Made by a program: the position numbers and the translations under genes
Notes under the pieces: model-generated
Database searches by the model: none
What the model saw: the letters and a program-made list of their open reading frames with translations, nothing else
Told to the model about the DNA's origin: nothing
In this document: positions 1 to 33,332 of the stretch, piece by piece
Layout: every line of letters begins with the position of its first letter
Position numbering within the stretch: position 1 is the first letter of the stretch
Source: a virus
Strand: one strand, 5' to 3'
Length of the DNA: 33,332 bases
IMG/VR virus record: IMGVR_UViG_3300042385_002314
Coordinates: 1-33,332 of that record

Positions 1-165
1 TCACTTTTCTTCTCCTTTAATAAAATACCATTCGGCAATTTGTTTCTTAGTAAAACCATAATATTCTAATGTAGTTAACAATGTTTTATTTTCACAACCA
101 TATTGTTGTAACATATAAACTAACTCAGCAATCGTAGCAAACAAATTGTATTTTTTAAGTTTCAT
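1..165 (-). CDS. Small hypothetical phage protein (54 aa)
   Basis: I do not recognise a family. The protein is short, charged and mostly helical in composition, with a Tyr/Gln-rich centre (LVYMLQQYGCENK) and a C-terminal stretch GFTKKQIAEWYFIKG that could be a short helix-turn-helix-like segment, although this is too short to call. I chose the ATG at 165 because AAGGAGA lies just upstream. A longer reading to 201 has no ribosome site and overlaps the preceding gene. It is the last gene visible in the leftward early operon, and its TGA stop is at the window edge. Confidence 0.6.
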   Translation of the reverse strand: MKLKKYNLFATIAELVYMLQQYGCENKTLLTTLEYYGFTKKQIAEWYFIKGEEK

Positions 166-166
166 A

Positions 167-334
167 CTATTCTCCTTTTTCTTCTTGAATACTGATAGCA
201 AGTTTTAATAGATACTCGACTTGGTTTTGTAAACTGCGGACATCTCGTTTTGCCAAAGCACGAACAACATTCATAAGGTCAATAGGCATTCTAATGCGGA
301 TTACTTCCGTGCCTTCGTTTTTGATTTCTTCCAT
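167..334 (-). CDS. Arc/MetJ-like ribbon-helix-helix regulator (55 aa)
   Basis: The reading frame runs from an ATG at 334, preceded by AAAGGAGG at ideal distance, to TAG at 167. The product has the compact layout of Arc-type ribbon-helix-helix DNA-binding proteins: a short alternating strand EVIRIRMP at residues 10-17, a helix DLMNVVRALAKRD, and a second helix SLQNQVEYLLKLAIS. Proteins of this fold dimerise, insert the strand into the major groove and often bind tandem operator repeats. The target is unknown. The tandem 11-bp repeats at the early promoter (9547-9579) are a candidate, by inference only. It overlaps the zinc-ribbon gene upstream by 34 nt and nearly abuts the next gene. Confidence 0.65.
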   Translation of the reverse strand: MEEIKNEGTEVIRIRMPIDLMNVVRALAKRDVRSLQNQVEYLLKLAISIQEEKGE

Positions 335-531
335 TTTGCTTTTCCTCCTTTCTTTTTAGTTTCGGTTGGGTTGGTTGTTTTGTTCATACTCATAATCATA
401 TACATAATTTGAACTCGTGCTGGTATAACTTCGTCCATATTACATTTGTCACAGCATTGTCCTTCGGCACTAATTGGGTCAGCGTTGTGTCCGTAACCTG
501 TAAATTGTTTTCCGCAAATTACACATTTCAT
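301..531 (-). CDS. Small zinc-ribbon protein (76 aa)
   Basis: The N-terminal half contains paired CxxC knuckles, CVIC at residues 3-6 and CDKC at 27-30, with a GYGHNADPIS stretch between them. Together these resemble a treble-clef or zinc-ribbon module common in small phage proteins. The C-terminus is very basic (KKKGGKAKWKKSKTKARK), which suggests nucleic-acid contact. Function is unknown. I placed the start at 531 (MKCVICGK) because the cysteine motif begins there and AGAGGAAAG lies upstream. A longer reading to 579 would run into the preceding gene. Confidence 0.65.
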   Translation of the reverse strand: MKCVICGKQFTGYGHNADPISAEGQCCDKCNMDEVIPARVQIMYMIMSMNKTTNPTETKKKGGKAKWKKSKTKARK

Positions 532-532
532 A

Positions 533-718
533 TTATTTACTTTCCTCTTCCTTAATCTCAATGATTTCATCGTTGTCAAGATGTATTCCGTATTGTTGTA
601 AATATGTTTGTTTCAAAGTTTTTATTGCATCTAATACATTTATTCCTTCTACTCCAAAATTAGTCCAAACGATTTTTACTGTTGCGTAATATGTTTTTAC
701 ATCATTTTTCTTTTTCAT
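533..718 (-). CDS. Hypothetical protein (61 aa)
   Basis: No family is recognised. The product begins with a basic MKKKNDVK and has a possible beta-strand pair (YYATVKIVWTNFGVEGINV), followed by a helix LDAIKTLKQTYLQQYG and an acidic tail. The start at 718 is supported by GAAAGGAAT upstream. It sits inside the densely packed early operon between the DKHVVKM-family protein and the zinc-ribbon protein. Confidence 0.6.
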   Translation of the reverse strand: MKKKNDVKTYYATVKIVWTNFGVEGINVLDAIKTLKQTYLQQYGIHLDNDEIIEIKEEESK

Positions 719-719
719 A

Positions 720-1205
720 TTATATTCCTTTCATAATCCAATGAGGTTTAGGTCTATGCGTCCACGAGAACAAATGTCGCTTGTCGTTATTGTAGTATTG
801 TCTGTAAGCAGTAACTGCGTTTTTGTTTTTGTATGTGTCAGGCATTGCTTGGGCAAATGGTGTTAATTCCTTGCTCGGTATGTTGGTTGGTAACTTGGTA
901 AGATATTTATATATCTCGCCAGTAGAATGCGAACCGCCATAACGCAATTTGAACTCGGTTAATAAGTGACGCAGTAAATTGAGTGCCCATTTATAATTGG
1001 CATCGCTTTGGCGAACCCATACAGCACAAGGGTGGTTATAATACGCCTTGCGATAGAGTTTGGTATTGGCATAATTTGAATTGTCTAACATATGATGGGC
1101 GGTAGATAGTAACTGTGCTGTTTCTAAAATCATCTTAACAACGTGCTTGTCGCAGTGGTATCGTGCTGCTTTTTGCGGGTCGGTGTGTAAGACAAAGATG
1201 TTCAT
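720..1205 (-). CDS. Conserved phage protein with DKHVVKMILETAQ motif (161 aa)
   Basis: The N-terminus MNIFVLHTDPQKAARYHCDKH and the following VVKMILETAQLLSTAHH block are typical of a widespread family of small phage proteins. I know it only as conserved, without an assigned activity. Histidines at about residues 17, 21, 37 and 38 and several acidic residues could form an active or metal site. A second conserved patch is near the C-terminus (WTHRPKPHWI). Its ATG overlaps the TGA of the upstream gene (ATGA at 1202-1205), so translation is probably coupled. A link to DNA repair or nucleotide metabolism would be a guess. Confidence 0.7.
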   Translation of the reverse strand: MNIFVLHTDPQKAARYHCDKHVVKMILETAQLLSTAHHMLDNSNYANTKLYRKAYYNHPCAVWVRQSDANYKWALNLLRHLLTEFKLRYGGSHSTGEIYKYLTKLPTNIPSKELTPFAQAMPDTYKNKNAVTAYRQYYNNDKRHLFSWTHRPKPHWIMKGI

Positions 1206-1402
1206 AAGTCATTTCCTAAATTAGCAACACCTTCTAATGCGTCTTCGTTTGCTATCCAGTCAATAATTTTCATTATCAACTTTCTAAACTTAACTCGGTC
1301 TTGAATTGAAAGATAATTTACATCTATCTTTTTACCTTTCAAATCTTTTACGACTACTTCAAACTTCACAATGTCTAACTCGTCTACTTTTGGTTTATCC
1401 AT
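1202..1402 (-). CDS. Hypothetical protein (66 aa), first gene after an internal promoter
   Basis: The protein is small, charged and has no recognised domain. Its pattern (KFEVVVKDLKGKKIDVNYLS, then RVKFRKLIMKIIDWI) suggests two strands and a helix. It has one of the strongest ribosome sites in the window, CAGGAGGG ahead of the ATG at 1402. It directly follows a near-consensus promoter at 1423-1451. It is translationally coupled to the next gene. The ribosome site is an eight-base complement to the CCUCCU loop region of the plus-strand RNA at 12183-12267. Confidence 0.6.
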   Translation of the reverse strand: MDKPKVDELDIVKFEVVVKDLKGKKIDVNYLSIQDRVKFRKLIMKIIDWIANEDALEGVANLGNDL

Positions 1403-1422
1403 ATATAAACCCTCCTGTCTAA

Positions 1423-1451
1423 ATTATATATGATTATTAACATTTAGTCAA
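1423..1451 (-). promoter_or_regulatory. Sigma-A-type promoter for the distal early genes
   Basis: On the minus strand TTGACT (1446-1451) is followed by a 17-base spacer and a perfect TATAAT (1423-1428). It is about 21 bases ahead of the start codon at 1402, in the only real gap of this region. The spacer contains AAATGTTAAT, which resembles the repeated operator-like unit at the main early promoter. Confidence 0.75.
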
Positions 1452-1461
1452 TAAAATCTTA

Positions 1462-1836
1462 TCATAATCTTATCATTGAGTTACGATTAATATGGGTTAG
1501 GTTATGGCGTAACTTAGTTAGGTTATCGTAGGTTATGAGGTAGAAGTTCCCGTCGCTAAACCGAACTGCTAATCCACATCTGCCATTGCCTTTGCTAAGT
1601 AACATTTGAAAAGCGGTATGTTGATTTGGTTCAATTCTTTCAAGGTCAAACAATTCTCCACTCTCAACATTTTTCACATCGAGGAACCAAGTGATATTGT
1701 CCTTTGACATAACTACATCAAATGGTTGTCCATTTTGATTGTAGGCAAGTATATGCACCCACCACCCTTGTTGATACATATACTGGGCAAACAACTTTTC
1801 AGTTTCGTTGCCTATTTGTTTATTTGATTTCTTCAT
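1462..1836 (-). CDS. PD-(D/E)XK Holliday junction resolvase-like nuclease (RecU/Hjc type, 124 aa)
   Basis: The protein would cleave branched DNA during recombination or before packaging. It has the layout of small PD-(D/E)XK resolvases: an N-terminal helix with GNETEKLFAQY (acidic residues at 11 and 13), then QPFDVV with Asp40, then FLDVKNVES with Asp53 and Lys55 as the D-x-K signature, and a downstream EPNQHTAF helix typical of RecU-like proteins. Its length is usual for the family. The ATG overlaps the TGA of the upstream gene (ATGA at 1833-1836). Its position beside the primase and recombinase genes fits. The exact subfamily is uncertain. Confidence 0.7.
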   Translation of the reverse strand: MKKSNKQIGNETEKLFAQYMYQQGWWVHILAYNQNGQPFDVVMSKDNITWFLDVKNVESGELFDLERIEPNQHTAFQMLLSKGNGRCGLAVRFSDGNFYLITYDNLTKLRHNLTHINRNSMIRL

Positions 1837-2129
1837 TCTTCAAACTTGCTACGATAGATGACTGTTGTAAAATCTTCTATATGTTCAATAGCAACCTCCT
1901 CGTCATTTGGAGTTTGAAGAAAACTTGCTTTCTTTAATAGCATTAACTTGCCTCTTAAAATCCTTAAACCGAAATGAGCAAGGTGTTCTGTTTTTATATT
2001 TTCTACAATAAATGAAATGGTTGATTTTGTTTTTGGCATTAGCATATAAGGAATATCGTGTTCGGTTAAATAGTTTTTTGCCTTGGCATATAGACCGTGT
2101 GCTTTTGATTTGTTTTGAAAGAACTTCAT
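1833..2129 (-). CDS. Hypothetical protein (98 aa)
   Basis: No family is recognised. The N-terminus is basic (MKFFQNKSKAHGLYAKAKNYL), followed by alternating strand and helix segments and an acidic stretch (NDEEVAIEHIEDF). It is overlapped on both sides by four-base ATGA junctions, so it is a genuine member of the operon. It lies between a 53-aa protein and the resolvase and may act with one of them, but nothing in the sequence shows this. Confidence 0.6.
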   Translation of the reverse strand: MKFFQNKSKAHGLYAKAKNYLTEHDIPYMLMPKTKSTISFIVENIKTEHLAHFGLRILRGKLMLLKKASFLQTPNDEEVAIEHIEDFTTVIYRSKFEE

Positions 2130-2287
2130 TTTATTTTTTTCCTATCTTGGTTAATAACCATATATTCATAATCTATATAAACGCTTTCTAAGTAACTTAG
2201 TGTTTCTTTGGTAACAGTTTTATTTTTATTATATCGTTTCATAAGATTATAAATGAACTTTAATTTTTGCTCTAATGTGTAATTCAT
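2126..2287 (-). CDS. Small hypothetical protein (53 aa) downstream of the primase
   Basis: This short frame fills the gap between the primase-helicase and the 98-aa protein. It starts at an ATG overlapping the primase stop (ATGA at 2284-2287) and ends in a TGA overlapping the next ATG (2126-2129). These two coupled junctions are strong evidence that it is translated. The product is lysine- and tyrosine-rich and largely helical (LEQKLKFIYNLMKRYNKNK). I recognise no domain. Confidence 0.65.
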   Translation of the reverse strand: MNYTLEQKLKFIYNLMKRYNKNKTVTKETLSYLESVYIDYEYMVINQDRKKIK

Positions 2288-4548
2288 ACTTTGAACTTGT
2301 CGAAAGTATATTGCGTTGTATCTTTGTTTAATCTAACATTGATATACGCAATACCTTGTGACCTCCTTTTCTTTTCAAATCTTTTACCCATTTCTTTTCC
2401 AAATCTTGTAAGTGGCATTAGGTATTCGTTTCCACGCCTTGCCCAGTCACTGTAAACTTGGTATACATCGCTAACATTAGTTTCCCAACCTGGAACAATA
2501 CTACAACATTCATCTATAAATGTATTAATGATGTCCATTTCGTTCTTATAGTCCTTCGTTGCTTCTTCAACAGTTGATGGACTTTCTAATCCTTCTTTAA
2601 GCCATTTAATAGTTCCTTGAACCGCCCAATTAAATATCTCAGGTAATTCTTTTAATAGTTTGGCAGTCAAATCTCTATCTTGTTTTTCTTTTGGCAATTT
2701 CATTTCAAATGGTATTAAGCGTATGCGTCGCCATATACCTCCGTCTGTGCCTCGAATAACTGGGCGATAATTTGTTGCTAACCATAACTTAAACTCTGGT
2801 CGGAACTCAAACTCTTTTCCGTAAAGGAACCGAGCAGTAATCTTGTCGCCACCTGTAAGTTGTTTAACAAGTCCTTCGTTGAACTTGCTACCTTCGTTAG
2901 GTTCGCCAGTAGTAACTAAACGAGCACCTTTTAATCTTGCCAAATCGCTTGACGCAGCACCTGGCGTTTTGTTGTATAAAATAGTATCTACTTGGGCATT
3001 AACTGCGTAGTCGCCTAACAATGTTGAAATCACATCAAGGAAAACGGATTTACCATTAGCACCATCGCCATAGCAAATGAACATACATTGCTCTTTGATA
3101 GAACCTGTAATCGTGTATCCTACTGCCTTTTGGATAAAACCAATTAACTCTTGGTCGTTGCCAAATATTTCGTTTAGAAACTTTAACCATAGTTTAGGTT
3201 CCTTGTCCGACACATTGATAGGTATAACTTTACTCATCATAAAATCTTTATGGTGTTCAAGCATCTTGCCTGTTGATAAATCTACAACTCCTGAAAGAGT
3301 GTTAATAAACTTCTTGCTTTTATCAAAGTCAGTATTATTAACTGGCAACCCTGGTAAATGTATGCTTTCTTTTAGCATTGCTTCTTTGCCTCGTGATGAG
3401 TAGGCGTGTTGAACATTTCGCATTTTCATCTTTTGGATTTCTTTGTCATCTTCCGCAAGAGCATCTTTACGCATTTCGTCAATTACAATTTCACACATAT
3501 TCTTTATGGTTAATTCGGTATCGTTTGCCCAGTGGGTTCCCTTCCACACCATATAGTTTCTATTATCAAGGTTATACTTGATTTCATCTCCGTATCGGTC
3601 TACAAACCTGTGTGCGTTGCCAGTATCATTAAGTTCATAGTCCTTGTTTTTAGAAAAGACAACTTCGCCTGTCTTGGCATTAACCATCACTTCTTTTTCT
3701 TTCATTTGAGGGTCATACACATTTAATGTTTTATTACAAGCGTTTTCTATCGTGATAGCACCATAGGTTGTATTGTTTTGTTTTCTATCCCACTTAGGAC
3801 GCATCAAACCGCTTAATCTAATTATGCGGTCCATTTGTTGTTTATCTTTGCGTGTCCAAAATGCCAACAAGAAACAGAAAGCCATATCCGCCTCGCTTTG
3901 ACTTTCGTATACACCTTCCCATTGACCTGCGAATAGTAATGAGAACAAACCACCGTTCTTACTCATACTTGCTTTTTTGATGATTTCGTTATCATCTAAA
4001 TTGCTTGAAGTTGCTGGAATATCAAACTTGTAAATCTCGTCTTCTTGCTTTGAAGTCACAAGGTATTTGTCAAATAGTTTTTTGACTTCGTTGGTTCTAT
4101 CATAGATTTCAGGTTTAGTCAATGAGTTACCAGTCATAACAAAGAAACGTTGACTGTCATACATTTCAATTCCATTTTTTCTACGAGGTCCATCGGGTAA
4201 TTTGCCTTTACATATAATGTGTATCCCATTGCCACTTTGTGAAATCTCGGTATATGAGTTTAGCGTAGACATAAACTCTTCTTTAAGTTGTTCAGAGCAA
4301 TCATCTAAATCTATACCGAAGTAACCATTAGCAAACATAAATCCTATGCCTGAAAGATTGTATGTTTTTACCGCCTCTACTGCTTTATCAAATGTAGTCC
4401 AAGTTAGCGGATTGTTACTCATAGCATTACTGCCATTGATAGCACTAATGGGTATCTTGGTCGCCTTGCCTTTTTCGTTGGTAATCTTTTTCCAACAAAC
4501 CCATTGTTTTAATTCTTTTAATTCTTGTGGTATGTTCTCGTAAGACAT
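2284..4548 (-). CDS. Primase-polymerase / D5-like helicase fusion (754 aa)
   Basis: This is the replication initiator, joining primer synthesis and DNA unwinding in one chain. The N-terminal third is an archaeo-eukaryotic-type prim-pol domain: GIDLDD at about residues 78-83 (metal-binding acids), SGNGIH at 105-110 and RFFVMTG at about 134-140. The C-terminal half is a superfamily 3 helicase of the phage P4/poxvirus D5 type: Walker A GDGANGKS near residue 494, a QLTGGDKITAR segment, and ATNYRP followed by arginine-rich GGIWRRIRLIPF near residues 590-610. The length is normal for such fusions. AAGGAGGG precedes the ATG at 4548. It lies downstream of the SSB and recombination genes. Confidence in the domain assignment is high. 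Confidence 0.9.
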   Translation of the reverse strand: MSYENIPQELKELKQWVCWKKITNEKGKATKIPISAINGSNAMSNNPLTWTTFDKAVEAVKTYNLSGIGFMFANGYFGIDLDDCSEQLKEEFMSTLNSYTEISQSGNGIHIICKGKLPDGPRRKNGIEMYDSQRFFVMTGNSLTKPEIYDRTNEVKKLFDKYLVTSKQEDEIYKFDIPATSSNLDDNEIIKKASMSKNGGLFSLLFAGQWEGVYESQSEADMAFCFLLAFWTRKDKQQMDRIIRLSGLMRPKWDRKQNNTTYGAITIENACNKTLNVYDPQMKEKEVMVNAKTGEVVFSKNKDYELNDTGNAHRFVDRYGDEIKYNLDNRNYMVWKGTHWANDTELTIKNMCEIVIDEMRKDALAEDDKEIQKMKMRNVQHAYSSRGKEAMLKESIHLPGLPVNNTDFDKSKKFINTLSGVVDLSTGKMLEHHKDFMMSKVIPINVSDKEPKLWLKFLNEIFGNDQELIGFIQKAVGYTITGSIKEQCMFICYGDGANGKSVFLDVISTLLGDYAVNAQVDTILYNKTPGAASSDLARLKGARLVTTGEPNEGSKFNEGLVKQLTGGDKITARFLYGKEFEFRPEFKLWLATNYRPVIRGTDGGIWRRIRLIPFEMKLPKEKQDRDLTAKLLKELPEIFNWAVQGTIKWLKEGLESPSTVEEATKDYKNEMDIINTFIDECCSIVPGWETNVSDVYQVYSDWARRGNEYLMPLTRFGKEMGKRFEKKRRSQGIAYINVRLNKDTTQYTFDKFKV

Positions 4549-4565
4549 ATTCCCTCCTTAATGGA

Positions 4566-4600
4566 GAAAGGGATTACATTGTTTAGATATAACCCCTTTC
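4566..4600 (-). promoter_or_regulatory. Hairpin between the SSB and primase genes
   Basis: On the minus strand GAAAGGGGTTA pairs with TAATCCCTTTC (11 bp including one G-U) around a 13-base loop. It lies between the SSB stop and the primase ribosome site. No T-run follows, so it is not a standard terminator. It could protect mRNA ends or modulate primase translation. Confidence 0.45.
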
Positions 4601-4611
4601 AGTTTACGATA

Positions 4612-5067
4612 TTAGAATGGTAAATCTTCGTCTTTGGTTACAGGTTTCTTAGTAACTTCTTGCGGTTTAACTTTTGAACTGCGATAATACATAATCTTAT
4701 TTACTTCTTCATTTTTGTAATCATCGTGTTCTACTCCGAGTTTAATCACAAGTGTAGCACCTGTTAAGAATTGTAGCAACTCTTGAATTGTATTAAATGT
4801 TTTACCATTGTCAATCTTTTGTGTTGCGAGTAATAAGTTTAACCTACGTCTATTAAAGAATTGTGGGTTATCTTTTTCTTTCCAAATATCTTCAAACACA
4901 ATTCGGTTCTTACCTTCTTGTTCAACATCGGTTCTAATTCTAAATTGGATACCGATTTTTTCTTTGCCACTTAGAAGTTTTTTAATTTCCGCTTTTTCTA
5001 AAATGACTTCATATTCGCCTTCTTTAATTAACCCACCAACGTTCGTAAAAGTATATTGTTCTGCCAT
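4612..5067 (-). CDS. DUF669-like single-stranded DNA-binding protein (151 aa)
   Basis: The product should coat single-stranded DNA during replication and recombination. Starting at MAEQYTFTNV, it shows the DUF669 pattern: an N-terminal GLIKEGEYEVILEKAEIK strand pair, a central basic segment NRRRLNLLLATQK, and an OB-like C-terminal half. It ends in the acidic tip DEDLPF, the classic SSB tail that recruits partner proteins. I chose 5067 because AAAAGGAAAAA lies upstream. The longer reading to 5118 overlaps the nuclease gene and adds only a lysine-rich leader. Its neighbours, an ATPase recombinase and a nuclease, fit. Confidence 0.8.
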   Translation of the reverse strand: MAEQYTFTNVGGLIKEGEYEVILEKAEIKKLLSGKEKIGIQFRIRTDVEQEGKNRIVFEDIWKEKDNPQFFNRRRLNLLLATQKIDNGKTFNTIQELLQFLTGATLVIKLGVEHDDYKNEEVNKIMYYRSSKVKPQEVTKKPVTKDEDLPF

Positions 5068-5071
5068 TGTT

Positions 5072-5656
5072 TTATTTTTCCTTTTCTTTTGATTTCCATT
5101 TTTCTTGGAATACTCCAAACAGGTTCCTTTCCTTTAACCAGTTGAAGAAGTGATGTATTACAGGTGCCATAGGTTTTACTTCATCTCTACGATAGGTTTC
5201 TATGTAAGTTTGTTCCCCATCGTTAATTAAGTATGTAAACGCTATTGCCTCTGGTATCAACTCCATATATAAGTGGTGTTGATAACTATTGAAATATTTT
5301 GGAGTTTCGTATTTGCTTACTCGCTTTATATCGTAGATAATTCCTGCCTTCAAGCAGTCGAGTTTCCCATATAGTAGGACTTCCACATTATCTACATCTA
5401 TTACTTTTGTTCCAGTTGCTTGGAACACCCCACCTTTAATAAGGTCACTTATGACCTCAACTTTTCCGTCAACGCAGTCCTGTTCAAATTGTATGCCACG
5501 TTCCATAAAGAAATTGGGTGGGGTATGTATTTTGTTTAGAGTGTTAATAAAGTCATTGTAAGCATCTTGGACCTTGTCCGCATCGGAGGACAAGACATAT
5601 TGCCACGAGTTTAATAATGTTTGTGTTATATAAACCTTACTTTTGTTGTTCGACAT
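5072..5656 (-). CDS. PD-(D/E)XK exonuclease (Cas4/RecB-like, 194 aa)
   Basis: This is probably the recombination exonuclease partner of the upstream ATPase. The motifs match a RecB/Cas4-like PD-(D/E)XK fold: GIQFE with Glu58, GKLDCL with Asp100, IIYDIKR with Asp109 and Lys111, and a following helix SYQHHLYM with Gln126. I see no cysteine cluster of the Cas4 iron-sulfur type. The start at 5656 (MSNNKSKVYI) has AAAGGAC upstream and overlaps the end of the ATPase gene by 20 nt. A longer reading to 5719 is unsupported by a ribosome site. Confidence 0.75.
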   Translation of the reverse strand: MSNNKSKVYITQTLLNSWQYVLSSDADKVQDAYNDFINTLNKIHTPPNFFMERGIQFEQDCVDGKVEVISDLIKGGVFQATGTKVIDVDNVEVLLYGKLDCLKAGIIYDIKRVSKYETPKYFNSYQHHLYMELIPEAIAFTYLINDGEQTYIETYRRDEVKPMAPVIHHFFNWLKERNLFGVFQEKWKSKEKEK

Positions 5657-6575
5657 AGGTATATTGTCCTTTGTCCTTATCATATCCCAACGAAAGTTGC
5701 TTTGCCTTTTCGTGAACAAGTAGTTTTAATTCTTTTTCACTTGTTAAGGCGTGTTCCATTGTCTTAATTCTTTCTACTAACTTATTGATATGTTCTACCG
5801 AGTTTGCCTTGTCAATAAACTGAGTAGTCAACATTGCTTTGTCATATACATCTTTTTCTTTTGCGTATGTTGTTACTTCGTTTTGTAGGTCTTGAATAAC
5901 CTTATTAAATAAATCGGTTAGGAATGTATTAGATGCACCATCTCTTAAATCAGGAATAGTGTATACACCTTTAATTCCGTGAGTTCCTTTGGCGTAATAC
6001 TTTTCGCAGTTTGAGAAACCGATAGTTCTTTGTTTACCAGTCATCTCAACGAAACCGCCTAAGTCCATCATTTGCCAAATGTTATCACGAGTAGAACCTT
6101 CAACGAGTATGCGAAGTTTAGTTTCATCGCCATCTCGTTCTTCTTTGCTGTGAAAGATTACGACTAAGTGTTTGTTTAATCCTTCCACAAGTTTCATAAA
6201 ATCACTAAACTTTCTACTGATAGCACCCCAACCTGCGAGAGCAAGGGTTCCGTCCTTTTGACCGTTCTTTGGATTTTCTAAAATCACTTGCGGTTTTAAC
6301 AAATCAAGCAACTTACCTCCTGTATCAATTACGATTGTATCATAGGTTGATAAGTCGTTAGTAGTTAAATCTTTTACAAGTTCATTGTAGTCATCAACTA
6401 AGATTACATCTTTGCGGTATCGTGCCTCAACTCTATCCACACCTTTATCCAAATCAATTAGAAGTGGTCGTGGTGCCGATAATCCAAGAGTTGTTTTACC
6501 AATTCCTGGGTATCCAGCAATAATCATCTTTAACTTTTTAGAGGAAAAGTTTAACTCATTAGGTTTTTTAAGCAT
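5637..6575 (-). CDS. Sak4-like AAA/RecA-type ATPase (312 aa)
   Basis: This protein belongs to the phage nucleotide-binding family that includes Sak4 single-strand annealing recombinases. It has Walker A GYPGIGKTT at residues 21-29, LLIDLDKG near 38-45, Walker B TIVIDTGG at 80-87, and a RecA-like core with HSKEERDGDETKLRI at about 150-165. The C-terminal third is helical and charged. It lies directly upstream of the PD-(D/E)XK nuclease and the SSB, the usual company of Sak4 proteins. The start at 6575 has AAGGAGG upstream. Confidence 0.85.
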   Translation of the reverse strand: MLKKPNELNFSSKKLKMIIAGYPGIGKTTLGLSAPRPLLIDLDKGVDRVEARYRKDVILVDDYNELVKDLTTNDLSTYDTIVIDTGGKLLDLLKPQVILENPKNGQKDGTLALAGWGAISRKFSDFMKLVEGLNKHLVVIFHSKEERDGDETKLRILVEGSTRDNIWQMMDLGGFVEMTGKQRTIGFSNCEKYYAKGTHGIKGVYTIPDLRDGASNTFLTDLFNKVIQDLQNEVTTYAKEKDVYDKAMLTTQFIDKANSVEHINKLVERIKTMEHALTSEKELKLLVHEKAKQLSLGYDKDKGQYTYVEQQK

Positions 6576-7011
6576 CGTGTTTGTCCTCCTTGCTTGGTTG
6601 AACCTTTACTTCTTTGTCTTGCTCTTCGTCTTGTTGTGCTTGTTTGAATAATTCTCCTTTCTTTGAATTAAGCACTTCAATTAAATCATCGGGGTGCTTA
6701 ATGTTTTCTTTCTTAACAACTTTAAGCACATCGTGATAAGCAGTAATCATAGCATCTATCATCTTAACGAGAACAAATGCTTCCATCGGTCCTTGTGGGT
6801 TGTGAATATTTAAGTCAAGCATTTCTATCATAGACACAAGCACATTGATAATTGATTGTTTACCAAAGTTGCCGATGCCACTAATACTCATAGCACTCGT
6901 GTCCGCATCTTTGTCTTTTAAAGTAATTAACATAACACCTTTTAACACTTGTTGAACGTCAATTTGTTTATCCTTTAACAAATCTTGAATAGTCACATTG
7001 TCTTTTTTCAT
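6568..7011 (-). CDS. Hypothetical early protein (147 aa)
   Basis: No family is recognised with confidence. The middle is helical and hydrophobic-patterned (SIINVLVSMIEMLDLNIH, AFVLVKMIDAMITAYHDVLKVVKK). The C-terminal 30 residues are strongly charged and low-complexity (QQDEEQDKEVKVQPSKEDK), which suggests a flexible tail that contacts another protein. AAGGAGGG lies 12 bases ahead of the ATG, a long but usable spacing. It overlaps the Sak4-like gene by 8 nt and is probably co-translated with it. Confidence 0.65.
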   Translation of the reverse strand: MKKDNVTIQDLLKDKQIDVQQVLKGVMLITLKDKDADTSAMSISGIGNFGKQSIINVLVSMIEMLDLNIHNPQGPMEAFVLVKMIDAMITAYHDVLKVVKKENIKHPDDLIEVLNSKKGELFKQAQQDEEQDKEVKVQPSKEDKHDA

Positions 7012-7038
7012 AAGTTTTTATTACCCTCCTTGGTAAAC

Positions 7039-7272
7039 TTACTCAACGTCTACTCGTTTCATCACTTGGCGAAGTTCAATGTAAGTCATACCCAGTGCAG
7101 TTGCTATTCTATCTATTGCTTTGCGTCCACCTTTGATGTGTCCGTTTTCAATAAGTGAGATAGTAACTCTGGACAAGTTTGCTCTCTTGGAAAGTTCTAA
7201 AATGCTTAGGTTGTTGTCTAAACGCTTTTCTCGTATGAAATCCCCAAACTTTGCCATACCTTTATCAGTCAT
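7039..7272 (-). CDS. XRE-family transcriptional regulator (77 aa)
   Basis: This is a Cro/C1-type DNA-binding protein. Helices at about residues 7-17 (FGDFIREKRLD), 23-30 (SILELSKR), 33-43 (LSRVTISLIEN) and 50-60 form the standard five-helix XRE fold, followed by a short tail. The length is that of a Cro-like repressor without an effector domain. The ATG at 7272 has AAAGGAGG at good spacing. A longer reading to 7443 runs into the upstream gene and crosses the promoter, so I rejected it. A promoter with an 18-bp palindrome over the -35 box lies directly upstream, which suggests autoregulation. Confidence 0.85.
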   Translation of the reverse strand: MTDKGMAKFGDFIREKRLDNNLSILELSKRANLSRVTISLIENGHIKGGRKAIDRIATALGMTYIELRQVMKRVDVE

Positions 7273-7300
7273 ATGTGTTCCTCCTTTCCTTCTTGTTATC

Positions 7301-7334
7301 ATATTAGCATATTGTAATCTATTTGTAAATAGAT
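7301..7334 (-). promoter_or_regulatory. Promoter and palindromic operator of the XRE gene
   Basis: On the minus strand TTTACA (7324-7329), a 17-base spacer and TAATAT (7301-7306) form a promoter about 30 bases ahead of the XRE start. The -35 box lies inside a perfect palindrome, ATCTATTT-AC-AAATAGAT (7317-7334). A repressor bound there would block polymerase. The -10 region also overlaps ATATGATAAC (7295-7304), a copy of the repeat seen at the main early promoter. Confidence 0.6.
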
Positions 7335-7355
7335 AATTAACAATTTGTTGATTAC

Positions 7356-8243
7356 TCATTTTTGTAACACAACTTTCATTGTGTTCCAATCTTCCACGCT
7401 TACTTTGTTTTCTAAACCTTTGATAGCACTTTCGTTTAACCAAACATAAGTAAAGTTTGTATCTTGAATATATTTTAAGATTTGAGATTTGAGAACACTT
7501 TTATCACTCCAATGATATAGTGCTTGTCCTTTACCAAGTCGTGCTTGTCCATCTGGGACTTTCTCTTCCCAGTCAAAACCTACGCCACGAAACATTGCGG
7601 TGTGGGCAAGTGGGAACATAAAACGCTTTAAGTCGAAAGGTTGTCCTTCATCTTTTAATACATATCGGAGTAACATAGCGGTGTCATTCTTTTGTGCTTG
7701 TTGGTCACAGAAGAAGTTTAAGATTTCAACTCTTACTCGGTATCCAATTTTTTCCAGCATTTGAAACTCGGCAATAAGTTTAGAACCCCATTTAAGTATT
7801 TCATCTTGTTCAGTCATACCAGCGTAAGTGCCATCAATTAAGAAGTTAAGGATTTTATTACGCTTTGGTTTTTTGTTGTAAGTAATCATTGACTTTGGTA
7901 AACCCATTAAAGCATTTGCTACGATTGGACCAAACCCAGCAACGTCGGTTTCAAAGTGAATTGCTTGTTGCTTATGAACTCGTGTTTTGTGAATTGATTT
8001 AATTTGTTGTTCAACTTTGGGTAGTGGTTCCGACCAACCATAGCGGAGTAAGTTGTAAAGTTCGTCCGCATCTTTTACACCTTGGAAACCCCTGGACATT
8101 CGAGTAATCGTTGGTTGGTCGCCCCTTCTCTTATAACTTTCGTTGAGTTCACGAGTTTTGCTCACTTCAATAATTTCGCTAACACTATTAAAGCGTTCCT
8201 CAATAATCTTGATAAGTGGAAGTTGTGTTACTTTTCTAATCAT
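7356..8243 (-). CDS. Partner protein of the MoxR-type ATPase (295 aa)
   Basis: I do not recognise a catalytic domain. The gene directly follows the AAA ATPase gene with two bases between them. In many phages and bacteria such CobS/MoxR ATPases are followed by a CobT-like or von Willebrand A-like partner. The middle of this protein (NKILNFLIDGTYAGMTEQDEI, then LIAEFQMLEKIGYRVRVEIL) has the strand-helix rhythm of a Rossmann/VWA-like core but lacks a clear DxSxS metal site. The C-terminal part carries MFPLAHTAMFRGVGFDWEE. The function is inferred from context only; a chaperone-like remodelling complex is possible. Confidence 0.65.
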   Translation of the reverse strand: MIRKVTQLPLIKIIEERFNSVSEIIEVSKTRELNESYKRRGDQPTITRMSRGFQGVKDADELYNLLRYGWSEPLPKVEQQIKSIHKTRVHKQQAIHFETDVAGFGPIVANALMGLPKSMITYNKKPKRNKILNFLIDGTYAGMTEQDEILKWGSKLIAEFQMLEKIGYRVRVEILNFFCDQQAQKNDTAMLLRYVLKDEGQPFDLKRFMFPLAHTAMFRGVGFDWEEKVPDGQARLGKGQALYHWSDKSVLKSQILKYIQDTNFTYVWLNESAIKGLENKVSVEDWNTMKVVLQK

Positions 8244-8245
8244 TA

Positions 8246-9514
8246 TTATTTACCTACGATGATGCTACGAAGTTCGGCAAAGTATTTGTTGGAGTGAGTT
8301 AGCGACATTTCGTTGTAAATCATATTCACATCGTCTTTGTCCATACCGCTTAACAATCCAATGTTTATTACATCTTTGAGTGTCCATTTTAATTGAGTTA
8401 AGTCACGGAGGTTAATAATTTCTCGGTAGGAAACAATCTTGCGTTGTCCAGTTTTCTTAACTCCATTACGGAAGGCACGGAGGAAAGCGAGTAACTCGTA
8501 GTCGGTAGTAAGTGAGTTTTCTATCATCTCACTGTAATCAATTTCGATTTGGATAAACCGATTAAGTGTTGCCCCGTCAAGTTGTTGTCTTGTGTTATAC
8601 TCCGAAGTAGCACCTTGTCCAGTTGTGTTACCCGCTGCGATAACCTTAAAGTCCTTGTGTGCTTCCTTGTAACCATTTGGAAAAGTAAAGTAACCATTGG
8701 CGAGTGCTGCGTTGAGTAAAATCACAATTTCAGGATTTGAAGCATCTAACTCATCTAAGAAGTAAACACCGCCATCAGTAAACGATTTGTAGAATTGAGT
8801 TTCTTGGTATTTGCCCATTGCATCAATGAACCCTGTAAGTTGGTAGGGTTGTTGAACCGCATTGTCAAAGTAGAACTTCATTTCAAGTGCCTTGGCAACT
8901 TGCTTGGCGATTACGTTCTTACCACTTCCAGCAGGACCTCGTAAGTAAACCGCTTTGCCGATTTGAGTAAGTTGTAAAATCTTTTCAAATTGTTCGTGGA
9001 CAGTTTCTTTCATCACAACCTTGTCAAGTATTTTCAATTCAACTTGTCGCTTGATTGTTCCATATTGCTCGGCAACTAACTTCTTAACTTGTTCCATTGC
9101 GTTTGCCGCAACTTGTGGTGCATATTGTTCAAGCATTACTTTGGCAAGTGCTTGTTCGATAAGTCCAAGTGTCATCGTGGATTGCGTCGGTGCGTCCTGT
9201 GCTCGTGTAGGTGTAGGAGTAGGAGTAGTAATCGGTGTAACTTCTTTCATAGTTGGTTGTTGTGTTCCTTTCTTAACCAAGTATTCTTTGATAGCAAACA
9301 TATCAAGGACTTTGTAAATGTCATCGGATTTCACATTTACAATTAACTCTTCGACAAGTGGTAATCCGAACTTGTCTATTGCTCGTTTGACAAGCGACTG
9401 TATTGCCGGTGCCCCTCCACGATGGAAAGTTCCGTTCAGTGAGTTAAATCGTTTGACCAATTTTACGATTTGCTCATCGAACCCTTCCGTTGTCGTCTTT
9501 GCTTTGTCTTCCAT
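8246..9514 (-). CDS. MoxR/CobS-like AAA ATPase (422 aa)
   Basis: This is a chaperone-type AAA ATPase of the AAA_5 (MoxR/CbbQ/CobS) group. The N-terminal third is a variable region ending in a threonine/proline-rich linker (TPITTPTPTPTRAQDAPTQ) near residues 97-115. The ATPase core has Walker A GPAGSGKN near residue 192, Walker B VYFLDELD near 248, a sensor-1 AAGNTT, and an arginine-finger region LDGATLNRFIQIEI. It is the first gene after the main early promoter. AAAGGAGGG precedes the ATG. Members remodel or load metals into protein complexes; the substrate here is unknown. Confidence 0.85.
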   Translation of the reverse strand: MEDKAKTTTEGFDEQIVKLVKRFNSLNGTFHRGGAPAIQSLVKRAIDKFGLPLVEELIVNVKSDDIYKVLDMFAIKEYLVKKGTQQPTMKEVTPITTPTPTPTRAQDAPTQSTMTLGLIEQALAKVMLEQYAPQVAANAMEQVKKLVAEQYGTIKRQVELKILDKVVMKETVHEQFEKILQLTQIGKAVYLRGPAGSGKNVIAKQVAKALEMKFYFDNAVQQPYQLTGFIDAMGKYQETQFYKSFTDGGVYFLDELDASNPEIVILLNAALANGYFTFPNGYKEAHKDFKVIAAGNTTGQGATSEYNTRQQLDGATLNRFIQIEIDYSEMIENSLTTDYELLAFLRAFRNGVKKTGQRKIVSYREIINLRDLTQLKWTLKDVINIGLLSGMDKDDVNMIYNEMSLTHSNKYFAELRSIIVGK

Positions 9515-9545
9515 TTTTGACCCTCCTTTATATAGGTCTGTATAT

Positions 9546-9579
9546 ATATTATCATATGGTTAACATATTGTCAACATAT
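9546..9579 (-). promoter_or_regulatory. Main early promoter with three tandem 11-bp operator-like repeats
   Basis: On the minus strand a perfect TTGACA (9569-9574), a 17-base spacer and TAATAT (9546-9551) lie about 30 bases ahead of the ATPase start. The same stretch is built of three 11-bp units, ATATGTTGACA (9569-9579), ATATGTTAACC (9558-9568) and ATATGATAATA (9547-9557). One unit covers each promoter element, one helical turn apart, as expected for a cooperative repressor. Confidence 0.7.
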
Positions 9580-9581
9580 AT

Positions 9582-9610
9582 AAAAAAACCCGATATAATC
9601 GCACTTTTTT
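9582..9610 (-). terminator. Candidate bidirectional terminator (repeat copy a)
   Basis: On the minus strand AAAAAAGTGCGAT pairs with ATCGGGTTTTTTT around a TAT loop (one mismatch, two G-U pairs) and ends in seven T. It lies just before the early promoter and could end late transcription. The core repeats at 9700-9719 with one base changed, where the stronger T-run is on the plus strand. Confidence 0.4.
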
Positions 9611-10085
9611 AGCACTAAAAAAACACCATTTTTACTCATTTTTACCCTATTTTTACCTTGTTTTAGCACTCCTATACACAGAGTGCCAGACCAAAAGTGC
9701 GATATAATCGGACTTTTTTGGTAACCCCAAATATCCGCATTTTATCGCATATATTTAACTATACGCAACTATACACAAAGTTCCACTATGTATACTTATG
9801 TATAGTATGTATCATTTTCTATAAACTATATATATAAAAAAAATAGTATATAGTTGTAGAAAAACCCTACAAAGTATACACTACTATACACTAAATGAAT
9901 TACACTACTTATGTTAATCTATTGGCAAATGTAATGTAAAAGCATTAGTTTTGTATAACCTATTGGCAAAAGTTTACTGCCTATTATTCCTATAAAAAGG
10001 GGTAGTATATTCCTATAAATAGGACTTCATAACACTTTACGAACTCGTTTTGTGACATTTTTTACACTTTACGAAATCTGTTTTA
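9582..10085. other. Repeat-rich AT-rich non-coding region, candidate replication origin
   Basis: About 500 bases contain no convincing gene but several repeat families. A 20-bp direct repeat (9591-9610 and 9700-9719, one mismatch) has a CGAT-ATA-ATCG centre. Three ATTTTTAC units start at 9628, 9638 and 9649. CTATACRC-type units occur at about 9672, 9759, 9769 and 9884, including tandem 10-bp copies AACTATACGC/AACTATACAC at 9757-9776. Paired direct repeats follow: CTATTGGCAAA (9919, 9960), ATTCCTATAAA (9986, 10009) and ACACTTTACGAA (10032, 10064). Iterons plus AT-rich blocks beside replication genes suggest an origin, but this is inference. Late-gene control sites are an alternative. Confidence 0.5.
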
Positions 10086-10952
10086 TTATTCTTCTAATGG
10101 TTTGCCAAGTTCTTTTTCCAATTCGGTCATTATCTCTTTTGTTCTGTCGGTTATGTTAAGCAAAACTGCATACTTGTCTTCCAAGATAACTTCCTTGCCG
10201 AGTTTGACCCCATTAAAAGCACCCAAGGAAAACATAACTACTTTGTGAGCAAACATATAAACTGAAAGCCAAGTGAAGCCGTAACTCATTACAACGATTG
10301 AGGCATTGAAGAACGAGGTTATCATAGTTACCAAGAAAGGCATTGTTGAACGAGATAGACCTTCACGCCCTGCATCAAATGTATATTTTTCTCCCAAGCG
10401 TCTTACAACTTCGCCAAAACTAAATATATTGGCAAACTCTAATTTGTCGTATTTGATTTTAAGCGTATCAAGGTTAATCTTGCCTTTATAATCTGCCATC
10501 TTGTTTTTTTCAAGCAAAGGCATAAGTTCAAGTAAATCAAGTTTTATTTCGTTCCATTTTAATAATTCTTTGGCGTTCTTTGTTGTGCTTAATTTATTAT
10601 CTACGAAATCCATATAAGCGGAACACTTTGCTATCTTGTTGTGCTTTTCAATCTTTTCTCTAAACTCTTTATTAATCTTATTCTTGTAAATGATATTTCT
10701 ATACTTGTTTACGGAGTTAGTCATAAGTTGTATTTTTTCTTCTCCATTGCCAATGTCCATACCGACAGGGAAGTAAATGCTTCTTGCGACTACCCAATTC
10801 ATAACAGAAAATCCGAAATCAAACCAGTTAATTTGTGTAATATCAAAATTAACACTCATTAACATAGTCACAAACATCAAACCAAAAAGGAAAGATGTTA
10901 ATGCTATTGTCAAAAAGGAAGTTGTTTTATTAACTCTTTTTAATTCGTTCAT
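10086..10952 (-). CDS. Membrane protein with central cytoplasmic domain (288 aa)
   Basis: No family is recognised. The N-terminal region has hydrophobic segments at about residues 12-35 and 42-60. A charged helical domain of about 140 residues follows (NKYRNIIYKNKINKEFREK and onward). A second hydrophobic region near 205-250 (FLVTMITSFFNASIVVMSYGF, WLSVYMFAHKVVMFSLGAF) holds two further segments. I chose the ATG at 10952, with AAAGAGG upstream; a TTG at 10964 is an alternative. It is the last gene of the late operon. Its position and membrane topology suggest lysis or superinfection control, but there is no lytic enzyme motif. Confidence 0.6.
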   Translation of the reverse strand: MNELKRVNKTTSFLTIALTSFLFGLMFVTMLMSVNFDITQINWFDFGFSVMNWVVARSIYFPVGMDIGNGEEKIQLMTNSVNKYRNIIYKNKINKEFREKIEKHNKIAKCSAYMDFVDNKLSTTKNAKELLKWNEIKLDLLELMPLLEKNKMADYKGKINLDTLKIKYDKLEFANIFSFGEVVRRLGEKYTFDAGREGLSRSTMPFLVTMITSFFNASIVVMSYGFTWLSVYMFAHKVVMFSLGAFNGVKLGKEVILEDKYAVLLNITDRTKEIMTELEKELGKPLEE

Positions 10953-11394
10953 TTTCTTTATCAACCTCTTTTATAATATTGCGTAATTTATATGCCTTGC
11001 TATTTTGTATAAACTCTGGTAATGGATTTATAAACAACGCAAATGTTTGAAAGATAATAGAACCCATTAAAATAAGTTTTATCTTATCTATGTTCCGTGC
11101 TATAATGCCTGACAAAAAATAAATAATAATCAATGGCAACACAACTTTAATTATTCCCATCAACACATTTTCTAAATATGCGTTAGGTAACGCTTTGGCA
11201 ACGCTTGATAAAATATAATAAACACCACTAAAAACAATAACAATTATAATAATTCCCCAACCGCTTAATTTTTGTGATACAGTTTGCGTAGCACTAAAAA
11301 AATCATATTGAGTTAGGATTAAAACCAGTGGTCCAACTATTGCCAGTAGAACCCAAGAGAGTAATCTAACAAAGAACCACGAGTTTGTTTTCAT
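10930..11394 (-). CDS. Four-segment membrane protein, holin-like position (154 aa)
   Basis: The product has about four hydrophobic stretches, near residues 10-27, 45-62, 78-98 and 106-122, and a charged C-terminal tail (RNIIKEVDKENERIKK). This topology and its place after the tail-fibre genes fit a holin or accessory membrane protein, but I see no recognised holin family. The ATG overlaps the upstream TGA (ATGA at 11391-11394) and its end overlaps the next gene, so the two membrane proteins are probably made together. Confidence 0.6.
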   Translation of the reverse strand: MKTNSWFFVRLLSWVLLAIVGPLVLILTQYDFFSATQTVSQKLSGWGIIIIVIVFSGVYYILSSVAKALPNAYLENVLMGIIKVVLPLIIIYFLSGIIARNIDKIKLILMGSIIFQTFALFINPLPEFIQNSKAYKLRNIIKEVDKENERIKKS

Positions 11395-11861
11395 AAGAAC
11401 TTAACTGGTTCTTCTAACGCTTGGACTACTTCTTGTTTTGCTTCTTCTTTTACTGCTTCTGTTTTGATTTCTTCCGCAACTTCTTGCTTTGCCGCTTCTA
11501 AAATGTTTGTATCAATGTTTGCGATTTTAGTAATGTTGTTGATTAAAGCAAGTTTCGCTTGTGGGTCATTTTGTGATAACAACACAAGGCACTCAGCAAG
11601 GATTTTTTCGTTTTGAGTAATTGTTGATAATTTGCTTTCGTATGATTTCAAACTTTCAGTAATAGTTGTTTTGACAGCATCTTTAACTGTTCCATCAACC
11701 CTTGATGCGATTTCTTTTGGCGTAGTTACGCTTTGAGTTTTGAACTTGTTATATATACCAACTGCCCAAGTCAAAGCACCGCCACTAACTATAAATTGTC
11801 CAAACAAAGCGATTTTTTCGGCATTTACATTTTCTGTAAACCATTGTAAGATTTCGTCCAT
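11391..11861 (-). CDS. Single-pass membrane protein with coiled-coil tail (156 aa)
   Basis: Starting at MDEILQWFTENV, the product has one hydrophobic segment at about residues 16-36 (KIALFGQFIVSGGALTWAVG), then a long polar helical region and a glutamate/lysine-rich C-terminus (EEIKTEAVKEEAKQEVVQAL). The layout resembles small phage holin-like or spanin-like proteins, without a definite family. AAAGGAGA precedes the ATG at 11861. The reading to 11921 lacks such a site and overlaps the upstream gene. Confidence 0.6.
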   Translation of the reverse strand: MDEILQWFTENVNAEKIALFGQFIVSGGALTWAVGIYNKFKTQSVTTPKEIASRVDGTVKDAVKTTITESLKSYESKLSTITQNEKILAECLVLLSQNDPQAKLALINNITKIANIDTNILEAAKQEVAEEIKTEAVKEEAKQEVVQALEEPVKFL

Positions 11862-11862
11862 A

Positions 11863-12114
11863 TTATTCTCCTTTGAGCAATTTAGCGATTGCTTCTCTTT
11901 CTTGATTAACTGCTTCTTCAATTTTTTTTAGCGTAATTTTGTATCCGTGTTCCGCTTCTTCAATCTTGTTTTGTAACATTATGATTTGTTGCCTAACTTG
12001 ATGTAACACTTGTTCGATGTCCACAGGAACCCAATTTCTTCCATCGTAACCCAAAAGGTCGCCCTTCTTGGCGTTCTTAAACTCTTTGATTTTAACACCT
12101 AATTGTTGTTCCAT
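11863..12114 (-). CDS. Small coiled-coil protein (83 aa)
   Basis: The N-terminal half contains NAKKGDLLGYDGRNWVPVDI, a short turn-rich motif typical of phage fibre or tail-accessory proteins that describe a GYDGxxW repeat. The C-terminal half is a long amphipathic helix (VRQQIIMLQNKIEEAEHGYK). It may be a small structural trimeric protein. The start at 12114 has AGAGG upstream. A longer reading to 12165 has no ribosome site and would cross a likely promoter region. Confidence 0.55.
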   Translation of the reverse strand: MEQQLGVKIKEFKNAKKGDLLGYDGRNWVPVDIEQVLHQVRQQIIMLQNKIEEAEHGYKITLKKIEEAVNQEREAIAKLLKGE

Positions 12115-12130
12115 ATTTACCTCTAAATAT

Positions 12131-12160
12131 ATTATACAATATGTGTTTGACTTTTTACAA
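12131..12160 (-). promoter_or_regulatory. Weak minus-strand promoter for the small membrane-protein genes
   Basis: On the minus strand TTGTAA (12155-12160), an 18-base spacer and a perfect TATAAT (12131-12136) precede the start at 12114. It overlaps the -35 box of the plus-strand RNA promoter, so the two would interfere. Confidence 0.35.
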
Positions 12161-12176
12161 ACCATAATGCTATAAT
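12147..12176 (+). promoter_or_regulatory. Plus-strand promoter with extended -10
   Basis: TTGACT (12147-12152), an 18-base spacer ending in TGC, and a perfect TATAAT (12171-12176) form an extended -10 promoter. It points away from every gene in the window and has no reading frame behind it, only the hairpin RNA that follows. Confidence 0.75.
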
Positions 12177-12182
12177 GAGTTT

Positions 12183-12267
12183 ACAAGAAGAACCCTACCT
12201 TTCAGTTCTTCTTACCCCCTCCTGGGTCGCCCACTATATCTTGCTCGGTATAGTGGGTCTTTTTTTT
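12183..12267 (+). ncRNA. Candidate small regulatory RNA with anti-Shine-Dalgarno loop (about 85 nt)
   Basis: This RNA would start near 12183 behind a near-consensus promoter and stop at a strong terminator. Hairpin 1 pairs AAGAAGAAC (12185-12193) with GTTCTTCTT (12205-12213), nine perfect pairs, around the 11-base loop CCTACCTTTCA. Hairpin 2 pairs ACCC with GGGT (12214-12227) and exposes the loop CCTCCT, the core of the 16S rRNA anti-Shine-Dalgarno. Hairpin 3 is the terminator. No start codon with a ribosome site is present. Known RNAs with C-rich loops, such as RNAIII in Staphylococcus, block ribosome sites. That role is inferred here. It lies between a fibre-associated gene and the membrane-protein genes. 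Confidence 0.7.
12230..12267 (+). terminator. Intrinsic terminator of the plus-strand RNA
   Basis: CCCACTATATC pairs with GGTATAGTGGG (11 bp, one G-U) around TTGCTC. It is followed by TC and eight T (12260-12267). On the minus strand the hairpin is preceded, not followed, by the T/A run, so it works for plus-strand transcription. Confidence 0.85.
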
Positions 12268-12487
12268 ATTCTTGTTCTTTACTCGTTTTTTCTAATGCGA
12301 GTTTTCTTGCTTCTAAATCGGCAATATCTAATCTAATTTGTTTGCGTTGATTTATCAAAGAAACATAATCATAAGGTATTGCTTCTCCCATCAACTGTGC
12401 TTCAAAACATTTAATGATTTTATAATCATCGTGTTTTAACATATCTAATTTAGTCAAAAGATTAATAACAATTTCTGTATATTTCAT
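12266..12487 (-). CDS. Small helical protein after the fibre genes (73 aa)
   Basis: No family is recognised. The product is helical throughout with a C-terminal coiled-coil-like segment (LINQRKQIRLDIADLEARKLA). It lies one base after the fibre gene with no clear ribosome site, so translation is probably coupled. It may be a fibre chaperone or accessory subunit, by position only. Its end overlaps the terminator T-run of the opposite-strand RNA by two bases. Confidence 0.55.
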   Translation of the reverse strand: MKYTEIVINLLTKLDMLKHDDYKIIKCFEAQLMGEAIPYDYVSLINQRKQIRLDIADLEARKLALEKTSKEQE

Positions 12488-12488
12488 A

Positions 12489-13403
12489 TTAGAAGTTTAC
12501 CCTATCTATACTTCTCAAATACATTATTGAGTTAGTATCACTTCCTGCTGGGGTTCTTGTTTTACCGCCACCAACAATCCAAGATGTGCCACTATAAGCA
12601 CCTGTTGCGTTTGCTTTAATATGCAATAAAGCGATAACATCGCCACCACTAATAACATCAAGTGGTTCTGCAATATAAGTAAGTGGTGCTGACCCTGCGT
12701 CTGGTTTGACCGTAACATAAGTTACAAGTTCGGTTGATGTGGTTGTTCCCCAAACTACTCTTAAACGAGTTCCAGGTAAACCAGTCGTTCCAACACCTGT
12801 CGTAGAAGCAGAAGCACTAAATGTAATCGTTTGCGTCCCACCACTTGCGATGGTTAAAGGCGTAGAGTTTGTATACAAGTTCGTAAACTTCGCTTCGGTA
12901 GTTAATACACCGCTTGTAGTAGTCACAACTGCTAATCCACTTGTTGAACCAATAGCACCTGCGTTAGTAATATTTCCGTGAAGGTGTCCAGATGTTGCTA
13001 AACCTGAAATCAATGTTCCACTATCTTGAATAAGTTTTCCAGTCGTTCCATTAAATGTAGCAATACGAGCAGTTACTGAGGAAGCAGGACCTACAACATC
13101 GCCACCACCTGCTGGGGTAGTCCAAGTTCCATCATTGCGTAAGAAGGTTGTTGTTCCAGTTCCAATCGCTAATGCCGAACGAACAATTTGATTTGAACCA
13201 TTTACAAGAACTAATTTTTGACCTGATGCGACAGCGGTATCAGCAGTAATTGTTCCAGTATCAGTAATGTTGCCGTGCGAGTGTGAGGTAGGCGTAAAAG
13301 TAGTAGGTTTGCTTTCTACTTGTGTCCACGTAGTAGTTGGATATAATGTATCAACATCTACTCCGTTATTTCGTTTTAATGTAATATCAAGATTTGATGC
13401 CAT
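12489..13403 (-). CDS. Tail fibre / receptor-binding protein (304 aa)
   Basis: The protein is rich in Gly, Thr, Ser and Asn with a repetitive beta-strand pattern and glycine clusters (TTPAGGGDVVGPAS, SGHLHGNITNAG). This is typical of trimeric phage fibres. The first 20 residues (MASNLDITLKRNNGVDVDTLYP) match the start of the neighbouring 459-aa protein and probably attach the fibre to the baseplate. SHSHGNI and SGHLHGNI form an internal histidine repeat that could bind metal in a trimer. The C-terminal region, after about residue 170, is the likely receptor-binding part. AGGGAAAAAC precedes the ATG. Confidence 0.7.
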   Translation of the reverse strand: MASNLDITLKRNNGVDVDTLYPTTTWTQVESKPTTFTPTSHSHGNITDTGTITADTAVASGQKLVLVNGSNQIVRSALAIGTGTTTFLRNDGTWTTPAGGGDVVGPASSVTARIATFNGTTGKLIQDSGTLISGLATSGHLHGNITNAGAIGSTSGLAVVTTTSGVLTTEAKFTNLYTNSTPLTIASGGTQTITFSASASTTGVGTTGLPGTRLRVVWGTTTSTELVTYVTVKPDAGSAPLTYIAEPLDVISGGDVIALLHIKANATGAYSGTSWIVGGGKTRTPAGSDTNSIMYLRSIDRVNF

Positions 13404-13415
13404 AGTTTTTCCCTA

Positions 13416-14795
13416 TTAATCAACGTCAAAGATAATATCGCCTAATGTAGTTCCTGTCGTGGTGTCGTAATAAATAAATGGACTATTAACCCAACTTGGT
13501 GCTACGCCATTTCCACCCGAAACAAGTGTTTGTTTAACTTGCGAAGTAGAACTTGCTAAACCCGAACCAGTCGGTGCGTAGAAAGAAGGAGAAGTAGATG
13601 CACTGCCGTTTAAGGTCACAGCGGGGATTTGTCTTGGTAAGGTCACAAAACCTTTTTCACTTGATAATTCTAATGCTCTTTGAGTTTCAGTAGAAGTATA
13701 ACCAATTTGTAATCCACCACGAGTTCCGTTCGCAGCGAGTGGCAATGAGTAGTTATTATAAGTAGCAGTAGTCACAGCGGTAACGTGCCCAAAACCATCA
13801 ACGGTAATAGATGCAATACCTGCCGAACCTTGTGCGCCAATTAAACTCGAAGTATCAGTGTGTGTAATGCGTATAGCGTCTGTGGTAGTCGAAACTTCTA
13901 CATCAACCCCTGCACCATCAACAATCGTTAAACTATCGGCAGTTGTATCAGCAGCGGCAGTTCCAGTAGAAGCCCAACTATGTCCACTATCAATTCCAGT
14001 AACTGAAACATTACCGAAGTCGTTTGATTGAGCAGTTAAATAAGTATTTGTATCTAACGAAGCATCATTAACTCCATTTACACGGATAAAACCTGGTGTT
14101 CCTGTCGTTAATATTGAAGCAACATCAGTTAATCCGTCATTATGAGGTTCATAAACATCGGTGTGTAAGTGGTTGCCATAAGCAATCTTTGTTCCAGATG
14201 TGCCCATTAAACCATTTAAGATGCCGTCAGTAATAACAGCACTTCCAGTAGTTGCTACGGAACTTGAATTGGATAAAGTAACAATACCTTTTAACGCAGT
14301 CGTTGCATCTTCATAAGTGTTATTAACAATAGCAAATGTAAAACTATAAGGTGTGCCAACTGTTCCAGCACCTGTAATTGCCACGAGAATAAACCAATCG
14401 CCAACTTCAACAGTTTCGCTTAATTGCGAACCATTAGCACCTTCTTCCGATACATTAAATCCACTTGTAGTAGCATATACGCCACCTACATCTAAACTTC
14501 CAGTTCCACTACCAACGCTAACCAAAGCAGTTGCTACCCAATAATAACCGATAGCACTACGATTGTTTGTTGTTGCATCTGCTACCGCAGCAAGACCAAG
14601 GTTTCTAAGGTCGCTATTAACTCCAACAGAAGCAAAAAAGCGTAAACTATCAAAAACTGAGTTTGGTAATAAACCTACGCTAATTTTTCCACCAGTCAAA
14701 AGTCCAACAACTTGTTCTGGTATCGTCTTGGGATAAAGCACGTCATAATCGGTGCCGTTATTCCTTTTTAATGTAATGTTGATATTTGAAGCCAT
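13416..14795 (-). CDS. Tail fibre / baseplate receptor-binding protein (459 aa)
   Basis: Composition and repetitive strand pattern are those of a phage fibre. The N-terminus (MASNINITLKRNNGTDYDVLYP) is shared with the downstream 304-aa fibre. A middle region has SNDFGNVSVTGIDSGHSW and SIVDGAG-like beta repeats that resemble fibre shaft modules. The end (YYDTTTGTTLGDIIFDVD) resembles short modules that close several fibre chains. AAAGGAGA precedes the ATG. It lies next to the BppU-like proteins and the coiled-coil protein, so the group probably forms the adsorption apparatus. Confidence 0.7.
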   Translation of the reverse strand: MASNINITLKRNNGTDYDVLYPKTIPEQVVGLLTGGKISVGLLPNSVFDSLRFFASVGVNSDLRNLGLAAVADATTNNRSAIGYYWVATALVSVGSGTGSLDVGGVYATTSGFNVSEEGANGSQLSETVEVGDWFILVAITGAGTVGTPYSFTFAIVNNTYEDATTALKGIVTLSNSSSVATTGSAVITDGILNGLMGTSGTKIAYGNHLHTDVYEPHNDGLTDVASILTTGTPGFIRVNGVNDASLDTNTYLTAQSNDFGNVSVTGIDSGHSWASTGTAAADTTADSLTIVDGAGVDVEVSTTTDAIRITHTDTSSLIGAQGSAGIASITVDGFGHVTAVTTATYNNYSLPLAANGTRGGLQIGYTSTETQRALELSSEKGFVTLPRQIPAVTLNGSASTSPSFYAPTGSGLASSTSQVKQTLVSGGNGVAPSWVNSPFIYYDTTTGTTLGDIIFDVD

Positions 14796-14798
14796 ATT

Positions 14799-15284
14799 TT
14801 ACTTCTCCTTTAATTGTTCACTAAGTAACACTTCTAATTCTATCGCCACTTCTAATCCGCCCTGAGTTTGTTTTAGGAACGAACGGAAGTTTGCTACATA
14901 ACCATTTAATGCGTTAACAATTTTTTTATATTGTGTTTCAAGTTTCTTAAACGCTTCTTCATTGCCGTTAGCACGACCGATTTCGTTTTTTAATTTGCCT
15001 TGTAGTTCTTGATTTTCTTTTTGGATTTTGTCTTTCAACGCAACCATTTCGTGATACAATTTATCTTTTTCTTCGACAGATTGTGATAGATGTTGTTGTT
15101 TTGCCAACTCTTGTTGTTGCTTGTTTAATTCTTTTTTTAACGCAATAATTTGTTGTTCTGCGTTTGAAACTTGATTTCTCAAAACTTCAATGTGCATATC
15201 CTTTGCGTTAATTGCTTCGGCAAGGTGCTTTTGTTCCTCAACCAATTTAAGCAATTCATCTTTCTTCATTTCTTTATATTCCAT
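14799..15284 (-). CDS. Coiled-coil structural protein (161 aa)
   Basis: Nearly the whole protein is a heptad-like coiled coil rich in Glu, Lys and Gln (residues 10-110), followed by a short less regular segment (LNGYVANFRSFLKQTQGGLE). It could be a rod or spacer of the baseplate or a fibre assembly factor. TAGGAGA precedes the ATG. The function is inferred only from its place between BppU-like and fibre genes. Confidence 0.6.
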   Translation of the reverse strand: MEYKEMKKDELLKLVEEQKHLAEAINAKDMHIEVLRNQVSNAEQQIIALKKELNKQQQELAKQQHLSQSVEEKDKLYHEMVALKDKIQKENQELQGKLKNEIGRANGNEEAFKKLETQYKKIVNALNGYVANFRSFLKQTQGGLEVAIELEVLLSEQLKEK

Positions 15285-15293
15285 ATATTTCTC

Positions 15294-16376
15294 CTAATCA
15301 ATATCATACCATAAGTCGCCTTCAATTTGTCCAATAGGTTCTGTATTACTTAATTGAATATCTATACCGCCTTCTAATCTTTGTTTTTGTGGATAGATAA
15401 ATAAAGTTGCGTTGGTATATTGATTGGTGTTGAAATCAATAAGTGTAGCAACCCAAATATCTGCGTTTGGTCTATCAGGTTCAATGATAGAGTATTTACC
15501 ATTTTCCACAGACGATAGATAAAGTTTTGTGCCGAATTGTAAACTTTCCATTGCTGTTCCACTTTCAACAACAAGGTTTAGGTTTACTTCGTGTAAATAA
15601 CCAAAGATAAACACAGGTCCGTATTGATTGTTGGCGGTTTGAGTTGCAGCAACGCCAATCATTGCGTTCTTTTGTGGAGTTAAATAATTGCCGTTTGCCT
15701 TTCCCATTAAGATATGATGACCTTGAACATCTTTGAAATAACACACCATACCTCTATAAATGATTTCGCCTTCATTGTTTTTACCTATTCCGTGTAGATT
15801 TTGGTTAATTTGTATAGGTAGAGATTGCCCATTTTCGTATGTATGATAATAAGTTAGAGTTTGATGTTCCGCTTCTGTATCAAAGTAAAGCATACCGCTT
15901 TCAAAAGTTTCAGGTTCAAATGTTTCATTAAACACAATTTGGTCTACATCGTATGTTTTTAATGTTAATTGTTGAACGATTTGTTCGTATTGCTCAGATG
16001 TAATAGTGCTATAATCAGAAAGAACGGATTGTTGAACCGATGTCGTAACCTTGCCTTGTGCTGCGATAATCAAACCAGAGTATAATTTAATCGTAATTTC
16101 AAGCGAACCAGCAACGCCTAAAAACCAACCGTCATATAAAACAAACTTATAACCTTGATAAGTAACAGAATTATTCACAAAACTATGTTGTTCCATCAAT
16201 AATTCAGGGGATACAACTCCGTCCGACCGCTTAAAAGTAATCGTTGCTTGTGGATATAGCAACCAAGTTTTGCCTTGAAAACCAGCGGTAAAAGAGTTTT
16301 GATTAACGCTACCTTTAATCAATGCTTCACTTACGAACGATAATGTAGTTCCATATTGGTCAAAAATTGCTATCAT
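15294..16376 (-). CDS. BppU-like baseplate protein with fibre module (360 aa)
   Basis: The N-terminal 150 residues (MIAIFDQYGTTL, GSVNQNSFTAGF, ATITFKRSDGVVSPELLM) match the pattern of baseplate upper-protein N-terminal domains, including the FKRxDG core. They are clearly paralogous to the downstream-encoded partner at 16379-16837. The C-terminal 190 residues (GVAATQTANNQYGPVFIFGYL and a final GQIEGDLWYDID) look like a fibre or carbohydrate-facing module. A head-to-tail arrangement with its smaller paralogue suggests duplication. The ribosome site is weak and the gene follows its neighbour by two bases. Confidence 0.6.
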   Translation of the reverse strand: MIAIFDQYGTTLSFVSEALIKGSVNQNSFTAGFQGKTWLLYPQATITFKRSDGVVSPELLMEQHSFVNNSVTYQGYKFVLYDGWFLGVAGSLEITIKLYSGLIIAAQGKVTTSVQQSVLSDYSTITSEQYEQIVQQLTLKTYDVDQIVFNETFEPETFESGMLYFDTEAEHQTLTYYHTYENGQSLPIQINQNLHGIGKNNEGEIIYRGMVCYFKDVQGHHILMGKANGNYLTPQKNAMIGVAATQTANNQYGPVFIFGYLHEVNLNLVVESGTAMESLQFGTKLYLSSVENGKYSIIEPDRPNADIWVATLIDFNTNQYTNATLFIYPQKQRLEGGIDIQLSNTEPIGQIEGDLWYDID

Positions 16377-16378
16377 AT

Positions 16379-16837
16379 TTAATCCAATGTGTAGAAGAAA
16401 TCAATACCAAGTGTTGCTATATTTTGTAGCATTTGTTCATATTGTTCGGTTGTTATATATGTTTCCTCTGCTACAACCGACTTTTGAACGGATACGGTTA
16501 TCTTTCCATAAGCAATAATAAGGTTTTCCCCATATAAACGAATACTCATTTCTAAAATACCGCTAACTTCTAAAAACCAAAAATCATAAAATCCAAAAGA
16601 AAATCCAAGATGACTTGTTCCAGCAGGTTGCTCAAATGTTGCAGGAACCATAACCATTTCAGGAGAAATCATACCATCTGCTCGTTTGAAGGTCACAGTT
16701 GCTAAACCATATTGTGTGTTTGGTCTGTTCGCAAAAGCACAATATAAAGTGTTCGCATTGACGCTACCTTGAACGATAGTTTGGTCAGTGGTGTCTAACG
16801 ATAGTAGGGTTCCGTATTGGTCGAATAGTGCTTTCAT
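16379..16837 (-). CDS. BppU-like baseplate protein, short paralogue (152 aa)
   Basis: This is a stand-alone copy of the N-terminal domain of the adjacent 360-aa protein. It starts MKALFDQYGTLLS, continues with GSVNANTLYCAF and carries ATVTFKRADGMISPEMVM, then GFYDFWFLEVSGILEMSIRL and KITVSVQKSVV. The matching residues in the neighbour are collinear. In baseplates such domains connect the tail hub to receptor-binding proteins. AAGGAGA precedes the ATG. I infer an adaptor role. Confidence 0.6.
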   Translation of the reverse strand: MKALFDQYGTLLSLDTTDQTIVQGSVNANTLYCAFANRPNTQYGLATVTFKRADGMISPEMVMVPATFEQPAGTSHLGFSFGFYDFWFLEVSGILEMSIRLYGENLIIAYGKITVSVQKSVVAEETYITTEQYEQMLQNIATLGIDFFYTLD

Positions 16838-16862
16838 ATTTTCTCCTTATATTTTATCAAAT

Positions 16863-19469
16863 CTATTGTCTTTCTTTCAATACATTTAAGTATACACTCG
16901 TATTGATATTATTGTTATCAACTTTATTAACAGCAATAATAATTTCATCTAATTGATTAACAATCGCCCAACTTTGTATGCTGGATAATCCAACAAATGC
17001 GAATAGGTTTGTAACAGCAGTAGTTAAAGAAAGAACATTGTTTGTGACGGATACAGGTATAGCGGAAGCATATTTAGTTCCTTTGGCAATAGTATCGTTC
17101 ATTGAGTATTTTTGAGTTGTGCTGTAATACAAACGAAGATTAACTTGTTTGTTTTTAGGCATAGTTAAACCACAATATTTTGCCATCATAGGTGTTACAA
17201 TAATGTTTTTGTTTTGAGAACAAAACTCATTTTGGATAGTTAATCTTGTTTTTTCTCTACTATCTTTGTATATATACCAATTTTGAATAGAAAGCATTAT
17301 GTTTGTAGAAGCATACATATCGGTAAAAACTTTTGGTAATTTCCAACTCTTATTAGCAACCGATGTTTCGTATTGTTGGTATGTTTCGTAATAAGGCATA
17401 CTATAAGTTCCAGTAGTTCCAAGAACTGCATTGTCATAAGTTCTATTAAATGTTCCGCCAGTATAAACAAGGTCTAAACCATTAGATATTTCATCTAACA
17501 AAAGCACTCTAACCTTAACAAACTCCCCATTATTATCTACATATCTAACTATATTTTGTAAAGCACCTGGTTCTCCAAATGTGTTGTTTCGCACAACTTC
17601 TAACCCAGCATTTGAGTTATCTTCAAGCGTCATTGTAGTTAACACAGACCTACCTGCTTGATACATAGCAATTTCTCCAAAAACTTCGTTCGATGTAGTA
17701 TTATCAGCGTATGTAAAAAGCATTGTTCCGCCAACTATTTTAGATTTTGTAGAACCAGTAGTATATTCATTTGAAGATGCGGAAAAACCAAATCTACCCA
17801 TTAAATAAGAAGTATATGTATTTCTTGATGTAGTAACAGATAAGTCGTCCATACCCACATCTAATTTGTTTGTAAAACCAAACTCACAATAGATTTTGTG
17901 TAAATCGCTTCGTTCAATCGCTTCTTCACTTTTGGCAATCGCCCACATTCTACGCCTTGCGTTGATGCCAGTATATAGTGTCTTTTGGACATAGTCCTTA
18001 TAAAAAGACCCCTTAAAGTTTACAAATCCGTCATATACAGCGACTTCTCTACTCGCCAATATATAATCATCAATTTTATCTCCCAACGCAGGAATAGACG
18101 CAAATGAGTTATAACGCTTAACTGCGGTTAATTCGGGATTGCCAAGTCGGTTTGCGTTTTGTTCATTAAACACACCAAAGCGTTTTACATCAACAAAACT
18201 CGTTTCTTGATTGTTAGGCATAGTTATTTTGTGCTTTGATGGAAGTAATTTAGAACTTGATAATTTAGTTGAGGTCAATGGAATATATTTTATCTGCATC
18301 GTTGTATTTCTATAATCGACACCAACATCAAAACCATCTTCGCCATTCCACCACCATTCGCCACCAGTATATAACCATTGTGTTAATGCGAAATAAATGT
18401 TAATAAATGTTCTAACGCTATACCACTCTACATTTGCGAATAAACCATTAATTGATTTTTCGCCAAGTTTATAGTATATATAAAACTTTTTATAACCTTC
18501 ATCAAAAGCACCGCTAATGTTTTCGTTCTTTAATAAAATATATCTATCATATTCCACAGTTACTGGTGTTAGGTCCAAAATCAATTCCGCTGCGTTTGGA
18601 TTAGCAAGAGCACCACCAGTTTTATAAGGGACGTTTAATTTTACTTCCACAATTTTATATATCGGTAATTGTGTATAAAATGTAACTTCTTGGTTAGTCA
18701 TAAACGCACTATCTAATTGTCGTGGCGAAATCCAAGCAGTTTCGGTTACCATATCATTCACGTCAGTTAATGCATTATTGATTTCTGTTTGTAAATCCGA
18801 AACATATTCCATACCCATTTGTGTAGACACAACTTCATTAAAACTGCTTTTTACAAGAGATGCACCTGTTTGCGTTAAGTCGATATAATCTAATTCTCCG
18901 CTTTGGTTAATCGTAATAATACAATTTAATGGCGACAACAAAACATTTAATGCGTCAAAAAGCATTGGTTGTTGTAGCGTAAACTCGTGGCAATTTACAT
19001 TATTTGTTTTGTTCATTAATCTTGTTGATATAGGATATGTGTTTGAATAAGAAGAAACGCTTTTCGTTTTAGGTCCATACATATCTACATATTGATTTAT
19101 TTTATCGTAGATAGTTATTTTTGTGGCATCAGTTCTAATTCGTTGTGTGACCGAAATGTTAGGTAAAATAATCTTTTGTAAAATAATAGTTCTTGATACA
19201 TAGACAATCGTGTAGTTATATAGTGGCGGTAAAAATGACGCAACCTCTTCTTGAATATCTAAAACAAAAAACTTTAACCAAGTTCCAATTCCAGTTTGTT
19301 CGTTATAATCAAATGATATTTCAAACTCATCAAATGGTTCAATAACTAATTGAGATATTTGAGCAAGCATAGCAACGCCATTATTTAGCGTTTCGTTATA
19401 ATAATCACGATAGATAGAACCATCTGCAAGATTATATAAAATGTCGTTTATCTTTACTTTGCTACTCAT
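16863..19469 (-). CDS. Large tail hub / tail-associated protein (868 aa)
   Basis: This is the largest protein in the window and lies at the tail-baseplate junction. Its first 150 residues (EFEISFDYNEQTGIGTWLKF, YNYTIVYVSRTIILQK, TKITIYDKINQYV) resemble the hub domains of tail-associated lysin or gp27-like proteins. The rest has many beta-rich segments and aromatic residues. I see no peptidase or lysozyme motif. I chose the ATG at 19469 (MSSKVKIND) since GGAGG lies 11 bases upstream. Longer starts at 19499 and 19484 lack a site. It overlaps the 147-aa gene by 8 nt. Confidence 0.6.
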   Translation of the reverse strand: MSSKVKINDILYNLADGSIYRDYYNETLNNGVAMLAQISQLVIEPFDEFEISFDYNEQTGIGTWLKFFVLDIQEEVASFLPPLYNYTIVYVSRTIILQKIILPNISVTQRIRTDATKITIYDKINQYVDMYGPKTKSVSSYSNTYPISTRLMNKTNNVNCHEFTLQQPMLFDALNVLLSPLNCIITINQSGELDYIDLTQTGASLVKSSFNEVVSTQMGMEYVSDLQTEINNALTDVNDMVTETAWISPRQLDSAFMTNQEVTFYTQLPIYKIVEVKLNVPYKTGGALANPNAAELILDLTPVTVEYDRYILLKNENISGAFDEGYKKFYIYYKLGEKSINGLFANVEWYSVRTFINIYFALTQWLYTGGEWWWNGEDGFDVGVDYRNTTMQIKYIPLTSTKLSSSKLLPSKHKITMPNNQETSFVDVKRFGVFNEQNANRLGNPELTAVKRYNSFASIPALGDKIDDYILASREVAVYDGFVNFKGSFYKDYVQKTLYTGINARRRMWAIAKSEEAIERSDLHKIYCEFGFTNKLDVGMDDLSVTTSRNTYTSYLMGRFGFSASSNEYTTGSTKSKIVGGTMLFTYADNTTSNEVFGEIAMYQAGRSVLTTMTLEDNSNAGLEVVRNNTFGEPGALQNIVRYVDNNGEFVKVRVLLLDEISNGLDLVYTGGTFNRTYDNAVLGTTGTYSMPYYETYQQYETSVANKSWKLPKVFTDMYASTNIMLSIQNWYIYKDSREKTRLTIQNEFCSQNKNIIVTPMMAKYCGLTMPKNKQVNLRLYYSTTQKYSMNDTIAKGTKYASAIPVSVTNNVLSLTTAVTNLFAFVGLSSIQSWAIVNQLDEIIIAVNKVDNNNINTSVYLNVLKERQ

Positions 19470-19905
19470 TTGTATCTCTACCTCCATTTGTAAATACACC
19501 TGCTCTACGTCTTAATAATTCTACTTCTTTTTCGTTTCTTACAAAACTAACACCTATGTTAGCAACCGCTGAAATAGTAGAAATTGCTGCACCTATGTAA
19601 TCGCCAGTTGCTAATTGCATTCCAAAAGAAATTGCTTGTGATACTTGATTAAACTTTTGTGCCATTACATAATCGCCAGTTAGGTTAGCATATTGTGACA
19701 TACCTGCCGACAACATTTGTTTACCTGCCTGCCAAGCAACAGATTTAAGAAACGCTGGTGTTTCTCCTTCATCGTCCTCTGCTTTTGGAGTTTTCGTTCT
19801 TGTAGAAGAACCCTTTTTGGCTTCATCGTCTTTTTGAGAAGAAGGTGCAGTTGTTCTTTTGCGTTTCTTTTTTTCTTTAATAGTTATTTCAATTTCTTTT
19901 GCCAT
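19462..19905 (-). CDS. Small tail protein with hydrophobic C-terminal half (147 aa)
   Basis: The first 50 residues are charged and low-complexity (KEKKKRKRTTAPSSQKDDEAKK). Residues 55-130 are rich in Ala, Gly, Met and Ile (AWQAGKQMLSAGMSQYANL, FGMQLATGDYIGAAISTISA), a pattern seen in proteins injected with DNA or in miniature tape-measure proteins. No family is recognised. It is coupled to its neighbours. It lies where a tape measure would be expected, but is far shorter than a usual one. Confidence 0.55.
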   Translation of the reverse strand: MAKEIEITIKEKKKRKRTTAPSSQKDDEAKKGSSTRTKTPKAEDDEGETPAFLKSVAWQAGKQMLSAGMSQYANLTGDYVMAQKFNQVSQAISFGMQLATGDYIGAAISTISAVANIGVSFVRNEKEVELLRRRAGVFTNGGRDTNE

Positions 19906-19906
19906 A

Positions 19907-20743
19907 TTATTTACCTAATCTAACAGTTAATATAGGCAACTCATTTGGTGTTGAAGTCAAAGAATAGTCCAACAAAATCATAGAAAATGTTGAAACAAGA
20001 ATTGGCGATGCTTCTGTTCCTCTGTATAGTTTTACTTCTAACGCTGTGTTACCAGACAAAGAACCAGATGCTATGTTGTAAACATCAGTAAAGAATTGAC
20101 TTGATAAATTGTTTGTGGTAAAAGAAAGCATTTGGTTTGCGAGTTTCTTTTTAGTCACATTTAATTCTTCTCCGCTAACACGCTGACTATCAGGAGTAAC
20201 TGTATATGTAAAAGCAAAACTCATAAACTTAATTGTAGTAGGCGTATCTGTGCCTTTTCTAATCGTGATATAAGAAATATCGTTTATGTTTTTAGTTACA
20301 ACGACCGTTCCGCCCAAGAACAACATAGAACGCAAACCATCTGTTGTTCTATTGAAGTTACTCATTATCACAGAGGTCGAATACATTTGTTTATAGTAAA
20401 TCATCGTAGCAGGGTTCGTTGAGTTATCTATGACGCTAAAAGTGGTCATAGATTTGTTTTTAGCAAAGGTGTCAATAAGAGTTCTTGCGTGTTCCACAGA
20501 ACCTACTTCGCTAAACACCATAATTTGAACAGGATATACTACGCTGTTAGTAAGAACGCTACCAGTCACAACTTTTAATACAAAAGTAATAGTTTTCTTT
20601 TCGGTTTCATCTTCTGTGCCGAAAGATAATTCTTGAACAACATTGATTTTATAACCGCTTGGAATAGTCGGAGTTATACCTGACGAAAGTGTTGTATAAA
20701 GAGATTTTAATTCTGTTTCAAGATATGATTTATAATTGTTCAT
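19907..20743 (-). CDS. Tail tube / terminator-like protein (278 aa)
   Basis: No family can be named with certainty. The N-terminal half (YPVQIMVFSEVGSVEHARTLI) resembles tail-terminator proteins. The C-terminal half (ALEVKLYRGTEASPILVS, then SMILLDYSLTSTPNE) has the strand pattern of a tail-tube subunit. A fused or minimal tail protein is possible. The ATG at 20743 has a weak GGAA. A GTG at 20752 is an alternative start. The gene overlaps the end of the gp10-like gene by 14 nt. Confidence 0.5.
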   Translation of the reverse strand: MNNYKSYLETELKSLYTTLSSGITPTIPSGYKINVVQELSFGTEDETEKKTITFVLKVVTGSVLTNSVVYPVQIMVFSEVGSVEHARTLIDTFAKNKSMTTFSVIDNSTNPATMIYYKQMYSTSVIMSNFNRTTDGLRSMLFLGGTVVVTKNINDISYITIRKGTDTPTTIKFMSFAFTYTVTPDSQRVSGEELNVTKKKLANQMLSFTTNNLSSQFFTDVYNIASGSLSGNTALEVKLYRGTEASPILVSTFSMILLDYSLTSTPNELPILTVRLGK

Positions 20744-21080
20744 ATTCCACACTTTCTGTTACATCGCTTCCAAGTATTTTAGAAACTTGGGCAACGCATC
20801 TATCTACCCACAAATAATTATACTGCTGTTTAGGACCATAAGAGTTTTCGTTTGTATATCGTGCATATTCAACGCCACGAGAAACAATAATTTTAGCGAC
20901 AATTCCGTCTTTTGCTTCTCCATAATATTCAAGCGTTATGTTAGAACGAAGATTACCAGTATCAATAGGCGATTGAGCAACCAAAGTGCTATAAAGCAAA
21001 GCAACATAGTTTGGAATAAAAGACATTGCTTCTAATTGTTCGATAGATGCCTCGCCACCTCGTAAAATTGTGTCGTTCAT
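20730..21080 (-). CDS. HK97 gp10-like tail completion protein (116 aa)
   Basis: The sequence SPIDTGNLRSNITLEYYG at about residues 36-53 is the signature of HK97 gp10 / minor capsid family proteins that join the head to the tail. GVEYARYTNEN follows at about 69-79, also typical. The length is usual for the family. TAGGAAT precedes the ATG at 21080, which overlaps the upstream gene by four bases. Confidence 0.8.
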   Translation of the reverse strand: MNDTILRGGEASIEQLEAMSFIPNYVALLYSTLVAQSPIDTGNLRSNITLEYYGEAKDGIVAKIIVSRGVEYARYTNENSYGPKQQYNYLWVDRCVAQVSKILGSDVTESVEYEQL

Positions 21081-21430
21081 TTTCTAATTCCTATTTGATA
21101 AAACAAAACACTTCTATTTGATATAGCGTGACTTCGTTCTTCTTTTCTAAAAGATACGCTATCAACTATCCATACCTTGCCATCATAAAAAACCCAATCA
21201 TCTACTTTTATAGTAACTTCGTCAGTTGTTGTTAGCGTAGTTCTATCAACATCTCTTCTTACTATATTTTGGAACTCTTCTTTGGATTGTGAAAAGTCGC
21301 CTTCTTTCGCATAAAAAACACCGCTTGGTTCGGCAATCTTTTCAGCGATTTCTTGTCTTGAATATTTGTTTGAATAATAAACACATCGTTCATAATTCGT
21401 TCTACGAGAAGTTCTTAAATCAATTCCCAT
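21077..21430 (-). CDS. Head closure protein (117 aa)
   Basis: The position, right after the connector, and the C-terminal half (TIKVDDWVFYDGKVWIVDSV) are those of head-tail joining or closure proteins of the SPP1 gp16 kind, which form a ring below the connector. The VDDWVFYDGKVWIVD motif is the most diagnostic part. TGAGGT precedes the ATG at 21430. It overlaps the gp10-like gene by four bases. Confidence 0.7.
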   Translation of the reverse strand: MGIDLRTSRRTNYERCVYYSNKYSRQEIAEKIAEPSGVFYAKEGDFSQSKEEFQNIVRRDVDRTTLTTTDEVTIKVDDWVFYDGKVWIVDSVSFRKEERSHAISNRSVLFYQIGIRK

Positions 21431-21438
21431 AGATTACC

Positions 21439-21858
21439 TCAGTAGATGTCCGTGTATTTGAAACCATATCTTGATTTCATCTTTCTTGTCCACACACCTG
21501 CCATATGGAACTCCATTTTAGCGTTGTTAGACAAGGCAATGCGTTCGAGATAATTAATATCGGTAATAGGTCCTGTTTCAGGATTATAACCGCTATCGGT
21601 CGAAATATCACTATTACGGATAACATACTCCATTTGATATAGTATGCCCCGCTTAAAATGTTCTTGTTGTTCAGGAATTAACGAAACATATTCAATTTTT
21701 TGAGCACTATGATATTGAATATAAGTTTCGCACCAGTTTTCAATTTGTGAGATAAAGATATTAGATTTATTGCTTGTATCATCTTTATCACGCAATTCTA
21801 AATCAAGGTCAATACCTGTAAAGTTTCTAAAATCGTCTTTTGTTACATATTTAGGCAT
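21439..21858 (-). CDS. Head-tail connector protein (139 aa)
   Basis: The product starting at MPKYVTKDDFRNFTGIDLD has the helical layout of gp6/gp15-type connectors: an N-terminal helix with DDFRNFTG, a stretch SNIFISQIENWCETYIQYHS, and a membrane-free helical bundle with FKRGILYQMEYVIRN. It sits just after the major capsid gene, the conserved place. TAGGAGG precedes the ATG at 21858. This is the only late gene preceded by an AGGAGG hexamer. A longer reading to 21903 would run into the upstream hairpin. Confidence 0.7.
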   Translation of the reverse strand: MPKYVTKDDFRNFTGIDLDLELRDKDDTSNKSNIFISQIENWCETYIQYHSAQKIEYVSLIPEQQEHFKRGILYQMEYVIRNSDISTDSGYNPETGPITDINYLERIALSNNAKMEFHMAGVWTRKMKSRYGFKYTDIY

Positions 21859-21872
21859 ATGTGTCCTCCTAC

Positions 21873-21906
21873 AAAAATAGGGTGCGTAGCATTTGCCACA
21901 CACCCT
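21873..21906 (-). terminator. Hairpin terminator after the major capsid gene
   Basis: On the minus strand AGGGTGtGT and ACgCACCCT pair (21879-21906, one mismatch) around a 10-base loop, followed by A and five T. It lies between the capsid stop and the connector start. It would stop some transcripts and raise capsid output relative to the connector genes. Confidence 0.55.
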
Positions 21907-21932
21907 AATTATAGCACTTAACTAATTAGTCG

Positions 21933-23132
21933 TTATGCTTTTTTGACTATGGTTAACTTGCTCGCAGCGATAGCGTTTCCACTTGCATCTGCGATAGCAA
22001 CAATAATCGTAACATTAGTTGAGGCAGCGATTTCCGCACCTGGAACTAAGGTCGTATAGGACGAGAGTGAAGCACCGTATGCTGGTAACGCTAATGAACC
22101 AACAGCGGTTGTTGAGAGTAAGTATTTAAGCGTTCCACGAACACCAGCGGCATAGATGTCATTGATGATGGTTCCGTTAGTAGCAGCACCAGCGACTGTC
22201 GTAAATGAAACTGGGGATAAGTAGGAAGTCACACCACTTACTGAAACATAAAGAGCAACACGTTTATTTTTAGGAACAAAGATGTCGTGATATAAACGGT
22301 GGTTAAGTTTGAAACCATCGAAATCTTGGACGACTTCTGGTCCAAATACTTTTAACACAGAGTGTTTCTTAATTGGCAGCGCAGCATTAAAGTGAACGAG
22401 CATAAAGTTCATTAACTTAGCGGCAGCGGTTGGGAAGAAACCATTTTGGTTAAAATCATAAGCAGTATAGAAACGACGAGCAGGAACTGGGATAATTGGG
22501 CGACCTTCCCACTTGGTTACTGTGAAAGTTAAACCAGCAGGAGTAGTGAAATCTTCTTGATAAATGCGTTTTGCTAATTCGGTAGTGTTACGGATTTGTG
22601 TCATAACAGCGTTAGAAACATACAAAACTTGTTCATCTTCTGGGATTTCTAAATCGGCAAACTTTTCAAATGCCAAGTTGAACTTAGCAATAATTTCGTT
22701 AGCACCGATAGTTTCGGTAACAACTTGGTCAGCATATGCTTTTGAGAAAAGCGTAGATAAGCGGTAAGCGTCAACTTCTGGAACTTCTTTGGTGCGGACG
22801 AATTGGTCTAATAAGTTACCAACAACAAGTCCTTGGGTTTCTTCATCGTCCATTTGGTCGACTTTGAATTGTTTGCCTCGGTCTTTTGTTAAGGTGTGAC
22901 TTTCCCAGTTGATGTCCACAGAACCTGCGGAGTAACCAGCGTTAGATTGGTCAGCACGGATATAGTCGCCTAAGCCGTCCATTTCGATAGATGGGATAAG
23001 CACAGTTTTAGCACTGGTAAACTTTAATAAACCAGAGTTGCGTTCAAGAATTGCAGTAACTGCTTCTTTCGCAAAGATTTCGTCTAAGATTTCAGGGGAG
23101 TATTTTTGAATTAATCCAATTTTGTTTGGCAT
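21933..23132 (-). CDS. Major capsid protein, HK97-like fold with C-terminal extension (399 aa)
   Basis: This is the shell subunit. Residues 1-300 follow the HK97-like pattern: an N-terminal helix region MPNKIGLIQKYSPEILDE, an E-loop-like VLIPSIEMDGLGDYIRAD, long helices (FNLAFEKFADLEIPEDEQVLYV), and a P-domain ending near KLNHRLYHDIFVPKNKRVALY. From about residue 300 to the end there is a beta-rich Ser/Thr/Ala region (GVTSYLSPVSFTTVAGAA and onward). It looks like an added Ig-like or decoration domain. No long N-terminal scaffold domain is visible. TAGGAAAAA precedes the ATG. Confidence 0.8.
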   Translation of the reverse strand: MPNKIGLIQKYSPEILDEIFAKEAVTAILERNSGLLKFTSAKTVLIPSIEMDGLGDYIRADQSNAGYSAGSVDINWESHTLTKDRGKQFKVDQMDDEETQGLVVGNLLDQFVRTKEVPEVDAYRLSTLFSKAYADQVVTETIGANEIIAKFNLAFEKFADLEIPEDEQVLYVSNAVMTQIRNTTELAKRIYQEDFTTPAGLTFTVTKWEGRPIIPVPARRFYTAYDFNQNGFFPTAAAKLMNFMLVHFNAALPIKKHSVLKVFGPEVVQDFDGFKLNHRLYHDIFVPKNKRVALYVSVSGVTSYLSPVSFTTVAGAATNGTIINDIYAAGVRGTLKYLLSTTAVGSLALPAYGASLSSYTTLVPGAEIAASTNVTIIVAIADASGNAIAASKLTIVKKA

Positions 23133-23155
23133 ATAATTTTTCCTATTTCTCTATG

Positions 23156-23389
23156 TTATTTCTTTAAGGACGGAAACATAGACCGTGCCATTTTTTCTTC
23201 TTCGTCTTCTTTAACTTCTTCTTTCATTTCGCCTTCGCCTTTAAGGTTTTCCATAATGTAGGCACCTAATTCGGCAACGTCTACTTTGAAATGCTTTGCT
23301 AATACTTCGATTTGTTCGGGTGTTAGCGTTGGCGGTAATGCTTCACTTTTTGGTTCGGCAACTGCCATTTCTTTTTCTTTTTCTTCCAT
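23156..23389 (-). CDS. Small acidic capsid accessory protein (77 aa)
   Basis: The protein has acidic, low-complexity ends around a short folded helix pair (TPEQIEVLAKHFKVDVAELGAYI). It lies just upstream of the major capsid gene, where scaffold or decoration proteins are found. Its C-terminus (RSMFPSLKK) repeats that of the 220-aa scaffold candidate at 24462-25124, RGLFPSLTKK. It also starts with MEEKE as that protein does. AAGGAAAA precedes the ATG. A role in capsid assembly is inferred. Confidence 0.55.
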   Translation of the reverse strand: MEEKEKEMAVAEPKSEALPPTLTPEQIEVLAKHFKVDVAELGAYIMENLKGEGEMKEEVKEDEEEKMARSMFPSLKK

Positions 23390-23411
23390 TATTTTTCCTT
23401 CTTTACTTGTT

Positions 23412-23420
23412 AGTATATCA
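23412..23420 (-). promoter_or_regulatory. Possible extended -10 promoter ahead of the capsid genes
   Basis: On the minus strand TGATATACT in the gap upstream of the small acidic gene matches an extended -10 element. No good -35 hexamer is present. It could add capsid transcription. Confidence 0.25.
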
Positions 23421-23437
23421 CATTTTTATAAATGCAA

Positions 23438-24454
23438 CTATAATTTGAAGATTTGTCTAAATGCTTGTTCCCACGCTTCACCAATTTCATCTTCATCTTC
23501 GGTGCCGAGTGTTTCGCCTAATTGTTCCCATAAAGATTGACCTTCTTCGGCAATGTCACGATTAGGGTTATCGTTATAGTTATATAATTGCTTCAATTTT
23601 TTAATTGAATAATCATTAGTAATATTGTCGATAAAATCTTGGACTTCGCCTTGTGCTACTTCTTCGCCTTGTGGTTGTGCTACTGGTTTGCCATCTGCGG
23701 TTATTTCGCCATTAACAAGTTTCATAACATCTTCCATAGGCACTTCAAATCGTTTACTTAATTTTAATAAATCACTTTCTCTATAATCTTTTCCTTCACG
23801 TTCCCAATTACTTAATGTTTCTTGGATTGCTTCAAGTTCAAATTGTTTGGGATTTTTTTTGTCAAAAGGTTTTTCCATACCAAGTTGGTTCATCATATCA
23901 AACATATTTTGCACATCTTCGTAAGAGAACACTTGGACTTCTTCATCGCCTTGTGGACCATTAACAACTTTAAACTCTAAATCGCTTCCATTGTCTTTTA
24001 CAGTAAATTGCGTTCCGTTAGGAAAGTTTCCTTCTACCGTATCATCGGTTACCGATAAAACATTTTTAATGCTAACTGGTGCACTTTCATCGTCACCCAT
24101 CAACATAGTATAAATTGGGTTGGTTTCAGGTTTTTTAGTTTCAACTTGTTTTTTAGCAACAGGTTGTTTTTCAGTTGGTGCTGGAACTTCTGTTTTTTTT
24201 ACTTTGCCCATCGGAACATCCATACCTAAAACATTAAAAGATTTTTGTTCTTTTTGTGTTAAAGTTTGTGGTTTTTCAAACTTCACTGGTTTCAGCGTAG
24301 TTTGTGGTTTTTCAAACTTCACACGTTCAAGAGGTTTTTGTTCCATAGGCATAGGTTTAGGAACTGGTTTAGCACCAGTGGGCATCATAGGGGTTTGTCG
24401 TTGTTCCCCTGGTTTCATCTTTGTCTTTGGTTTTGGTTTTGGAGAAAAGTTCAT
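23438..24454 (-). CDS. Scaffold-like or head accessory protein (338 aa)
   Basis: No family is recognised. The first 120 residues are proline- and lysine-rich and low-complexity, with a repeated unit VKFEKPQT (two copies around residues 45-65). A middle part has LGMDVPMGKVKK and acidic repeats. The C-terminal third is acidic and helical (DEDEIGEAWEQAFRQIFKL). It lies between the scaffold candidate and the small acidic gene, upstream of the capsid. It could be a scaffold, protease-independent spacer or internal head protein. TGAGGT precedes the ATG at 24454. Confidence 0.55.
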   Translation of the reverse strand: MNFSPKPKPKTKMKPGEQRQTPMMPTGAKPVPKPMPMEQKPLERVKFEKPQTTLKPVKFEKPQTLTQKEQKSFNVLGMDVPMGKVKKTEVPAPTEKQPVAKKQVETKKPETNPIYTMLMGDDESAPVSIKNVLSVTDDTVEGNFPNGTQFTVKDNGSDLEFKVVNGPQGDEEVQVFSYEDVQNMFDMMNQLGMEKPFDKKNPKQFELEAIQETLSNWEREGKDYRESDLLKLSKRFEVPMEDVMKLVNGEITADGKPVAQPQGEEVAQGEVQDFIDNITNDYSIKKLKQLYNYNDNPNRDIAEEGQSLWEQLGETLGTEDEDEIGEAWEQAFRQIFKL

Positions 24455-24461
24455 CTATACC

Positions 24462-25124
24462 TCATTTCTTCGTCAAACTTGGGAATAAACCTCTAATTTG
24501 TTCTCTGTCCGACACTTTTGGTGTTGATACAGAACCAGTATTGCCCAATCTTGTAGGACGAACTGCTGGTTGTTTTTGAGGTCTTACCCATTCTTGATGA
24601 GTTTCTAAAACTTTTTTAACATTGTCGGCATTTAATTCTAATCCTTTACCCTTCATATAGGTAATGATGTCGTCATATTTTGCCAAGTTAACATTGTTCG
24701 TAAACAACAGTTTTCGGTTAGAAAACTCCTTTAATTGTTCCTGTGCTTGATTGTATTTAACTTCTAAATCTGGATATTGCTTTGCCCTACCGATGAGAGC
24801 ATCTAACTCGGTATCATCTTTCACACCATACTTGGTATATAAAGATTTCTTGTTATCCAGCAATCTGCTTTGGACAATTCTGTTAACTTCATCTTGTGTA
24901 AGCATTTTTGGTGCTTGTTCAGGATTAGTTACCTCTGGTTGTGTTTCTTGAACCTGTGCGACAGGTTGCGTTTGTTGAGGAGTTTGGACTTCCTTTTTCA
25001 CAACAGTTGGTTTTACTTCAACAGGTTTTACAACAGGTTTCGGATTTGTCGCCACTTGTTGAACTGGTTGTGCTTCAACATTTGGTTGCGATGGAGTAAC
25101 GCCTGACACTTCTTTTTCTTCCAT
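24462..25124 (-). CDS. Scaffolding protein candidate (220 aa)
   Basis: The N-terminal 75 residues are proline-, valine- and glutamine-rich and disordered. From about 75 to 170 a helical region (LTQDEVNRIVQSRLLDNKKS, LEVKYNQAQEQLKEFSNRK) matches the pattern of DUF4355/GP20-type scaffolds. The C-terminus is basic and ends in REQIRGLFPSLTKK, a short motif like that which lets scaffolds hold the capsid. The motif recurs in the 77-aa protein. AGAGGT precedes the ATG. Placement between the minor capsid and major capsid genes supports the call. Confidence 0.65.
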   Translation of the reverse strand: MEEKEVSGVTPSQPNVEAQPVQQVATNPKPVVKPVEVKPTVVKKEVQTPQQTQPVAQVQETQPEVTNPEQAPKMLTQDEVNRIVQSRLLDNKKSLYTKYGVKDDTELDALIGRAKQYPDLEVKYNQAQEQLKEFSNRKLLFTNNVNLAKYDDIITYMKGKGLELNADNVKKVLETHQEWVRPQKQPAVRPTRLGNTGSVSTPKVSDREQIRGLFPSLTKK

Positions 25125-25180
25125 AGTATTTTTACCTCTTTCTATGAGTAGTTCCTTGTTTCTACAAGTAATAAGGGAGT

Positions 25181-26419
25181 TTAATCGGCTTTGATATTAT
25201 AACGCACACCTAAATCCTGAATAATAATCTCATTGCTTTCTCTACGAAAATCTCGTTGGAGAACATTGGGATTTTTGGAGATAAGAGTTTGTTGTTTACT
25301 CTGCCACTTCCTAATAAACATATTATCACGTTTTAAGGAGTTGAGCAAGTCATCTTTTAATTCTTTATCTTTTACTAACTCTATTGCTTTTTCGTGGAGT
25401 TCTCTTTGTTCTTTCCACTTTCTTATATTTCTCTCATTGTAACGCTGTTCTTGGAGTGCCTCGTAATGTTTTGGGTTATAATTTCCCTTCTTTAAGTTTA
25501 ATTCATTTAGCAGTTGATTTGGTGTTTTTTCCAGCACCTCGTCTATTGATAGTGGCATAAACTTGTGTCGGCAGTTAGGTCTTGTAGTCATATACACAGG
25601 TTCATCTTTTACCCATTGAAAACTTTTCATATTCGTTCTCGTGATTAATGTTTGAACATCTGCGTGTAGTTCTTTTGGCACCATTTGTCGCCAATTTTCA
25701 TCGTAATATATTTTACCCTGATAATCCTTGTGGTCAGGTGCGCTGTCGCTGTGCGAACTCGCAATGTAGAAAGCAACGCCTGTCATACGCCCTACATATT
25801 CTTGTAACTTCGCAGCATCTTGCATTAGTCCTGTTCTAACAACCATTTCGGTATATGTCTTATATGACATTTGTTTACCGCTTGGTGTTAGTATCTTTGG
25901 TTGTTTATCTATGCCTTCCTCTGTTGCTTGTTTAATGTTTTGATATAGGGTGTTTGTCTTTTGTGTCTGTAATAGCGAGAAAGCACCTATTTTTAACACC
26001 TTGCGTTTATGCTCTCTTAACACTTCATCAGTCACAGATTGAACTGTCTTCTTTGCGATGTCTTTGAAATACACAATTCTATCTTTGACAAGTTTAGGTA
26101 TTTCCACATCAACAATCTTTTTTTCTCGTAGCGTTTCTAACTCTTTAAGAATATCTAATTTACCTGTGGCGAGTTTAGAGTTTAAGACGATAACCTTTTC
26201 TAATGCGTTATTAAGTAAAGGCAATTCTTTTTTTATGACTAACCCTAACTCTTTTTCAAACCTTGAAAACATACTGGTTTGATATGACTTCCAAGCGACT
26301 GGGTCTAACTCTACTTTGCTATACAATAAAAGATGTGACATCATTTTTGCTTCGCTTTCAAGACGACCAAATATCTTGGACATCAATTCAGCGAGTTCGT
26401 CTATTTCTTTTTTTGCCAT
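25181..26419 (-). CDS. Minor capsid protein 2 (412 aa)
   Basis: The C-terminal half carries the conserved block of phage minor capsid protein 2: SSHSDSAPDHKDYQGKIYYD at about residues 218-237 and TTRPNCRHKFMPLS at about 281-294. The N-terminal half is a long helical region. Such proteins lie on the portal side of the head and are often injected. The gene follows the portal gene. The ATG has only a poor ribosome site. A 33-residue peptide overlapping it and coupled to the portal stop may deliver ribosomes. Confidence 0.8.
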   Translation of the reverse strand: MAKKEIDELAELMSKIFGRLESEAKMMSHLLLYSKVELDPVAWKSYQTSMFSRFEKELGLVIKKELPLLNNALEKVIVLNSKLATGKLDILKELETLREKKIVDVEIPKLVKDRIVYFKDIAKKTVQSVTDEVLREHKRKVLKIGAFSLLQTQKTNTLYQNIKQATEEGIDKQPKILTPSGKQMSYKTYTEMVVRTGLMQDAAKLQEYVGRMTGVAFYIASSHSDSAPDHKDYQGKIYYDENWRQMVPKELHADVQTLITRTNMKSFQWVKDEPVYMTTRPNCRHKFMPLSIDEVLEKTPNQLLNELNLKKGNYNPKHYEALQEQRYNERNIRKWKEQRELHEKAIELVKDKELKDDLLNSLKRDNMFIRKWQSKQQTLISKNPNVLQRDFRRESNEIIIQDLGVRYNIKAD

Positions 26420-26489
26420 AAGTTTTTTCTTTTTGTTTAGGTCTTCCGTATGGTGTTATGTGTTCTTTAATTGGTTGTATATTGTTCAT
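26388..26489 (-). CDS. Small basic peptide coupled to the portal gene (33 aa)
   Basis: A short frame starts at an ATG overlapping the portal stop (ATGA at 26486-26489) and ends 32 bases inside the minor capsid gene. Its product (MNNIQPIKEHITPYGRPKQK then a lysine/arginine-rich end) is strongly basic. The coupling suggests it is translated. It may be a linker that hands ribosomes to the minor capsid gene, or a small structural peptide. Confidence 0.45.
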   Translation of the reverse strand: MNNIQPIKEHITPYGRPKQKEKTYGKKRNRRTR

Positions 26490-28117
26490 ACTTGTCCTGT
26501 TTCGGCAGCAAGGAACTCTTCTTCATCACTCTGTGCTTGTTCTTGTGGTTGCGTAGCACCTAATAATGCGTCTAATGGGTTACCGCCTTGTCCCATAAAT
26601 TGTTTGATATATTCGACTTCCGCTTGTTTTGCTGCTTCATCTAAACTATCGCCCCATAGTAAATCTACATATCTATCAATGGAAATAGCACCAGATGATA
26701 ATGCGTTGGCAAGGATAACGATTTGGTTTTCAAATGACGGGTTCGCAAACTCTTCAAAGTCAACACCGATTTGATATTCAGGAAACTCTGTAAGCGTTGG
26801 GTCCATCATATAATTTTCCATCTTTAACGCAAGGCATAAAACCTTGTCTAAGATTTCTTTTTGCTTCAAGATAATATTGTTGCGTGTCATAATAGTAACT
26901 TTTTCTTTTTCACGCTGTGCATCTGCGTTATCTTTTTTAGCAACATCAATGCCCATTGTAGCAGGAGATAAAACGCCAGTTAAAATAAATGATAGTAAAG
27001 TTAATTCTTCGCCAGAGTATTGTGCGAAATTAACAGAAGGTTGCGTTGTGTTAATTTGAGAAACTCTGTCGCCATCGCCATTACGACCTGCTGGTGTAGC
27101 AACATATGTTCTATCATATCGTGCTGGTAATTTAGGTTCGCCTGTCGGAGTGCGTTCAAGCATATCAACTGGGAAGTATTCCACAGGAGTTGATTTTCTA
27201 ACCGTGTTGGCGGATTGTGATAACGCTTGGTCTAAATCATCAAATAGGTCTACTTTGCCTGAGTAGATACTTCTTCCGTAACCTTCGTAAATAGTATCCT
27301 TGAAAAAAATAGATGGAACACCAAGTATTTCGGTCAAACCAACAATCTCGGTATCTTGTAAATCTTTTGTTTGTGGAAGTGAAGTTAAAGCAACTTCTTC
27401 TCCATCTTTTTCATATTCGCCATCTTTTTGACCAGGACGCAGTTTGTAGAGTTTATATTCCACATAACTATTGCCATCATCAACGAAACGATGGTCTACG
27501 AGAGCATACGCTTTATTGTCCTCGCCTTTGTAATAGTCAACAAACTTAATACCCATAATTCTACGAGAAATAATTTCAAAGCGAACATTTCTAACATCAT
27601 AGAAAGTTAAAATAGGTTTGTCACTTATGTTGGTATCAATGTTAATCTTCCAAGCACCTCCGCCAGTTACGAGAGTGAGAGGCATTTGCTCTTGATTAAC
27701 GGCAGTATACAAATCATTTGCTTTGATAATATCATCAATGCGTTGTTGTATTAATGGGTCATCGCTTGAAATCATAGGGTTGCCAATAGCATTAGTAATT
27801 GTTTCTACAATAGCACGAGGTATACCGCTGTGTGTTCTCTTGACTTTTTCTTCCATTGACGCAACAGACCAAAAGTAATCTTTCTTATTGCGATTAAAAA
27901 TTGGGTCAGTTTGAAACTCACGGAAGTTACCACGAGTGTAATAGTTTAGTAACTCATCACTATCGCCACTATACCAAATCAAATACTCTTGGAGTTTTCT
28001 TTTTCTAATTTCATCGTCATCGTTAATAAACCACAAACGGTTATCGTATGGTTTACCAACACGATTTGTTTGCGAACTAACGCTTAACCAACGCATAGCA
28101 TCTCTAAAAAATCCCAT
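26486..28117 (-). CDS. Portal protein, SPP1/HK97 type (543 aa)
   Basis: This protein would form the 12-mer ring through which DNA is packaged. The sequence shows a typical portal layout: an N-terminal arm, RIDDIIKANDLYTAVNQEQM, a clip-like region near PILTFYDVRNVRFEI, DLFDDLDQALSQSANTVRKS and a long C-terminal helix with NADAQREKEKVTIMTRNNII. The C-terminus is Gln/Glu-rich. The length is normal for the family. AGGTGG precedes the ATG. It lies between the terminase and the minor capsid gene, the classic order. Confidence 0.85.
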   Translation of the reverse strand: MGFFRDAMRWLSVSSQTNRVGKPYDNRLWFINDDDEIRKRKLQEYLIWYSGDSDELLNYYTRGNFREFQTDPIFNRNKKDYFWSVASMEEKVKRTHSGIPRAIVETITNAIGNPMISSDDPLIQQRIDDIIKANDLYTAVNQEQMPLTLVTGGGAWKINIDTNISDKPILTFYDVRNVRFEIISRRIMGIKFVDYYKGEDNKAYALVDHRFVDDGNSYVEYKLYKLRPGQKDGEYEKDGEEVALTSLPQTKDLQDTEIVGLTEILGVPSIFFKDTIYEGYGRSIYSGKVDLFDDLDQALSQSANTVRKSTPVEYFPVDMLERTPTGEPKLPARYDRTYVATPAGRNGDGDRVSQINTTQPSVNFAQYSGEELTLLSFILTGVLSPATMGIDVAKKDNADAQREKEKVTIMTRNNIILKQKEILDKVLCLALKMENYMMDPTLTEFPEYQIGVDFEEFANPSFENQIVILANALSSGAISIDRYVDLLWGDSLDEAAKQAEVEYIKQFMGQGGNPLDALLGATQPQEQAQSDEEEFLAAETGQV

Positions 28118-28118
28118 A

Positions 28119-28169
28119 CTATTTTACCACCTGTTTTCTTTTACTTAATCTTTTGTTCATATTCTTCAT
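28119..28169 (-). CDS. Possible basic leader peptide before the portal (16 aa)
   Basis: ATG at 28169 with AGGAG upstream opens a 16-codon frame (MKNMNKRLSKRKQVVK) ending in TAG, two bases ahead of the portal start. It fills the gap between terminase and portal and could be a translated leader. It is too short to be sure. Confidence 0.3.
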   Translation of the reverse strand: MKNMNKRLSKRKQVVK

Positions 28170-28192
28170 TTTATTATACTCCTAAACACTTG

Positions 28193-29635
28193 TTAATGTT
28201 CCTTAAATTGTTTCCATCTTTGTAATTGCTTAATCAAACTCGCCCAAGCATACTCGTTACCATTTATAGCGTGGTCATTGTTATCTTCACGAGCATCGCC
28301 ATTTTCTCCTTTGCGAGAGTTTTTAAGTTCTCGTATTAAGTTGGGACACGCTTCACTAATTAAGTATTCGTCCCAAGCCATTAACAATCTTATTATATCA
28401 ACTCTGGTTTGTATTTTCATCTTTGTAGATGCACCGAAGTAAACATTGAACAATCCCTTTTGCCGAGCAACGAGTTCTAACCCTTGTCGGAAACCTATAT
28501 CAGCGCTATCAACCCACACATAAGTCACACCCTTCATCAACTTGCGGTGCGAGTTATACACCTCACGCCACTTGATAATGGTATCAACTATCTCGTTCAT
28601 TATTTCAGGTTCTGTCTTGGGCGAAGGAGAACCTGCGTTCGTATAGAAGTATTCATTGAGGCACACAAGTTTAGAGTAGTCAGAGGTTAATCCGACAAGT
28701 TGCATTGTTGTAGCACTGCGAACATCTCCATCACGCTTCACTCTTCCTTCGCCATTGGATAGTCCTGTATCAACTCCGATGGCATAGTCCACAAAGTTAT
28801 ATGAGTTTGCTTGTCCTCTGCTAATGATTAACTTTTCACTATACTCTGGGTAGCAAGAACCTTTGGCGTTACCCCACATACCCAGTCCTTCGACTTTGAA
28901 TATGTCAGGTGCTCTGCGTGATAATTCAAGCATCGCAATATCGTAAACATTTGTATCCCTAAACTCGTTGATTTTATAGTTGTTTATCATCAGGTATAAT
29001 CCTTTGCCATAGTCCCCTATGAAATCATCGTTTATATATTCCATCGAAGGATTAAGCATAAGCGTATCGTAATCGTCCTCTAAGCGACCCTTGAAAAACT
29101 CGGTGTATAACCAACTGTCAATATTCCAAGGGTTGAATATCATTGTAAGTTGATAATATACTCCTGGTGGCGGAACACCACGGATTGAACCGTCTAACTT
29201 GCGGAAGTCATCGTAGGACTTAATTTCAAATGCTTCTTCTATGTAGACCTTACTAAGCACACCAGTTTCGACTGTAATCGAAGTTAGTGACGTAGGTTGG
29301 TTCATTCCACGAAAGATAATGACCTGTCCTGTGGGTTTATACATAATCTTCAATGGGTTGTTGATAACCTTGAAGTGATTTTCAATACCCATAATGCTTA
29401 ACCATCTAACCACGTTGGCAAAGGTTGATTGTCTATTGTTCGCATCAATTTGGCGTATAACAAGCACATTGTTATATTTGTTTTCCAAGATGTCCATAAT
29501 AATACGATAACCCATACCGATTACAGATTTCTTACTATTACGACTGCCTTTGATTAGACGATAGCGACCTTTGAAGTTCCAAAACTTCTCATATCCCTTG
29601 CCTATAAAATCGTAAATGTTTATTTTCTTTTCCAT
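28193..29635 (-). CDS. terL: Terminase large subunit (480 aa)
   Basis: This is the packaging motor with ATPase and nuclease parts. Walker A is the variant KGSRNSKKS (residues 29-37), with lysine in place of the usual second glycine, as I recall from some Bacillota phage terminases. Walker B VYIEEA lies near 129. The C-terminal nuclease has acidic blocks GVDTGLSNG near 283, WVDSADIG near 373 and NNDHAING near 451. I chose the ATG at 29635, with GAGGG upstream, rather than an upstream extension to 29815 that overlaps the membrane gene in another frame. It overlaps that gene by 16 nt. Confidence 0.9.
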   Translation of the reverse strand: MEKKINIYDFIGKGYEKFWNFKGRYRLIKGSRNSKKSVIGMGYRIIMDILENKYNNVLVIRQIDANNRQSTFANVVRWLSIMGIENHFKVINNPLKIMYKPTGQVIIFRGMNQPTSLTSITVETGVLSKVYIEEAFEIKSYDDFRKLDGSIRGVPPPGVYYQLTMIFNPWNIDSWLYTEFFKGRLEDDYDTLMLNPSMEYINDDFIGDYGKGLYLMINNYKINEFRDTNVYDIAMLELSRRAPDIFKVEGLGMWGNAKGSCYPEYSEKLIISRGQANSYNFVDYAIGVDTGLSNGEGRVKRDGDVRSATTMQLVGLTSDYSKLVCLNEYFYTNAGSPSPKTEPEIMNEIVDTIIKWREVYNSHRKLMKGVTYVWVDSADIGFRQGLELVARQKGLFNVYFGASTKMKIQTRVDIIRLLMAWDEYLISEACPNLIRELKNSRKGENGDAREDNNDHAINGNEYAWASLIKQLQRWKQFKEH

Positions 29636-29874
29636 ATGACCCTCATAAAAAAGTAAGCAATAACAATATTCAAAATCCAAAACGGAGTAAAGGGTGCTAA
29701 TATAAAAGCGTAAACAGCACCTGCTACATAGTAACCTCGTGCATCTTGAAAAACAAAACCATACGCTAATGGCAAAAACCAAGGTAGTGAAGTAATTATG
29801 TTGGCGACAATCCAACTAATCCAACCTTCCTTGGTTAGAAATAAGTTTTTCATTTGTTGTTTTAAGTTATTCAT
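29620..29874 (-). CDS. Small two-segment membrane protein between terminase genes (84 aa)
   Basis: Two hydrophobic segments at about residues 18-41 (WISWIVANIITSLPWFLPLA) and 48-76 flank a short loop DARGY, with a basic C-terminus (MRVIWKRK) that suggests a cytoplasmic tail. It overlaps the small terminase stop (ATGA at 29871-29874) and the large terminase start. A membrane protein in this place is unusual. It could be a superinfection or membrane-localised packaging factor; no family is recognised. Confidence 0.65.
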   Translation of the reverse strand: MNNLKQQMKNLFLTKEGWISWIVANIITSLPWFLPLAYGFVFQDARGYYVAGAVYAFILAPFTPFWILNIVIAYFFMRVIWKRK

Positions 29875-30239
29875 TTATCTTCTTTATTATCATCAATAAC
29901 AACAGGCGTTTCATTAGGCACATTGTTTACAACCTTGATAGGTTCCATATTGGTGTTAATATCATAGTCCCTTTGGTTAAGGATTTGTTTACCTAACCAT
30001 ATCGCCATTGATACATTAGTTTCAGCAAGGCGGAACTGTATTCTACGCAAAGAGATTTTGCCCTTTGCCGAGTTCTTTTTATATGTATCCGCAAAACCCT
30101 CACTATAATTCCTAATACACCAGCGTTCAATAGTGTCCTCCGAACAATTAAAAAAGTAAGCAATCTCCGCTAATGTGCATTGTAGAGCACAGAGATTTTC
30201 AAATGCTTTTTCATCTATTTCAATCAGAGGTCTGCCCAT
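29871..30239 (-). CDS. terS: Terminase small subunit (122 aa)
   Basis: This DNA-recognition protein starts packaging. The N-terminal half has a helix-turn-helix (NLCALQCTLAEIAYFFNCSE then DTIERWCIRNY at about residues 14-45), typical of small terminases. A following region (KGKISLRRIQFRLAETNVSM) and WLGKQILNQRD at about 81-91 match the oligomerisation core. The C-terminus is acidic and probably binds the large subunit. The ribosome site is weak and its stop overlaps the next ATG. Confidence 0.8.
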   Translation of the reverse strand: MGRPLIEIDEKAFENLCALQCTLAEIAYFFNCSEDTIERWCIRNYSEGFADTYKKNSAKGKISLRRIQFRLAETNVSMAIWLGKQILNQRDYDINTNMEPIKVVNNVPNETPVVIDDNKEDK

Positions 30240-30240
30240 A

Positions 30241-30762
30241 TTACATTATTTTCTTATAAAATTGTGCTTGATTGTATGTCGCAGCGTTTTCGGTCATCAT
30301 TTTTAGGAAGTCGTCACGAGTAAAGTTACTCAAACGGAAAACTTCTTCGGGTTTCATACCAAGTTGCTTACATATTTCAGCAACAGGTTTACCACTATCA
30401 ACAAGTTCTTGGACAATCGCTTTCATTGGGTCAAGCAAATGTGTTCCACGAGCACGGTTATGAGTAATGGTTCCATACATATCTCCCGCTTTGTCTTCGT
30501 GTTGAACAATAACCACAGGAACTAAACCTGCGAGTAATGTTCTTAATGGTTCTTGCCCTGCAACAGTCCATCGGTGGAAACCGTCAATAATCGTATAATC
30601 TGGTCTAACCACAATAGGCATAGTCCAACCATTAGACATAATTGATTGAACAAGTAAATCCAAGTTTTGTTTATTAACAACGTTTGGGTTATAATTGTTC
30701 GGTTTTAATAAATCTCTTTCAACGAACTTCACATTCTTTAATGGGTATAAAATATCTTTCAT
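30241..30762 (-). CDS. ParB-like (IbrB-type) protein, second pair (173 aa)
   Basis: The N-terminal domain is ParB/Srx-like: FVERDLLKPNNYNPN, then VQSIMSNGWTMPIVV, and the box IIDGFHRW at residues 58-65, matching the GEHRR-type nucleotide-binding motif of ParB. A helical region follows with a helix-turn-helix-like EICKQLGMKPEEVFRLSNF. It is directly downstream of a PAPS-reductase-like gene, the arrangement of IbrA/IbrB. CGAGGAAAT precedes the ATG. It is one base ahead of the small terminase gene. Confidence 0.75.
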   Translation of the reverse strand: MKDILYPLKNVKFVERDLLKPNNYNPNVVNKQNLDLLVQSIMSNGWTMPIVVRPDYTIIDGFHRWTVAGQEPLRTLLAGLVPVVIVQHEDKAGDMYGTITHNRARGTHLLDPMKAIVQELVDSGKPVAEICKQLGMKPEEVFRLSNFTRDDFLKMMTENAATYNQAQFYKKIM

Positions 30763-30764
30763 TT

Positions 30765-31913
30765 TTATTTCCTCGTTTCTTCCATTTTCATAAATGAGAA
30801 CAATTGGTTTAGTATCGACTGGTAACTTCTTTCTTTTGGGTCGCCTCCATAAGCAGTATCATAGCAACCCTTGTAAATCCTGTATTTGTGTCCTTCTTTT
30901 AATCCTTCAATCTGCACACCAAACTTCATCAAGAACGATTTTAATTTGCGTTGTGTTTTCTTTTGAGAAGGACTGTTGAACATACTATTGTTATTAAGGA
31001 GTTTGAATGCTTCTTGTTTGTAATACTTACTATCAGCAATTACAGGAGTTTCTCCTTCTTCTTGAATTATACCGCCAACTTTACTTTTTTGCGACTTTCT
31101 AAACATTTCGGTATCAAAGTAAAGTGTTGCTAAGTAGGCATTTGGTTCACGCTTTAATATCTTGTTGAATAGGTCAGGATAAAACTCAGTCATTTGAACA
31201 AGCGATTTAGCAGTATCCACAGAGAAGAATTGACTAATGCGTAGGAACTTCTTTGTGATGCCAATTTGATACATAAACATATAAGCGTCAGGGAAATCTA
31301 AGTTGTTTTCTTTAATGTATAACCAGATGTCATTATCAAACCAGTCATAGATTGGGTAGAAATAGTTATTACCCTTTGCGGTTGCGATAGCGTTTCGTCT
31401 ACGGAAACTTTCGCTAACTCTAATTCCCACAAGTGAAACTCTTGAAGAGCAATATTTTTTTAGAAACGATTGGTAAGTTTCTTGTCTTGGATAGAAGTAT
31501 GGGTGTCCAGTTACAGCAAACTCAGGCATAGGTCTAACCCAAACATCTCTCTTAGTTTCGTCCCAACAAATAAATGTTTCATCGTTTTGTAGTTGGTTAA
31601 AGCAATTAAAATGCTTACATTGAATAGCAAACCAAGTAAACTTAACGCCAATACTCAACCATTTAATCCGCCAATCTCTCATAATCTTTTCAACAGAAGG
31701 ATAAACGGCTTCTTCGTCAATGAACACAACTTCTAATAATGATTTGTCAACTTCTCCCGATTTACACGCTTTATAAACGAGGTCAGATAAAACAATACTA
31801 TCTTTGCCACCCGATAATGATAAGACAACTCCAATGCCATTTGAGAAAGCGTTTTTAATTCTATGTCGTGCAGCAACTAACACATTGTCTTCTAATGGAA
31901 AAAACTTAATCAA
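30765..31913 (-). CDS. PAPS reductase-like (IbrA-type) PP-loop protein, second pair (382 aa)
   Basis: This PP-loop protein has LSLSGGKDSIVL with the pyrophosphate-binding SGGKDS at residues 34-39, then GIRVSESFRRRNA near 165-178, YPIYDWFDNDIW near 190-200 and LRISQFFSV. These are the blocks of IbrA proteins (PAPS reductase family, DUF3440-like C-terminus). It probably activates a substrate with ATP; no sulfate-reduction partner is present. The frame starts with TTG at 31913, behind GGGGAAG, and overlaps the upstream ParB-like gene by 8 nt. Confidence 0.8.
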   Translation of the reverse strand: MIKFFPLEDNVLVAARHRIKNAFSNGIGVVLSLSGGKDSIVLSDLVYKACKSGEVDKSLLEVVFIDEEAVYPSVEKIMRDWRIKWLSIGVKFTWFAIQCKHFNCFNQLQNDETFICWDETKRDVWVRPMPEFAVTGHPYFYPRQETYQSFLKKYCSSRVSLVGIRVSESFRRRNAIATAKGNNYFYPIYDWFDNDIWLYIKENNLDFPDAYMFMYQIGITKKFLRISQFFSVDTAKSLVQMTEFYPDLFNKILKREPNAYLATLYFDTEMFRKSQKSKVGGIIQEEGETPVIADSKYYKQEAFKLLNNNSMFNSPSQKKTQRKLKSFLMKFGVQIEGLKEGHKYRIYKGCYDTAYGGDPKERSYQSILNQLFSFMKMEETRK

Positions 31914-32526
31914 GGTAAATCACTTCCCCACAACGAGGGCAAAGAACAAACTTTCTTTGTTTCTCAGTTGGAGTGACTGGTGTATCAACAGGAGTATCTT
32001 TTTCCCAAGTAGGAGTTGAAGCGGGAGTTCCTGTAACATACTTTTCATCTCTAACTTCTGCCTTCTCTACGTTTTCTTTTGCCTTTTCGGTAAGCACACC
32101 ATACTTGCTATCGCTTTCTTGTGCGTCCTTTTCAGTAATCGTAATCAATTTCAAACTTTCTTCATCAAAACCAGCAATATCAAAATCGCCAAAATCAGTA
32201 ACTTCCTTAATAAAACTTTCAATGTTGGCATAATCGTCCATACCTAAATCATAAGTTTTGTTATCGGTTAAAATAAGTTTCTTCTTTTGGATTTCAGTTA
32301 ATCCAGTAACAAGCAAAGCATCGCCTTCGGTTCTACCCATAGTCACAAGTGCTTTGTGTAATCCGTTGCCAACTAAGATGTTGTTTTGTTCATCAATAAC
32401 CATAGGTCTTGTTTGACCAAATTGTTCAACACTTCTAACAAGTTCTTTGATTTGACTTTCAGGGTGCATTCGCACGTTCTTCTCTAATGGTTTTAATTTA
32501 GCAAGTTTGACAACAACAATATTCAT
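31906..32526 (-). CDS. ParB-like (IbrB-type) protein, first pair (206 aa)
   Basis: The N-terminal ParB-like domain has LKPLEKNVRMHPESQIKELV, then SVEQFGQTRPMVID and the motif ILVGNGLHKAL (GNGLH at residues 53-57). A proline/threonine-rich linker (TGTPASTPTWEKDTPVDTPV) leads to a half zinc ribbon CPRCGEVIYLD at 196-206 with a single CxxC. The latter could pair with another chain to bind zinc. AAAGGAAT precedes the ATG, which overlaps the upstream stop (ATGA at 32523-32526). Confidence 0.75.
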   Translation of the reverse strand: MNIVVVKLAKLKPLEKNVRMHPESQIKELVRSVEQFGQTRPMVIDEQNNILVGNGLHKALVTMGRTEGDALLVTGLTEIQKKKLILTDNKTYDLGMDDYANIESFIKEVTDFGDFDIAGFDEESLKLITITEKDAQESDSKYGVLTEKAKENVEKAEVRDEKYVTGTPASTPTWEKDTPVDTPVTPTEKQRKFVLCPRCGEVIYLD

Positions 32527-33332
32527 AATTTAATTCCTTTTTCTTTTACATATTGGTCTATTATATTAACCCGACCGATATTATTTTTAATTGTTTGAGG
32601 GTCGCATTGTAATACTTCATCTAATATCGCATACACATTTCCATCTACACAATTTCTTTCAGTCCAAGCGTGAGTTCCGTATACCCAACCATCTTTCCAT
32701 CTGTAAAAGGGTGGCAATGGTATGTCGTTGTATTTAATATATGCCAAGACCTGTTCATGTGTCCAATCTGCTATAATGTTTAATTTTAGCACACCTTCAC
32801 TCTTTGTAGTATATAACTCACGTTCTTTACCACATATATTACCATCAATAATCCTTCTACCTGTAACAAATCCATCAATTTTGTTTTCTTTACACCATTT
32901 GTTCTGGATATGCCATCTGGCAGATGTATACTTCGCATCAAACTCAGGAAACCTTGGATTTGGGAATAACCAACGAGGTTCGGAGTTAAGTTGTTCAGGT
33001 GTAACCATTCCCATACTCACAATTTCACAATTAGCAGGTTTGTTATAATCTACCCACTTCTCAAAAGCGTCATATTCGTTTTCATACTTACAAAATAAAC
33101 CCTTGGTTTTTATCCCTGACTTCTTTATTATGTCATAGATAACCAAAGCGTCTTTTCCGCCACTCCAACCATAACCGATATTCTTAATTGAAAAGTGTAA
33201 TATACTACTCTTTAATCTCATAATAGCGTTTAATGTGAGTTTTCTTACTTCTTCCATAGTTACCAGGGTATCTATATGTTCCCACGCAACTAACCAGTCA
33301 TAATTACTGCTTTTGTTCTTTTTTCCTATCAT
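32523..33332 (-). CDS. PAPS reductase-like PP-loop protein, first pair (269 aa visible)
   Basis: The protein has GYGWSGGKDALVIYD with the PP-loop SGGKD at residues 57-61, followed by FCKYENEYDAFEKWVDYNK, VTGRRIIDGN and a C-terminal WTHEQVLAYIKYNDIPLPPF, which is the typical PAPS-reductase C-terminal helix. It differs from the second IbrA-like protein in length and blocks, so it is not a recent copy. It shares the pattern with the downstream ParB-like gene. An ATG lies exactly at the window edge (33330-33332). The ribosome site is outside, so the true start could be further right. Confidence 0.75.
   Translation of the reverse strand: MIGKKNKSSNYDWLVAWEHIDTLVTMEEVRKLTLNAIMRLKSSILHFSIKNIGYGWSGGKDALVIYDIIKKSGIKTKGLFCKYENEYDAFEKWVDYNKPANCEIVSMGMVTPEQLNSEPRWLFPNPRFPEFDAKYTSARWHIQNKWCKENKIDGFVTGRRIIDGNICGKERELYTTKSEGVLKLNIIADWTHEQVLAYIKYNDIPLPPFYRWKDGWVYGTHAWTERNCVDGNVYAILDEVLQCDPQTIKNNIGRVNIIDQYVKEKGIKL

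Follow-up and report, generated by a model that had tools for sequence, protein, structure and literature searches.

A predicted phage-encoded small RNA gene with Shine-Dalgarno-complementary hairpin loops in a genome coded on the opposite strand

The virus record IMGVR_UViG_3300042385_002314 (33,332 bases; a bacterial virus), analyzed here over its whole length (the window), contains a stretch that an earlier note read as a plus-strand small RNA (sRNA) gene in a genome whose genes all lie on the minus strand. Is such a gene present, and what would its RNA do? The ORF list agrees with the note about strand, as every frame longer than 152 aa in the whole window is on the minus strand. The right part of the window encodes terminase, portal, and capsid proteins, and the left part is a replication module with an AAA ATPase, a Sak4-like protein, SSB, primase, and resolvase. 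The labels “early” and “late” used below were assigned from this gene content. The primase is 43 to 45% identical to primases of Enterococcus, Listeria, and Lactobacillus-type phages, and other window proteins have their nearest matches elsewhere or none. As a hint to the host, the primase sequence alone points to phages of Gram-positive bacteria. No integrase was found among the window proteins scanned against PHROGs or Pfam.

Two noncoding or repeated regions were observed in passing. A 46-bp repeat (83% identical; 13363-13408 and 14755-14800) surrounds the start of each of two consecutive tail-fibre-like genes, which suggests duplicated N-termini. A 571-bp noncoding stretch (9515-10085) runs from the AAA ATPase gene to the membrane-protein genes, carries CGATATAATCG at 9591 and 9700, and is a possible origin or control region; within it, 9785-9895 matches the relative G002 (see below) at another place and in inverted orientation.

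The plus-strand transcription unit

The complete promoter described in the earlier note is present: TTGACT (12147-12152) is followed by an 18-nt spacer ending in TGC and by TATAAT (12171-12176), an 11/12 consensus match with the TG of an extended -10 element (Table 1). Two whole-window scans, overlapping by 101 bases, returned 63 and 55 promoter-like sites; 11/12 was also reached by two minus-strand sites (4814 and 1451), both without the TG. The sRNA would start 7 nt after the -10 element, as inferred from sequence. Folding recovered the two hairpins that had been proposed, one of 9 bp with the loop CCUACCUUUCA and one of 4 bp exposing CCUCCU. The terminator hairpin (12229-12258) and its eight T (12260-12267) were also as described, except that the stem has 12 pairs, not 11. 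In the scan it is the strongest terminator on the plus strand.

Other readings of the same letters were set aside. The absence of a coding frame was confirmed: the 85 nt contain no ATG, and the sole GTG and TTG lie within the terminator hairpin and offer no usable frame, and a coding RNA was dropped on this basis. The hairpin was rejected as a minus-strand terminator since the stem has no T run after it on that strand, and a CsrA sponge was dropped since the GGA-bearing loop is on the minus strand. The stop codon of the 73-aa gene is located where the sRNA ends.

Table 1 Features of the predicted sRNA locus and its candidate targets
Feature	Position	Strand	Basis or remark
Divergent promoter-like site, TTGTAA-18-TATAAT	12131..12160	-	overlaps sRNA promoter
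sRNA promoter, TTGACT-18-(TGC)TATAAT	12147..12176	+	extended -10, 11/12
Predicted sRNA, ~85 nt	12183..12267	+	promoter-to-terminator span
Hairpin 1, 9 bp, loop CCUACCUUUCA	12185..12213	+	folding
Hairpin 2, 4 bp, loop CCUCCU	12214..12227	+	folding
Intrinsic terminator, 12-bp stem and T8	12229..12267	+	terminator scan, folding
73-aa gene, phrog_17180 (function unassigned)	12266..12487	-	downstream of tail-fibre-like genes
83-aa protein gene	11863..12114	-	first of four closely spaced genes
Candidate target: primase leader, AACUGAAAGG and SD GGAGGG	4549..4611	-	63/63 conserved in G002
Candidate target: gene 6568-7011, ribosome site AAGGAGGGU	7012..7038	-	27/27 conserved in G002
Candidate target: AAA ATPase gene 8246-9514, ribosome site AAGGAGGGU	9515..9540	-	GGAGGG, pairing
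Candidate target: gene 1202-1402, ribosome site CAGGAGGGU	1403..1420	-	GGAGGG, pairing

Promoter-like and terminator-like strings, each taken as a class, were not more frequent in the window scans than in shuffles. The combination was then sought as a unit, defined as a promoter of at least 10/12 followed within 60 to 230 nt by a perfect stem (10 or more pairs) and T7. The window has one such unit, and 0/150 Markov-simulated 33-kb sequences have any. The predicted sRNA has a minimum free energy of -31.0 versus -14.8 ± 2.6 for its shuffles (z = -6.3; 0/200 as good). Scans, folding, and simulation together confirm the promoter-hairpin-terminator unit at 12147-12267. With its own promoter, an intrinsic terminator, and no coding frame, the locus has the sequence features of an intergenic sRNA gene, and we consider it very probable that the gene is real.

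Conservation and distribution

An exact 43-mer search of viral_contigs identified two further contigs, L001 (record G001) and L002 (record G002). G001 equals the window over the stretches compared (99% for a terminase fragment) and, being identical, provides no independent evidence. G002 is a relative with permuted sequence (90% identical overall, 85% near the sRNA locus), and the gene anatomy described above is conserved in this one diverged relative. The -35 hexamer (6/6) and TGC-TATAAT (9/9) are kept along with 13/15 bases of the rest of the spacer, and hairpin 1 (29/29), hairpin 2 (14/14), and the terminator stem (30/30) are unchanged, loops included. Over 12185-12258, 73/74 nt are identical, the single change being in the linker (12228); elsewhere in the predicted sRNA the only substitution is at 12184, 5' of hairpin 1. 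Between the -10 element and hairpin 1, 3/8 bases differ, and G002 has 3 additional bases 3' of the terminator stem. The four flanking genes are 83 to 91% identical. The earlier note had made conservation of promoter, loop, and terminator the test of its proposal, and they are conserved as far as two distinct sequences, the window and G002, allow. The hairpin stems are identical in these two sequences and show no covariation. Genome-wide, 12% of 76-nt windows (3315/27532) are equally conserved, and two nearby coding stretches are as conserved as the sRNA. The conservation agrees with a function of the predicted sRNA and falls short of proving it. G002 also carries an unexpected phage cargo, an NMT1/THI5-like ABC substrate-binding protein plus permease (L016:5383-7092, ~22.3 to 24.0 kb of the record).

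Searches beyond these records were negative. Looser loop patterns, searched in viral_contigs and, for a single pattern, in genome_contigs, matched apart from L001 and L002 only places that lack the structure (L011, L012, and L102-L106). An RNA model run on L102-L106 gave one weak match at another place in L105 (12.8 bits, E = 0.19) that was taken as chance. At least 83 terminase relatives were confirmed, and 80 of them, mostly fragments and distant, were kept for the RNA model, which matched 0/80: 0/50 records in a run without a positive control and 0/30 others in a run that found both positive controls, G001 and G002. Matches to window proteins were confined to the part right of 16863 in the nearest terminase relatives, G003 and G004, and to primase, SSB, and terminase in G005, so that the syntenic place of the sRNA was not seen in them. 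The neighbour genes searched showed no wider synteny, and neither the window nor G002 contains a second copy of the sRNA. No Rfam family matched the window above its gathering threshold; the best match below threshold was ctRNA_pT181 (19 bits versus 56, E = 2.5), and identity with a plasmid ctRNA was rejected on this basis. No RNA like this one was named in the literature titles and abstract openings searched, which is not proof of absence. Because the wider searches gave no further structured homologue, the sRNA appears, within what was searched, to be confined to a small phage group.

Pairing of the loops with ribosome sites

The loop of hairpin 1, CCUACCUUUCA, is the complement of GAAAGG and, with one bulged A, also of AGGAGGGU. 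The loop of hairpin 2, CCUCCU, is the complement of AGGAGGG and is also able to pair with AGGAGGGU. Computed opening costs are ~0 for loop 1 and ~4.7 kcal/mol for hairpin 2. The anti-Shine-Dalgarno (anti-SD) mimicry proposed in the earlier note stands as far as loop complementarity to the SD goes; the 85-nt sRNA contains no TCCC and thus lacks the UCCC signature shared by RNAs of the RNAIII/RsaE/LhrC type. Ribosome sites are enriched in the top 5% best-pairing coding-strand windows (14/43 and 11/43 for the two loops), as would be the case for any anti-SD sequence.

The motif GGAGGG has six occurrences on the minus strand and none on the plus strand. One is the complement of the sRNA, one is intragenic, and four are ribosome sites of early genes, namely those for primase, the AAA ATPase, and two proteins of unknown function. 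Either GGAGGG or GAAAGG is present in 6/15 early, 0/19 late, and 0/9 other ribosome sites (early versus late, Fisher P = 0.004, a post hoc comparison chosen after seeing the data), in a count for which gene starts were picked by script and the start at 7272 of an HTH gene was missed. That gene (7039-7272, minus strand) encodes a 77-aa HTH_3 regulator of the Cro/CI type with the SD GAAAGGAGG. Early SDs are also somewhat stronger on average (P = 0.05). G002 retains GGAGGG at all three of the ribosome sites that can be aligned. A G follows GGAGG at 4/9 sites in the window versus 5/43 in pieces of terminase relatives, and at only 2/10 in G002 by the same scan, which lacks one kept site because the gene behind that site was not recovered there.

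At the four GGAGGG sites, predicted duplexes reach -14.0 to -17.1 kcal/mol with hairpin 2 and -10.6 to -12.4 kcal/mol with loop 1 before opening cost. The opening costs of both partners shrink these values; for hairpin 2 at the primase site, -14.9 is set against +7.5 for the mRNA and ~+4.7 for the sRNA. Among 3000 dinucleotide shuffles, 433 reach the overall count of 7-nt matches (11/43 ribosome sites) and 193 reach the early count (7/15). Because such controls, at about 0.06 to 0.2, leave the target pairing weak, the targets stay predictions, and the early genes named in Table 1 are offered tentatively, with fairly low confidence. The longer perfect matches of the sRNA, of 11 and 12 nt, fall within coding sequence. 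The AAA ATPase ribosome-site region is absent from the G002 alignment; G002 keeps the site at 1403..1420, without a recovered gene behind it. A script-picked gene start at 1758 ranked third in pairing (-15.5 kcal/mol, -6.1 after mRNA opening) and was left unlisted since this gene start is doubtful.

The primase leader offers a second contact. Its AACUGAAAGG, 37 nt upstream of the GGAGGG SD, matches the complement of loop 1 plus its 3' flank at all 10 nt, and the minus strand has this 10-mer only here and in the sRNA complement. Of 3000 shuffled RNAs, 607 also have a leader 10-mer, and 416 have one plus a 7-mer near the start, a lenient control because a single long match close to the start may be counted twice. 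The leader folds into a 14-bp hairpin (z = -3.6) in which the primase site is buried. When the fold model keeps the loop-1 site unpaired, the unpaired fraction of GGAGG falls from 15% to 1%, since CCCUUUCUCC is then freed to cover it; even in the free leader fold, though, most of the SD is paired. Binding of loop 1 would repress primase in this model, which we regard as a lead, not a result. In these predicted folds, two alternative hairpins, the one of 14 bp and an SD-covering one (UUUCUCC/GGAGGGA), make the leader resemble an independent two-state element of translational control.

Proposed action, alternatives, and related systems

We infer that the sRNA would be transcribed, that it would block SDs, and which targets it would have and when. 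On balance, it is probably a phage-encoded, trans-acting sRNA whose action is to block SDs. A host sigma-70-type RNA polymerase would transcribe the intergenic RNA of ~85 nt and its own terminator would end the transcript; the redundant CU-rich loops of the two hairpins could then pair with strong SDs, AGGAGGG(U) and GAAAGG, and block translation initiation. The best candidates in the phage would be the genes for primase, the AAA ATPase, the 147-aa and 66-aa proteins, and the HTH regulator (7039-7272). Late genes, with SDs that are weaker on average, would be spared, and host mRNAs with strong SDs would be further possible targets. Late read-through transcripts would carry the complement of the sRNA if they pass the locus; scans between 12183 and 15000 found no minus-strand terminator. 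Just 3' of the major head protein gene (21933-23132), a strong minus-strand hairpin of 13 pairs followed by T5 (21907-21878) may act as a partial terminator and would then reduce both read-through and transcription of the tail genes. A fuller scheme, which we consider improbable, would make the RNA a riboregulator that sorts genes by kind of SD. In that scheme, the loops would silence early GGAGGG(U)/GAAAGG genes, and loop 1 would take the 5' arm of the primase leader hairpin, freeing CCCUUUCUCC over the SD and locking the leader in an SD-sequestered state, until late read-through transcripts with the perfect complement titrated the sRNA.

A minus-strand promoter-like site at 12160-12131, absent from the earlier note, gives rise to the main rival of SD blocking. 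Both hexamers of this site are kept in G002 (6/6 each), where the spacer is one base shorter. Transcription from this site would cover four closely spaced genes, the 83-aa gene and three others, in a putative operon. None of the four proteins has a Pfam or PHROG match, and two are hydrophobic (encoded at 10930-11394 and 10086-10952, minus strand), with four and two hydrophobic segments. The weaker minus promoter shares DNA with the strong plus promoter, so that only a single polymerase would be bound at a time, and the two promoters probably exclude each other. The plus unit might then mainly occupy DNA and time the 83-aa and membrane-protein genes, with the sRNA as a short, terminated by-product. 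The placing of the two -35 elements within 14 bp, the conservation of both promoters in G002, and the hydrophobic segments, which fit timed, lysis-like expression, all favor this explanation; it accounts neither for SD-complementary loops nor for hairpins and loops that are unchanged (43/43 nt) beside a -10-to-hairpin-1 stretch changed at 3/8 bases, and we judge it fairly unlikely. That the RNA acts mainly on host mRNAs, as a shut-off of strong-SD translation, or on another host molecule, and not on phage mRNAs, is consistent with loops that are general anti-SD sequences and with phage targets that are weak against shuffles, and is in our view unlikely. A chance promoter beside a terminator from another context, with no functional RNA, would fit a conservation that is not outstanding genome-wide. 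The lack of the unit in all 150 simulated sequences, the fold z score, and the retention of hexamers, loops, and terminator stem in G002 speak against such an accident, which is very improbable.

Filed by its sequence, the predicted RNA fits the broad kind of trans-acting, SD-blocking small RNAs, here in a phage and with predicted targets. By analogy, its working would be like that of the LhrC sRNAs and the csRNAs, and it is not a member of either group. The LhrC family belongs to the short size class of sRNAs. As described for this Listeria family, redundant CU-rich sites, partly in loops, bind SDs (PMC4132741). The RNA here is also short with redundant CU-rich loops able to cover an SD; it differs from LhrC in lacking UCCC and a CU-rich site in the terminator loop, in being single copy in the window and G002 and phage-encoded, and in having no Rfam match (PMC4132741). 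The csRNAs of streptococci are described as intergenic RNAs of 51 to 202 nt with a promoter, a terminator, and an SD complement, a likeness to the locus here; their genes have a CiaR repeat (TTTAAG-N5-TTTAAG), and an unpaired region between stem-loops complements the SD and AUG, whereas the SD complement here is in hairpin loops (PMC3091779). No exact TTTAAG occurs in 12100-12180, and CAU, the complement of AUG, is absent from the 85-nt sRNA. RNAIII, RsaE, SprD, and FsrA are given as UCCC-motif SD-binding sRNAs of Staphylococcus aureus or Bacillus subtilis (PMC4132741); like them, the predicted RNA has a C-rich stretch that would meet the SD, which folding places unpaired in its loops.

Phage RNAs provide further comparisons. 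The c4 RNA of P1/P7 is described as pairing around a ribosome site, likely through sequences in loops, and differs in hitting one specific mRNA, ant (PMC12197685). In the main text of that review of phage-derived sRNAs, the words Gram-positive and Firmicutes are absent. Phage K is described as having intergenic plus-strand sncRNAs, as here, with targets that are predicted only (PMC9241854). A Listeria phage paper describes abundant intergenic transcripts without terminators or UCCC motifs and suggests that selection in phages may act against UCCC motifs (PMC12282133). In the predicted phage RNA gene described here, CU-rich loops complementary to SDs come with a dedicated terminator, and the named candidate targets are testable with ordinary reporters.

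Follow-up and report, generated by a model that had tools for sequence, protein, structure and literature searches.

In Escherichia coli, adjacent genes code for the PAPS-reductase-like protein IbrA and the ParB-like protein IbrB, with YbdN and YbdM as the corresponding pair in strain K-12, and IbrAB activates prophage eib genes according to the account of Sandt et al. 2002 given in PMC10763512. Genes of these types are also located directly before the terminase in the ParB-PAPSr-ParB(-methyltransferase)-terminase operons of Cluster B3 mycobacteriophages and Arthrobacter phages, and the actinophage operon includes a methyltransferase next to the terminase. The Dnd/Ssp phosphorothioation systems likewise include a PP-loop enzyme of the PAPS reductase family (DndC or SspD), and DndB is a member of the ParB superfamily (PMC11662687). 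ParBc proteins accompany a proven phage DNA hypermodification, in which an AMP-forming, asparagine-synthetase-like ligase attaches glycine, and one is frequent in the phage operon of the CmoA-CmoX-CmoY system for 5-carboxymethylcytosine (PMC12783734); they also accompany a predicted thymidine system (PMC11955845).

The window analysed here, a stretch of 33,332 nucleotides of viral DNA, carries two pairs of PP-loop (A) and ParB-like (B) genes that belong to a widespread operon, which almost always includes its own transporter gene (T). Existing annotations treat the parts of this operon one by one, as ‘PAPS reductase’, ‘ParB partition protein’ or ‘unknown’, and no prior description of the module was found in the literature searched, which lies mostly outside subscription journals and preprints.

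Comparison with described systems

The second pair of the window resembles the E. coli proteins. B2, which adjoins A2, shares 40% identity with YbdM across 143 amino acids (E 4e-27), and A2 shares 29% with YbdN across 277 amino acids. However, IbrA/YbdN proteins consist of a PAPS_reduct domain followed by DUF3440 (PF11922, found in YbdN at 2.6e-32), and the latter domain is absent from A2. Thus, the original prediction of two IbrA/IbrB pairs holds for A2/B2, albeit with an A2 protein that lacks DUF3440, whereas A1/B1 belongs to another family. The phage module further differs from IbrAB/YbdNM by having this second, unrelated pair, a linked transporter, and a location before the terminase genes. 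The Cluster B3 and Arthrobacter phage operons share this location but have no annotated transporter and no A1, and their first ParB protein lacks the CxxC tail described below.

In contrast to the Dnd/Ssp systems, A1 and A2 have no invariant cysteines and are linked to a transporter, and identification as DndC was rejected on the basis of an NCBIfam TIGR03183 score (18.3 bits) far under the cut-off of 290.4. Compared to CmoA-CmoX-CmoY, the module has a different PP-loop family, an importer in place of a host-made amine, and no conserved C5 methyltransferase. Among 20 module records, some of which may be fragments, a C5 cytosine methyltransferase as needed for the 5cxmC handle is present in two, and a thymidylate-synthase-type hydroxymethylase as needed for a thymidine handle is present in none.

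Organization of the locus

All four module genes are present among the open reading frames of the window, and the predicted order A1-B1-A2-B2-TerS-TerL on a single (minus) strand is borne out. The genes for A1 (32523..33332) and B1 (31906..32526) overlap by 4 nucleotides, and those for B1 and A2 (30765..31913, with a TTG start) overlap by 8. The starts are not overlapping throughout, as had been proposed, because A2 and B2 (30241..30762) are 2 nucleotides apart and B2 is separated by 1 nucleotide from the gene for a terminase small subunit-like protein (TerS, 29871..30239; 122 amino acids, phrog_309 2e-7). The TerS gene is followed by an open reading frame for a small membrane protein of 84 amino acids (29620..29874), for which a family search gave no hit, and by the gene for the 480-amino-acid terminase large subunit (TerL, 28193..29635), a Terminase_3 protein (PF04466, 4e-32). 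No Rfam family or tRNA gene was detected in the window.

The last codon of the record is the ATG of A1, and the window ends exactly there, so that an upstream transporter gene was hidden from view when the original prediction was made. Comparison with a relative of approximately 90% identity, in which a membrane transporter gene is part of the same operon as A1-B1-A2-B2, yielded dN/dS values of 0.05-0.14 for the four genes, and hence purifying selection acts on every one of them. Given these values and the recurrence of the arrangement in more than 100 dereplicated loci, we conclude that it is not due to chance.

In these loci the module opens the late operon and precedes TerL genes from several unrelated families, which agrees with the earlier proposal of a non-random, packaging-linked A-B system. 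Genes for late transcription regulators are located just upstream of the module (of 82 upstream genes, 21 match phrog_36 and 7 match phrog_248). This proximity, together with the homology of B2 and A2 to proteins related to the eib activators as summarized in PMC10763512, would suit a regulatory module in which IbrAB-like proteins co-activate late or prophage genes, the PP-loop proteins serve as nucleotide sensors, and the transporter supplies the signal or serves the lysogen. We consider this explanation unlikely, since late operons already have their own upstream regulator, A2 has no DUF3440, and both the two catalytic-looking PP-loops and the near-constant importer would be left unexplained.

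The PP-loop proteins A1 and A2

The SGGKD PP-loops noted in the original prediction are real and conserved. A1 (269 amino acids, phrog_424) carries WSGGKDA, in which the final A of the window protein is S in 98% of homologues, and A2 (382 amino acids, phrog_2302 1e-75) carries LSGGKDS. Both exceed the Pfam PAPS_reduct (PF01507) cut-off of 22.5 bits, with scores of 32.7 and 46.7, respectively, and thus have the PP-loop fold of the PAPS reductase family. For A2 this is also evident from an AlphaFold model (pLDDT 87), built, as were all our structure models, from alignments that excluded rows from annotated phage records. The A2 model matches PAPS/APS reductases with Z scores of 12-14 and resembles NcsA and TilS, which are tRNA-modifying PP-loop enzymes. 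The protein has a C-terminal helical domain, at the end of which the motif GDPKxR is invariant.

None of 86 A1 and none of 131 A2 sequences contains ECGxH, the redox motif of CysH, and a search for an invariant cysteine among the homologues of both proteins found none. These results argue against sulphate reduction, which we therefore reject as a function. A2 cysteines 96, 104 and 116 are conserved at 84-95%; C96 is missing in the A2 protein of the window and the remaining ones are missing in other members. An essential metal site is therefore not supported for the family, although one is possible for most members.

The ParB-like proteins B1 and B2

The ParB-like character claimed for the B proteins was confirmed by different routes. 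B2 (173 amino acids, phrog_2159 1e-67) contains the sequence IIDGFHRW, passes the Pfam ParB_N model (PF02195) with 32.0 bits, and likely has a C-terminal HTH, as judged from its sequence. B1 (206 amino acids) gives no Pfam match, but matches ParB PHROG 620 (phrog_620) at 1e-39, and its AlphaFold model (pLDDT 84) has a ParB/Srx fold that aligns with Myxococcus xanthus ParB (Z 13.8, 91 residues, rmsd 1.4). The single CxxC tail assigned to the first ParB-like protein (CPRCGEVIYLD at the C terminus of B1) is retained in 129 of 130 homologues. The GERR motif of chromosome-partition ParB CTPases is present in only 2 of 128 B1 and 0 of 129 B2 sequences, and a partition role was rejected despite the fold of B1.

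BLASTP comparisons of A1 with A2 (E 0.007) and of B1 with B2 (E 0.008) give weak matches around the core motifs. The pairs are not simple copies, as had been surmised; the two PP-loop enzymes differ from each other, as do the two ParB/Srx-fold proteins.

The serine kinase SerK and sulfiredoxin, whose substrates are small molecules or protein, are further matches to the fold of B1. Along with the similarity of A2 to NcsA and TilS, this raises the prospect that A1 and A2 adenylate and modify a tRNA, or else a protein of packaging or of the virion, and that the ParB-fold domains serve as NTP-dependent adaptors instead of binding DNA. We regard such a target as quite improbable: other phages have ParB domains of the B1 type in fusion with DNA methyltransferases (phrog_498; MTase_II 7e-15), and the variety of unrelated TerL families downstream leaves no single packaging protein as an obvious target.

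A transporter linked to the module

Sequence scans with single proteins of the window yielded one relative, and alignments were needed to find more. In the resulting survey of the nearest relatives of the window A2, 108 dereplicated loci from phages and prophages have sufficient upstream DNA, and 107 of them carry a transporter gene within 6 kb on the same strand. A2 is always present, B1 is present in 127 of 127 loci, B2 in 125 of 125 and A1 in 75%, and the exact order T-A1-B1-A2-B2 is observed in 72. The operon is conserved and translationally coupled: the transporter gene overlaps A1 or B1 in most loci, and T overlaps or abuts A1 in all 80 cases. Loci L028, L030, L050, L058 and L071 were rejected as transporter-less examples, given that their overextended A1/B1 frames are a gene-calling artefact. 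No A-B fusion proteins occur among the first 107 loci.

The reverse test gave a matching result, as 76 of 77 symporter-anchored viral loci contain B1 and A2, and only 3 of the 1182 genes of 200 or more amino acids at such loci are other genes with at least five TM segments. The transporter is mostly a Na+:solute symporter (SSF; phrog_20720, annotated as unknown function) and rarely an ABC permease with a binding protein. The curated SSF model (PF00474) identifies exactly one SSF gene in 17 of 20 viral records, the other three being of the ABC type or of a short divergent type, and the SSF motif ST-x-DS is present in 85 of 90 symporters from relatives of the window. No ABC ATPase partner gene was found in four ABC-type records. 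By similarity, the symporter is nearest to DUR3/urea, choline and pantothenate carriers, and the binding protein is nearest to SsuA/TauA/ThiY for sulfonate, taurine and thiamin-precursor uptake; the two comparisons gave no common substrate. The presence of unrelated importers in the same position points to transport itself as the shared property.

These similarities, the PAPS-reductase family membership of A1 and A2, and a protein of phage Gaia in which a B2-type domain is fused to ectoine synthase, which is another small-molecule link, are compatible with auxiliary metabolism. In such a scheme, the operon would import a nutrient (a sulphur compound, osmolyte or vitamin precursor) and process it for the host cell under the control of ParB regulators. 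We judge this to be quite unlikely, because the CysH redox motif and conserved genes of any further pathway are absent, and because neither the pre-terminase position nor two ParB proteins per operon would be expected.

A-B pairs more distant than the surveyed loci lack a transporter. Examples are found in Gadjet, FCV-1, 1H, CHPC1148, Gaia and E. coli ybdNM, some of them away from the terminase, and PJN03 has the order B1-B2-A2 with no transporter nearby. Therefore, import is not required by every A-B pair.

The module is carried by phages and prophages of many gut anaerobes (Lachnospiraceae, Oscillospiraceae, Selenomonadaceae, Treponema and Bacteroidales). Examples are Faecalibacterium phage FP_Taranis, an isolate that can be obtained and that has a short symporter with B1-A2-B2, and a prophage of Anaerotruncus colihominis DSM 17241. 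As a portable cassette in many such phages, it might serve counter-defence or superinfection control by consuming a nucleotide or importing a solute and thereby weakening host immunity, with no lasting change to the DNA, and defence systems do contain ParB/Srx and PP-loop proteins (PMC12839542). Nevertheless, expression from a late operon would be late for counter-defence, and PADLOC found only weak similarity to BrxP/DndC for the four window proteins, and we consider this role very unlikely.

Proposed function

Our preferred reading, which we put forward tentatively as somewhat short of probable, is that the window shows four components of a five-component T-A1-B1-A2-B2 module that imports a small molecule, adenylates a target, likely phage DNA, and attaches the molecule before packaging. 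The transporter would supply the infected cell with a small solute. A1 and A2 would then spend ATP to adenylate an acceptor group in the manner of TilS, QueC, NAD synthetase and ligases of the asparagine synthetase type, which are PP-loop relatives, and the adenylated acceptor would be joined either to the solute or to a solute-derived group. B1 and B2 may bind DNA and nucleotide and recruit the PP-loop enzymes to phage DNA, such that replicated DNA would be modified ahead of packaging by TerS/TerL. This reading draws support from the methyltransferase fusions of B1-type domains, the methyltransferase of the actinophage operon, the hypermodification systems with ParBc proteins and the small-molecule link given by the Gaia fusion. 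The roles of DNA as acceptor and of the solute as donor, as well as the sequence of the steps, are inferred; a PP-loop, a ParB fold and a transporter would also be suited to modifying RNA, protein or a metabolite. A further point against this reading is that no base-handle enzyme is conserved to indicate the acceptor chemistry.

A bolder proposal, about which we are decidedly more doubtful, is that the module represents a novel kind of DNA hypermodification in phages, wherein a dedicated virus-encoded importer and two PP-loop/ParB pairs attach a building block directly to unmodified DNA in the late phase, without a hydroxymethyl or carboxymethyl handle. By extension, IbrAB and YbdNM would be DNA-modifying enzymes.

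The linked transporter makes IbrAB-type function chemically testable, in that one can ask which molecule is imported and to what it is attached. If DNA is the target, the chemistry of its modification would be new, and so would the purpose for which a virus encodes a transporter.

Gene content of the module

All seven genes from A1 to TerL are located on the minus strand within the last 5 kb of the window, a linear virus contig from IMG/VR (33,332 bases) whose terminus coincides exactly with the A1 start codon. The products of A1 (32523-33332) and A2 (30765-31913) both score above the Pfam PAPS_reduct cut-off and that of B2 (30241-30762) above the ParB_N cut-off, while B1 (31906-32526) is recognised by its match to PHROG 620 (1e-39) and its predicted ParB/Srx fold. 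A TerS-like gene (29871-30239) and TerL (28193-29635) follow, with an unannotated small membrane ORF of 84 aa (29620-29874) between them, as is also found in the close relative G001.

These coordinates and family matches confirm the A1-B1-A2-B2-TerS-TerL arrangement of the original prediction, which also described overlapping starts. The overlaps hold for A1/B1 (4 nt) and B1/A2 (8 nt), but gaps of 2 nt and 1 nt separate A2 from B2 and B2 from TerS. Given that the core motif is the sole match in pairwise BLASTP of A1 with A2 and of B1 with B2, the two pairs are, judged by sequence, not duplicates, as had been proposed. Compared with the corresponding G001 locus (L003), whose proteins are 90-97% identical, dN/dS is 0.14 for A1, 0.11 for B1, 0.10 for A2 and 0.05 for B2, which indicates purifying selection on all four genes. 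The PP-loop of the window's A1 reads SGGKDA; 98% of homologues carry Ser instead of the final Ala.

A transporter gene accompanies the module

In G001, A1 is directly preceded by a gene for a substrate-binding lipoprotein (NMT1/SsuA family), and this by an ABC permease gene. The human-gut phage contig MT836198 instead carries a sodium:solute symporter (SSF) gene and then A1-B1-A2-B2, with order and overlaps as in the window. Alignment-based scans recovered A2 at 80 viral loci and 80 loci in prokaryote genomes, A1 at 15 viral loci and the symporter at 80 viral loci; once A2 was clustered at 90% identity, 133 representatives remained, of which 131 belong to the module family. Among loci with enough flank, many records being fragments, B1 is present in 127/127, B2 in 125/125 and A1 in 81/108, and a transporter in 107/108, a figure that describes the A2 clade rather than all A-B pairs because the survey was seeded from relatives of the window's A2.

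The order transporter-A1-B1-A2-B2 occurs in 72 loci and transporter-B1-A2-B2 in 22. In rare loci the transporter separates A1 from B1 or follows B2, and the order in Bacteroidales is transporter-A1-B1-B2-A2. That the same partners are kept despite reordering argues for a functional link over chance inheritance. In 80/80 cases the transporter gene runs into or ends directly at the A1 start, and B1 and A2 overlap or abut in 124/125. In the reverse test, B1 and A2 are nearby in 76 of 77 symporter-anchored viral loci, where, of 1182 genes encoding 200 aa or more, only 3 others have at least five TM segments by our crude counts.

Exactly one gene matching the curated Pfam SSF model is found in 17 of 20 large viral records, the other three carrying the ABC type (G001) and a short type. 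Comparison by hhalign shows the short transporters (330-370 aa) to be homologues of the long symporters (probability 98.8, E 1e-16). An ST-x-DS stretch, which we take to be the counterpart of the PutP Na2-site Ser/Thr, is kept in 85/90 symporters, which are thus probably Na+-coupled. One phage symporter (locus L043:4971-6368) corresponds to phrog_20720 (3e-183), listed with unknown function.

ABC-type variants, each with a permease, occur at four loci (L003:4593-6302 in G001, L014, L045 and L087), and a binding-protein gene adjoins the permease in G001, L014 and L087. No ABC ATPase was detected anywhere in these four records, and such modules may borrow the host ATPase. A DEAD/ResIII helicase and a GNAT acetyltransferase are encoded just upstream of the G001 transporter genes (L003:2394-4237). 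Locus L251 reads symporter-A1-TerS-TerL, with B1 and A2 undetected within 6.5 kb. Two adjacent symporter gene calls at L126 and two A1 calls at L171, within the module, could be duplications or broken genes.

Genomic placement

The large genes downstream of the module encode TerL. Twenty-nine were recognised directly; 74 others match phrog_2 (58) or phrog_9 (16), and phrog_38 and phrog_979 are among the additional TerL families represented, so the module accompanies several kinds of packaging module. Upstream genes (n=82) include phrog_1558 in 49 cases, listed as unknown, and the late transcription regulators phrog_36 (21/82) and phrog_248 (7/82). With TerL downstream and late regulators upstream, the module heads a late operon. 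The genome loci with named hosts come from, among others, Lachnospiraceae, Oscillospiraceae, Selenomonadaceae, Treponema, Prevotella and Muribaculaceae.

Protein features and known systems

The PP-loop is conserved in 80/86 A1 and 128/131 A2 proteins. Over residues 5-245, the predicted A2 structure (pLDDT 87) most resembles APS/PAPS reductases, FAD synthase and CysD; the C-terminal helical domain of A2 bears a GDPKxR motif (128/131). Sulphate reduction was rejected because none of the A1 and A2 homologues checked has the CysH redox motif, and neither protein has an invariant cysteine. The only invariant cysteines of B1 belong to its C-terminal CPxCG tail, the single CxxC noted originally (129/130 homologues), for which zinc knuckle, redox and docking roles are all candidates. 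B2 has DGxHR (129/129) at the position of GERR in partition ParB, and that identity was likewise rejected.

The original prediction named the pairs IbrA/IbrB. The A-B pairing stands, but the module is not IbrAB proper, given its lack of DUF3440, its second pair and its transporter. A membership test also led us to reject DndC. The module would work most like phage DNA hypermodification, although its assignment to a described system is not supported, since enzymes known to make the handle are not conserved: C5 methylase is present in 2/20 records and thymidylate synthase in 0/20.

A2-like and B2-like genes co-occur phage-wide (tblastn, 215 and 217 phage records, same main host groups). In Flavobacterium and Streptococcus thermophilus phages, an SNF2-type helicase gene directly precedes a transporter-less A-B pair (loci L266:4157-7021, L262:3759-6670 and L264:2448-5498), sometimes away from terminase. 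ParB-A-ParB-methyltransferase-(TerS)-terminase operons are present in an actinophage and an M. abscessus prophage (L263:3287-8284, L269:906-7501). Because A-B pairs also occur without a transporter, we regard the pair as a general device and the transporter-A1-B1 extension as a specialised form, of which the window is a member.

Possible function

PP-loop enzymes such as TilS, NAD synthetase and asparagine synthetase adenylate an acceptor, from which a nucleophile then displaces AMP. By analogy, the most likely mechanism is one in which a dedicated importer would supply a solute, A1 and A2 could activate an acceptor by adenylation, and B1 and B2 could hold DNA. Four observations speak for DNA as the target. 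Other phages carry B1-type domains fused to DNA methyltransferases, and a methyltransferase adjoins terminase in related actinophage A-B operons. The module, judged by position, is expressed together with packaging genes. Finally, ParBc proteins accompany two systems: that for 5-glycylcarboxymethylcytosine, which is proven and relies on an asparagine-synthetase-like, AMP-forming ligase to join glycine to DNA (PMC12783734), and one predicted to hypermodify thymidine (PMC11955845). The initial interpretation, a packaging-linked A-B system that could modify DNA, tag the packaging substrate or counter host defence, is partly supported.

An independent hint that A-B pairs work with a small molecule comes from mycobacteriophage Gaia gp104 (L265:4527-5426), which combines an IbrB/YbdM-like (B2-type) ParB domain with a full ectoine synthase domain (PF06339, 1e-32) in one protein, and whose gene adjoins a PAPS-reductase-like gene. 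The enlarged module appears to be new to the literature accessible to search, and its high interest lies in the linked transporter, which makes the long-open chemistry of IbrAB-type proteins testable.
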